Below, one piece after another: positions 1 to 34,678 of a stretch of DNA of 34,678 nt; positions within the stretch are counted from its first letter, which is position 1; every line of letters starts with the position of its first letter. Origin of the DNA: Coriobacteriaceae bacterium (GTDB lineage Bacteria; Actinomycetota; Coriobacteriia; Coriobacteriales; Atopobiaceae); assembly GCA_003862195.1 (NCBI GenBank), contig QOUO01000019.1, positions 1 to 34,678 on the forward strand, given 5' to 3'. The notes beneath the pieces are model-generated. The model made no database searches. It saw only the letters and a list, made by a program, of their open reading frames with translations, and was not told the DNA's origin. The position numbers were made by a program, and so were the translations under genes.

Positions 1-40
1 GGAGCGTGACGTTCTTCTCGCCCGCGTGCGCCGTGTGTGC

Positions 41-46
41 TATCCT
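41..46 (+). promoter_or_regulatory. Putative -10 box of the pheST leader promoter
   Basis: TATCCT lies just upstream of the T-box leader and would start transcription near position 52. No convincing -35 hexamer stands 16-18 bases upstream. A TTCTCG sequence ends 20 bases upstream, and the same TTCTCG-N20-TANNNT arrangement recurs at 4054-4085. The role is inferred from position. Confidence 0.35.
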
Positions 47-51
47 CACGC

Positions 52-312
52 ACAGGCAATGACGGAGAGGTTCGCCCGTCGCGTGCCCGCGGACAGAGAG
101 GGAGCCCACCGGCTGAGAGGCTCCCACGGGGGTTGACGAGCGAAGTTCACTCCACCAGCCGCGACCTTAACGCCGCTTGGCAAGTAGGGAAGCCGTCCGC
201 CCCACGGAACGGGGCTCAACGAGTGGGTGCTCGCGAGAGACAACGTGAACGCCAATCAAGGTGGTACCGCGGATAACTCCGTCCTTGAGCCATGTGCTCG
301 GGACGGTTTTTT
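52..312 (+). promoter_or_regulatory. T-box leader (tRNA-Phe sensing) of pheST
   Basis: This is a T-box transcription antitermination leader. Stem I contains the AG-rich bulge region and terminal loop arms (around 96-125), then GAA-GTTC-ACTC, which carries the specifier codon TTC (146-148) for phenylalanine. The conserved T-box word AAGGTGGTACCGCGG lies at 258-272, and its UGGU (262-265) complements an uncharged tRNA ending in ACCA. The terminator is CCGTCC (279-284) paired with GGACGG (301-306), then six T (307-312). Uncharged tRNA-Phe should stabilise the antiterminator and let transcription continue into pheS. The boundaries of stem I are approximate. Confidence 0.92.
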
Positions 313-333
313 GTTTTGAAGGGGGATTTCTGA

Positions 334-1401
334 ATGTCGATGTCCGAAGAGCTGAACGCCATCCAGGACAGGGTCCAGGAGGCGCTCCAGAACGCGCACA
401 GCATTGACGAGCTCGAGAAGATCCGCGTCGCGGCGCTGGGCAGGAAGGGCTCGCTCACCGCGATCATGCACATGATGGGCAAGGTCCCGCCCGAGGAGCG
501 CCCGGCCATGGGCAAGCTCGCCAACACGGTGCGCGCCAACGTGGACGCGGCCATCAAGCAGGCGCGCACGGAGCTCGCCAAGAGGGCGCTGGACGAGAAG
601 ATCAGCGCCGAGGCCGCGGACGTCACGCTGCCGGGACGCCGCCTCTCGCCGGGCACGCAGCACCTCATCAACCAGATCCGCGAGGAGATCGAGGACATCT
701 TCTGCGGCATGGGCTACACCGTGGAGGACGGTCCCTTCGTGGAGACCACCTACTACAACTTCACGGCGCTCAACGCCCCTGAGGACCACCCCAGCCGCTC
801 CGCCAAGGACACGTTCTACGTGGTGGACAACGCCCCCGAGGGCAAGGAGAAGCACGTCCTGGGCGAGTCGGACGTCCTCCTGCGCACCCAGACCTCCGGC
901 GTGCAGGTCCACACGATGGAGCAGAAGAAGCCGCCCATCTACATGATCTGCCCGGGTACCGTCTTCCGCCCCGACACGGCCGACGCCAACCACCTGCCCC
1001 AGTTCACGCAGGTCGAGGGCCTCGTCGTGGACGAGGGCATCACGTTTGGCGACCTCAAGGGCACGCTCGACTACTTCACGCGCGAGATCTTTGGCAAGGA
1101 CCGCGCCACGCGCTACCGCCCGCACTTCTTCCCGTTCACGGAGCCGAGCTGCGAGGTCGACGTGAGCTGCGGCGTCTGCGGCGGCAAGGGCTGTCGCTTC
1201 TGCAAGAACACGGGCTGGCTCGAGATCCTGGGCTGCGGAATGGTCGACCCCAACGTCTTCCGCTACTGCGGCATCGACCCCGAGAAGTACTCCGGCTTCG
1301 CCTTCGGCATCGGCGTCGAGCGCGTCGCGGCACTGCGCTACGACCTGCCCGACCTGCGCATGCTCATGACCGGCGACATGCGCTTCCTCAGGCAGTTCTA
1401 G
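334..1401 (+). CDS. pheS: Phenylalanine--tRNA ligase alpha subunit
   Basis: The catalytic subunit of the (alpha-beta)2 phenylalanyl-tRNA synthetase charges tRNA-Phe with phenylalanine using ATP in the cytoplasm. The 355-residue protein has the usual length. An N-terminal helical tRNA-binding region (about 1-90) is followed by the class II catalytic core. Motif 2 contains FRPDTADANHLPQFTQ and motif 3 contains GFAFGIGVERVAALRY. A small cysteine cluster (CGVCGGKGCRFC) near residue 275 is typical of many bacterial PheS proteins. The start at ATG 334 follows a GGGGG Shine-Dalgarno run near 321; an in-frame ATG 6 bases later is an alternative. It is controlled by the T-box leader and co-transcribed with pheT. 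Confidence 0.97.
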   Translation: MSMSEELNAIQDRVQEALQNAHSIDELEKIRVAALGRKGSLTAIMHMMGKVPPEERPAMGKLANTVRANVDAAIKQARTELAKRALDEKISAEAADVTLPGRRLSPGTQHLINQIREEIEDIFCGMGYTVEDGPFVETTYYNFTALNAPEDHPSRSAKDTFYVVDNAPEGKEKHVLGESDVLLRTQTSGVQVHTMEQKKPPIYMICPGTVFRPDTADANHLPQFTQVEGLVVDEGITFGDLKGTLDYFTREIFGKDRATRYRPHFFPFTEPSCEVDVSCGVCGGKGCRFCKNTGWLEILGCGMVDPNVFRYCGIDPEKYSGFAFGIGVERVAALRYDLPDLRMLMTGDMRFLRQF

Positions 1402-1473
1402 CGGGCGCGCCCGCCGGGGCGCAAAAGACTACGAGCGGGGACGCCAGGTCCCCTGTGTGGAAAGGCAACAAGC

Positions 1474-3945
1474 ATGCGTGTCTCTTATGAGTGGCTCAAG
1501 TCCATGGTCGACGTGCCGGAGGACCCCCAGGACCTCGTGCACGAGTTCATCCGAACCGGCACCGAGGTCGAGGCCGTGGAGCGCGTCGGCGCGGACATCA
1601 CCAACGTCGTGACCTCCCAGGTGCTGGAGAAGGTCCCGCACCCGGACTCCGACCACATGTACGTCTGCAAGATGGACGTGGGCAAGTACAACGTGGACGA
1701 GAAGGGCGAGCCCTGTCCGCTGCAGGTGGTCTGCGGCGCCCAGAACTTCGAGGTGGGCGACAAGACCGTCACGGCGCTCGTGGGCGCGACGCTGCCCGGC
1801 GACGTCAAGATCAAGAAGGGTCGCCTGCGCGGTGTCGACTCCTATGGCATGAACTGCTCGAGCCGCGAGCTCGGGCTCGACAACGACCACTCCGGCATCA
1901 TGATTCTGCCCAAGGACGCGCCGGTGGGCGTCGACTTCCTCGAGTGGAAGGGCCTCACGGACACCGTGATCGACTGCGAGATTACGCCCAACCGCCCCGA
2001 CTGCCTTTCCATGTGCGGCATGGCGGTCGAGGTATCGGCCATGCTCGACGAGGACACCCACATCGAGCTCCCCAAGATCCAGCACGAGGACGCCTCCGCC
2101 GGCCGCTCGGCCGACCTGGTGGACGTCACGATCGACGACCCGAGCCTCTGCGGCCGCTACACGGCCCGCGTCGTGCGCGGCGTCAAGATCGGCCCGAGCC
2201 CCGAGTGGCTCGCCCGCCGCGTGATCGCCTGCGGCGCCCGTCCCATCAACAACGTCGTCGACGTCACCAACTACGTCATGTTCCTCACGGGCCAGCCCCT
2301 GCACGCCTTCGACCTCGGCAAGCTGGGCGAGCGCGACGGCAAGCGCCACATCGTGGTGCGCGCCGCGCACGACGGCGAGAAGCTCACGACCCTCGACGGC
2401 CAGGAGCGCACGCTCACGACCGACATGGCGGTCATCACGGACGACGGCGCGACCCCCGTGGCGCTCGCCGGCGTCATGGGCGGCCTCAACTCCGAGATCG
2501 ACGAGAACACGGTGGACGTCCTTCTCGAGAGCGCCGTGTTCGACAGCGGCCACGTCAGCCGCACGAGCCGCAACCTCGACCTCATGAGCGAGGCCTCCAT
2601 CCGCTACGAGCGCCAGGTCGACGGCGCCGCGTGCGCCACGGTGAGCGACGTGGCAGCAGCCCTCTTCGAGCAGTGCTGCGGCGCCACGGTGTGCGAGGGC
2701 ATGGTCGACGTCTACCCGGCGCCCGTGCCCGCACCCCAGATGGACCTGCGCCCCGACCGCGTCCGCGCGCTCTGCGGTGCCCCCATCACGACCGAGTTCA
2801 TGGCGGAGCGCCTCGAGCGCCTCGGCTGCACGGTCGAGCGCGGCGCGGACGAGCACGCCCCCATGCACGTCGTCGCACCCACGAACCGTCCCGACCTCAC
2901 GCGCGAGATCGACCTCGTGGAGGAGGTCCTCAGGCTCTGGGGCGAGGGCGACGTCGAGCCCACGCTCCCCGCGGCAAGGAACCACGCCGGTGGCCTCACC
3001 GTCGAGCAGCAGCGCATCCGCAAGATCGGTCAGGTGCTGCGCGCGAGCGGCCTCTGCGAGACCTCCACGTACAACTTCGCGGACCCCAGGGACCTCGAGC
3101 GTCTCGGCATGAGCGAGGAGGGTCGCGGCATCCCCGTGCAAATCATGCGCCCTCTCGTGGCCGACCAGTCCCAGATGCGCCGTGACATGATTCCGGGACT
3201 CCTGCGCTCCGTGGCCTACAACCTCGACCACGGCGTGCAGAACGTCCACCTGTACGAGATCGGCCGCGTCTTCTTCGGGCACGAGCACAAGAGCCAGCCG
3301 GACGAGCCCAGCTACGTCGCCGGCGTCATGTGCGGCTCCTGGGATGACGACCAGTGGAACCGCAAGTACCCCAAGCTCGACTTCTTCGACGCAAAGGGCG
3401 TGGTCGAGAACCTGCTCGATGCGCTGCGCATCACCAAGGTGCGTTTCAAGGCGGCCGACCCCGAGCGCTACGGCTGGCTGCAGCCGGGCCGCGCGGCCGA
3501 GGTCCTGGCTCAGGGTGAGCTCCTGGGCTGGGTGGGCAACATCCACCCCGAGAGCCTCAAAAACTTCGACCTCGACGTCCCCGTCGTGGCCTTCGAGCTC
3601 TCCGTCCAGGCGCTCCTGCGCCTCGCCAAGCGCGAGCTCCCGTACGAGGAGGTGCCGACGCTGCCCGGCGTCTCCATCGACCTCGCGCTCGTGGTGGACG
3701 AGTCCATGACCGCGGAGCAGGTGATCCAGCGCATCCAGAGCGCCGGCGGCAAGCTGCTCGCGGACGTGCGCCTCTTCGACGTGTACCGCGACGCCAAGCG
3801 CGTGGGCGAGGGCAAGAAGTCCCTGGCCTTCTCGCTCACGTACCGTGCGGCCGACCACACCCTCACCTCCGAGGAGGTCGAGAAGGCCCACAACAAGCTC
3901 CTGACCAAGGTCATGAAGTCGACGGGCGGCGAGGTCCGCAGCTAG
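1474..3945 (+). CDS. pheT: Phenylalanine--tRNA ligase beta subunit
   Basis: The beta subunit carries the editing site, which removes tyrosine mischarged on tRNA-Phe, and tRNA-binding domains. The 823-residue protein has the full domain set: an EMAP-type tRNA-binding domain at about 40-150 (HPDSDHMYVCK, then SYGMNCSSRELGL), the B3/B4 editing domain at about 210-390, B5 at about 415-485, the catalytic-like core, and a C-terminal FDX-ACB anticodon-binding domain from about 724 to the end. It starts 72 bases after pheS, with GGAAAGG upstream of ATG 1474, and no terminator or promoter is evident between them, so it is read from the same T-box transcript. Confidence 0.97.
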   Translation: MRVSYEWLKSMVDVPEDPQDLVHEFIRTGTEVEAVERVGADITNVVTSQVLEKVPHPDSDHMYVCKMDVGKYNVDEKGEPCPLQVVCGAQNFEVGDKTVTALVGATLPGDVKIKKGRLRGVDSYGMNCSSRELGLDNDHSGIMILPKDAPVGVDFLEWKGLTDTVIDCEITPNRPDCLSMCGMAVEVSAMLDEDTHIELPKIQHEDASAGRSADLVDVTIDDPSLCGRYTARVVRGVKIGPSPEWLARRVIACGARPINNVVDVTNYVMFLTGQPLHAFDLGKLGERDGKRHIVVRAAHDGEKLTTLDGQERTLTTDMAVITDDGATPVALAGVMGGLNSEIDENTVDVLLESAVFDSGHVSRTSRNLDLMSEASIRYERQVDGAACATVSDVAAALFEQCCGATVCEGMVDVYPAPVPAPQMDLRPDRVRALCGAPITTEFMAERLERLGCTVERGADEHAPMHVVAPTNRPDLTREIDLVEEVLRLWGEGDVEPTLPAARNHAGGLTVEQQRIRKIGQVLRASGLCETSTYNFADPRDLERLGMSEEGRGIPVQIMRPLVADQSQMRRDMIPGLLRSVAYNLDHGVQNVHLYEIGRVFFGHEHKSQPDEPSYVAGVMCGSWDDDQWNRKYPKLDFFDAKGVVENLLDALRITKVRFKAADPERYGWLQPGRAAEVLAQGELLGWVGNIHPESLKNFDLDVPVVAFELSVQALLRLAKRELPYEEVPTLPGVSIDLALVVDESMTAEQVIQRIQSAGGKLLADVRLFDVYRDAKRVGEGKKSLAFSLTYRAADHTLTSEEVEKAHNKLLTKVMKSTGGEVRS

Positions 3946-3958
3946 ATCGCGTAACTCC

Positions 3959-3992
3959 GGCACCCCACGGGACGCAGGCCCCGCGGGGTGCC
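3959..3992 (+). terminator. Hairpin after pheT
   Basis: GGCACCCC (3959-3966) pairs with GGGGTGCC (3985-3992), and the inner CGGG (3968-3971) pairs with CCCG (3980-3983). It sits 13 bases after the pheT stop. There is no T-run after it, so it may be a weak or Rho-assisted terminator. Confidence 0.5.
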
Positions 3993-4053
3993 CTCGTGTG
4001 CGGAGGGCGGGGCGTCGTTCCCGGGATGCCGTTTTGACGCGGAACGGTCGCGC

Positions 4054-4085
4054 TTCTCGCCCGCCGCATGACGTCTTGTTAGAAT
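4054..4085 (+). promoter_or_regulatory. Promoter-like sequence, possibly giving a leaderless transcript
   Basis: TAGAAT (4080-4085) is a good -10 box ending 7 bases before the most likely start codon, ATG 4093. TTCTCG (4054-4059) lies 20 bases upstream of it. No Shine-Dalgarno sequence precedes ATG 4093. Transcription would therefore begin at or next to the start codon. Confidence 0.45.
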
Positions 4086-4092
4086 GGTCCTT

Positions 4093-4806
4093 ATGCCAAG
4101 TTGGAACATACATATCGCCCATGTGGAGCGCCTGCTTGCGCGCGACGGTGCCGAGGCGCTGGGCGTCCGGGACCCCAACGCGTTCCTCTTTGGGAACCTG
4201 GTACCGGACATCTACGTGGGCTACCTCGTGAGCCCCATCACCAAGAAGATCCCGTACCGGACGACCCACTTTGCGGACCCGGCCTACGTGCCGCAGCCCG
4301 CGTACTGGGAGTTCTGGGAGAGGTACGCGCGCCCCTCGGCCGACGCCGCCGGGCGGGTGTCCGACGTGGTGCTGGGCGCGTGGATGCACCTCCTTGCGGA
4401 CAACGTGTACAACGCGCACAACAACCGCTACATCGCGGAGCGCGGCATCGCCCCGGGGGAGGAGACGCGCAAGCGCAAGCAGGCGGACTTCGCGCTGTTT
4501 GGCAGGACGCTGGACATCTCCACGCAGCTGCACGCGGACGACGCGCTGCTGGCGCAGGCGGCGGCGTTTCCGCAGTACGCCATCGCGGAGCCGGACGCCC
4601 GCGCGACCGTGGCGGTCGCGAACGACGTCGTGCGCGACAACCGCCGCGAGCACGTCACGGGCACGCCGGACTACTGCATGCTGAGCGCGGAGTTCTTCTC
4701 GTCCACGTTCGAGCGCGTCTGCTATCTTATGGAGCGGAACCTGAAGGCGTACGCACGGCACGGCGCCCTTTGGTGCGGAGACTTTGGAAGCGACGGCAAC
4801 GCCTAG
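4093..4806 (+). CDS. Zinc-dependent phospholipase C family protein
   Basis: The 237-residue protein resembles the bacterial zinc-dependent phospholipase C-like family. The N-terminus has WNIHIAHV, then FGNLVPDIY, a later GAWMHLLADNVYNAHNN with His and Asp ligands, and many tryptophans and histidines. In this family such residues bind metal ions; the substrate is unknown here. There is no signal peptide, so it is probably cytoplasmic, unlike secreted clostridial phospholipases. ATG 4093 was chosen over ATG 4084 because it gives the conserved MPSWNIHI start and matches the leaderless promoter. The gene stands alone between pheT and the GntR regulator. Fold assignment is fairly sure; enzymatic activity is inferred. 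Confidence 0.7.
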   Translation: MPSWNIHIAHVERLLARDGAEALGVRDPNAFLFGNLVPDIYVGYLVSPITKKIPYRTTHFADPAYVPQPAYWEFWERYARPSADAAGRVSDVVLGAWMHLLADNVYNAHNNRYIAERGIAPGEETRKRKQADFALFGRTLDISTQLHADDALLAQAAAFPQYAIAEPDARATVAVANDVVRDNRREHVTGTPDYCMLSAEFFSSTFERVCYLMERNLKAYARHGALWCGDFGSDGNA

Positions 4807-4835
4807 CGTCGCAAACCACTGGAACAATAGCGGAA

Positions 4836-4871
4836 GGTGCGGCACGGGCCGGGGAGCTTGGGTGCGGCACG
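4836..4871. repeat. Two 11-base direct repeats upstream of the GntR gene
   Basis: GGTGCGGCACG occurs at 4836-4846 and again at 4861-4871, 25 bases apart, just before the regulator's start codon at 4885. Position would suit an autoregulatory operator, but GntR sites are usually inverted repeats, so this is speculative. Confidence 0.4.
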
Positions 4872-4884
4872 AAAGGATGGCCTA

Positions 4885-5622
4885 ATGCCCAGGTTCGACA
4901 AGTCCGACGGAGAGCTGCTCTACGTCCAGGTGTCAGACTACGTGCGCGAGAAGATCTACTCCAAGGACTGGGGCGTGGACGAGCCCATCCCGTCCGAGCA
5001 CGAGCTGATGGACATGCTCCACCTCTCGCGTGGCACCGTGCAGAAGGGCATCAGGCAGCTGGTGGACGAGGGGCTCCTCGTGCAGCAGCGCGGCCGCGGC
5101 ACCTTTGTGGTGCAGCCCGTGATGGCACGCCCCAGCAGCAACAGGCTGCTCTCGTTTGGCGAGTCCATGAGCGCACAGGGTATAAACTACATCACGAGGG
5201 TCGTCAGGTGCGAGGAGCGCAAGGCCGGCCCGCTGTGCGCGAACAACCTGCAGATCGAGGAGGGCGAGAAGTACCTGTACCTCTGCCGCGTGCGCTACGT
5301 GAGCCATCGCGCCGTCATGTTCATAGAGAGCCACCTCAACCTGGGCGTGTGCCCGGGGCTCGAGAAGTGCGACTTCGAGCACGAGGCGCTGTTCGCGGCG
5401 GTGGAGCGCACGAGCGGGCACGAGATCGGCCGCTCCGAGATGGTCTACACCGCCCGCACGGCCGGCAAGGTGCGCGGGGGCTACCTGGAGTGCGACGAGC
5501 ACGCGCCCGTGCTCGAGCTCGACCAGCTGGTGCGCCTCGACAACGGCGTCCCCTTCGAGTGGGGCAGCGTCTGGCTGCCCGCCAACAGGTGCGTCATCAG
5601 CAACGAGACGCACCGCGCGTGA
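4885..5622 (+). CDS. GntR family transcriptional regulator (HutC/UTRA type)
   Basis: The 245-residue protein has an N-terminal winged helix of the GntR family (about residues 10-75: YVREKIYSKDWG, IPSEHELMDMLHLSRGTVQKGIRQLVDEGLL, QRGRGTFV) and a C-terminal UTRA effector-binding domain (about 95-240). Members repress sugar or amino-acid genes until a phosphorylated sugar or similar ligand binds. ATG 4885 was chosen because GAAAGGA stands 8 bases upstream and the domain starts here. It lies 51 bases upstream of the GH13 enzyme on the same strand, so it probably controls that gene and itself. A TreR-like or maltose-linked role is plausible but not shown. Confidence 0.88.
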   Translation: MPRFDKSDGELLYVQVSDYVREKIYSKDWGVDEPIPSEHELMDMLHLSRGTVQKGIRQLVDEGLLVQQRGRGTFVVQPVMARPSSNRLLSFGESMSAQGINYITRVVRCEERKAGPLCANNLQIEEGEKYLYLCRVRYVSHRAVMFIESHLNLGVCPGLEKCDFEHEALFAAVERTSGHEIGRSEMVYTARTAGKVRGGYLECDEHAPVLELDQLVRLDNGVPFEWGSVWLPANRCVISNETHRA

Positions 5623-5673
5623 GGCCCGCGCCGCGGGCGTGAGTCCCGCGCGAAAACGTCATAGGGAGGCCTT

Positions 5674-7044
5674 ATGAGCTGGTACGAGGAATCTGTCGTA
5701 TATCAGGTCTATCCGCTGGGACTTCTGGGGGCGCCGTACCAGAACGACGGCACGAGCGAGCCGGTGCACCGGCTGCCGAGGCTCGTGGACGACGGCTGGA
5801 TCGACCACATGGTCAAGCTCGGCGCCACGTGCCTGCTGCTCAACCCCGTCTTCCAGAGCGAGTCGCACGGCTATGACACCGTGGACTACACGACGGTCGA
5901 CCGTCGTCTGGGCACCAACGAGGACCTGCGCCACGTGGTGGACGCATGCCACGAGGCCGGCGTCAAGGTCCTTCTCGACGGCGTCTTCAACCATGTGGGC
6001 CGCGGCTTCTGGGCGTTCCAGGACGTGCTCAAGAACCGCCAGGCCAGCCCGTACGCGGGGTGGTTCAACATCGACTGGGGCGCCAACAACCAGTACGACG
6101 ACGGCTTTGGCTACGACTGCTGGGAGGGCGTGCCGTTCCTGGTCAAGCTCAACCACGGCAACTTCGAGCTGAACGACTACATCGCCAAGGTCATCCGCGA
6201 CTGGGAGCAGGAGTTCGACATCGACGGCCTGCGCCTGGACGTGGCGTACTGCCTGGACCGCGGCTTTTTGGGCTACCTGCGCCGCATCGCCAACGAGCTC
6301 ACGGCCAAGCGCACGGAGCGCCTGGGCGAGAGGGACGGGAAGTTCGTCCTCGTGGGCGAGACCATGTTTGGCGACTACAACCAGTGGATGGGTGACGACC
6401 TCTGCGACTCCGTCACCAACTACGAGGCCTACAAGGGCCTGTGGAGCTCTGCCAACTCCGCCAACATGCACGAGATCGCCTACTCGCTGGAGCGCCAGAG
6501 CGGCTCGCACCCCTGGGACCTCTACACCGGCAGGCATCTGCTGAACTTCCTCGACAACCACGATGTGCCGCGCATCGCGACCAAGCTGGACGACAGGCGC
6601 CAGCTCAAGCCCCTGTACGGCCTGCTCTTTGGCATGGCCGGCGTCCCCAACGTCTACTACGGGAGCGAGTGGGGGATCGAGGGCGAGCAGCTCCCCGGCG
6701 ACCACGAGCTGCGTCCCGCGCTGGGCGCCCCGGAGTGGAACGACCTGACGGACTGGATCGCCGCGCTCGCCGCGTGCCGCAAGCCGGGCCATCCCGGCGC
6801 CGAGGCGCTTGCCTGGGGCGACTACGCGCAGGTGGCCGTGCAGCCCAAGCAGCTGCTGTTCCAGCGCCAGAGCGAGCACGAGCGGCTCTTCGTGGCCGTC
6901 AACATGGCTGACGAGCCCTACGTCTTCCACTTCGACGCGGGCTGCGGCAGGGCGACCGACGTGATTGACGGCTCGGATCACGACTTTGGTGGCGGCAGCG
7001 GGGTCGCGCCCTTCTCGGCCCACTTCTGGCTCTGCGAGAGGTAG
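5674..7044 (+). CDS. GH13 alpha-amylase family glycosidase
   Basis: A 456-residue (beta/alpha)8 barrel enzyme of the alpha-amylase family, acting on alpha-glucosidic bonds of maltodextrins or related sugars. The GH13 signatures are in order: DGVFNHVG (region I), GLRLDVAY with nucleophile Asp189 (region II), LVGETMFG with acid/base Glu229 (region III), and FLDNHD with Asp297 (region IV). No signal peptide is present, so it acts inside the cell on imported oligosaccharides. There is no N-terminal CBM34-type domain as found in neopullulanases. A strong AGGGAGG site precedes ATG 5674. The upstream GntR gene suggests substrate-inducible expression. Exact specificity (alpha-glucosidase, maltodextrin glucosidase or amylase) cannot be read from the sequence. 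Confidence 0.9.
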   Translation: MSWYEESVVYQVYPLGLLGAPYQNDGTSEPVHRLPRLVDDGWIDHMVKLGATCLLLNPVFQSESHGYDTVDYTTVDRRLGTNEDLRHVVDACHEAGVKVLLDGVFNHVGRGFWAFQDVLKNRQASPYAGWFNIDWGANNQYDDGFGYDCWEGVPFLVKLNHGNFELNDYIAKVIRDWEQEFDIDGLRLDVAYCLDRGFLGYLRRIANELTAKRTERLGERDGKFVLVGETMFGDYNQWMGDDLCDSVTNYEAYKGLWSSANSANMHEIAYSLERQSGSHPWDLYTGRHLLNFLDNHDVPRIATKLDDRRQLKPLYGLLFGMAGVPNVYYGSEWGIEGEQLPGDHELRPALGAPEWNDLTDWIAALAACRKPGHPGAEALAWGDYAQVAVQPKQLLFQRQSEHERLFVAVNMADEPYVFHFDAGCGRATDVIDGSDHDFGGGSGVAPFSAHFWLCER

Positions 7045-7113
7045 CGAGCGCCGCCTGCAGCCTGCCTGACAGCGTGGCCGGCAGCTTACGGTAAAGATAT
7101 CTGCGAGAAGAAC

Positions 7114-7143
7114 GTGGGGACGTGCCTTCGGGTGCGTCCCCAC
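7114..7143. terminator. Strong UUCG-capped hairpin between the amylase and pyk
   Basis: A 13-base-pair stem (7114-7126 with 7131-7143, two G-T pairs) closes on a TTCG tetraloop (7127-7130). It follows the amylase gene by 70 bases. The plus-strand tail (TTCGCG) is poor in T, while the minus-strand tail (GTTCTTCTC) is T-rich, so it may act on both strands. Confidence 0.7.
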
Positions 7144-7202
7144 TTCGCGTCGGGCATGGCTTGAGCATCCGCGTCACCCCTGCGAAAACGAGCGGGAAAG
7201 AA

Positions 7203-7232
7203 GAAGCCGCCCCGATCACTCGGGACGGCTTC
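7203..7232 (-). terminator. pyk: Rho-independent terminator of pyk
   Basis: GAAGCCG (7203-7209) pairs with CGGCTTC (7226-7232); an inner CCCGA/TCGGG stem closes on a TCAC loop, with one mismatch. On the minus strand the hairpin runs directly into TTCTTTCCC, a T-rich tail, 35 bases after the pyk stop. Confidence 0.8.
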
Positions 7233-7266
7233 CTGATGATGCCCGTGGCCGGTATGAGCTACTGGG

Positions 7267-8718
7267 CTACTGGATCTGCGACACCATGGCCATGTTGGTG
7301 GACGTGATGTAGTCACCCTGAGACGGCGAGGTCTGCGGGTCGCCGGCGGTCACGACGACGAGGTCGCCGGTGTCGACAATGCCGTGCTCCTTGGCGACGG
7401 TCAGCGCGTTGTAGCAGGTCGCGGACAGCGAGCCCTGCTCGGTCGTCTTGTACGCGTCGACGCCCCACTGGAAGCAGGTCTTGCGGATGGCGTGGTTAGA
7501 GGGCGACATCGCGATGATGGGGATGCGGGGACGGAAGTTGGAGATCAGGCGGGAAGTGCGGCCGCTGTGCGTCGGGCAGACGATGCACTTGGCGTTGACG
7601 CGGTCGGCGACCTCGGCGGCAGCCAGGCCGATGGCGGAGTTGACGTTGCGCATGCCGCCACGGTCGTGGTACTCGCGACGCTCGGGCAGGTACTTCTCGG
7701 TCTCCTTGCAGATGGAAGCCATCATCTTGACGGCCTCGACGGGGTACTTGCCGGCAGCGGTCTCACCAGAGAGCATGACGCAGTCGGTGCCGTCGTAGAT
7801 GGCGTTGGCGACGTCGTTGACCTCGGCGCGGGTCGGGCGCGGGTTGCGGATCATGGAGTCGAGCATCTGCGTGGCCGTGATGACCGGCTTGTAGCTCTGG
7901 GCGCACTTCTTGATGATCATCTTCTGGACGTGGGGGACGTCCTGGGCAGGGATCTCGACGCCGAGGTCACCACGGGCGACCATGCAGCCGTCGGAGGCAG
8001 CCAGGATCTCGTCGAAGTTCTTGACGCCCAGGGCGCTCTCGATCTTCGGGAAGATGTAGACGTTGCGCAGGCCGTTGTCGGCGCAGAGCTTGCGGATCTC
8101 GTCAACGGCGGCGGCGTTGCGGATGAAGGAAGCGGAGATGGCGTCGATGCCGAGCTCGCAGCCAAACATGATGTCCGCGATGTCCTGCTCGGTGACGGAG
8201 GGGAGGCCAATCTCGACGTTCGGGACGTTGGCGCCCTTCTTCTCGCCGATCTCGCCGCCGTTGGTCACGGTGCAGTGCATGTCGTTGCCCTCGACGTGGT
8301 CGACCTCGAGGCCCACGAGGCCGTCGTCGATCAGGATGATCGAGCCCTTCTCGACCTCCTTGGGGAGGTTGAGGTAGTCGAGGGAGATGTGGTGCGCGTT
8401 GCCGTGCCAGTCCTCGGTGGTGGGCTGGGCGGTCACGACGATCTCGTCACCGGTGTTGACGGTGACCTTCTGGCCGCCCTCGAGTAGGCCGGTACGGACC
8501 TCGGGGCCCTTGGTGTCGAGCATAATGGCGACGGGAATGCCGAGCTCCTCGGAAATCTTGCGGACGCGCTCCATGTTCTGGCGGTGATAGGCGTGAGAGC
8601 CGTGGCTGAAGTTGAAGCGTGCGACGTTCATGCCGTTCTTGATGAGCTCGCGAAGCACGTCGTCACTCTCGGTGGAGGGGCCCATCGTGCAGACGATCTT
8701 GGTTCTCTTGGTAGACAT
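7267..8718 (-). CDS. pyk: Pyruvate kinase
   Basis: Pyruvate kinase converts phosphoenolpyruvate and ADP to pyruvate and ATP, the last step of glycolysis. The 483-residue protein starts MSTKRTKIVCTMGPS and contains NFSHG, MLDTKGPEVRTG, the FPKIES lysine motif and MVARGDLGVEIP. It has the length of the short form without the C-terminal PEP-utiliser extension. ATG 8718 was chosen because the family's N-terminus starts here and AAAGGA stands upstream; a longer upstream reading frame to 8835 would cross the promoter. It lies downstream of, and on the same strand as, the D-lactate dehydrogenase gene, but has its own -10 box. Together they supply and reduce pyruvate in fermentation. Confidence 0.97.
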   Translation of the reverse strand: MSTKRTKIVCTMGPSTESDDVLRELIKNGMNVARFNFSHGSHAYHRQNMERVRKISEELGIPVAIMLDTKGPEVRTGLLEGGQKVTVNTGDEIVVTAQPTTEDWHGNAHHISLDYLNLPKEVEKGSIILIDDGLVGLEVDHVEGNDMHCTVTNGGEIGEKKGANVPNVEIGLPSVTEQDIADIMFGCELGIDAISASFIRNAAAVDEIRKLCADNGLRNVYIFPKIESALGVKNFDEILAASDGCMVARGDLGVEIPAQDVPHVQKMIIKKCAQSYKPVITATQMLDSMIRNPRPTRAEVNDVANAIYDGTDCVMLSGETAAGKYPVEAVKMMASICKETEKYLPERREYHDRGGMRNVNSAIGLAAAEVADRVNAKCIVCPTHSGRTSRLISNFRPRIPIIAMSPSNHAIRKTCFQWGVDAYKTTEQGSLSATCYNALTVAKEHGIVDTGDLVVVTAGDPQTSPSQGDYITSTNMAMVSQIQ

Positions 8719-8743
8719 ACGTTTCCTTTCTAAACATATGGAA

Positions 8744-8767
8744 GGGCGGGTCGCAAGCGGCCCGCCC
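8744..8767 (-). promoter_or_regulatory. Hairpin in the pyk 5' leader
   Basis: GGGCGGG (8744-8750) and CCCGCCC (8761-8767) form a perfect 7-base-pair stem in the untranslated leader, about 26 bases upstream of the pyk start codon. It is followed by TTCC rather than a T-run, so an attenuator is not clear. Transcript stabilisation is another possibility. Confidence 0.45.
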
Positions 8768-8780
8768 GTAAACGCTTTCA
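8767..8780 (-). promoter_or_regulatory. cre-like operator at the pyk promoter
   Basis: Read on the minus strand this is TGAAAGCGTTTACG, matching 13 of 14 positions of the catabolite-responsive element TGWAARCGYTWNCW. It lies just downstream of the -10 box, where a LacI/CcpA-type protein would block transcription. The site is inferred; whether this organism has a CcpA homologue cannot be seen here. Confidence 0.5.
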
Positions 8781-8794
8781 GCCGCTCGCGTACT

Positions 8795-8800
8795 ATTGTA
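8795..8800 (-). promoter_or_regulatory. -10 box of the pyk promoter
   Basis: TACAAT on the minus strand, predicted start of transcription near 8788, giving a leader of about 70 bases. No -35 hexamer with standard spacing is evident. Confidence 0.5.
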
Positions 8801-8884
8801 AGCCGCTGACTATGGCTTGTGTTGACAACGTGCAAGGTTTTGGTAATGACCCCAATTAGTGGTCAAGTCAGCCCTGCCGGACAA

Positions 8885-9889
8885 CTAGCAGACGACGCTG
8901 CGGTCGCTGAACTCCTCGCCCTTGGCGTAGCGCTCCGCGTTGTCGAGGGTGACCTGAGCGATCTGCTGCAGGGCCTCGTAGGTGAAGAACGCCTGGTGAG
9001 AGGTAAGGACGACGTTGGGGAAGGAGCAGAGCCTCGCCGTGATGGAGTGGCCCAGGATCTGGTCCTCGCGGTTCTGGTAGACGTTCGCGTTCTCGCCCTC
9101 GTAGACGTCAAGGCCTGCGGCGCCGATCTTGCCGGAGCGGATGCCGCGGATGAGCGCCTCGATGTCGACCAGGCCGCCGCGCGCGGTGTTGACCAGGATG
9201 ACGCCGTCCTTCATCTTGGCGATGGTGTCGTCGTTCACCAGGTGGTAGCTGTCCTCGTTGAGGAAGGCGTGCAGGCTGATGAGGTCGGCGTTCTCGTAGA
9301 TGCCGTCGTAGTCGACGTACTTGTCGATGATGCCCTCGTCGACGAGCTTCTGGTTGGGATAGAGGTCGGAGCCGAGGACGGTCATGCCAAAGCCCTTGCA
9401 GATGCGGGCGAGCGCGGCGCCGATGCGGCCGGTGCCGATGATGCCGGCGGTCTTGCCGTGCAGGGTGTGGCCGACCAGGCCGTCAAGCGAGAAGTCGTTC
9501 TCGCGGACGCGGATGTATGCCTTGTGGATGTGGCGGTTGGCGCAGAGCGCGAGCGCGATTGCGTGCTCGGCGATTGCCTCGGGGGAGTAGGCCGGGACGC
9601 GGGTGACCTTCATGCCGATGGACTTCGCGAAGTCGACGTTGACGGCGTCGAAGCCGGCGCAGCGCATCAGGACGAGGCCGACGCCCATGCCGCGCAGAAT
9701 CTCAAGGGTCATGGCCGAGATGTCCGCGTTCACGAAGGCGCACACGGCATCGTATCCCTTGGCGAGTGCGGCGGTCATGGGGGTGAGGTTCACCTCGGTG
9801 AAGTCAACCTGGACCTCGGGATAGTTGGGAAGCTCCTTCGAGAAGGACTTCTTGTCATATCCACGCGTGCCATAGAAAAGAACCTTCAT
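8885..9889 (-). CDS. D-2-hydroxyacid dehydrogenase (D-lactate dehydrogenase type)
   Basis: This NAD-dependent enzyme most likely reduces pyruvate to D-lactate, regenerating NAD+ in fermentation. The 334-residue protein has the dinucleotide-binding motif GTGRIG, then the catalytic set: Arg237 in NTARGG, Glu in LDVYEGE and His in LTSHQAF. The N-terminal MKVLFYGTRGYDKKSF and the HAFLNEDSYHL segment match D-lactate dehydrogenases rather than other D-2-hydroxyacid dehydrogenases. ATG 9889 was chosen because AAAGGA stands upstream and the family's N-terminus begins here. A D-hydroxyisocaproate-type activity cannot be excluded. No clear terminator separates it from pyk downstream. Confidence 0.88.
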   Translation of the reverse strand: MKVLFYGTRGYDKKSFSKELPNYPEVQVDFTEVNLTPMTAALAKGYDAVCAFVNADISAMTLEILRGMGVGLVLMRCAGFDAVNVDFAKSIGMKVTRVPAYSPEAIAEHAIALALCANRHIHKAYIRVRENDFSLDGLVGHTLHGKTAGIIGTGRIGAALARICKGFGMTVLGSDLYPNQKLVDEGIIDKYVDYDGIYENADLISLHAFLNEDSYHLVNDDTIAKMKDGVILVNTARGGLVDIEALIRGIRSGKIGAAGLDVYEGENANVYQNREDQILGHSITARLCSFPNVVLTSHQAFFTYEALQQIAQVTLDNAERYAKGEEFSDRSVVC

Positions 9890-9949
9890 GCCTGATCCTT
9901 TCGTCGTGGCGGTGACTGGCCGCCTTGTCCGGGCGTTACGCCCATCACG

Positions 9950-9972
9950 TGCAATCGCTGACACAAATTATA
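9950..9972 (-). promoter_or_regulatory. Promoter and cre-like site of the D-lactate dehydrogenase gene
   Basis: TATAAT (minus strand, 9967-9972) is a perfect -10 box. Directly downstream, 9950-9963 reads TGTCAGCGATTGCA, matching 12 of 14 positions of the cre consensus. The leader of about 70 bases also holds two short hairpins (9931-9943 and 9908-9924). No clear -35 is seen. Confidence 0.5.
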
Positions 9973-10061
9973 GCGAGGATGTAAACCTTTGGCGCCGTGT
10001 TGGTGCAGCCCATTGGCCTTTGTGCGCATTTGTCTACCCCACGGCGGTCAACTCTCGGGGC

Positions 10062-10078
10062 GCGGCGAGTCTCGCCGC
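10062..10078. repeat. 17-base palindrome in the gene-free region
   Basis: GCGGCGAG (10062-10069) and CTCGCCGC (10071-10078) form an exact inverted repeat around one base. It has no T-run on either side. It could be an operator or a hairpin; nothing else supports a function. Confidence 0.4.
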
Positions 10079-10124
10079 CAAACCTGTACGGTGAAGCGTG
10101 TACGTTTGCGCCGCCACAGCACGC

Positions 10125-10179
10125 GGGCGAGAAGAACCGCCGCCTCGGCTGCAACAACGACGCCGCGTTCTTCTCGTCC
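10125..10179. repeat. Inverted repeat of GGGCGAGAAGAAC
   Basis: The left arm (10125-10137) and the reverse complement of the right arm (10167-10179) agree at 12 of 13 positions, including an uninterrupted 10-base CGAGAAGAAC. The spacer is 29 bases. The region from 9973 to 10243 between the two divergent promoters holds no convincing gene; open frames there lack a ribosome site and recognisable protein features. Confidence 0.55.
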
Positions 10180-10243
10180 GCCCCTGTTGCCGGCGACGTC
10201 GCTGCCGCGGGCTTTTGGATTTCCTTCGCAGGCGGGGGCGTGG

Positions 10244-10273
10244 TTGTGCGTTTTGCCCCCGTGCGGGTATAAT
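10244..10273 (+). promoter_or_regulatory. Promoter of the P-type ATPase gene
   Basis: TTGTGC (10244-10249) and a perfect TATAAT (10268-10273) are separated by 18 bases. Transcription should start near 10280, leaving a leader of about 130 bases before the TTG start codon. Confidence 0.75.
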
Positions 10274-10325
10274 CACTTCGTTCATTGTTGGCGCATGCGA
10301 TACGGCAGCCTTGGTGAGCCCTTGC

Positions 10326-10405
10326 CCCTCCTGGGGAATTATGATCGGGCATCAATCTATCGCGTGCTCGGGCGCGCCCCGGGCGTGCCCCCGTACCCAG
10401 GAGGG
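10326..10405 (+). promoter_or_regulatory. Leader that can sequester the ATPase ribosome-binding site
   Basis: CCCTCCTGGG (10326-10335) is the exact reverse complement of CCCAGGAGGG (10396-10405), which contains the AGGAGG Shine-Dalgarno sequence of the ATPase gene. Between the arms, GGGCGCG (10370-10376) pairs with CGTGCCC (10384-10390) as an internal hairpin. Pairing of the outer arms would block translation, so this is a candidate translational switch, perhaps responsive to an ion. I could not match it to the yybP-ykoY or NiCo riboswitch consensus by eye. Confidence 0.6.
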
Positions 10406-10409
10406 AAGA

Positions 10410-13088
10410 TTGAAGGAGTATCTGGAAGACTCCGCCCACGTGCTGGCGGAGGTCAAGTCGGACGAGACGGCGGGCATCAGCTCCGCCGAGGCGGCCGCCC
10501 GACTCGAGCGTGACGGGCTGAACAAGCTCAAGGAGGCCGAGAAGACCCCAGTCTGGAAGCGCTTCTTCGCGCAGATGGCCGACCCCATGATCATCATGCT
10601 GATCGTGGCCGCCGTCATCTCCGCGCTCACCGGCCTCGCGCAGGGCGACGCAGACTTCGCGGACGTCATCATCATCTGCTTCGTCGTCGTGGTGAACGCC
10701 GTGCTCGGCGTCGTGCAGGAGTCCAAGGCCGAGGAGGCGCTCGCGGCCCTGCAGGAGATGTCAGCGGCCCAGTCCAAGGTCATCCGCGACGGCCAGCTGG
10801 TCACCGTCCCGTCGTCCGAGCTCGTCGTGGGCGACGTCGTGGTGCTCGAGGCCGGCGACGCCGTGCCTGCGGACTGCCGCATCCTCGAGAGCGCGTCCAT
10901 GAAGATCGAGGAGGCCGCCCTCACGGGCGAGTCCGTCCCCGCCAACAAGGTCGCGAGCGTGCTGACGCTCTCGCCCGACAGCGACGACGTGGCGCTGGGC
11001 GACCGCAAGAACATGTGCTACATGGGCTCCACCGTGGTCTACGGCCGCGGCCGCGCCGTCGTGGTCGCCACGGGCATGAAGACCGAGATGGGCAAGATCG
11101 CGGACGCCCTCTCCCAGGCGACTGACGAGGAGACGCCGCTCCAGAAGAAGCTGGACGAGCTCTCCAAGATCCTCTCCATCGGCTGCATCGTCATCTGCGC
11201 GCTCGTGTTCGTGGTGACGTGGATCAAGCACGGCACGGGCTTCTTCAGCAACATGCCTCTCGTGCTCAACACGTTCATGGTCGCGGTCTCGCTTGCCGTC
11301 GCGGCCATCCCCGAGGGCCTCGCGGCCGTCGTCACCATCGTGCTCTCCTTCGGCGTCACCAAGATGAGCGAGCACCACGCAATCATCCGCAAGCTCTCCG
11401 CCGTCGAGACGTTGGGCTGCACCCAGATCATCTGCTCGGACAAGACGGGCACCCTCACGCAGAACAAGATGACGGTCGTGTGCCACTACACCGAGGACCA
11501 GGACAGGCTCATGCGCTGCATGGCGCTCTGCTCCGACGCAAAGTGGGACGACGAGAAGCAGGAAGCCGTGGGCGAGCCGACCGAGGCAGCGCTCGTGGCG
11601 GACGCCGCGAAGCTCGGCTTCACCACGGGCGATCTGGACGCCGCTAACCCCCGCGCCGGCGAGGCCCCCTTCGACTCCGGCCGCAAGATGATGTCCGTCG
11701 TTAACGTCTCCCCGGACGGCAACTACATCCAGCACACCAAGGGCGGCCCCGACGTCGTCCTGGCGCGCTGCACCACGGTCCGCACCGCCGATGGCGACGT
11801 GCCCCTCACGGGCGAGCGTCGCAAGCGCATCATGGAGGCCAACAAGGCCATGGCCGACGACGCCCTCCGCGTCATGGCGGCCGCCCGCGTCAACTACGGC
11901 AAGACCGCTCCCGCCGACTACTCCGCCGAGGCGCTCGAGCACGACATGTGCTTCCTCGGCCTCTGCGGCATGATCGACCCGGTCCGTCCCGAGGTGAAGG
12001 ACGCCGTGGCCGAGGCCCACAACGCCGGCATCCGCGTCGTCATGATCACGGGCGACCACATCGACACCGCCGTCGCCATCGCCAAGGAGCTCGGCATCGC
12101 GCAGGACAGGAGCCAGGCGATCACCGGCGCCGAGCTCGACAAGATCTCGGACGAGGACTTCCTCAACGACGTTGAGAAGTACAGCGTCTACGCCCGCGTC
12201 CAGCCCGAGCACAAGACCCGCATCGTCGACACCTGGAAGAAGAAGGACAAGGTCGTCGCCATGACCGGCGACGGCGTGAACGACGCGCCCTCCATCAAGC
12301 GCGCCGACATCGGCATCGGCATGGGCATCACGGGCACGGACGTCACCAAGAACGTGGCCGACATGGTGCTCGCGGACGACAACTTCGCCACGATCATCAG
12401 CGCGTGCGAGGAGGGTCGCCGCATCTACGAGAACATCAGGAAGTCAATCGCCTTCCTGCTCTCCTCCAACCTCGCCGAGGTCATCTCCGTCTTCGTGGCG
12501 TCGCTCGTCGGCTTCACCATCCTCGAGCCCACGCACCTGCTCTGGCTGAACCTCGTCACGGACTGCTTCCCCGCGCTCGCCATGGCCATGGAGGATGCCG
12601 AGCCCGGCCTCATGAGGCGCAAGCCCAGGAGCTCGACCGACGGCATCTTCGCCAACGGCATGGGCCTCGACTGCATCATCCAGGGCATCTTCATCGGCGC
12701 GCTGACGCTCATCTCCTACTTCATCGGCCTGCATGTCGAGGGCGTGCCCCTCTCGGCCGTCCTCTCCGGTACCGACAAGGGCCTCGACGGCATGACCATG
12801 GCGTTCCTGACGCTCTCCATGGTCGAGATGTTCCACTCGTTCAACATGCGCAGCCGCCGCGAGTCCGTCTTCAAGCTCCCCACGCAGAACAAGTGGCTGT
12901 GGGCCTCGTTCGCCGCGGCGCTGTTCCTGACGTTCGTCGTCATCGAGACGCCGCTCGCCAAGGCCTTCGACTTCGCGGAGATCAGCGCGTACGAGTACGG
13001 CGTCGCCATGCTCCTCGCCTTCCTGATCATCCCGATCGTCGAGGTCTACAAGGCCATCATGCGCGCGGTCGAGAAGAACAAGGCCTAA
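10410..13088 (+). CDS. P-type ATPase, type II cation transporter (calcium type)
   Basis: An 892-residue membrane pump of the SERCA/PMCA class that probably exports Ca2+ (or Mn2+) with ATP. The order is the N-terminal cation ATPase domain, two membrane segments (about 50-95), actuator domain with TGES at 172-175, membrane segment with IPEGL (Pro301), phosphorylation site DKTGT with Asp344, nucleotide-binding domain, TGDGVND at 619-625, and a C-terminal set of six helices. The start is TTG 10410: AGGAGG (10399-10404) stands 5 bases upstream and the family's N-terminus begins here. The reading frame stays open further upstream, but that part includes the promoter. It is followed after 3 bases by rsgA, probably in one transcript. 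Confidence 0.93.
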   Translation: MKEYLEDSAHVLAEVKSDETAGISSAEAAARLERDGLNKLKEAEKTPVWKRFFAQMADPMIIMLIVAAVISALTGLAQGDADFADVIIICFVVVVNAVLGVVQESKAEEALAALQEMSAAQSKVIRDGQLVTVPSSELVVGDVVVLEAGDAVPADCRILESASMKIEEAALTGESVPANKVASVLTLSPDSDDVALGDRKNMCYMGSTVVYGRGRAVVVATGMKTEMGKIADALSQATDEETPLQKKLDELSKILSIGCIVICALVFVVTWIKHGTGFFSNMPLVLNTFMVAVSLAVAAIPEGLAAVVTIVLSFGVTKMSEHHAIIRKLSAVETLGCTQIICSDKTGTLTQNKMTVVCHYTEDQDRLMRCMALCSDAKWDDEKQEAVGEPTEAALVADAAKLGFTTGDLDAANPRAGEAPFDSGRKMMSVVNVSPDGNYIQHTKGGPDVVLARCTTVRTADGDVPLTGERRKRIMEANKAMADDALRVMAAARVNYGKTAPADYSAEALEHDMCFLGLCGMIDPVRPEVKDAVAEAHNAGIRVVMITGDHIDTAVAIAKELGIAQDRSQAITGAELDKISDEDFLNDVEKYSVYARVQPEHKTRIVDTWKKKDKVVAMTGDGVNDAPSIKRADIGIGMGITGTDVTKNVADMVLADDNFATIISACEEGRRIYENIRKSIAFLLSSNLAEVISVFVASLVGFTILEPTHLLWLNLVTDCFPALAMAMEDAEPGLMRRKPRSSTDGIFANGMGLDCIIQGIFIGALTLISYFIGLHVEGVPLSAVLSGTDKGLDGMTMAFLTLSMVEMFHSFNMRSRRESVFKLPTQNKWLWASFAAALFLTFVVIETPLAKAFDFAEISAYEYGVAMLLAFLIIPIVEVYKAIMRAVEKNKA

Positions 13089-13091
13089 CGC

Positions 13092-14276
13092 ATGGCAAAG
13101 CGCGCTCACAAGTCTGGTAAGCGCCGGGTTCGCGCCGGTGGGGTGGACACCGCCCTGCCGGCGCTCTCGTCCCTCTCCGACCTCCCGTCCTTCTCGGATC
13201 TAAGGCCAAGCGAGCGGCAGCGTTCCGCTTTCGCGGCGGAGGCCGACCGTGCGGTCCGCGAGGGCGAGGCCGGGCGAGAAGAGCTCGACCTCGGCTGCGT
13301 CGTCCGCCTTGACCGCGGCTTTCCCGCAATCGTCACGGACCGGGGCGTGTACCGCGCCGAGTTCGCGGCGTCCCTCACCAAGGGAGACGACAACTCGCGC
13401 GTCGCCGTGGGCGACTGGGTCTGCGCGCGCCTCCCGGAGGGGCACGACATGGGCATCCTCCTCAGGATCCTCCCGCGCGAAAGCGACATCGCCCGCTGGA
13501 AGGGCGGCTCCCGCGGCGAGCGCCAGACGCTTGCCGCCAACGTAGACGTGGTCCTCGTGACGCAGGCTCTCGGCCCGGAGCCAATTTCCGTGGAGAGGAT
13601 CGTGCGCTCCGCGGTCATAGCTCGCGACTGCGGTGCGGACGTCTCCGTCGTCCTGACCAAGGCGGACCGCGCCGGTGTGGCCATGCTCGAGCACGACGTT
13701 GCGCTCGTGCGGGATGTGCTCGGTGCGGACGTGCCCGTGGTCGCCACCTGCGCGGGCGCCAGCCAGGAGGACTCGTCCGAGCTCGCCGGTGCCGCCCGCG
13801 ACTGCGGCATCGGCTGGGGCGAGGGCGACGTGCGAGGCCTCGTCCCGCGCGGCACGCTCGCCATCGTGCTCGGGGAGTCCGGCGCCGGCAAGAGTACGCT
13901 CCTCAACGCGCTCCTCGGCCGCGACGCCCTCCAGACGGGCGCCGTGCGCGCCTCCGACGACATGGGCCGCCACACGACGGTGGCGCGCCGCATGGTCGCG
14001 CTGCCGGGCGCCGGCGTCATCGTGGACGAGCCGGGGCTCAGGAGCCTGCCCCTCGTCGGCCACGAACGCGGCCTCGCAAAGGTGTTTCCCGAGGTCGCGG
14101 AGGCGGCGCAGACCTGCCGCTTCAGGGACTGCACGCACACGCACGAGCCCGGCTGCGGCGTGCGGGGCGCGTTCGAGGCGGGGGAGTTCTCCCGCGCGAG
14201 GTTCGATGCATACGTTTCCCTCGCATCCGAGATGCGTTCCAGCGCAAAGACGCTCGACCCGGACGTCGTGCTCTGA
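13092..14276 (+). CDS. rsgA: Ribosome small subunit-dependent GTPase RsgA
   Basis: RsgA is a circularly permuted GTPase that helps the late maturation of the 30S subunit. The 394-residue protein has an N-terminal basic tail, an OB-fold (about 65-125), then G4 (LTKAD), G1 (GESGAGKST, Lys267) and G3 in permuted order. The C-terminal zinc site is Cys342, Cys347, His349 and Cys355 in CRFRDCTHTHEPGC. G3 reads DEPG at 312-315 instead of the usual DTPG. ATG 13092 comes 3 bases after the ATPase stop without a clear Shine-Dalgarno sequence, so translation is probably coupled. The N-terminus is about 60 residues longer than in many homologues. Confidence 0.93.
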   Translation: MAKRAHKSGKRRVRAGGVDTALPALSSLSDLPSFSDLRPSERQRSAFAAEADRAVREGEAGREELDLGCVVRLDRGFPAIVTDRGVYRAEFAASLTKGDDNSRVAVGDWVCARLPEGHDMGILLRILPRESDIARWKGGSRGERQTLAANVDVVLVTQALGPEPISVERIVRSAVIARDCGADVSVVLTKADRAGVAMLEHDVALVRDVLGADVPVVATCAGASQEDSSELAGAARDCGIGWGEGDVRGLVPRGTLAIVLGESGAGKSTLLNALLGRDALQTGAVRASDDMGRHTTVARRMVALPGAGVIVDEPGLRSLPLVGHERGLAKVFPEVAEAAQTCRFRDCTHTHEPGCGVRGAFEAGEFSRARFDAYVSLASEMRSSAKTLDPDVVL

Positions 14277-14306
14277 CCAACCCACACAAACGGTCCCCGC
14301 ACCCAT

Positions 14307-14338
14307 GCCTAGCTGCGCCTCCCCAGGTGCAGCTAGGC
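14307..14338 (+). terminator. Hairpin terminator after rsgA
   Basis: A 14-base-pair stem (14307-14320 with 14325-14338, one G-T pair) closes on a CCCC loop, 30 bases after the rsgA stop. It is followed by TAAATTTA, so it is strong as a hairpin but has only a weak T-tract. It separates rsgA from the Tad operon. The AT-richer stretch 14339-14457 must hold the Tad promoter, but I see no confident -35/-10 pair. Confidence 0.7.
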
Positions 14339-14457
14339 TAAATTTATGCACAAGATAACTGCAAGACGAATTTGAAAAGTCACCGCTAAATCGGCGTTTT
14401 CGGTTCAGACTCTTATTCACGTCGCTTTGATGTCCCGCGCGCGTGAGGGGGTCCGCC

Positions 14458-15192
14458 GTGTCACTTCGATTCAGGCTCGTGTTCGCCGGTTCCTGCGCAG
14501 TGCTCGTCCTTCTCGCCTTCGTGGCGTACGGCAACAGCGTGCGCGCCGAGGCCGAAAAGGTGAGGAGCGAGGCCATCGCCCGCTACGGCGGCGAGGTTGT
14601 GAGCCTCGTGGTCACGAACTCGGCCCTCGAGCCCGGGGACGTGGTGGGCGAGAAGGACGTGTCGGTGCGCGACTGGGTGTCCGACCTCGCCCCGCGGGGC
14701 GCAATCACGAGCCTGGACGACGTGATCGGACGCGAGGTGACGGTGCCCGTCGGCAAGAACGCCCCCGTGACGAAGCTCGCGTTTCGGGATTCGGCGCACC
14801 TGGCCGACGTCCCCTCCGGCCACGTGGCCGTGAGCGTGCCCGTAACGGACAAGCTCGGCGTCTCGCGCGGCGTGCCGCAGGGCTCGCGGCTCCTTGCCTA
14901 CAAGGTTTCGGACGAGGGTTCGACGCTCGTGTGCGACGACATCGTCGTGCTCTCGGCCCCAGCGAAGGCCTCTTCCATAGGCTCGAGCGCGCAGCTGACG
15001 CTCGCAGTTGCGTCGAAGCAGGTGGCGGCCGTGCTGGACGCGAGCGGGAAGGGCGACCTCAGGCTCGTCATGCCCGCGGACGACGTGGACGCACCGGCAG
15101 GCGATGCGGCGACCCCGCCGTCCTCCGAGGACTCGTCCGGGTCCGACGGCGGCAAGTCACAGGGCAACCAGAGTGACTCTTCTAGTGGGTAG
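14458..15192 (+). CDS. Flp pilus assembly protein CpaB/RcpC-like, SAF domain
   Basis: The 244-residue protein has an N-terminal membrane anchor (about 5-25), a SAF-type domain (about 45-125: LEPGDVVGEKDVSVRDW, IGREVTVPVGKNAP) and a second beta-rich domain typical of CpaB/RcpC, ending in a Ser/Gly/Asp-rich tail. In Gram-negative Tad systems CpaB works at the outer membrane with the secretin; here, with no secretin gene in view, it is probably anchored in the membrane facing the cell wall. GTG 14458 was chosen over GTG 14443 because AGGGGG (14446-14451) stands 6 bases upstream. It is the first gene of the Tad operon. Confidence 0.8.
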   Translation: MSLRFRLVFAGSCAVLVLLAFVAYGNSVRAEAEKVRSEAIARYGGEVVSLVVTNSALEPGDVVGEKDVSVRDWVSDLAPRGAITSLDDVIGREVTVPVGKNAPVTKLAFRDSAHLADVPSGHVAVSVPVTDKLGVSRGVPQGSRLLAYKVSDEGSTLVCDDIVVLSAPAKASSIGSSAQLTLAVASKQVAAVLDASGKGDLRLVMPADDVDAPAGDAATPPSSEDSSGSDGGKSQGNQSDSSSG

Positions 15193-15203
15193 GGGGTGCT
15201 GCG

Positions 15204-16540
15204 ATGAGTGACAGGTGGGTCGGCTGGACGGCCGATGGCTGCAGGGGAGAGCTCAGGGGCGCGCTCGCGACGGTGAGGCCCCACGCGACGATCACGTTCG
15301 CGTCAAGCGCCTCCGACCTCAGGCGCAGGCTGCGGTTCGAGGACGCGGAGACGTCGGGGGCGATCGTGGGACTGAGCGAGGCCGGTGTGTCGGACATGAA
15401 CCTGGCGGCAGCCATTGCACACGACGGCGTGGCGGGAGAGGTGATCCTGGTCACGAGGCATGCCTCCGGGTCCCTCCGGTCGCGAGCCGCCCAGGCGGGG
15501 ATAGGCATGGTGATTGACATGAGCGAGGTCGATGCCGCGGCCGGGAGGCCCGGGGCTGTAGGAAGCGCGGGGGTTGCGCGGGACCTTGGGGGCCTCCCGG
15601 CCGTGGCGGAGGGAGCCATGGCGGACGACGTGCCGTTCGACCTGGACGAGCCTGACGTCGGAACGGGCTCCGAGGTATTTGATGACGAGCCAGGGGCGGA
15701 CCGTCCCGGCGCGAGGCGCGGCGTGACGCTGACGTTCGCCTCGGGGAGGGGAGGCGTCGGCAAGACCACGCTGGTCGCGGCATGTGCGGGAATCGCTGGC
15801 ACTTGGGGCATGAGGGTCGCCGTGGTCGACCTCGACCTCTCGTGCGGGAACCTCTACGTCGCCTTTGGCGTCGGACGTCCGGTGGACCTCTCGCGACTTG
15901 GCGGGCGTGCCCCCGCGACGCGCGAGGTCATGGGGCGGAGCTGCGCGAGGCTCGCGGATGACGTGTACCTCTGGGGCCCGTGCGAGCGCCCCGAGATGGC
16001 CGAGGAGGTGATGCCGCAGGTGGGACGGCTGCTCGAGTACCTGTCGCAACGGTACGACCTCGTGCTGGTCGACACCTCGACCACCTTCACGGACGCGGTC
16101 GCGGAGGCGGTGCAGCGGGCGGACAGGGTCCTTCTCGTCCACGACGAGGCTCCCGGCTCCGTCGGGTCGGTCGGAAGAGCGAGCTCCCTGGTGGTGCGGC
16201 TGGGGGTCGCACGCACGCGGCTCGTGAGGGTGTGCAACGTGGCCGACCCGCGGCAGAGGGAGGTCGTCAATCAGATTGTCGCCGCTGGCGCGTTGGAGGG
16301 TGCGCAGTCGTTCAGGGTGCTCGACGGCGGGTTCGAGGTCGCGGAGGTCGCCGCGGCAGGCGGCATGGCCACGCTCGTCGAGGCGGACGGTCCCATGGTG
16401 TCGAGCGTCAGGTCGATGCTCGCGCGCATCCTGGCGGAGCTTGGCGCCCTGCCGGATGCGGAGGACGCGCAGCGTGCCGCCAGGGACACGGCGCGCAGGG
16501 AGAGGTTCAGGTTCTTCTCGCGTAGGAGGGAGACGGTCTG

Positions 16541-16541
<1 letters not shown>
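15204..16541 (+). CDS. tadZ: TadZ/CpaE-like ATPase
   Basis: TadZ proteins localise and help assemble Tad pili at a cell site. The 445-residue protein has an N-terminal atypical receiver-like domain (about 1-110), a variable linker (110-170) and a MinD/ParA-type ATPase domain. The deviant Walker A is GRGGVGKTT with Lys187, followed by VAVVDLDLSCGN and LVLVDTSTTF. The family's usual lysine two residues before GGVGKT is Gly-Arg here. It lies 11 bases after the cpaB-like gene, with AGGGGG upstream of ATG 15204, and its TGA overlaps the ATG of tadA. Confidence 0.85.
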
Positions 16542-17887
<1,346 letters not shown>

Positions 17888-18824
17888 CGGCGTTCGTCGC
17901 GGCTGTCGTCCTCCTGGGTGGTGAGACGAGGAGAACCCCCAAGGGCCTGCTCTGGCTGACGACGAGGCGTCGCCTTCATGCCGCGTTCTCCCGGATGGCG
18001 GACACGAGGCCAGTGTCGTTCCTGGACTCCAGGTCCGCCTGGCACAACCTTGGCGCGGAGCTCGCCGCATCGGAGTCCCGTCGCGTCGAGCGGGACGCGA
18101 GACCTGGCTTGCCGCAGGTGGCGCTTGTGACGGATGCCAGGCAAGGCGTGGCCGCGACTTTAGCGGCGGGCGTCCTTCTCGCCTGCGTGCTGTGCCTGGT
18201 GGCGACGTCCGCCGTCGGCGTGCCCATAGCGGCGATCGTGCTCGCGGTAGGCGTGCCCATCTGGGATGGGACGAGGCAGCGGAGGGAGGCCAGGGTGCTC
18301 GCTCAGGAGATGCCGGGGGTCTTCAGGACCCTCGCGATGGCCATGGGATCCGGGGAGACGCTCGCCCAGGCGATCGACTACCTCGGCAGCCACGAGGCGG
18401 GCCCTGCCGGCAGGCCGTTTGCGCGCGCCTCCCTGAGGATGCGCTGCGGGGACTCGGCCAGCGAGGCGCTGGCCGGCCTCTCGGAGGAGCTGCATGCGCC
18501 TGGCGTGGGCCTCCTGACCACCGCGCTGCTCATCTCGCAGCGCACGGGGAGCCCGCTCAAGTCCCTCTTCGGCCATGCCGCGAAGCTCGTCGAGAGGCAG
18601 GGCGAGTTCGAGCGCATGCTCGAGGTCAAGACCGCCCAGGTGCGGCTTTCCGTGCGCATCGTCTGCGGCCTGCCCGTCCTCATGATCGCGTCGCTCTCGC
18701 TCCTCTCGCCTGACTTCCGGGCGGGGCTCGCGACCCCCGCGGGCATCGTGAGCATCCTCCTCGCCATCGGGATGGACGCGGCGGCGCTGCTCATCATCAG
18801 GCGCCTGATGCGGGGTGTCGTCTG

Positions 18825-19478
18825 ATGGACGCGGCACTCCTGGGGAGTGGGGCCCTGGCGTCCGCGTCGACCTTCGCCCTCGCGTACGCGCTGGTCTCCG
18901 GCGATTTCGGACGAGGCGGGGAGAAGGACGAGGGCTCCCTCTCGACATTCGCGGCGGACGTCGAGAGGCGGCTTCGCGCCATTGGTCCCATCGCGGAACT
19001 GGAACGCAGGGGGAGGGATGCCGCGCGGAAGGGCACCTGCCTGAGGGACCTTCCGTCGCTTCTGGACGTCGTGACGCTCGGCCTCTCGTCTGGGCTCTCG
19101 TTCGACGCGGCGCTCGCACTCTACTGCGAGCGCTACGACAACGAGCTTGCGGCGTCGTTCGCGGAGGCGATGCTCTCCTGGCAGGTCGGTGCGGAGAGCA
19201 GGGCCGAGGCGCTCGGGAGGCTCGCGGGGGAGCTCGGCGTCGACGCGCTGGCGAGCTTCGCGTCGACGGTCACGCAGGCTCTGGAGTTTGGCTCGCCGCT
19301 CGCGTCCGCGCTCGAGGCGCAGGCGCAGGCGATAAGGGAGGAGCAGAGGTCGCAGCTGGAGGAGGAGATCGAGAAGGTGCCGGTGAAGATGCTCATCCCA
19401 CTGGGGACCCTCATCGTGCCGGCGATGCTCATCTCGATACTCGGGCCCCTGTTGGGGGCGAGCCTCTCGCTGTCGTAG
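18825..19478 (+). CDS. tadC: Tad pilus membrane platform protein TadC
   Basis: The 217-residue second platform protein begins with a membrane segment (about 3-22), followed by a charged cytoplasmic part and a type II secretion F domain (LPSLLDVVTLGLSSGLSFDAAL, about 68-190). It ends with a long hydrophobic stretch (about 187-217). ATG 18825 overlaps the tadB stop. It is shorter than typical TadC (about 290-320), lacking part of the N-terminal region. The next gene, encoding the pilin, starts 82 bases later. Confidence 0.85.
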   Translation: MDAALLGSGALASASTFALAYALVSGDFGRGGEKDEGSLSTFAADVERRLRAIGPIAELERRGRDAARKGTCLRDLPSLLDVVTLGLSSGLSFDAALALYCERYDNELAASFAEAMLSWQVGAESRAEALGRLAGELGVDALASFASTVTQALEFGSPLASALEAQAQAIREEQRSQLEEEIEKVPVKMLIPLGTLIVPAMLISILGPLLGASLSLS

Positions 19479-19560
19479 GGACCGAGTGGGCCTGACGAAT
19501 TGGGGGTGGTGCCGCAAGGGCGTGGTGTGACCGATGGATGCGAGGAGACGGGAGCGAAGG

Positions 19561-19764
19561 ATGATGGAGCGACTCAGGAACGACGTCATGGAGACGGCTT
19601 GGGCAGTCTGGGCGGGTTTCGTTGACGAGGAGGGCCAGGGGACCACGGAGTACGCGATCCTGGTCGGGGTGCTCGTGGTGATTGCAATCCTCTCGATCGT
19701 CACGTTCAAGGGCAAGGTGCAGCAGCTCTGGGACGCGATAGCAAGCGGCATTGGGTCGCTGTGA
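19561..19764 (+). CDS. flp: Flp-type major pilin (prepilin)
   Basis: A 67-residue Flp prepilin, the likely main subunit of the fibre. The processing site is Gly25 followed by QGTTEY, with Glu at +5 and Tyr at +6 as in Flp pilins, then one hydrophobic helix (AILVGVLVVIAILSIV). The mature pilin would have 42 residues. ATG 19561 was chosen because GGAG (19551-19554) is correctly spaced; ATG 19534 would add nine residues. A prepilin peptidase (TadV) is required for processing but is not encoded in this window. Confidence 0.9.
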   Translation: MMERLRNDVMETAWAVWAGFVDEEGQGTTEYAILVGVLVVIAILSIVTFKGKVQQLWDAIASGIGSL

Positions 19765-20285
19765 GCAAGGCTCACGGGAGGGCGGGGAGGCGGTGGCCAC
19801 TCGCGGTCGCGATGCTCTGCCTCGCCCTCCTGGGCACCCTTGCCGCAAGGGAGGCTATCGTGCGGGACACTGGCGCAACGTCATCGCAACGCGAGACCTC
19901 TACGGGCGAGAAGGACGGCGCCCGTGACCGAGCGAAGGATGGCCAGGACGCGGCCGGGGGCTCTGGCAGCAAGGACAAAGGGACTCGGGGTGACGCGACC
20001 TCGGCTGCCGCGGCGGAGGGCGAGGGGGTGTCGACGCGCGTGATGCGTGGCGGCGTGGGACCCGTTGCCAAGAAGGTGCTGGCTGGTTACGAGGATTCGT
20101 CCGACTGCGTCCTCGCGAGGGCGGGCTACGTGGACCTTCTGGGAGGTGCCTGGTCATGCACCGTCGTTGGGGGAGATTGGGTGGACACGGTGGTCGTCCG
20201 CGCTCGGAAGGACAGGCGGTCGTGCGAGGTGAAGACCGTGAGGATGGACGCCTCGACCTGGGAGCGCGAGGCGACGGAGCTGTGA
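19761..20285 (+). CDS. Unrecognised membrane-anchored protein of the Tad operon
   Basis: I do not recognise this 174-residue protein. It has an N-terminal membrane segment or uncleaved signal (about 12-29, LAVAMLCLALLGTLAA), a low-complexity hydrophilic linker rich in Asp, Lys, Gly and Ser (about 33-90), and a compact C-terminal domain (about 97-174) with three cysteines (in DCVLARAG, WSCTVV and RSCEVK). GTG 19761 overlaps the stop of the pilin gene (GTGA), and the gene lies between two Flp-type prepilin genes. That position suggests a pilus-associated extracytoplasmic role, such as a minor component or assembly factor. It is clearly in the operon; its function is unknown. Confidence 0.75.
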   Translation: MSKAHGRAGRRWPLAVAMLCLALLGTLAAREAIVRDTGATSSQRETSTGEKDGARDRAKDGQDAAGGSGSKDKGTRGDATSAAAAEGEGVSTRVMRGGVGPVAKKVLAGYEDSSDCVLARAGYVDLLGGAWSCTVVGGDWVDTVVVRARKDRRSCEVKTVRMDASTWEREATEL

Positions 20286-20293
20286 GGAGGGGG

Positions 20294-20533
20294 ATGGTGC
20301 ACCATGGCATCGCTTGCTTCCAGAATCGCGCGGTGCCGTACCGGGGGTCCGAGGGACAGTCGACCGTCGAGTACGCGCTCGTGCTCTTCGCCTTCCTGGC
20401 GTCGGTCGTGGCGCTTGCGAAGGTCGTCGACTGGGCGAGCTCCGGAGGGCTCTTCTCCTCCGTCACGTCTGCGGGGTCCCACTCCGTTGGCGAGGGACTC
20501 CTCAAGGCACTACAGGACGTTCTTCTCTACTGA
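20294..20533 (+). CDS. Second Flp-type prepilin
   Basis: The 79-residue protein has a prepilin cleavage site after Gly21 followed by QSTVEYALVLFAF, with Glu+5 and Tyr+6, then one hydrophobic helix and a 58-residue mature chain. This is a second Flp-like pilin, distinct in sequence from the first. AGGAGG (20285-20290) precedes ATG 20294 by 3 bases and GTG 20297 by 6, so the GTG may be the true start. Its 3' end overlaps the next gene. It could be a minor pilin or an alternative fibre subunit. Confidence 0.8.
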   Translation: MVHHGIACFQNRAVPYRGSEGQSTVEYALVLFAFLASVVALAKVVDWASSGGLFSSVTSAGSHSVGEGLLKALQDVLLY

Positions 20534-21002
20534 GGCGGTTGTCGCATCGGAAGGCGGCCAGGCGACCGTCGAGGCGGCGGTCATGCTTCCCAGTCTGATG
20601 CTCACCCTGGCGTTGCTCGTGCAGCCGGCCTGCATCTTCTTCACGCGGGTCGTGATGAGGTCGGCGGCAGCCGAGGGCGTGCGGGTCGTTGCGACGGACT
20701 ATGACGGCGACCTTGGGGATTGCAGGGAGTTCGTCCTCAGGAGGCTGCGTGCCGTGCCGGATGCGCCGCTCTTCCACGCCGGCGGGAGGGAGGATTGGTC
20801 GGTTGAGCTGAGTCGCCATGGAAGCAGGGCGAGCGTCGAGATCGTGGGACACGTTCGGCCCCTTCCTCTGCTGGGCGTCGCGCTCTCGGCATTTGCGGAA
20901 CACGACGGCAAGGGCATCGTGCTCAGGGTCTCGGTGACGGAGACGGTACGCCCGAGCTGGGTGAGGGGGTCTTATGGGGAGTGGCAACGGATATGGGGCT
21001 AG
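20487..21002 (+). CDS. TadE-like pseudopilin
   Basis: The protein of about 171 residues has a class III prepilin-type leader: cleavage after Gly24 followed by QATVEAAVMLPSLML, with Glu+5, then a hydrophobic helix and an extracytoplasmic domain. This matches TadE/TadF pseudopilins, which are minor components of Tad systems. The start is uncertain. The only near in-frame start is TTG 20487, inside the preceding gene (47-base overlap); ATG 20304 would make almost all of the second prepilin gene overlap. The stop at 21002 lies inside the next gene. Confidence 0.75.
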   Translation: MARDSSRHYRTFFSTEAVVASEGGQATVEAAVMLPSLMLTLALLVQPACIFFTRVVMRSAAAEGVRVVATDYDGDLGDCREFVLRRLRAVPDAPLFHAGGREDWSVELSRHGSRASVEIVGHVRPLPLLGVALSAFAEHDGKGIVLRVSVTETVRPSWVRGSYGEWQRIWG

Positions 21003-23034
21003 GCCCATGGAACGGGCACGCCTCATGCTGGACTTGTTCCTCAGGCGGGACGGGGGCTACACGACGGTCGCCGTCGCCATTGCGCTCCTGATGAGCGTGG
21101 CCCTCGCCTTTGGCGTGGCGGTGGCGGAGTGGGGCATGGCGCGATCTGGCGACGTGCAGGAGGTGGCCGATGCCGCGGCCATGTCAGGGGAGAACTGCGT
21201 CGCCGCTTTCTGCACGGTGGCCCAGGTGCTTGACGCGTGCGTGCTGAGCATGGGGCTCCTGGGGGTGATCGTGTACGGGGCTGGCATGGTTGTCGCGGCG
21301 GTCCCCATCCTGCAGCACGGTGCCCCAAAGGTGTTGGAGGCGGGCAGGAAGATCCTGGACACGAGGAGGAGGTTCGCGAAGTCCGCATCCGAGGGACTTG
21401 AGCGGTTGGAGAAGGCGCTTCCCGCCCTCATCGTCGCGAACTCCGCCTCCACCGTGTCCGCGAACTCGAGGGGGGACGTCAAGTATGCGGGCCTTGCCGT
21501 CCCGTATCCTTCCGAGTCCAAGTCGGACTTCAGCCATTTGGACGACGAGCTGGATGACAAGGAGATGGAGGAGGCCGCGAAGAAGCTCCAGGAGGCGTCG
21601 AAGAGGAAGAAGGAGGCCATGGAGCGTGCAAACGAGGCGAAGGAACGCGCCTGGAGGGCGGATAACGTGGACGACCCCTCTTGCATGAGGGGACGCGCCC
21701 TATCGCTGGCAGGCCTGGACGATGCGGCGAACCCCTATTACTCGAGCCCGGCATCCTGGAAGTTCGACTTCGCGCGCCTGCGCGCCGTGAACTATTACGC
21801 CGCGCGATCGAGGGAGGAGCCGGCGACCTCGGGTTCGGCGGACAACATCCAACGCTCCAGCGCGAGGGCCGTCTTCTATCGCTTTGCCTACGACGAGATC
21901 TCGGGAGCGGTGTGCGAAGAGGGGGAGAAGGTCGATATCCAGTTGCCCGAACTTCCCCATACGACCGACATGGTGAGGGGGACCGATCTCTATACGGACG
22001 CGTCGTGGCCGTGCACGACCGAGGAGGACGGGACGACGCTCCACTGCTCCCTCGCGTGTCCGGGCGCCACGGGGCCCTTCGCGGGAGACGCGTCGCTTGC
22101 CGACATCGACTCCGGCGTCGTGAAGCGCTGCGAGGAGTGCCGAATGGACGCGCAGGCGATGGGAAACGTCGCGGACGCGTCGACGAACATCAACAACGGC
22201 TTCGAACACTACTGGCGGATCGTGGTCGAGGCTTCCAAGGATTACCAGAAGGCAAAGGAGGACGAGCAGAGGGCCGAGAAGGACATGAAGGAGGCCGCCG
22301 AGAAGTGCGAGTCCGCCTTCGAGAAGGCGATGCGGGTCCTGAGCGTCGACCGACCGAAGCTGTGTCCACCCGGCGCATATGGGTGCATCGGCCTCGCCAC
22401 GCGCGGTGCCACACAGCTGCCACGTGGTCTGACCAGCAGGTTCCTCAAGACGGGTAACCTTCCGGGAGGAGTCGCCGTGTCAGGTGCCGTCCTTGCGCCC
22501 GACGAGCACACCGACGGCCACAACGTCCTCTCCAGCGTCTTCGATGGGATAGAGAGGCCTGACAGGACGCTCTTCTCGGGATTGCTCGACGGAATCGGGG
22601 ACCTGTGGGGATCGCTCCTCGTCGGATATGGCTCCAAGTACGGCGATGTGAGTGCGGCCGCGAACAGGTTCCTGGATGGGATAGGTGGAGTCTTTGGCGA
22701 GAAGGTCGCAAGCTGGCTGAGGGGAAAGATCTCGGGCGTCATCACGAGGGCCGGCTTCGAGCCTGCCGACATGCGGCTCAGGAAGCCCGTGCTCACCAAC
22801 AGCCAGCACATCCTCGACAAGGCGGGCGTGTCCAAGACGGCGGAGGTGAGGTCGTTCATACAGACACTGCCCGAGGACAATGCCGGCATCGTCCGTGCGT
22901 GCAAGGCCAAGCTCGTCTCCATTCTCGGGAGCATGGGCGAGGTCACGGTCGCCGAGATACCCATCCCGGGGCTCGACGGCGTCTCTATCCCGCTGACGAT
23001 CGACCTCTCGACCATAGCGGAGATGATCGGATGA
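20974..23034 (+). CDS. Large TadG-like pilus-associated protein with coiled coils
   Basis: The N-terminus (about 27-75: GGYTTVAVAIALLMSVALAF, then GDVQEVADAAAMSG) matches the TadE/TadG-like N-terminal domain that anchors TadG proteins in the membrane. At 686 residues it is long. A second hydrophobic stretch follows (about 84-112), then charged helical, coiled-coil-like segments at about 189-230 and 420-457, with many Glu/Lys/Ala repeats, and several cysteines between them. There is no von Willebrand A domain that I can see, unlike classical TadG. AGGGGG (20964-20969) precedes ATG 20974. It is probably the largest surface-exposed part of the pilus machine, perhaps a tip or adhesive component; that is inference. 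Confidence 0.8.
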   Translation: MGSGNGYGARPMERARLMLDLFLRRDGGYTTVAVAIALLMSVALAFGVAVAEWGMARSGDVQEVADAAAMSGENCVAAFCTVAQVLDACVLSMGLLGVIVYGAGMVVAAVPILQHGAPKVLEAGRKILDTRRRFAKSASEGLERLEKALPALIVANSASTVSANSRGDVKYAGLAVPYPSESKSDFSHLDDELDDKEMEEAAKKLQEASKRKKEAMERANEAKERAWRADNVDDPSCMRGRALSLAGLDDAANPYYSSPASWKFDFARLRAVNYYAARSREEPATSGSADNIQRSSARAVFYRFAYDEISGAVCEEGEKVDIQLPELPHTTDMVRGTDLYTDASWPCTTEEDGTTLHCSLACPGATGPFAGDASLADIDSGVVKRCEECRMDAQAMGNVADASTNINNGFEHYWRIVVEASKDYQKAKEDEQRAEKDMKEAAEKCESAFEKAMRVLSVDRPKLCPPGAYGCIGLATRGATQLPRGLTSRFLKTGNLPGGVAVSGAVLAPDEHTDGHNVLSSVFDGIERPDRTLFSGLLDGIGDLWGSLLVGYGSKYGDVSAAANRFLDGIGGVFGEKVASWLRGKISGVITRAGFEPADMRLRKPVLTNSQHILDKAGVSKTAEVRSFIQTLPEDNAGIVRACKAKLVSILGSMGEVTVAEIPIPGLDGVSIPLTIDLSTIAEMIG

Positions 23035-23501
23035 GACTTCTGAGAGACGAGGAGGGACAGATGACCGTGGAGCTTGCAGTGATGCTTCCCGTCATGGTTG
23101 CCATCGGCTTGCTTGTGTTCAACATCGTCAAGTATGCGGAGGCCTGTGCCGCATTCGACAGGGTGGCACTCGATGCCGCGGTGACGCATGGCGTGTCCCC
23201 CGCCGGCGAGCAGAGCGGCACGAATGCGGTCGAGGAGGTCGAGAGCACGATACGCTCGGCGTTGGACTCGAAGCAATGCGAAGTAGAGGTCTCGGCGTCC
23301 GGTGCCTCAGGGTCCAAGCGACGGAGGGAGGGGCTCGCCTTTCCCATCTCGCCCCTCCTCACCACGTACACGTGTCGACTGCGCTTCCATCCTTGGCCCT
23401 GTCAGGTCTCGATTGCGGGCGTCGGCTTCTCGGTGCCGGTCTCGCTTACGCACGAGCGTTCCATTACGGTCGACCGATTCCGTCCCGGGGTGGTGATTTA
23501 G
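23031..23501 (+). CDS. Second TadE/TadF-like pseudopilin
   Basis: A 156-residue protein with a very short leader: cleavage after Gly9 followed by QMTVELAVMLPVMVAIG, Glu+5, a membrane helix to about residue 28 and an extracytoplasmic domain with three further cysteines. It fits the TadE/TadF minor pseudopilin family. ATG 23031 overlaps the stop of the preceding gene (ATGA), so translation is coupled. The next gene starts directly after its stop. Confidence 0.82.
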   Translation: MRLLRDEEGQMTVELAVMLPVMVAIGLLVFNIVKYAEACAAFDRVALDAAVTHGVSPAGEQSGTNAVEEVESTIRSALDSKQCEVEVSASGASGSKRRREGLAFPISPLLTTYTCRLRFHPWPCQVSIAGVGFSVPVSLTHERSITVDRFRPGVVI

Positions 23502-23870
23502 ATGAGGTGCGTGCAGATCGACGTCGAGGAAGGCAGCCTTGGCACGTTCGACGTGCTGGAGACGTGGCCCGAGAGGCTCAAGGGGCTGCTCGGCGACGTG
23601 GGCGGCTCAAGGCAGGTGCTCATTGCGGACTGCGGGTCCATACATACCGTGGGCATGAGGTATCCGATCGACGTCGCCTTCGTGAACAGGGACATGAGGG
23701 TTTGCCTGGCCCGAAGGCGCTTGCCCCCGGGAAGGGTTCTCGGATCGCGCGAAGCCAGCTTCGTGCTCGAGAGGCGCAGCAATCCTGGCATATGGCCTGT
23801 CGAGGGGGACTATGCCCTCGTCGAGGGCGAATGGAGCTTGGGAGGGCAATATGGGCGAGAAACGAATTGA
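23502..23870 (+). CDS. DUF192 family protein
   Basis: The 122-residue protein belongs to the DUF192 family: LLGDVGG, IHTVGMRYPIDVAFVNRDMRVCLARRRLPPGR. It has no signal peptide, unlike many family members that are exported. The function of DUF192 is not established. It starts at ATG 23502, immediately after the pseudopilin stop, and its 3' end overlaps the start of the FHA gene, so it is part of the Tad operon. A role in pilus assembly or regulation is inferred only from context. Confidence 0.82.
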   Translation: MRCVQIDVEEGSLGTFDVLETWPERLKGLLGDVGGSRQVLIADCGSIHTVGMRYPIDVAFVNRDMRVCLARRRLPPGRVLGSREASFVLERRSNPGIWPVEGDYALVEGEWSLGGQYGRETN

Positions 23871-24405
23871 GACCAAGGTGTGCCCCCGCTGCGGCGAGGA
23901 GCTATTCTCCGACATGGACATCTGCTATGGGTGCCTCTACGACTTCACGCATCCGCCGAACTCCGTCGCTGGAGCTGCCATGCCTCCTCTCGACGAGGTG
24001 CGGACATGGGCGGGGGAGGGCGATTCGGAAGATGACGAGCAGCAAATCGACGACCAACTCGATGCAACGCTTCCCCTCGACATGCCGGCGCGTGACGTCG
24101 GCGTGGAGGGTGCTGGGGGACTCTGGGTCCGTTCCTCGGACATGGAGACCAAGGTGGACATTCCGCCGGGAGGGCTGATAGTCGGCAGGGCGCCTGACTG
24201 CGACGTGATACTCCACTCCATCGCCGTGTCGAGAAGGCATGTCTCCTTCGAGATCGGCCAGGGTTGCCTGGAGGTGAGGAACCTGGGCGCAAAGAACCCA
24301 GCGACGGTCGGCGGCAGGGAGATCACTGATACGTACATGATGAAGCGGGGACAGACGGTGAGCGTCTGCGGGACGCTCTTTACCTATGTTGGCGAGAAGG
24401 CATAG
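23851..24405 (+). CDS. Zinc-ribbon and FHA domain protein
   Basis: The 184-residue protein has an N-terminal zinc ribbon (CPRCGEE at about 10-16, CYGCL about 15 residues later), an acidic linker rich in Asp and Glu (about 45-85), and a C-terminal FHA domain (about 95-184: GRAPDCDVILHS, VSRRHVSFEI, NPATVGG). FHA domains bind phosphothreonine peptides, so the protein probably reads phosphorylation by a Ser/Thr kinase. It is the last gene of the Tad operon, with GGAGGG 4 bases before ATG 23851, and could link pilus activity to kinase signalling. Confidence 0.87.
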   Translation: MGEKRIETKVCPRCGEELFSDMDICYGCLYDFTHPPNSVAGAAMPPLDEVRTWAGEGDSEDDEQQIDDQLDATLPLDMPARDVGVEGAGGLWVRSSDMETKVDIPPGGLIVGRAPDCDVILHSIAVSRRHVSFEIGQGCLEVRNLGAKNPATVGGREITDTYMMKRGQTVSVCGTLFTYVGEKA

Positions 24406-24409
24406 AGAA

Positions 24410-24444
24410 GGGCGACACTGGCCATTTCGAAGCCAGTGCCGCCC
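24410..24444. terminator. Bidirectional terminator between the Tad operon and ferritin
   Basis: A 13-base stem (24410-24422 with 24432-24444, one mismatch) closes on a 9-base loop between two converging genes. On the minus strand it is followed by TTCTCTATGCC, a fair T-rich tail for ferritin. On the plus strand the tail is TGAACGG. Confidence 0.75.
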
Positions 24445-24475
24445 TGAACGGAAGCTATGTTGCCAGCCCCTCAGG

Positions 24476-24994
24476 CTACATGGGCATCGTCGTCTGCTGG
24501 ACGTAGGTGCGGGTGAGGTACTTCTGGTCAAGGCTGAAGAGGCCCTGCGGGGTTCCGCCGAAGAGCTTGTAGTCCGAGATCAAGTCGGAGGCGTTCGTCT
24601 CCTCCTCGCCCTGCTCGTTGACGAACCAGTCGAGCATCTTCATGGTGCGGAAGTCGTTCGCATCATAGGCGGCCTTGTAGCACTTGTTGATGAGGCTCGT
24701 GACGTACTGCTCGTGCTCGTAGCCAGCCTCGAGCGGCTCGAGGTCGTTGGAGAACTCCTTGTCCGGCTTGTCGATGGCCTCCATGGTGGGCTTGTAGTCG
24801 TTGTCGAGGAGGTAGCGACGCAGGATCTTCGCGTGATCGACCTCCTCCTGCACCTGGATCATGTACCAGTTCGCGTAGCCCTTGAGACCGCGGTCCTCGA
24901 AGTAGTCCGCAAAGGTCAGATAGAGGTATGCGCTGTAGAGCTCCTTGTTGATTTGCTCGTTCAGTACGCTGCTTACCGTCTTGTCAAGTGCCAT
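24476..24994 (-). CDS. Ferritin
   Basis: The 172-residue protein is a non-haem bacterial ferritin, forming an iron-storing 24-mer that oxidises Fe2+. The ferroxidase residues are visible: Glu18 and Tyr25 in helix A, Glu51 and His54 in EEVDHAKI, a Glu in GYEHEQYV and FVNEQGEEE. The length and the four-helix pattern fit. AGGAG stands upstream of ATG 24994. It is divergent from the DUF2207 gene. Its role would be iron storage and protection from Fenton chemistry in an anaerobe. Confidence 0.95.
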   Translation of the reverse strand: MALDKTVSSVLNEQINKELYSAYLYLTFADYFEDRGLKGYANWYMIQVQEEVDHAKILRRYLLDNDYKPTMEAIDKPDKEFSNDLEPLEAGYEHEQYVTSLINKCYKAAYDANDFRTMKMLDWFVNEQGEEETNASDLISDYKLFGGTPQGLFSLDQKYLTRTYVQQTTMPM

Positions 24995-25053
24995 CTAAAA
25001 TGCTCCTTCGCTATTGGCGACCATCTTTCCGGCGTAACCTTGCCATGACCTTC

Positions 25054-25078
25054 TATACCCCTTTGGCTCTGGTATATT
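25054..25078. promoter_or_regulatory. Inverted repeat and -10-like boxes between ferritin and the DUF2207 gene
   Basis: TATACC (25054-25059) and GGTATA (25071-25076) form an inverted repeat with an 11-base spacer in the 128-base divergent intergenic region. TATATT (25073-25078) could be the -10 of the plus-strand gene and TATAGA (minus strand) the -10 of ferritin. A shared operator is possible; the evidence is positional only. Confidence 0.35.
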
Positions 25079-25122
25079 TTCGTCCAAAGTGTCTGGATTC
25101 AAACGGTAGGGAGACTTCACAC

Positions 25123-27111
25123 ATGGTCGCTCGATTCGGAATTCACGAACGCTCTTCTCGTCTGGCGCCGTTGCTCGTTCTGGTGCTGCTGCTCTGCAGC
25201 TTCCTGTCCGTCTGCATCGCCATCCCGGTGACGGCGAGGGCGGATGACTACTCGATCGACAAGGTGAACATCGACGCGACGGTCGCGGCGGACGGCTCCG
25301 TGGCGGTGAGCGAGACGAGGGAGTTCGACTTCGACGGATCGTTCCACGGGGTCTATTGGAAGATCCCGAAGGGCAGCTATGACGGTCAGGAGATTTCCTG
25401 CAACGTCGGCAAGGTGGGCTTGGTGTCCGATGGCTCGCTCAGCGAGTTCCGCCAGGTCAGCGAGAGCGACGCCGACTACGGTGAGGACGGAACGTACGTC
25501 GTAACCGACGAGGGCTCATACCTGAAGCTCAAGATCTACTCCGCGCACGAGGACGAGACGGCGAGCTTCCAGATCAATTACACCCTCACGAACCTTGCCA
25601 GGCGATACTCGGACACCTCGGAGCTGTACTGGAAGTTCGTGAGCGACGGCTGGGACGTCGAGAGTCAGAACGTGACCTGCACGATTCACCTTCCCGTCCC
25701 CACGGGGCAAACCGTCAAGGGTGGCGACAACGTGAGGGCATGGGGTCACGGACCGCTTGACGCAAGCCTCAAGTTCAAGGGGAACACGGTCGTGTACACC
25801 GTCTCCGGAGTGGGAAGCGACGAGTACGCCGAGGCGCGCATCGTCTTCCCGACGTCCTGGCTCTCCAATGCGAATTCGGTCGACAAGAGTGTGCTCGACT
25901 CCGTGCTCAGTGAGGAGAAGGAGGCCGCCGAGAAGGCGAATGCCGAGCGAGCCCGGGCACGTGCCATCCAGTACGCCGTAACGGCAATCGGTGTTGCGTT
26001 GGCAGTGGGGTCCATCGTCCTGACCGTCATGCGTCTTAACGCCTACCGGCAGAGTCATAAGCCGCAGTTCGATGACAAGTACTTCCGCGACGTGCCGACG
26101 AATGACCACCCCGCCGTGCTCGGGGCGCTCCTGAACGACGGACACCCCACGGAGGACGACGTGACGGCCTCCCTCATGCGTCTCACGGACATCGGGGCCA
26201 TGACGCTCGAGAGAGTGGAACTGAAGGAGAAGGGCATCTTCGGTCGCGAAAAGACGAAGGAGGACTACCAACTTACCAGGGTGGTCCACCCTCGCGAGGT
26301 CAAGAAGAGCAAGAGCGAGGAGGCAGTCGACAACGCGACTCTCAAGCTCCTGTTCAACAAGATCGGACCCAAGGTCAAGGGTCGCGAGAAGGGCGAGCTG
26401 CTCTTCTCGGACTTCGAGAGGGTCGCAGACAGCAAGCCTGAGGCGTACAACGATGCCTATGAGTCCTGGAAGACGGAGGTCGAAGCCCAGGTCATTCAGA
26501 GGGGCTTCCAGACCGATGCGCATGGGAACGGGAAGGGTCTGCTTGCCTTCCTCCTTCTGGCGGACATCGTGCTTGCCTTCGTGACCGTGGTACTCATGGT
26601 GGAGGAGACGATTGCCGTCGGCTGGGGCCTTGTGGCAGTTGTGGCGCTCGCGGTGGCCGCTGCGTTTGCCGGCATCACGATTGGCAGCATGGACGACCTT
26701 TCACCCGAGGCGGTGGAGGTCATCGCGAAGCTCAAGGCACTCAAGCGCTGGCTGAAGGACTTCACGCGCCTTGAGGAGGCCGTGCCGCAGGACGTCATCC
26801 TCTGGAACAGGCTCCTGGTCATGGCGGTGTCCCTCGGCGTTGCCGAAGAGGTGATCGAGCAGCTCAAGGTTGCCGCTCCGCAGGTTCTGAATGACCCGGG
26901 CATGATGCCCGTCTACTGCTGGTACCTCTATCCCACGTCTCCCATGGGATCACCGGCGTCGAACCTGGGGTCGAGCTTTGCCTCGGCGCACAAGGTCAGT
27001 ACAGCCGCGCTAGCGAAGTCATCGTTCAGCTCGGCTGCCGGTGGCGGTGGTGGCTTCTCTGGCGGCGGGGGCGGCGGCTTCGGTGGTGGAGGTGGAGGCG
27101 GCGCCTTCTAG
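25123..27111 (+). CDS. DUF2207 family membrane protein
   Basis: The 662-residue protein starts with a signal peptide (hydrophobic core about 14-34, probable cleavage after ARA at about 40), then an extracytoplasmic beta-rich domain (about 42-250), a membrane segment (about 282-305), a cytoplasmic domain, two more membrane segments (about 473-494 and 500-522) and a glycine-rich C-terminus made of GGGGG runs. This layout, including the glycine-rich tail, is typical of DUF2207 proteins; their function is not established. ATG 25123 was chosen because the signal peptide begins there and GGGAG stands 9 bases upstream; the frame is open further upstream. Confidence 0.88.
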   Translation: MVARFGIHERSSRLAPLLVLVLLLCSFLSVCIAIPVTARADDYSIDKVNIDATVAADGSVAVSETREFDFDGSFHGVYWKIPKGSYDGQEISCNVGKVGLVSDGSLSEFRQVSESDADYGEDGTYVVTDEGSYLKLKIYSAHEDETASFQINYTLTNLARRYSDTSELYWKFVSDGWDVESQNVTCTIHLPVPTGQTVKGGDNVRAWGHGPLDASLKFKGNTVVYTVSGVGSDEYAEARIVFPTSWLSNANSVDKSVLDSVLSEEKEAAEKANAERARARAIQYAVTAIGVALAVGSIVLTVMRLNAYRQSHKPQFDDKYFRDVPTNDHPAVLGALLNDGHPTEDDVTASLMRLTDIGAMTLERVELKEKGIFGREKTKEDYQLTRVVHPREVKKSKSEEAVDNATLKLLFNKIGPKVKGREKGELLFSDFERVADSKPEAYNDAYESWKTEVEAQVIQRGFQTDAHGNGKGLLAFLLLADIVLAFVTVVLMVEETIAVGWGLVAVVALAVAAAFAGITIGSMDDLSPEAVEVIAKLKALKRWLKDFTRLEEAVPQDVILWNRLLVMAVSLGVAEEVIEQLKVAAPQVLNDPGMMPVYCWYLYPTSPMGSPASNLGSSFASAHKVSTAALAKSSFSSAAGGGGGFSGGGGGGFGGGGGGGAF

Positions 27112-27202
27112 TATTGGCATCGCCAGCGGAGATGACCTCAAAGTCGAATGAGGCATCTACCTGCGGACTTCAAAATTCTTCCATCTATTTTCGAGAATGT
27201 TG

Positions 27203-27230
27203 TTGACCTGGCTGGAATCTTTGATATATT
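27203..27230 (+). promoter_or_regulatory. Promoter of the tRNA-Phe gene
   Basis: TTGACC (27203-27208) and TATATT (27225-27230) are separated by 16 bases and stand 27 bases upstream of the tRNA. The stretch 27112-27202 after the DUF2207 gene shows no other feature. Confidence 0.75.
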
Positions 27231-27257
27231 AAACAGGCTTGCAAGCGAGCAAGTGAC

Positions 27258-27333
27258 GGCTGGGTAGCTCAGTTGGTAGAGCAGGGGACTGAAAATCCCC
27301 GTGTCAGGGGTTCGATTCCCTTCCCCGCCACCA
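27258..27333 (+). tRNA. tRNA-Phe (anticodon GAA)
   Basis: A 76-base tRNA with an encoded CCA end. The anticodon stem GGGGA/TCCCC encloses CTGAAAA, giving anticodon GAA. The D arm has AGCTCAGTTGGTAGAGC and the T arm GGTTCGATTCC. The acceptor stem GGCTGGG/CCCCGCC has one U-C mismatch at position 4-69. The discriminator base is A, which fits the UGGU of the pheS T-box leader. Confidence 0.97.
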
Positions 27334-27343
27334 TGAAGATTTG

Positions 27344-27385
27344 GCCCCGTACCTGCGGAAACGCGGTACGGGGCTTCTTCATTTT
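27344..27385 (+). terminator. Terminator of the tRNA-Phe gene
   Basis: GCCCCGTACC (27344-27353) pairs with GGTACGGGGC (27365-27374); the stem continues as GCG/CGC around a GAAA tetraloop, with one bulged T. The tail is TTCTTCATTTT. Confidence 0.9.
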
Positions 27386-27401
27386 GCTGAAAGAAATGGC
27401 C

Positions 27402-27434
27402 GTGGGTACAAGATGGGTATCAAATGGGTATTAA
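27402..27434. repeat. Three tandem 11-base repeats downstream of tRNA-Phe
   Basis: GTGGGTACAAG (27402-27412), ATGGGTATCAA (27413-27423) and ATGGGTATTAA (27424-27434) are contiguous copies of RTGGGTAYNAR. A reverse-oriented CGTACCC lies at 27471. Placed just after a tRNA gene, they resemble arm-type binding sites of a tyrosine integrase left by a mobile element. No integrase gene is present in the window. Confidence 0.6.
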
Positions 27435-27534
27435 CGACCACCCTATCGATTCGCTATCGGTTTTGAATAACGTACCCCTTACCGTGTCCGCCCCATGCTT
27501 CTGACCGCCGCGTTACTCTCGTAAAGCTGCGCAG

Positions 27535-27561
27535 TGTCCAGTGCGGCAGTCGCACTGGACA
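27535..27561. terminator. Hairpin after the acylphosphatase gene
   Basis: An 11-base-pair perfect inverted repeat (27535-27545 with 27551-27561) around a GCAGT loop, 16 bases beyond the acylphosphatase stop on the minus strand. There is no T-run, so termination would be weak or factor-dependent. The stretch 27435-27534 shows no gene. Confidence 0.5.
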
Positions 27562-27576
27562 TAGGCTACGGCTGAG

Positions 27577-27966
27577 CTAGTACCGGACCTTGAACTGACT
27601 GTCCCCCTTGACGGGAGGGATGTCGTTCTTCTCGTCTATCACGTACTCGATGGGATAGCGCGACCAGGCCTTCGTGAACGTCGCGAAGAAGGTGGAGATC
27701 TGCTCCTGCGTGCCCTGGAGCTCCATCGTCACGGTCTCCCAGTCGGGCTCGTTTCTGACCCAGCCGGTGCAGCCCGTCTGGGTGGCGCAGCGCGAGGCGG
27801 TCCAGCGGAAGCCGACCCCCTGCACTTCTCCCCGGAAGACGAGGTGTAGGCGTCGGATGCCGTCGGGCGCGGGGTTGGCGGTCTTGTCGTCGGTTACGTT
27901 GGCCGTGTTGGCGTCCGATTTGGCGTGGTGGTTTGACCAGGGCCATATGCCGTCTGCGCGGGCCAT
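27577..27966 (-). CDS. Acylphosphatase
   Basis: Acylphosphatases hydrolyse carboxyl-phosphate bonds such as acetyl phosphate. The 129-residue protein carries the domain at about 40-129: LVFRGEVQGVGFRW with catalytic Arg54, then GWVRNEPD with catalytic Asn72. An N-terminal extension of about 38 residues, hydrophilic and unlike known domains, precedes it, so it is longer than the usual 90-100 residues. ATG 27966 was chosen because GGAGG stands 5 bases upstream; ATG 27978 lies upstream of that site. It is divergent from the DegV gene. Confidence 0.88.
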   Translation of the reverse strand: MARADGIWPWSNHHAKSDANTANVTDDKTANPAPDGIRRLHLVFRGEVQGVGFRWTASRCATQTGCTGWVRNEPDWETVTMELQGTQEQISTFFATFTKAWSRYPIEYVIDEKNDIPPVKGDSQFKVRY

Positions 27967-27991
27967 GCGTTCCTCCAAGGGTCGAAATGCG

Positions 27992-28007
27992 TTTATAGCC
28001 GTACAAT
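27992..28007. promoter_or_regulatory. Overlapping divergent -10 boxes
   Basis: TATAAA on the minus strand (27992-27997) can serve acylphosphatase and TACAAT on the plus strand (28002-28007) the DegV gene. The two promoters would share the same 30-40 bases, so their activities probably interfere. Confidence 0.45.
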
Positions 28008-28045
28008 AGCACCATGCGAAACTTCGATGGCGAGGTAAGGTTCAC

Positions 28046-28990
28046 ATGAAGGCCAAGTTCAACCTGATGACGGATTCCACGTGCGACTTCTCGATTGAGG
28101 ACGTCAAGCGGGCGGGGATCACGTACCTGCCGTTCACCTACACGGAGGACGGCAAGGGCGACAACGCGCTCTCGGGCCCGGATGACCTGTTTCAGTCGAT
28201 AAGCGCCCACGACTTCTATGAGCGCATCCGCTGGGGCGCGACGCCCAAGACGTCGCAGCCCTCGCAGCTCGTGTACGAGGAGGCGTTCCGCAAGGCGGCG
28301 GAGCTCGACGTTCCCACCGTGCTGCTCACGATCTCGAGCGGCATCTCCGGCGGCTACAACGGCGCCGTGACCGCGCTTGACCGCGTGCAGGAGGAGCTGG
28401 GGCGCGATCTGCCCATCTACATCGTGGACACGCTTATCTCGTCCACGTCGTTCTACCTGCTGCTGGAGGAGGGCGTGCGCCAGCGCGACAAGGGCCTTAC
28501 GGCGGAGGAGTTCGTCCGTTGGGTGGAGGACGCGCGCTACCACGTCTGGACCATCTTCATGGTCGACAACCTGGACACGCTGCACCGCGGCGGGCGCATC
28601 CCCAAGTCCGTGGCGCTGGTGTCATCCGCGCTCGACGCGAAGCCGCTGCTCTCGTGGAAGCTCAACGGCGAGCTCACGATCCTGGGCGTGACGCGCGGCC
28701 GCAAGAAGGGCATGCGCAAGATGTGCGAGTACTACGAGAAGCACCGCTCCCAGCTGCAGTACCCGGCCGTGGCGGCCATCGGCAACGCCGACTGCGAGAA
28801 CGACGGCCTGCGCCTGGGCGCCATGATCGCGGACATAGACGACTCCGTGCGCGTCCTTCCCTCCACAATCGGGCCGACCATCGGCTGCCACGTGGGCCCT
28901 GGCATGCTGTCGTGCTGCTTCTGGGGCAGCGACCGTCGCGAGCGCAAGAACGCGCTCACGGGCAAGGTCAAGGGCGTTCGCCAGGGCTAG
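28046..28990 (+). CDS. DegV family fatty-acid-binding protein
   Basis: DegV/FakB proteins bind fatty acids; some present them to a FakA kinase for phosphorylation. The 314-residue protein begins with MTDSTCDFS, where the Asp-Ser-Thr motif lies next to the bound carboxylate, and has TPKTSQPS, LTISSGISGGYNGA and DTLHRGGRIP, all typical. No fakA gene is visible in this window. The start ATG 28046 is preceded by AAGG. The Tat-exported lipoprotein gene starts 16 bases downstream and is probably co-transcribed. Confidence 0.92.
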   Translation: MKAKFNLMTDSTCDFSIEDVKRAGITYLPFTYTEDGKGDNALSGPDDLFQSISAHDFYERIRWGATPKTSQPSQLVYEEAFRKAAELDVPTVLLTISSGISGGYNGAVTALDRVQEELGRDLPIYIVDTLISSTSFYLLLEEGVRQRDKGLTAEEFVRWVEDARYHVWTIFMVDNLDTLHRGGRIPKSVALVSSALDAKPLLSWKLNGELTILGVTRGRKKGMRKMCEYYEKHRSQLQYPAVAAIGNADCENDGLRLGAMIADIDDSVRVLPSTIGPTIGCHVGPGMLSCCFWGSDRRERKNALTGKVKGVRQG

Positions 28991-29006
28991 CGGCTGACCG
29001 GCGGGA

Positions 29007-31019
29007 ATGGGCGATCACATGAGCATGAGCAGAAGGGGCTTCCTCGCGCTGGCCGCCTCGGCGGCCGCGGGCCTCGCGGCGTGCGCCAAGCCGGGGGAGT
29101 CAAACAAGCCCGAGGACAACAAGGTCGACCTGAACGAGTTCAAGGACCTCGAGCTGGACGACTCCAAGTGGATGTACGACGACGCCAACGACTGCTACTA
29201 CCAGCTAGGGCTTCCGTACTGCACCAAGCCGGCGGCGGGCAACTACGAGGCGCTCGCCATCTTCGTGCCCGGAAAGTACTTCAAGGGCGAGAAGAACGGC
29301 AGCACGTGGAGCTGCAAGGTCAACCCCAAGGGCAAGGTGGGCTCGTTTACCGCGAGCACCGCGCCCGTGGTGATGCCCGTCAACTCCGCGCGGCTCTCGT
29401 CCGAGGGCTGCCCCACGGCCTACTCCTACGACGGCCTGCGCACCTACCTCGCGCGCGGCCTCGTGTACGTGTACGCGGGCTTCCGCGGGCGCTCGGGCGG
29501 CTACGTGAGCGACTCGGAGGAGCAGTACTCCGGCGGCGCCCCCTGGCCCGTGGTCGACCTCAAGGCGGCCGTGCGCTTCCTGCGCTACAACCGCGACTAC
29601 CTGCCCATCAACCCCAAGCGCATCTTCGTGTTTGGCCTGGGGGCCGGCGGCGGCGTCGCGGCCTGCATGGGCGCGCTGGGAGATTCCGGGGTCTTCTCGC
29701 CCTACCTGAGCAAGATCGGCGCCGCCACGCACGACGCGGATGGCCACTCCATTTCCGACGCGGTGTACGGATCGGCGTCGTGGTGCCCCGAGACGTCGTT
29801 CGACGCGGCGGACAGCGGCTACGAGTGGATGATGGGCCAGTTCGCGACCGACGACACCCGCAAGGAAGGCAGCTGGAAGAAGCTCCTCTCGGACGACCTG
29901 GCGGGCGCGTACGGCAAGTATGTCAACAAGCTTGGCCTCACCAACGACGACGGCGACGCGCTCAAGCTCGAGTCCGTGCAGGATGGCAGCTACCTTGCGG
30001 GCACGTACTACGACCACCTGCAGAAGGTGATCGAGGGCTCCGCGGAGAAGTTCTTCTCCACCACGAGCTTCCCCTACACCTTCACGCCGGGACGCCTGGT
30101 GGACACAGTGTTCCCGGGTGACCCCAACCTCGACACGGACAGCGCCGTCGCGATCGACACGGTGACGGGCGAGGCCGTGGACACGACCACCACGGCCGCG
30201 GCTGCGTCGCCCTCCGCGACGACGGGCGCCACCACGGGCGAGAAGAACGACTCCTCGGGCTCGGACACCACCTCGGGCACGGATTCCTCCTCGGGCTCGG
30301 GCACGTCGTCAACGTCGACCGACTCGGGTGCCACCAGCGGCACGGGCACCGGCACCACCGCCACGGGCGTGAGCGTGGTCCAGTCCACGGTGTACGACAC
30401 CGCGGAGAGCTACGTGAGCGCGCTCAACAAGGACGAGCGCTGGATCACGTACAGCCCCAGCGCCGGCGGCGTATCCATAACGAGCCTGTGGGACTTCGTC
30501 ACGCACTGCCGCTCCAACGTGCGCGGCGTGTGCGCCTTTGACGCGCTGGACCGCTCGACCATCGCCAACCAGCTCTTTGGCGTGGACGACGACTCGAGCC
30601 TGCACTTTGACGAGACGCTAGCCGACCTCCTGAAGGACAACGCGAGCCGCTATGCGGAGCGCTCGGGCTTTGACGACGACCTCCCGGACGACTGGGAGAA
30701 GGACGTGGCCAAGCTCGACTCGCTCAACACGGACATGGAGTCGCGCGTGGACGCCATGAACCCGCTGTACGGCCTCTGCGGGCACTACGCGGGCTTTGGC
30801 TCGTGCGAGGTGGCGCCGTACTGGCGCGTCAACACGGGCCTCTTCCAGACGGCGACCTCGCTCACGACGGACGTGAACCTCGTGCTGGCGCTGAACGCCT
30901 ACGACGGCGTGAAGAGCGTGGAGTTCAACCCCGTGTGGGGCCGCGGCTTCGAGCTTGCCGAGGTGAGCGGGGACGCCCAGACCAACTTTGCCGAGTGGGT
31001 GGTGTCCTGCTGCAAGTGA
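29007..31019 (+). CDS. Tat-exported lipoprotein with an alpha/beta-hydrolase (esterase-like) fold
   Basis: The protein of 670 residues begins with a twin-arginine signal (SRRGFLAL, residues 8-15) that ends in a lipobox LAAC with Cys26, so it should be exported folded and lipid-anchored. The region about 75-260 resembles tannase/carboxylesterase-type alpha/beta hydrolases: YVYAGFRGRSGGY, then KRIFVFGLGAGGGVAA at the nucleophile elbow. The elbow expected as GxSxG reads GLGAG, with Gly212 in place of Ser. A Thr/Ser/Gly-rich linker (about 385-450) joins to the C-terminal part. Three start codons (29007, 29019, 29025) are close together. The substrate is unknown and activity is doubtful. Confidence 0.75.
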   Translation: MGDHMSMSRRGFLALAASAAAGLAACAKPGESNKPEDNKVDLNEFKDLELDDSKWMYDDANDCYYQLGLPYCTKPAAGNYEALAIFVPGKYFKGEKNGSTWSCKVNPKGKVGSFTASTAPVVMPVNSARLSSEGCPTAYSYDGLRTYLARGLVYVYAGFRGRSGGYVSDSEEQYSGGAPWPVVDLKAAVRFLRYNRDYLPINPKRIFVFGLGAGGGVAACMGALGDSGVFSPYLSKIGAATHDADGHSISDAVYGSASWCPETSFDAADSGYEWMMGQFATDDTRKEGSWKKLLSDDLAGAYGKYVNKLGLTNDDGDALKLESVQDGSYLAGTYYDHLQKVIEGSAEKFFSTTSFPYTFTPGRLVDTVFPGDPNLDTDSAVAIDTVTGEAVDTTTTAAAASPSATTGATTGEKNDSSGSDTTSGTDSSSGSGTSSTSTDSGATSGTGTGTTATGVSVVQSTVYDTAESYVSALNKDERWITYSPSAGGVSITSLWDFVTHCRSNVRGVCAFDALDRSTIANQLFGVDDDSSLHFDETLADLLKDNASRYAERSGFDDDLPDDWEKDVAKLDSLNTDMESRVDAMNPLYGLCGHYAGFGSCEVAPYWRVNTGLFQTATSLTTDVNLVLALNAYDGVKSVEFNPVWGRGFELAEVSGDAQTNFAEWVVSCCK

Positions 31020-31061
31020 CGGCCGCAGCTCCTCTCAAAAGGTAAACGTTACAACCTACAC

Positions 31062-31083
31062 CATGCGCCAGGCATGCGCAAGG
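31062..31083. repeat. Two tandem 11-base repeats upstream of carD
   Basis: CATGCGCCAGG (31062-31072) and CATGCGCAAGG (31073-31083) differ at one base and are followed by CAT. They lie 17 bases upstream of the carD -35 box, where an activator could bind on one face of the helix. Confidence 0.45.
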
Positions 31084-31099
31084 CATATTCGCCATAAGC

Positions 31100-31128
31100 T
31101 TGAGATTTTTTGGCAAATGTGCTAGCAT
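31100..31128 (+). promoter_or_regulatory. Promoter of the CarD-family gene
   Basis: TTGAGA (31100-31105) and TAGCAT (31123-31128) are spaced by 17 bases, with TGC before the -10 giving an extended -10. Transcription should start near 31135, about 25 bases before the start codon. Confidence 0.65.
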
Positions 31129-31159
31129 TACTCTCATATAAGCGAGAGGAGTGCTGCGT

Positions 31160-31654
31160 ATGTACGAAGTCGGCCAGTATGTCGTCCATCCGGGCCAAGG
31201 CGTCTGCAAGGTTGAGGCAATCGAGGAGAAGCCGCGGGCAACGTACATGCTCATGCCCGTTGGCGGGCGCCATCCCATGCGCATCAGCTTCCCGGTTGCG
31301 AGCGAGGACAGGCTGCGCCCGATCATCGGCAGCGAGCAGGCCAAGGAGCTCATAGGCGAGTACCCGCAGCTTCCCGTGGAGAAGCTGGGCAACCACACCA
31401 ACGCCCTGGAGGAGCGCTTCAAGGACGAGCTGCGCAACGGGACCTGCAGGGACGCCGTGCGCATCGCCAAGACGTTCCACGCCCGCATCGCGGAGGTAAA
31501 GGCATCCAACAAGAAGCCGCCCGTCGTGTACGAGCGCATCTTCAAGCAGGCGAGCGAGCGCTCGCTGCAGGAGCTCGCCGTCGCCCTTGGCATGAGCGTG
31601 GACGACGTGCGCGAGCTCTTCCTCACCAAGGGCGAGGACGCGAGTCAGAACTAG
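31160..31654 (+). CDS. CarD family transcriptional regulator
   Basis: CarD/CdnL proteins bind the RNA polymerase beta subunit and stabilise open complexes, especially at rRNA promoters in actinobacteria. The 164-residue protein has the N-terminal polymerase-interaction domain (about 1-60: YEVGQYVVHPGQGVCKVEAIEE, YMLMPVGG) and a C-terminal helical DNA-binding domain (about 75-160). Both are of standard length. ATG 31160 was chosen because AGAGGAG (31145-31151) is 8 bases upstream; GTG 31151 overlaps that site. It is a stand-alone transcript. Confidence 0.92.
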   Translation: MYEVGQYVVHPGQGVCKVEAIEEKPRATYMLMPVGGRHPMRISFPVASEDRLRPIIGSEQAKELIGEYPQLPVEKLGNHTNALEERFKDELRNGTCRDAVRIAKTFHARIAEVKASNKKPPVVYERIFKQASERSLQELAVALGMSVDDVRELFLTKGEDASQN

Positions 31655-31667
31655 GTCCTTCTCGCCC

Positions 31668-31765
31668 GGCGACCGCCCTTCTTGCCAACGCATCCCCCTT
31701 GTGCGCCCGTTTGCCGCCCACGTTTCAATCTGGGCTCAAACGGGCGCGCTTGGCAGGCGGTCGCC
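31668..31765. repeat. Nested inverted repeat (about 98 bases) between carD and the ACT gene
   Basis: Four pairs of arms nest around one centre: GGCGACCGCC/GGCGGTCGCC (31668-31677, 31756-31765), TGCCAA/TTGGCA (31683-31688, 31750-31755), GCGCCCGTTTG/CAAACGGGCGC (31703-31713, 31737-31747) and GCCCA/TGGGC (31716-31720, 31731-31735). All pairs are perfect. It begins 13 bases after the carD stop and has no T-run on either strand. It could be a structured RNA, an unusual terminator or a protein-binding cruciform. Confidence 0.75.
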
Positions 31766-31776
31766 CGCCCCTCGGA

Positions 31777-31782
31777 TACAAT
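31777..31782 (+). promoter_or_regulatory. -10 box upstream of the ACT-domain gene
   Basis: TACAAT, 59 bases before the start codon. A TTGGCA lies 21 bases upstream, inside the nested inverted repeat, too far for a normal spacer. If the hairpin formed, it would affect access to this promoter. Confidence 0.4.
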
Positions 31783-31840
31783 GGGGGAGAAGAGCAACCC
31801 GCGCGCTCGCAGACGCGCGCATGACGCCAATGGGGGACCG

Positions 31841-32137
31841 ATGGCAGACACGAACGAGAATCCCAAGACCAGGGCGGTCATCACCGTGCTTGGCAGCGAC
31901 CGCTCGGGCATCGTGGCGGCGGTGGCGACGGCGCTGTCGCAGCACGACGCCAACATTCTGGACATCTCGCAGACGATCCTGCAGGGCACGTTCACGATGA
32001 CCATGCTCGTGGACCTGGCCCCGTCGGACGTCGAGTTCTCGCAGCTGCAGGAGCAGCTGGACAGCCTCTCCAAGGAGATAGGCGTCCAGATCACCATGCA
32101 GCGCGAGGAGGTCTTCAAGTTCATGTACCGCCTGTAG
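31841..32137 (+). CDS. ACT domain-containing protein
   Basis: The 98-residue protein consists of an ACT domain (RAVITVLGSDRSGIVAAVATALSQ) and a short tail, like the UPF0237 family. ACT domains bind amino acids or other small ligands; this group has no settled function. ATG 31841 with GGGGGA upstream fits the family's N-terminus; the frame continues upstream but without similarity. A terminator follows directly, so it is a single-gene transcript. Confidence 0.87.
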   Translation: MADTNENPKTRAVITVLGSDRSGIVAAVATALSQHDANILDISQTILQGTFTMTMLVDLAPSDVEFSQLQEQLDSLSKEIGVQITMQREEVFKFMYRL

Positions 32138-32145
32138 GCGGATTG

Positions 32146-32171
32146 CGCCCGCCCGTGAGGTGGGCGTTTTT
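32146..32171 (+). terminator. Terminator of the ACT-domain gene
   Basis: CGCCCGCC (32146-32153) pairs with GGTGGGCG (32159-32166) around a 5-base loop, followed by five T (32167-32171). It lies 8 bases after the stop. Confidence 0.9.
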
Positions 32172-32199
32172 CTCGCCATAAAAATTTAAAGGAGACGAC

Positions 32200-33666
32200 A
32201 TGCCCCTGCACTTTGATCCGCTGGCCCAGCGGCCGCGGCACTACCTCACGCCCGAGAACACCTCCATGTTCGAGCACGTGCTCGACCAGTACCCCATGCC
32301 GTCCGTGGGAATTGGCAGGCCGGAGGTGTCGGACCTGCTGTACGAGGGCGGGCGCAACGTGGACGTGGTGCCGCCGGAGCTGTACGCCCGCTACGACGTG
32401 AAGCGTGGCCTGCGCAACGCGGACGGCTCGGGCGTGCTCGTGGGCCTCACGACCATATCCAACGTGCACGGCTACAACAAGGTGGACGGCAAGATCGTGC
32501 CGGACGAGGGCGACCTGACGTACCGCGGCTACCACGTGGCGGACCTGATCCGCGCGGCGCAGCAGGAGGACCGCTTTGGCTACGAGGAGGTGTCGTACCT
32601 GCTGCTCACGGGCAACCTCCCCACGCCGGCGCAGCTTGACGACTTCCGCGCGCGCATCGGCAGCCGCCGCCAGCTGCCCGAGGGCTACCTGCGCATCTTC
32701 CCGCGCACCACGTTCAGCCCCTCCATCATGAACGTGCTGCAGCGCGCGACGCTCCTGCTGTGCGCCTTCGACAACAACCCGGACGACACGAGCCCCGTGC
32801 ACGAGGTGGACGTGGCGCTGTCGCTCCTTGGCCGCTGGCCGCGCGTGGCCTCCGTGGCGCACCAGGCCTACGCCGCCGCCAAGACGGGCGACGTGCCCGT
32901 TGTCCCGCCCGCGCGCGAGGACTTCAGCATGGCCGAGACGATCCTGGACGTCCTGCGCGGCGACGAGGGCTTCAGCCACGACGAGGCCATGATGCTCGAC
33001 GTCATGCTGATGCTCCACGCGGAGCACGGCGGCGGCAACAACTCCACCTTTACGTGCAGGGTCCTGAGCTCCTCCGGCACGGACGCCTACTCCGCCTACG
33101 CGGCGGCGCTGGGCTCGCTCAAGGGGCCTCGCCACGGCGGCGCCAACGCCAAGGCCGGCGAGATGGTGGACGACGCGGCGGAGCACATTGCGGACTGGTC
33201 CTCCGACGACCAGGTGGCCGACTACCTCACGAAGGTGCTTGCGGGCAAGGCCTTTGACGGCAAGGGCCTGATCTACGGCATCGGCCACGCGGTCTACACC
33301 AAGAGCGACCCCCGCGCGCAGATCGTGAAGGGCTACGCCAAGGCCCTCGCCCAGAAGAAGGGCACGGCCGACGCGGAGAAGTTCGAGCTCATCGAGCGGA
33401 TCGAGCGCCTGGCGCCCGAGGTCATGCGCAACGAGCGTGGCATCACCAAGCCGCTGTGCGCCAACATCGACCTCTACACCGGCTTCGTGTACCACATGCT
33501 GGGCATCCCGCGTGACCTCTTTACCCCGATCTTCGCGATCGCGCGCATGTCCGGCTGGGCGGCGCACCGCATGGAGGAGCTCTATGGCCCGGCTCGCATC
33601 ATCCGCCCGGCGTACAACTCCTACATGACCGAGCGCCCCTATGTGCCCCTGGCGGACCGCAGGTGA
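32200..33666 (+). CDS. gltA: Citrate synthase
   Basis: Citrate synthase condenses acetyl-CoA and oxaloacetate to citrate. The 488-residue protein shows the three catalytic positions: His276 in HAEHGGGN, His312 in GPRHGGAN and Asp424 in NIDLYTG. The length exceeds that of common bacterial forms (about 370-430), mainly through a longer N-terminus. AAGGAG precedes ATG 32200. In a fermentative coriobacterium it probably supplies 2-oxoglutarate for glutamate rather than a full TCA cycle. Its stop overlaps the GTG start of the HAD gene. Confidence 0.95.
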   Translation: MPLHFDPLAQRPRHYLTPENTSMFEHVLDQYPMPSVGIGRPEVSDLLYEGGRNVDVVPPELYARYDVKRGLRNADGSGVLVGLTTISNVHGYNKVDGKIVPDEGDLTYRGYHVADLIRAAQQEDRFGYEEVSYLLLTGNLPTPAQLDDFRARIGSRRQLPEGYLRIFPRTTFSPSIMNVLQRATLLLCAFDNNPDDTSPVHEVDVALSLLGRWPRVASVAHQAYAAAKTGDVPVVPPAREDFSMAETILDVLRGDEGFSHDEAMMLDVMLMLHAEHGGGNNSTFTCRVLSSSGTDAYSAYAAALGSLKGPRHGGANAKAGEMVDDAAEHIADWSSDDQVADYLTKVLAGKAFDGKGLIYGIGHAVYTKSDPRAQIVKGYAKALAQKKGTADAEKFELIERIERLAPEVMRNERGITKPLCANIDLYTGFVYHMLGIPRDLFTPIFAIARMSGWAAHRMEELYGPARIIRPAYNSYMTERPYVPLADRR

Positions 33667-34598
33667 GCGCTGCGGGCGAGAAGGACGTGGCGACTGGCCT
33701 GCAGCCGGGTGCGGGCGCGCCGGCCGGGGCTGGCGCGAAGGCCGGTGCGGGTGCGCCGGCCGGGGCCGACGTGCGCATCGTGTTTGCGGACATGGACGAC
33801 ACGTTCCTCGCGCGCGACAAGAGCGTGCCGGAGCGTAACCTCGCGCTTCTCGACCTCTTGGCCGAGCGGAGCATCGCGTTTGTGCCGTGCACGGGACGCT
33901 CGTACCGGGCCGTGAGCGAACGCGTGCTCGCGCATCCCGCGACGGCGTACGTGGTGGGCTCGGACGGCGCGGCCGTGACGGACGTGCACCGCAAGGGCTC
34001 GCCCCAGACGGCGCGACTGAGCGCACTGGGCAAGCCCCGCGCGCTGGCGCTGTACGAGCGCGTGCGCGAGCTGCCCGTGACGTTTGACGTCTTCTGGGGC
34101 GGCCACATCTACGTGAGCCGCGAGCGCTACGACCTCATGCGCGGCTTCGACGTGACCGAAGCCGACCGCGCCATGTACTACCGCTACCGCACGCCCGTGG
34201 ACCAGGACACGCCGCAGCTGGTCGAGGGCCTGGGCGGCGTGGAGCGCCTCACGCTCTACACGCCGACGGTGGACGTGCGTGCGCAGGCCATCGCCGCAAT
34301 CGAGGCCGACCCGACGCTCCACTACACGTACTCGAGCCCCTACAACCTCGAGGTGATGGACGCCAACACGAGCAAGGGTGCCGCCGTGGGCTGGCTGCTC
34401 GCGCACCTGGGCATCCCGTGCGAGGCGTCCGTGGGCTTTGGCGACTCCCCGAACGACCTCCCCATGATGGAGGCCGTGGGGCGCGGCGTGGCCGTCGCGA
34501 ACGCCTACCCGGAGGTGCGCCAAGCCGCCTCGGACACGGCGCCCTGGACCTGCGACGAGGCCGCTGTGGCGCGCTACATGGAGCGCCTGCTGGGGTAG
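33663..34598 (+). CDS. Cof-type HAD-superfamily phosphatase
   Basis: The 311-residue protein is a HAD hydrolase of the Cof class, which removes phosphate from small metabolites. Motif I is FADMDDT with nucleophile Asp43 and Asp45; motif II is PCTGRSY; a Lys lies in NTSKGAAV; motif IV is GFGDSPNDLPMM. The first 36 residues are an Ala/Gly-rich extension made of repeats and are not part of the fold. GTG 33663 overlaps the gltA stop (GTGA), so the two genes are coupled, although a start nearer to 33771 would give a more typical protein. The substrate is unknown. Confidence 0.85.
   Translation: MSAAGEKDVATGLQPGAGAPAGAGAKAGAGAPAGADVRIVFADMDDTFLARDKSVPERNLALLDLLAERSIAFVPCTGRSYRAVSERVLAHPATAYVVGSDGAAVTDVHRKGSPQTARLSALGKPRALALYERVRELPVTFDVFWGGHIYVSRERYDLMRGFDVTEADRAMYYRYRTPVDQDTPQLVEGLGGVERLTLYTPTVDVRAQAIAAIEADPTLHYTYSSPYNLEVMDANTSKGAAVGWLLAHLGIPCEASVGFGDSPNDLPMMEAVGRGVAVANAYPEVRQAASDTAPWTCDEAAVARYMERLLG
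33708..33766 (+). repeat. Direct repeat in the HAD N-terminal extension
   Basis: A 23-base unit at 33708-33730 recurs at 33744-33766 with one mismatch, a period of 36 bases or 12 codons. It encodes the repeated GAGAPAGA. Such GC-rich in-frame repeats can vary in copy number by slippage. Confidence 0.75.
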
Positions 34599-34637
34599 GC
34601 ACGCCACGGGTTCAGCCGAGAAGGGCGATGCAAAAGG

Positions 34638-34678
34638 ATCGGGACCCGTCCCTTGCGAGGCGGGTCCCGATTTCTGTT
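34638..34678 (+). terminator. Strong terminator at the right end
   Basis: ATCGGGACCCG (34638-34648) pairs perfectly with CGGGTCCCGAT (34661-34671), an inner CCT/AGG extends it, and the tail is TTTCTGTT. It ends the gltA-HAD transcript. Confidence 0.9.

Follow-up and report, generated by a model that had tools for sequence, protein, structure and literature searches.

Activator sites of the OmpR/PhoB type are direct repeats with an 11-bp period, bound by a winged-helix response regulator. In mycobacteria, terminators without a poly-U tail are described (PMC12288462), but termination of this kind is in dispute: the reference list of the same paper includes a title claiming that the mycobacterial RNA polymerase requires a U-tract. 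In a survey of 13 genomes, one section heading says that poly A/U trails are dispensable (PMC8355165). The locus analysed here, in a window that is the whole 34,678-nt stretch of DNA under study, has a likeness to both kinds of system. The reading we prefer, with a probability of roughly 60%, is that two features overlap at this place: a species-specific hairpin at the end of carD and, in the top of that hairpin, a conserved DNA site of the promoter of an ACT-domain gene.

The gene order is carD, a gap, the ACT-domain gene and a citrate synthase gene. carD and the ACT gene are co-directional with the hairpin between them, and they lie close together in the 78 genomes from which gaps were collected. 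The positions of all features are given in Table 1. No sigma-70 promoter pair was reported at the TACAAT box of the ACT gene by a promoter scan of the window. The ACT reading frame is open back through the hairpin to a TTG at 31682; a conserved coding stretch through the hairpin was rejected, because the open frame of the ACT gene is 104 aa in both sister species. On the 3′ side of the ACT gene, a terminator scan found a terminator-like hairpin with a T-run (32145–32167), unlike the carD end.

Table 1 Features of the carD–ACT locus, with positions in the window
Feature	Position	Strand	Basis
carD, CarD/TRCF RNAP-interacting domain protein	31160–31654	+	Pfam PF02559, 40.8 bits; ORF call
Left outer arm, 10 bp (pairs with 31756–31765)	31668–31677	+	Fold
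Left middle arm, 6 bp (pairs with 31750–31755)	31683–31688	+	Fold
Left inner arm, 13 bp in the fold (pairs with 31737–31749)	31701–31713	+	Fold
Left arm of 5-bp top stem GCCCA/TGGGC, the sole stem that both other species of the genus retain	31716–31720	+	
GTTTCAATCTGGGCTCA, the conserved block in the hairpin top, 55 nt before the −10 box; proposed ACT activator site	31722–31738	+	
Block units GTTTC and GGCTC, 11 bp apart	31722–31726 and 31733–31737	+	
Right arm of 5-bp top stem	31731–31735	+	Fold
Right inner arm	31737–31749	+	Fold
Right middle arm	31750–31755	+	Fold
Right outer arm, over the expected place of a −35 box	31756–31765	+	Fold
−10 box TACAAT of the ACT gene, without a clear −35	31777–31782	+	Similar boxes in relatives
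ACT-domain gene	31841–32137	+	Pfam PF13740, 65.6 bits

The inverted repeat that the sequence-only reading placed at 31668–31765, between carD and the ACT gene, is real and pairs as described, with no mismatch inside its arms. Three of the arm lengths it gave (10, 6 and 5 bp) stand, and the third arm, put at 11 bp, extends to 13 bp in the fold. The repeat ends 11 nt before the −10 box and no T-run follows position 31765, both in agreement with that reading, and no ordinary terminator was reported here by the terminator scan. The helix is interrupted by two bulges, one of 5 nt and one of 12 nt, both on its left side, and by a 2+1 internal loop below the top stem. For the 98-nt repeat the minimum free energy is −60.0 kcal/mol, and none of 200 dinucleotide shuffles was equally stable; the z score of −8.1 is flattered by ends that were picked around the structure. 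The z score was −7.2 over 31655–31774 (120 nt) and −4.7 over a wider stretch of 136 nt, again with 0 of 200 shuffles equally stable. The hairpin starts 13 nt 3′ of the carD stop codon and lies wholly upstream of the ACT −10 box, and therefore its + strand form would occur only in RNA derived from carD.

We compared the arms among three species of the genus, two of them mutually close. The pairs of the host genome (G000) retained in the two other species, G001 and G002, were 3/10 and 4/10 in the outer arm, 4/6 and 2/6 in the middle arm, 5/13 and 5/13 in the inner arm, and 6/7 and 6/7 in the top stem. The outer, middle and inner arms thus break without compensation in both relatives, which is the drift that the sequence-only reading had named as counting against a structured RNA, and a conserved RNA is therefore unsupported. 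The great stability of the fold would suit a conserved RNA in the carD–ACT gap, whether a structured non-coding RNA or a riboregulator, but Rfam at gathering scores returned only a tRNA over the window and no match to the hairpin, and just 3 of the 36 motif-bearing sites have all 5 bp of the top stem, all three in the host genus. On the three species compared, we regard this explanation as mostly refuted and highly improbable. Conservation of the top stem outside the genus was also considered and set aside as weak: in the true register 89 of 165 cells were paired, compared with 79 when the register was slid by −1 and 51 to 76 for every other slide, and none of the 33 sites outside the genus had the whole stem.

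The two closest species fold like shuffles over this stretch (z −0.45 and −0.19). Across the family, z fell below −3 in 11 of 68 gaps, the G000 gap included, which has the lowest value of the 68; of the 78 gaps collected, these 68 were folded, a gap having to measure at least 60 nt once trimmed, and for long gaps the last 200 nt were used. Because the two closest species lack a significant fold here and only 11 of 68 gaps reach this level, a hairpin at the carD end is no family rule. This bears on an attenuator, which would tune readthrough from carD into ACT. Two co-directional genes, close together in the collected genomes and with a hairpin between them, are what such a device would need, but the ACT gene has its own −10 box downstream with similar boxes in relatives, and the hairpin is not conserved; we consider an attenuator unlikely. 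The absence of the long inverted repeat from both sister species might also be explained by a repeated or mobile palindrome (a REP-like element or MITE) that landed here. Such elements occur in several copies, but no second copy was found in the host genome: a query of 31700–31765 returned, besides the repeat's own minus-strand match, only matches of 14–17 nt, and a query of 31655–31840 returned itself as the one match (13 of 209 first-look candidates scored). A mobile origin is scarcely probable.

Hairpins past stop codons are common in this genome. Among 111 gene ends sampled from the window and 196 kb of the same genome, with two gaps counted on both strands, 20 had z below −3, with helices of up to 21 bp, and 12 of these 20 hairpins had three or fewer T in the next 8 nt (two tails were shortened by the end of a stretch). 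The carD–ACT gap is outside the 111, as our own gene calling swallowed it via the TTG start; its z of −7.2 would rank second among them, with different shuffle numbers (60 and 200). The carD hairpin is at the strong end of the range and of the same kind as the other gene-end hairpins in the genome. Since long hairpins past stop codons are frequent here and often lack a T-run, a hairpin that ends the carD transcript without a U-tract is the likeliest reading of the structure. It is an ordinary, species-specific structure of the carD end, probably for U-less termination or 3′-end protection, and the predicted role as 3′ end of the carD transcript is likely.

A canonical intrinsic terminator has a stem-loop followed directly by a T-run, which the carD hairpin lacks. 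A U-less terminator has no U-tail and a stable hairpin that lies no more than about 50 nt past the stop codon, as is the case here. The hairpin shares with the I-shaped (U-less) terminators of mycobacteria, as a section of PMC12288462 presents them (Unniraman 2001 cited there), a GC-rich hairpin at most 50 nt past the stop and no poly-U. It differs from them in being long, in its two one-sided bulges and in its overlap with the promoter region of the next gene, and termination at the carD hairpin is a prediction.

Other hairpins and repeats were seen in these genomes. In the host genome, an unbroken 21-bp helix lies past a gene in a convergent gap (L211, 4408–4527, contig C2), with no T-run and a z of −7.9. 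In G001, a hairpin of 15 perfect base pairs around a 3-nt loop (L208, 1518–1550), again lacking a T-run, is flanked by pilin-like and sortase-like genes, names read from the translations alone. The sequence CTTCTCGCC occurs at 31658–31666, directly past the carD stop; its density is 10 in 12.0 kb of 3′ gene ends (0.83 per kb) versus 104 in 461 kb for the whole sample counted on both strands (0.225 per kb). In some of the folded hairpins the 3′ arm facing GGCGAGAAG is this sequence or one close to it, and past the ACT terminator stands a shorter TTCTCGCC. An inverted repeat GCGGGCGAGAAGAAC/GTTCTTCTCGTCCGC with 14 of 15 pairs lies at 10123–10181, close to the beginning of a gene for a cation-transporting P-type ATPase.

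Judged by comparison across genomes, it is a short DNA site and not the hairpin that relatives have kept. G000, G001 and G002 have in common GCCCACGTTTC, four partly variable bases and TGGGCTCAA, together with the −10 box. GTTWC stands 54–56 nt upstream of the −10 box in 36 of 36 carD–ACT gaps from genera g1, g4, g9, g17 and g26, which were chosen after inspection. For a wider count we used 113 ACT upstreams; the ACT protein was found in 114 of 121 genomes, and G133, whose contig begins 21 nt before the match, and a second match in G126 were left out. Upstreams were scorable if they had TANAAT by rule, which excluded 25 of the 113 and left 88. GTTWC was found at 54–56 in 44 of these 88, from 9 of 23 genera, and variants of its first base (A, C or T for G) were found there in 14 of the other 44, including all 8 of g30. 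The remaining 30 of the 88 have no NTTWC at this distance. Stray GTTWC copies were seen at 13, 27, 42, 64, 65, 74, 78, 83 and 91 nt from the −10 box; the ACT upstreams of G068 and G085 carry a second GTTWC 10 nt farther upstream (64 and 65 nt from the −10 box, respectively). Both GTTWC and NNYTC (used below) were chosen after viewing the sequences. Because these very sequences suggested GTTWC, matches within its own columns count for nothing, and the weight lies with the fixed distance.

The block also stays with one of the two genes. In G028, G072 and G085, carD and ACT are about 1.5 kb apart, with other DNA in between, and the block is still found upstream of ACT, 54–55 nt from the −10 box. 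In the two of these examined, G028 and G085, GTTWC with a −10 box at 46–61 was absent from the first 300 nt after carD. By its position, the block is assigned to the ACT gene and not to the carD end. It has the marks expected of an activator site, in that it is conserved, keeps a constrained distance from a promoter and stays with its gene.

Few similar sites were found elsewhere. The strict pattern GTTWCNNNNTKNGCTCA gave 11 matches in 19 genomes, 9 of them at the ACT locus, with 6 for a reversed control, and it was missing from 9 of the 19. Over 230,678 bases of the host genome (both strands), just one of 27 TANAAT boxes, that of ACT, has GTTWC at 54–56. A regulon was tried as a candidate with GTTTCNNNNTGGGCTCA at no more than one mismatch, and was rejected; the pattern had 4, 2 and 4 matches in G000, G002 and G001 (1, 0 and 0 for the reversed control). 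Among these matches, a TANAAT at 54–56 was present only for the three ACT sites and for none of the other seven.

The first unit of the site tends to be followed by a second. Of 58 upstreams with NTTWC at 54–56, 26 carry NNYTC exactly 11 nt on, the next highest offset being found in 9, and 32 have no second unit as so defined. An unguided test of direct-repeat identity gave a tie, with 0.388 at 11 bp and 0.387 at 17 bp (mean 0.251, s.d. 0.054). In genus g29, G097 has TTTTC, CTTTC and GTTTC at 66, 55 and 44, and G087, whose −10 box lies 187 nt before the ACT match, has CTTTC and GTTTC at 55 and 44; in g23, G024 has TTTTC and GTTTC at 56 and 45. A site one turn closer to the promoter in g23 and g29 (GTTTC at 44–45) was rejected. 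Because the same three upstreams carry NTTWC at 55–56, this GTTTC is more plausibly a second unit, 11 bp farther along, which makes the argument from helical shifts weaker and the argument for a direct repeat stronger. Genus g7 has GTTAC at 33–34 in three genomes and GTTTC at 54 in two (in one g7 genome, G092, the −10 box used lies 331 nt before the ACT match), and g32 has GTCTC at 43–44 in two genomes versus 54–56 elsewhere. These few cases would fit shifts by whole helical turns.

Like sites of the OmpR/PhoB type, the block appears to have units in the same direction 11 bp apart, upstream of a −10 box without a clear −35; examples are GTTTC/GGCTC here and CTTTC/GTTTC in the two g29 genomes. 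It differs from them in that the second unit is so often missing (32/58) and in that the strict pattern is rare elsewhere in the 19 genomes. These features suggest a candidate direct-repeat site of an activator. They also bear on the proposal that the palindrome is an operator, with a dimeric protein binding the inverted repeat as a duplex or a cruciform. The perfect arms would suit such a protein, and the right outer arm covers the −35 position, but the arms are specific to the host species, 33 of the 36 motif-bearing sites lack a complete top stem, and the motif's units resemble an 11-bp direct repeat and not a palindrome; an operator of this kind is improbable. The sequence-only reading had offered three possibilities for the repeat: a structured non-coding RNA, the leader of a readthrough transcript, or a DNA palindrome to which a protein binds. 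The palindrome itself has not been kept in relatives, and what is supported is a DNA site, the 17-nt block at a constrained distance from the ACT promoter.

Under our preferred reading of two overlapping features, the 98-nt GC-rich hairpin would be the 3′ end of the carD transcript and would mark that end, or help to form it, without a U-tract. The conserved block, whose position and conservation were observed directly, would be a DNA site of the ACT promoter. A putative protein would bind at about 67 to 51 bp before the inferred start of transcription, probably in tandem along the 11-bp direct repeat, and would assist RNA polymerase where the −10 box is good but a clear −35 is missing; the protein, the direction of its effect and its signal are what we infer. 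A more specific scheme is distinctly unlikely: a dedicated ACT activator with about one target per genome would bind in tandem on 11-bp repeats at about −60, the carD hairpin would have been built around this site, and transcription or termination of carD would compete with activation of ACT.

The hairpin, then, is ordinary for its host genome, and the locus is a caution that a conspicuous palindrome can distract from a short conserved sequence that it encloses. A narrow search of open-licence literature listed no work on promoter control of the ACT-domain gene in this family among its matches. The conserved site offers a testable lead: it may be a control site of the ACT-domain gene that many genera of a single family have kept, and strict matches besides it are few in each genome.
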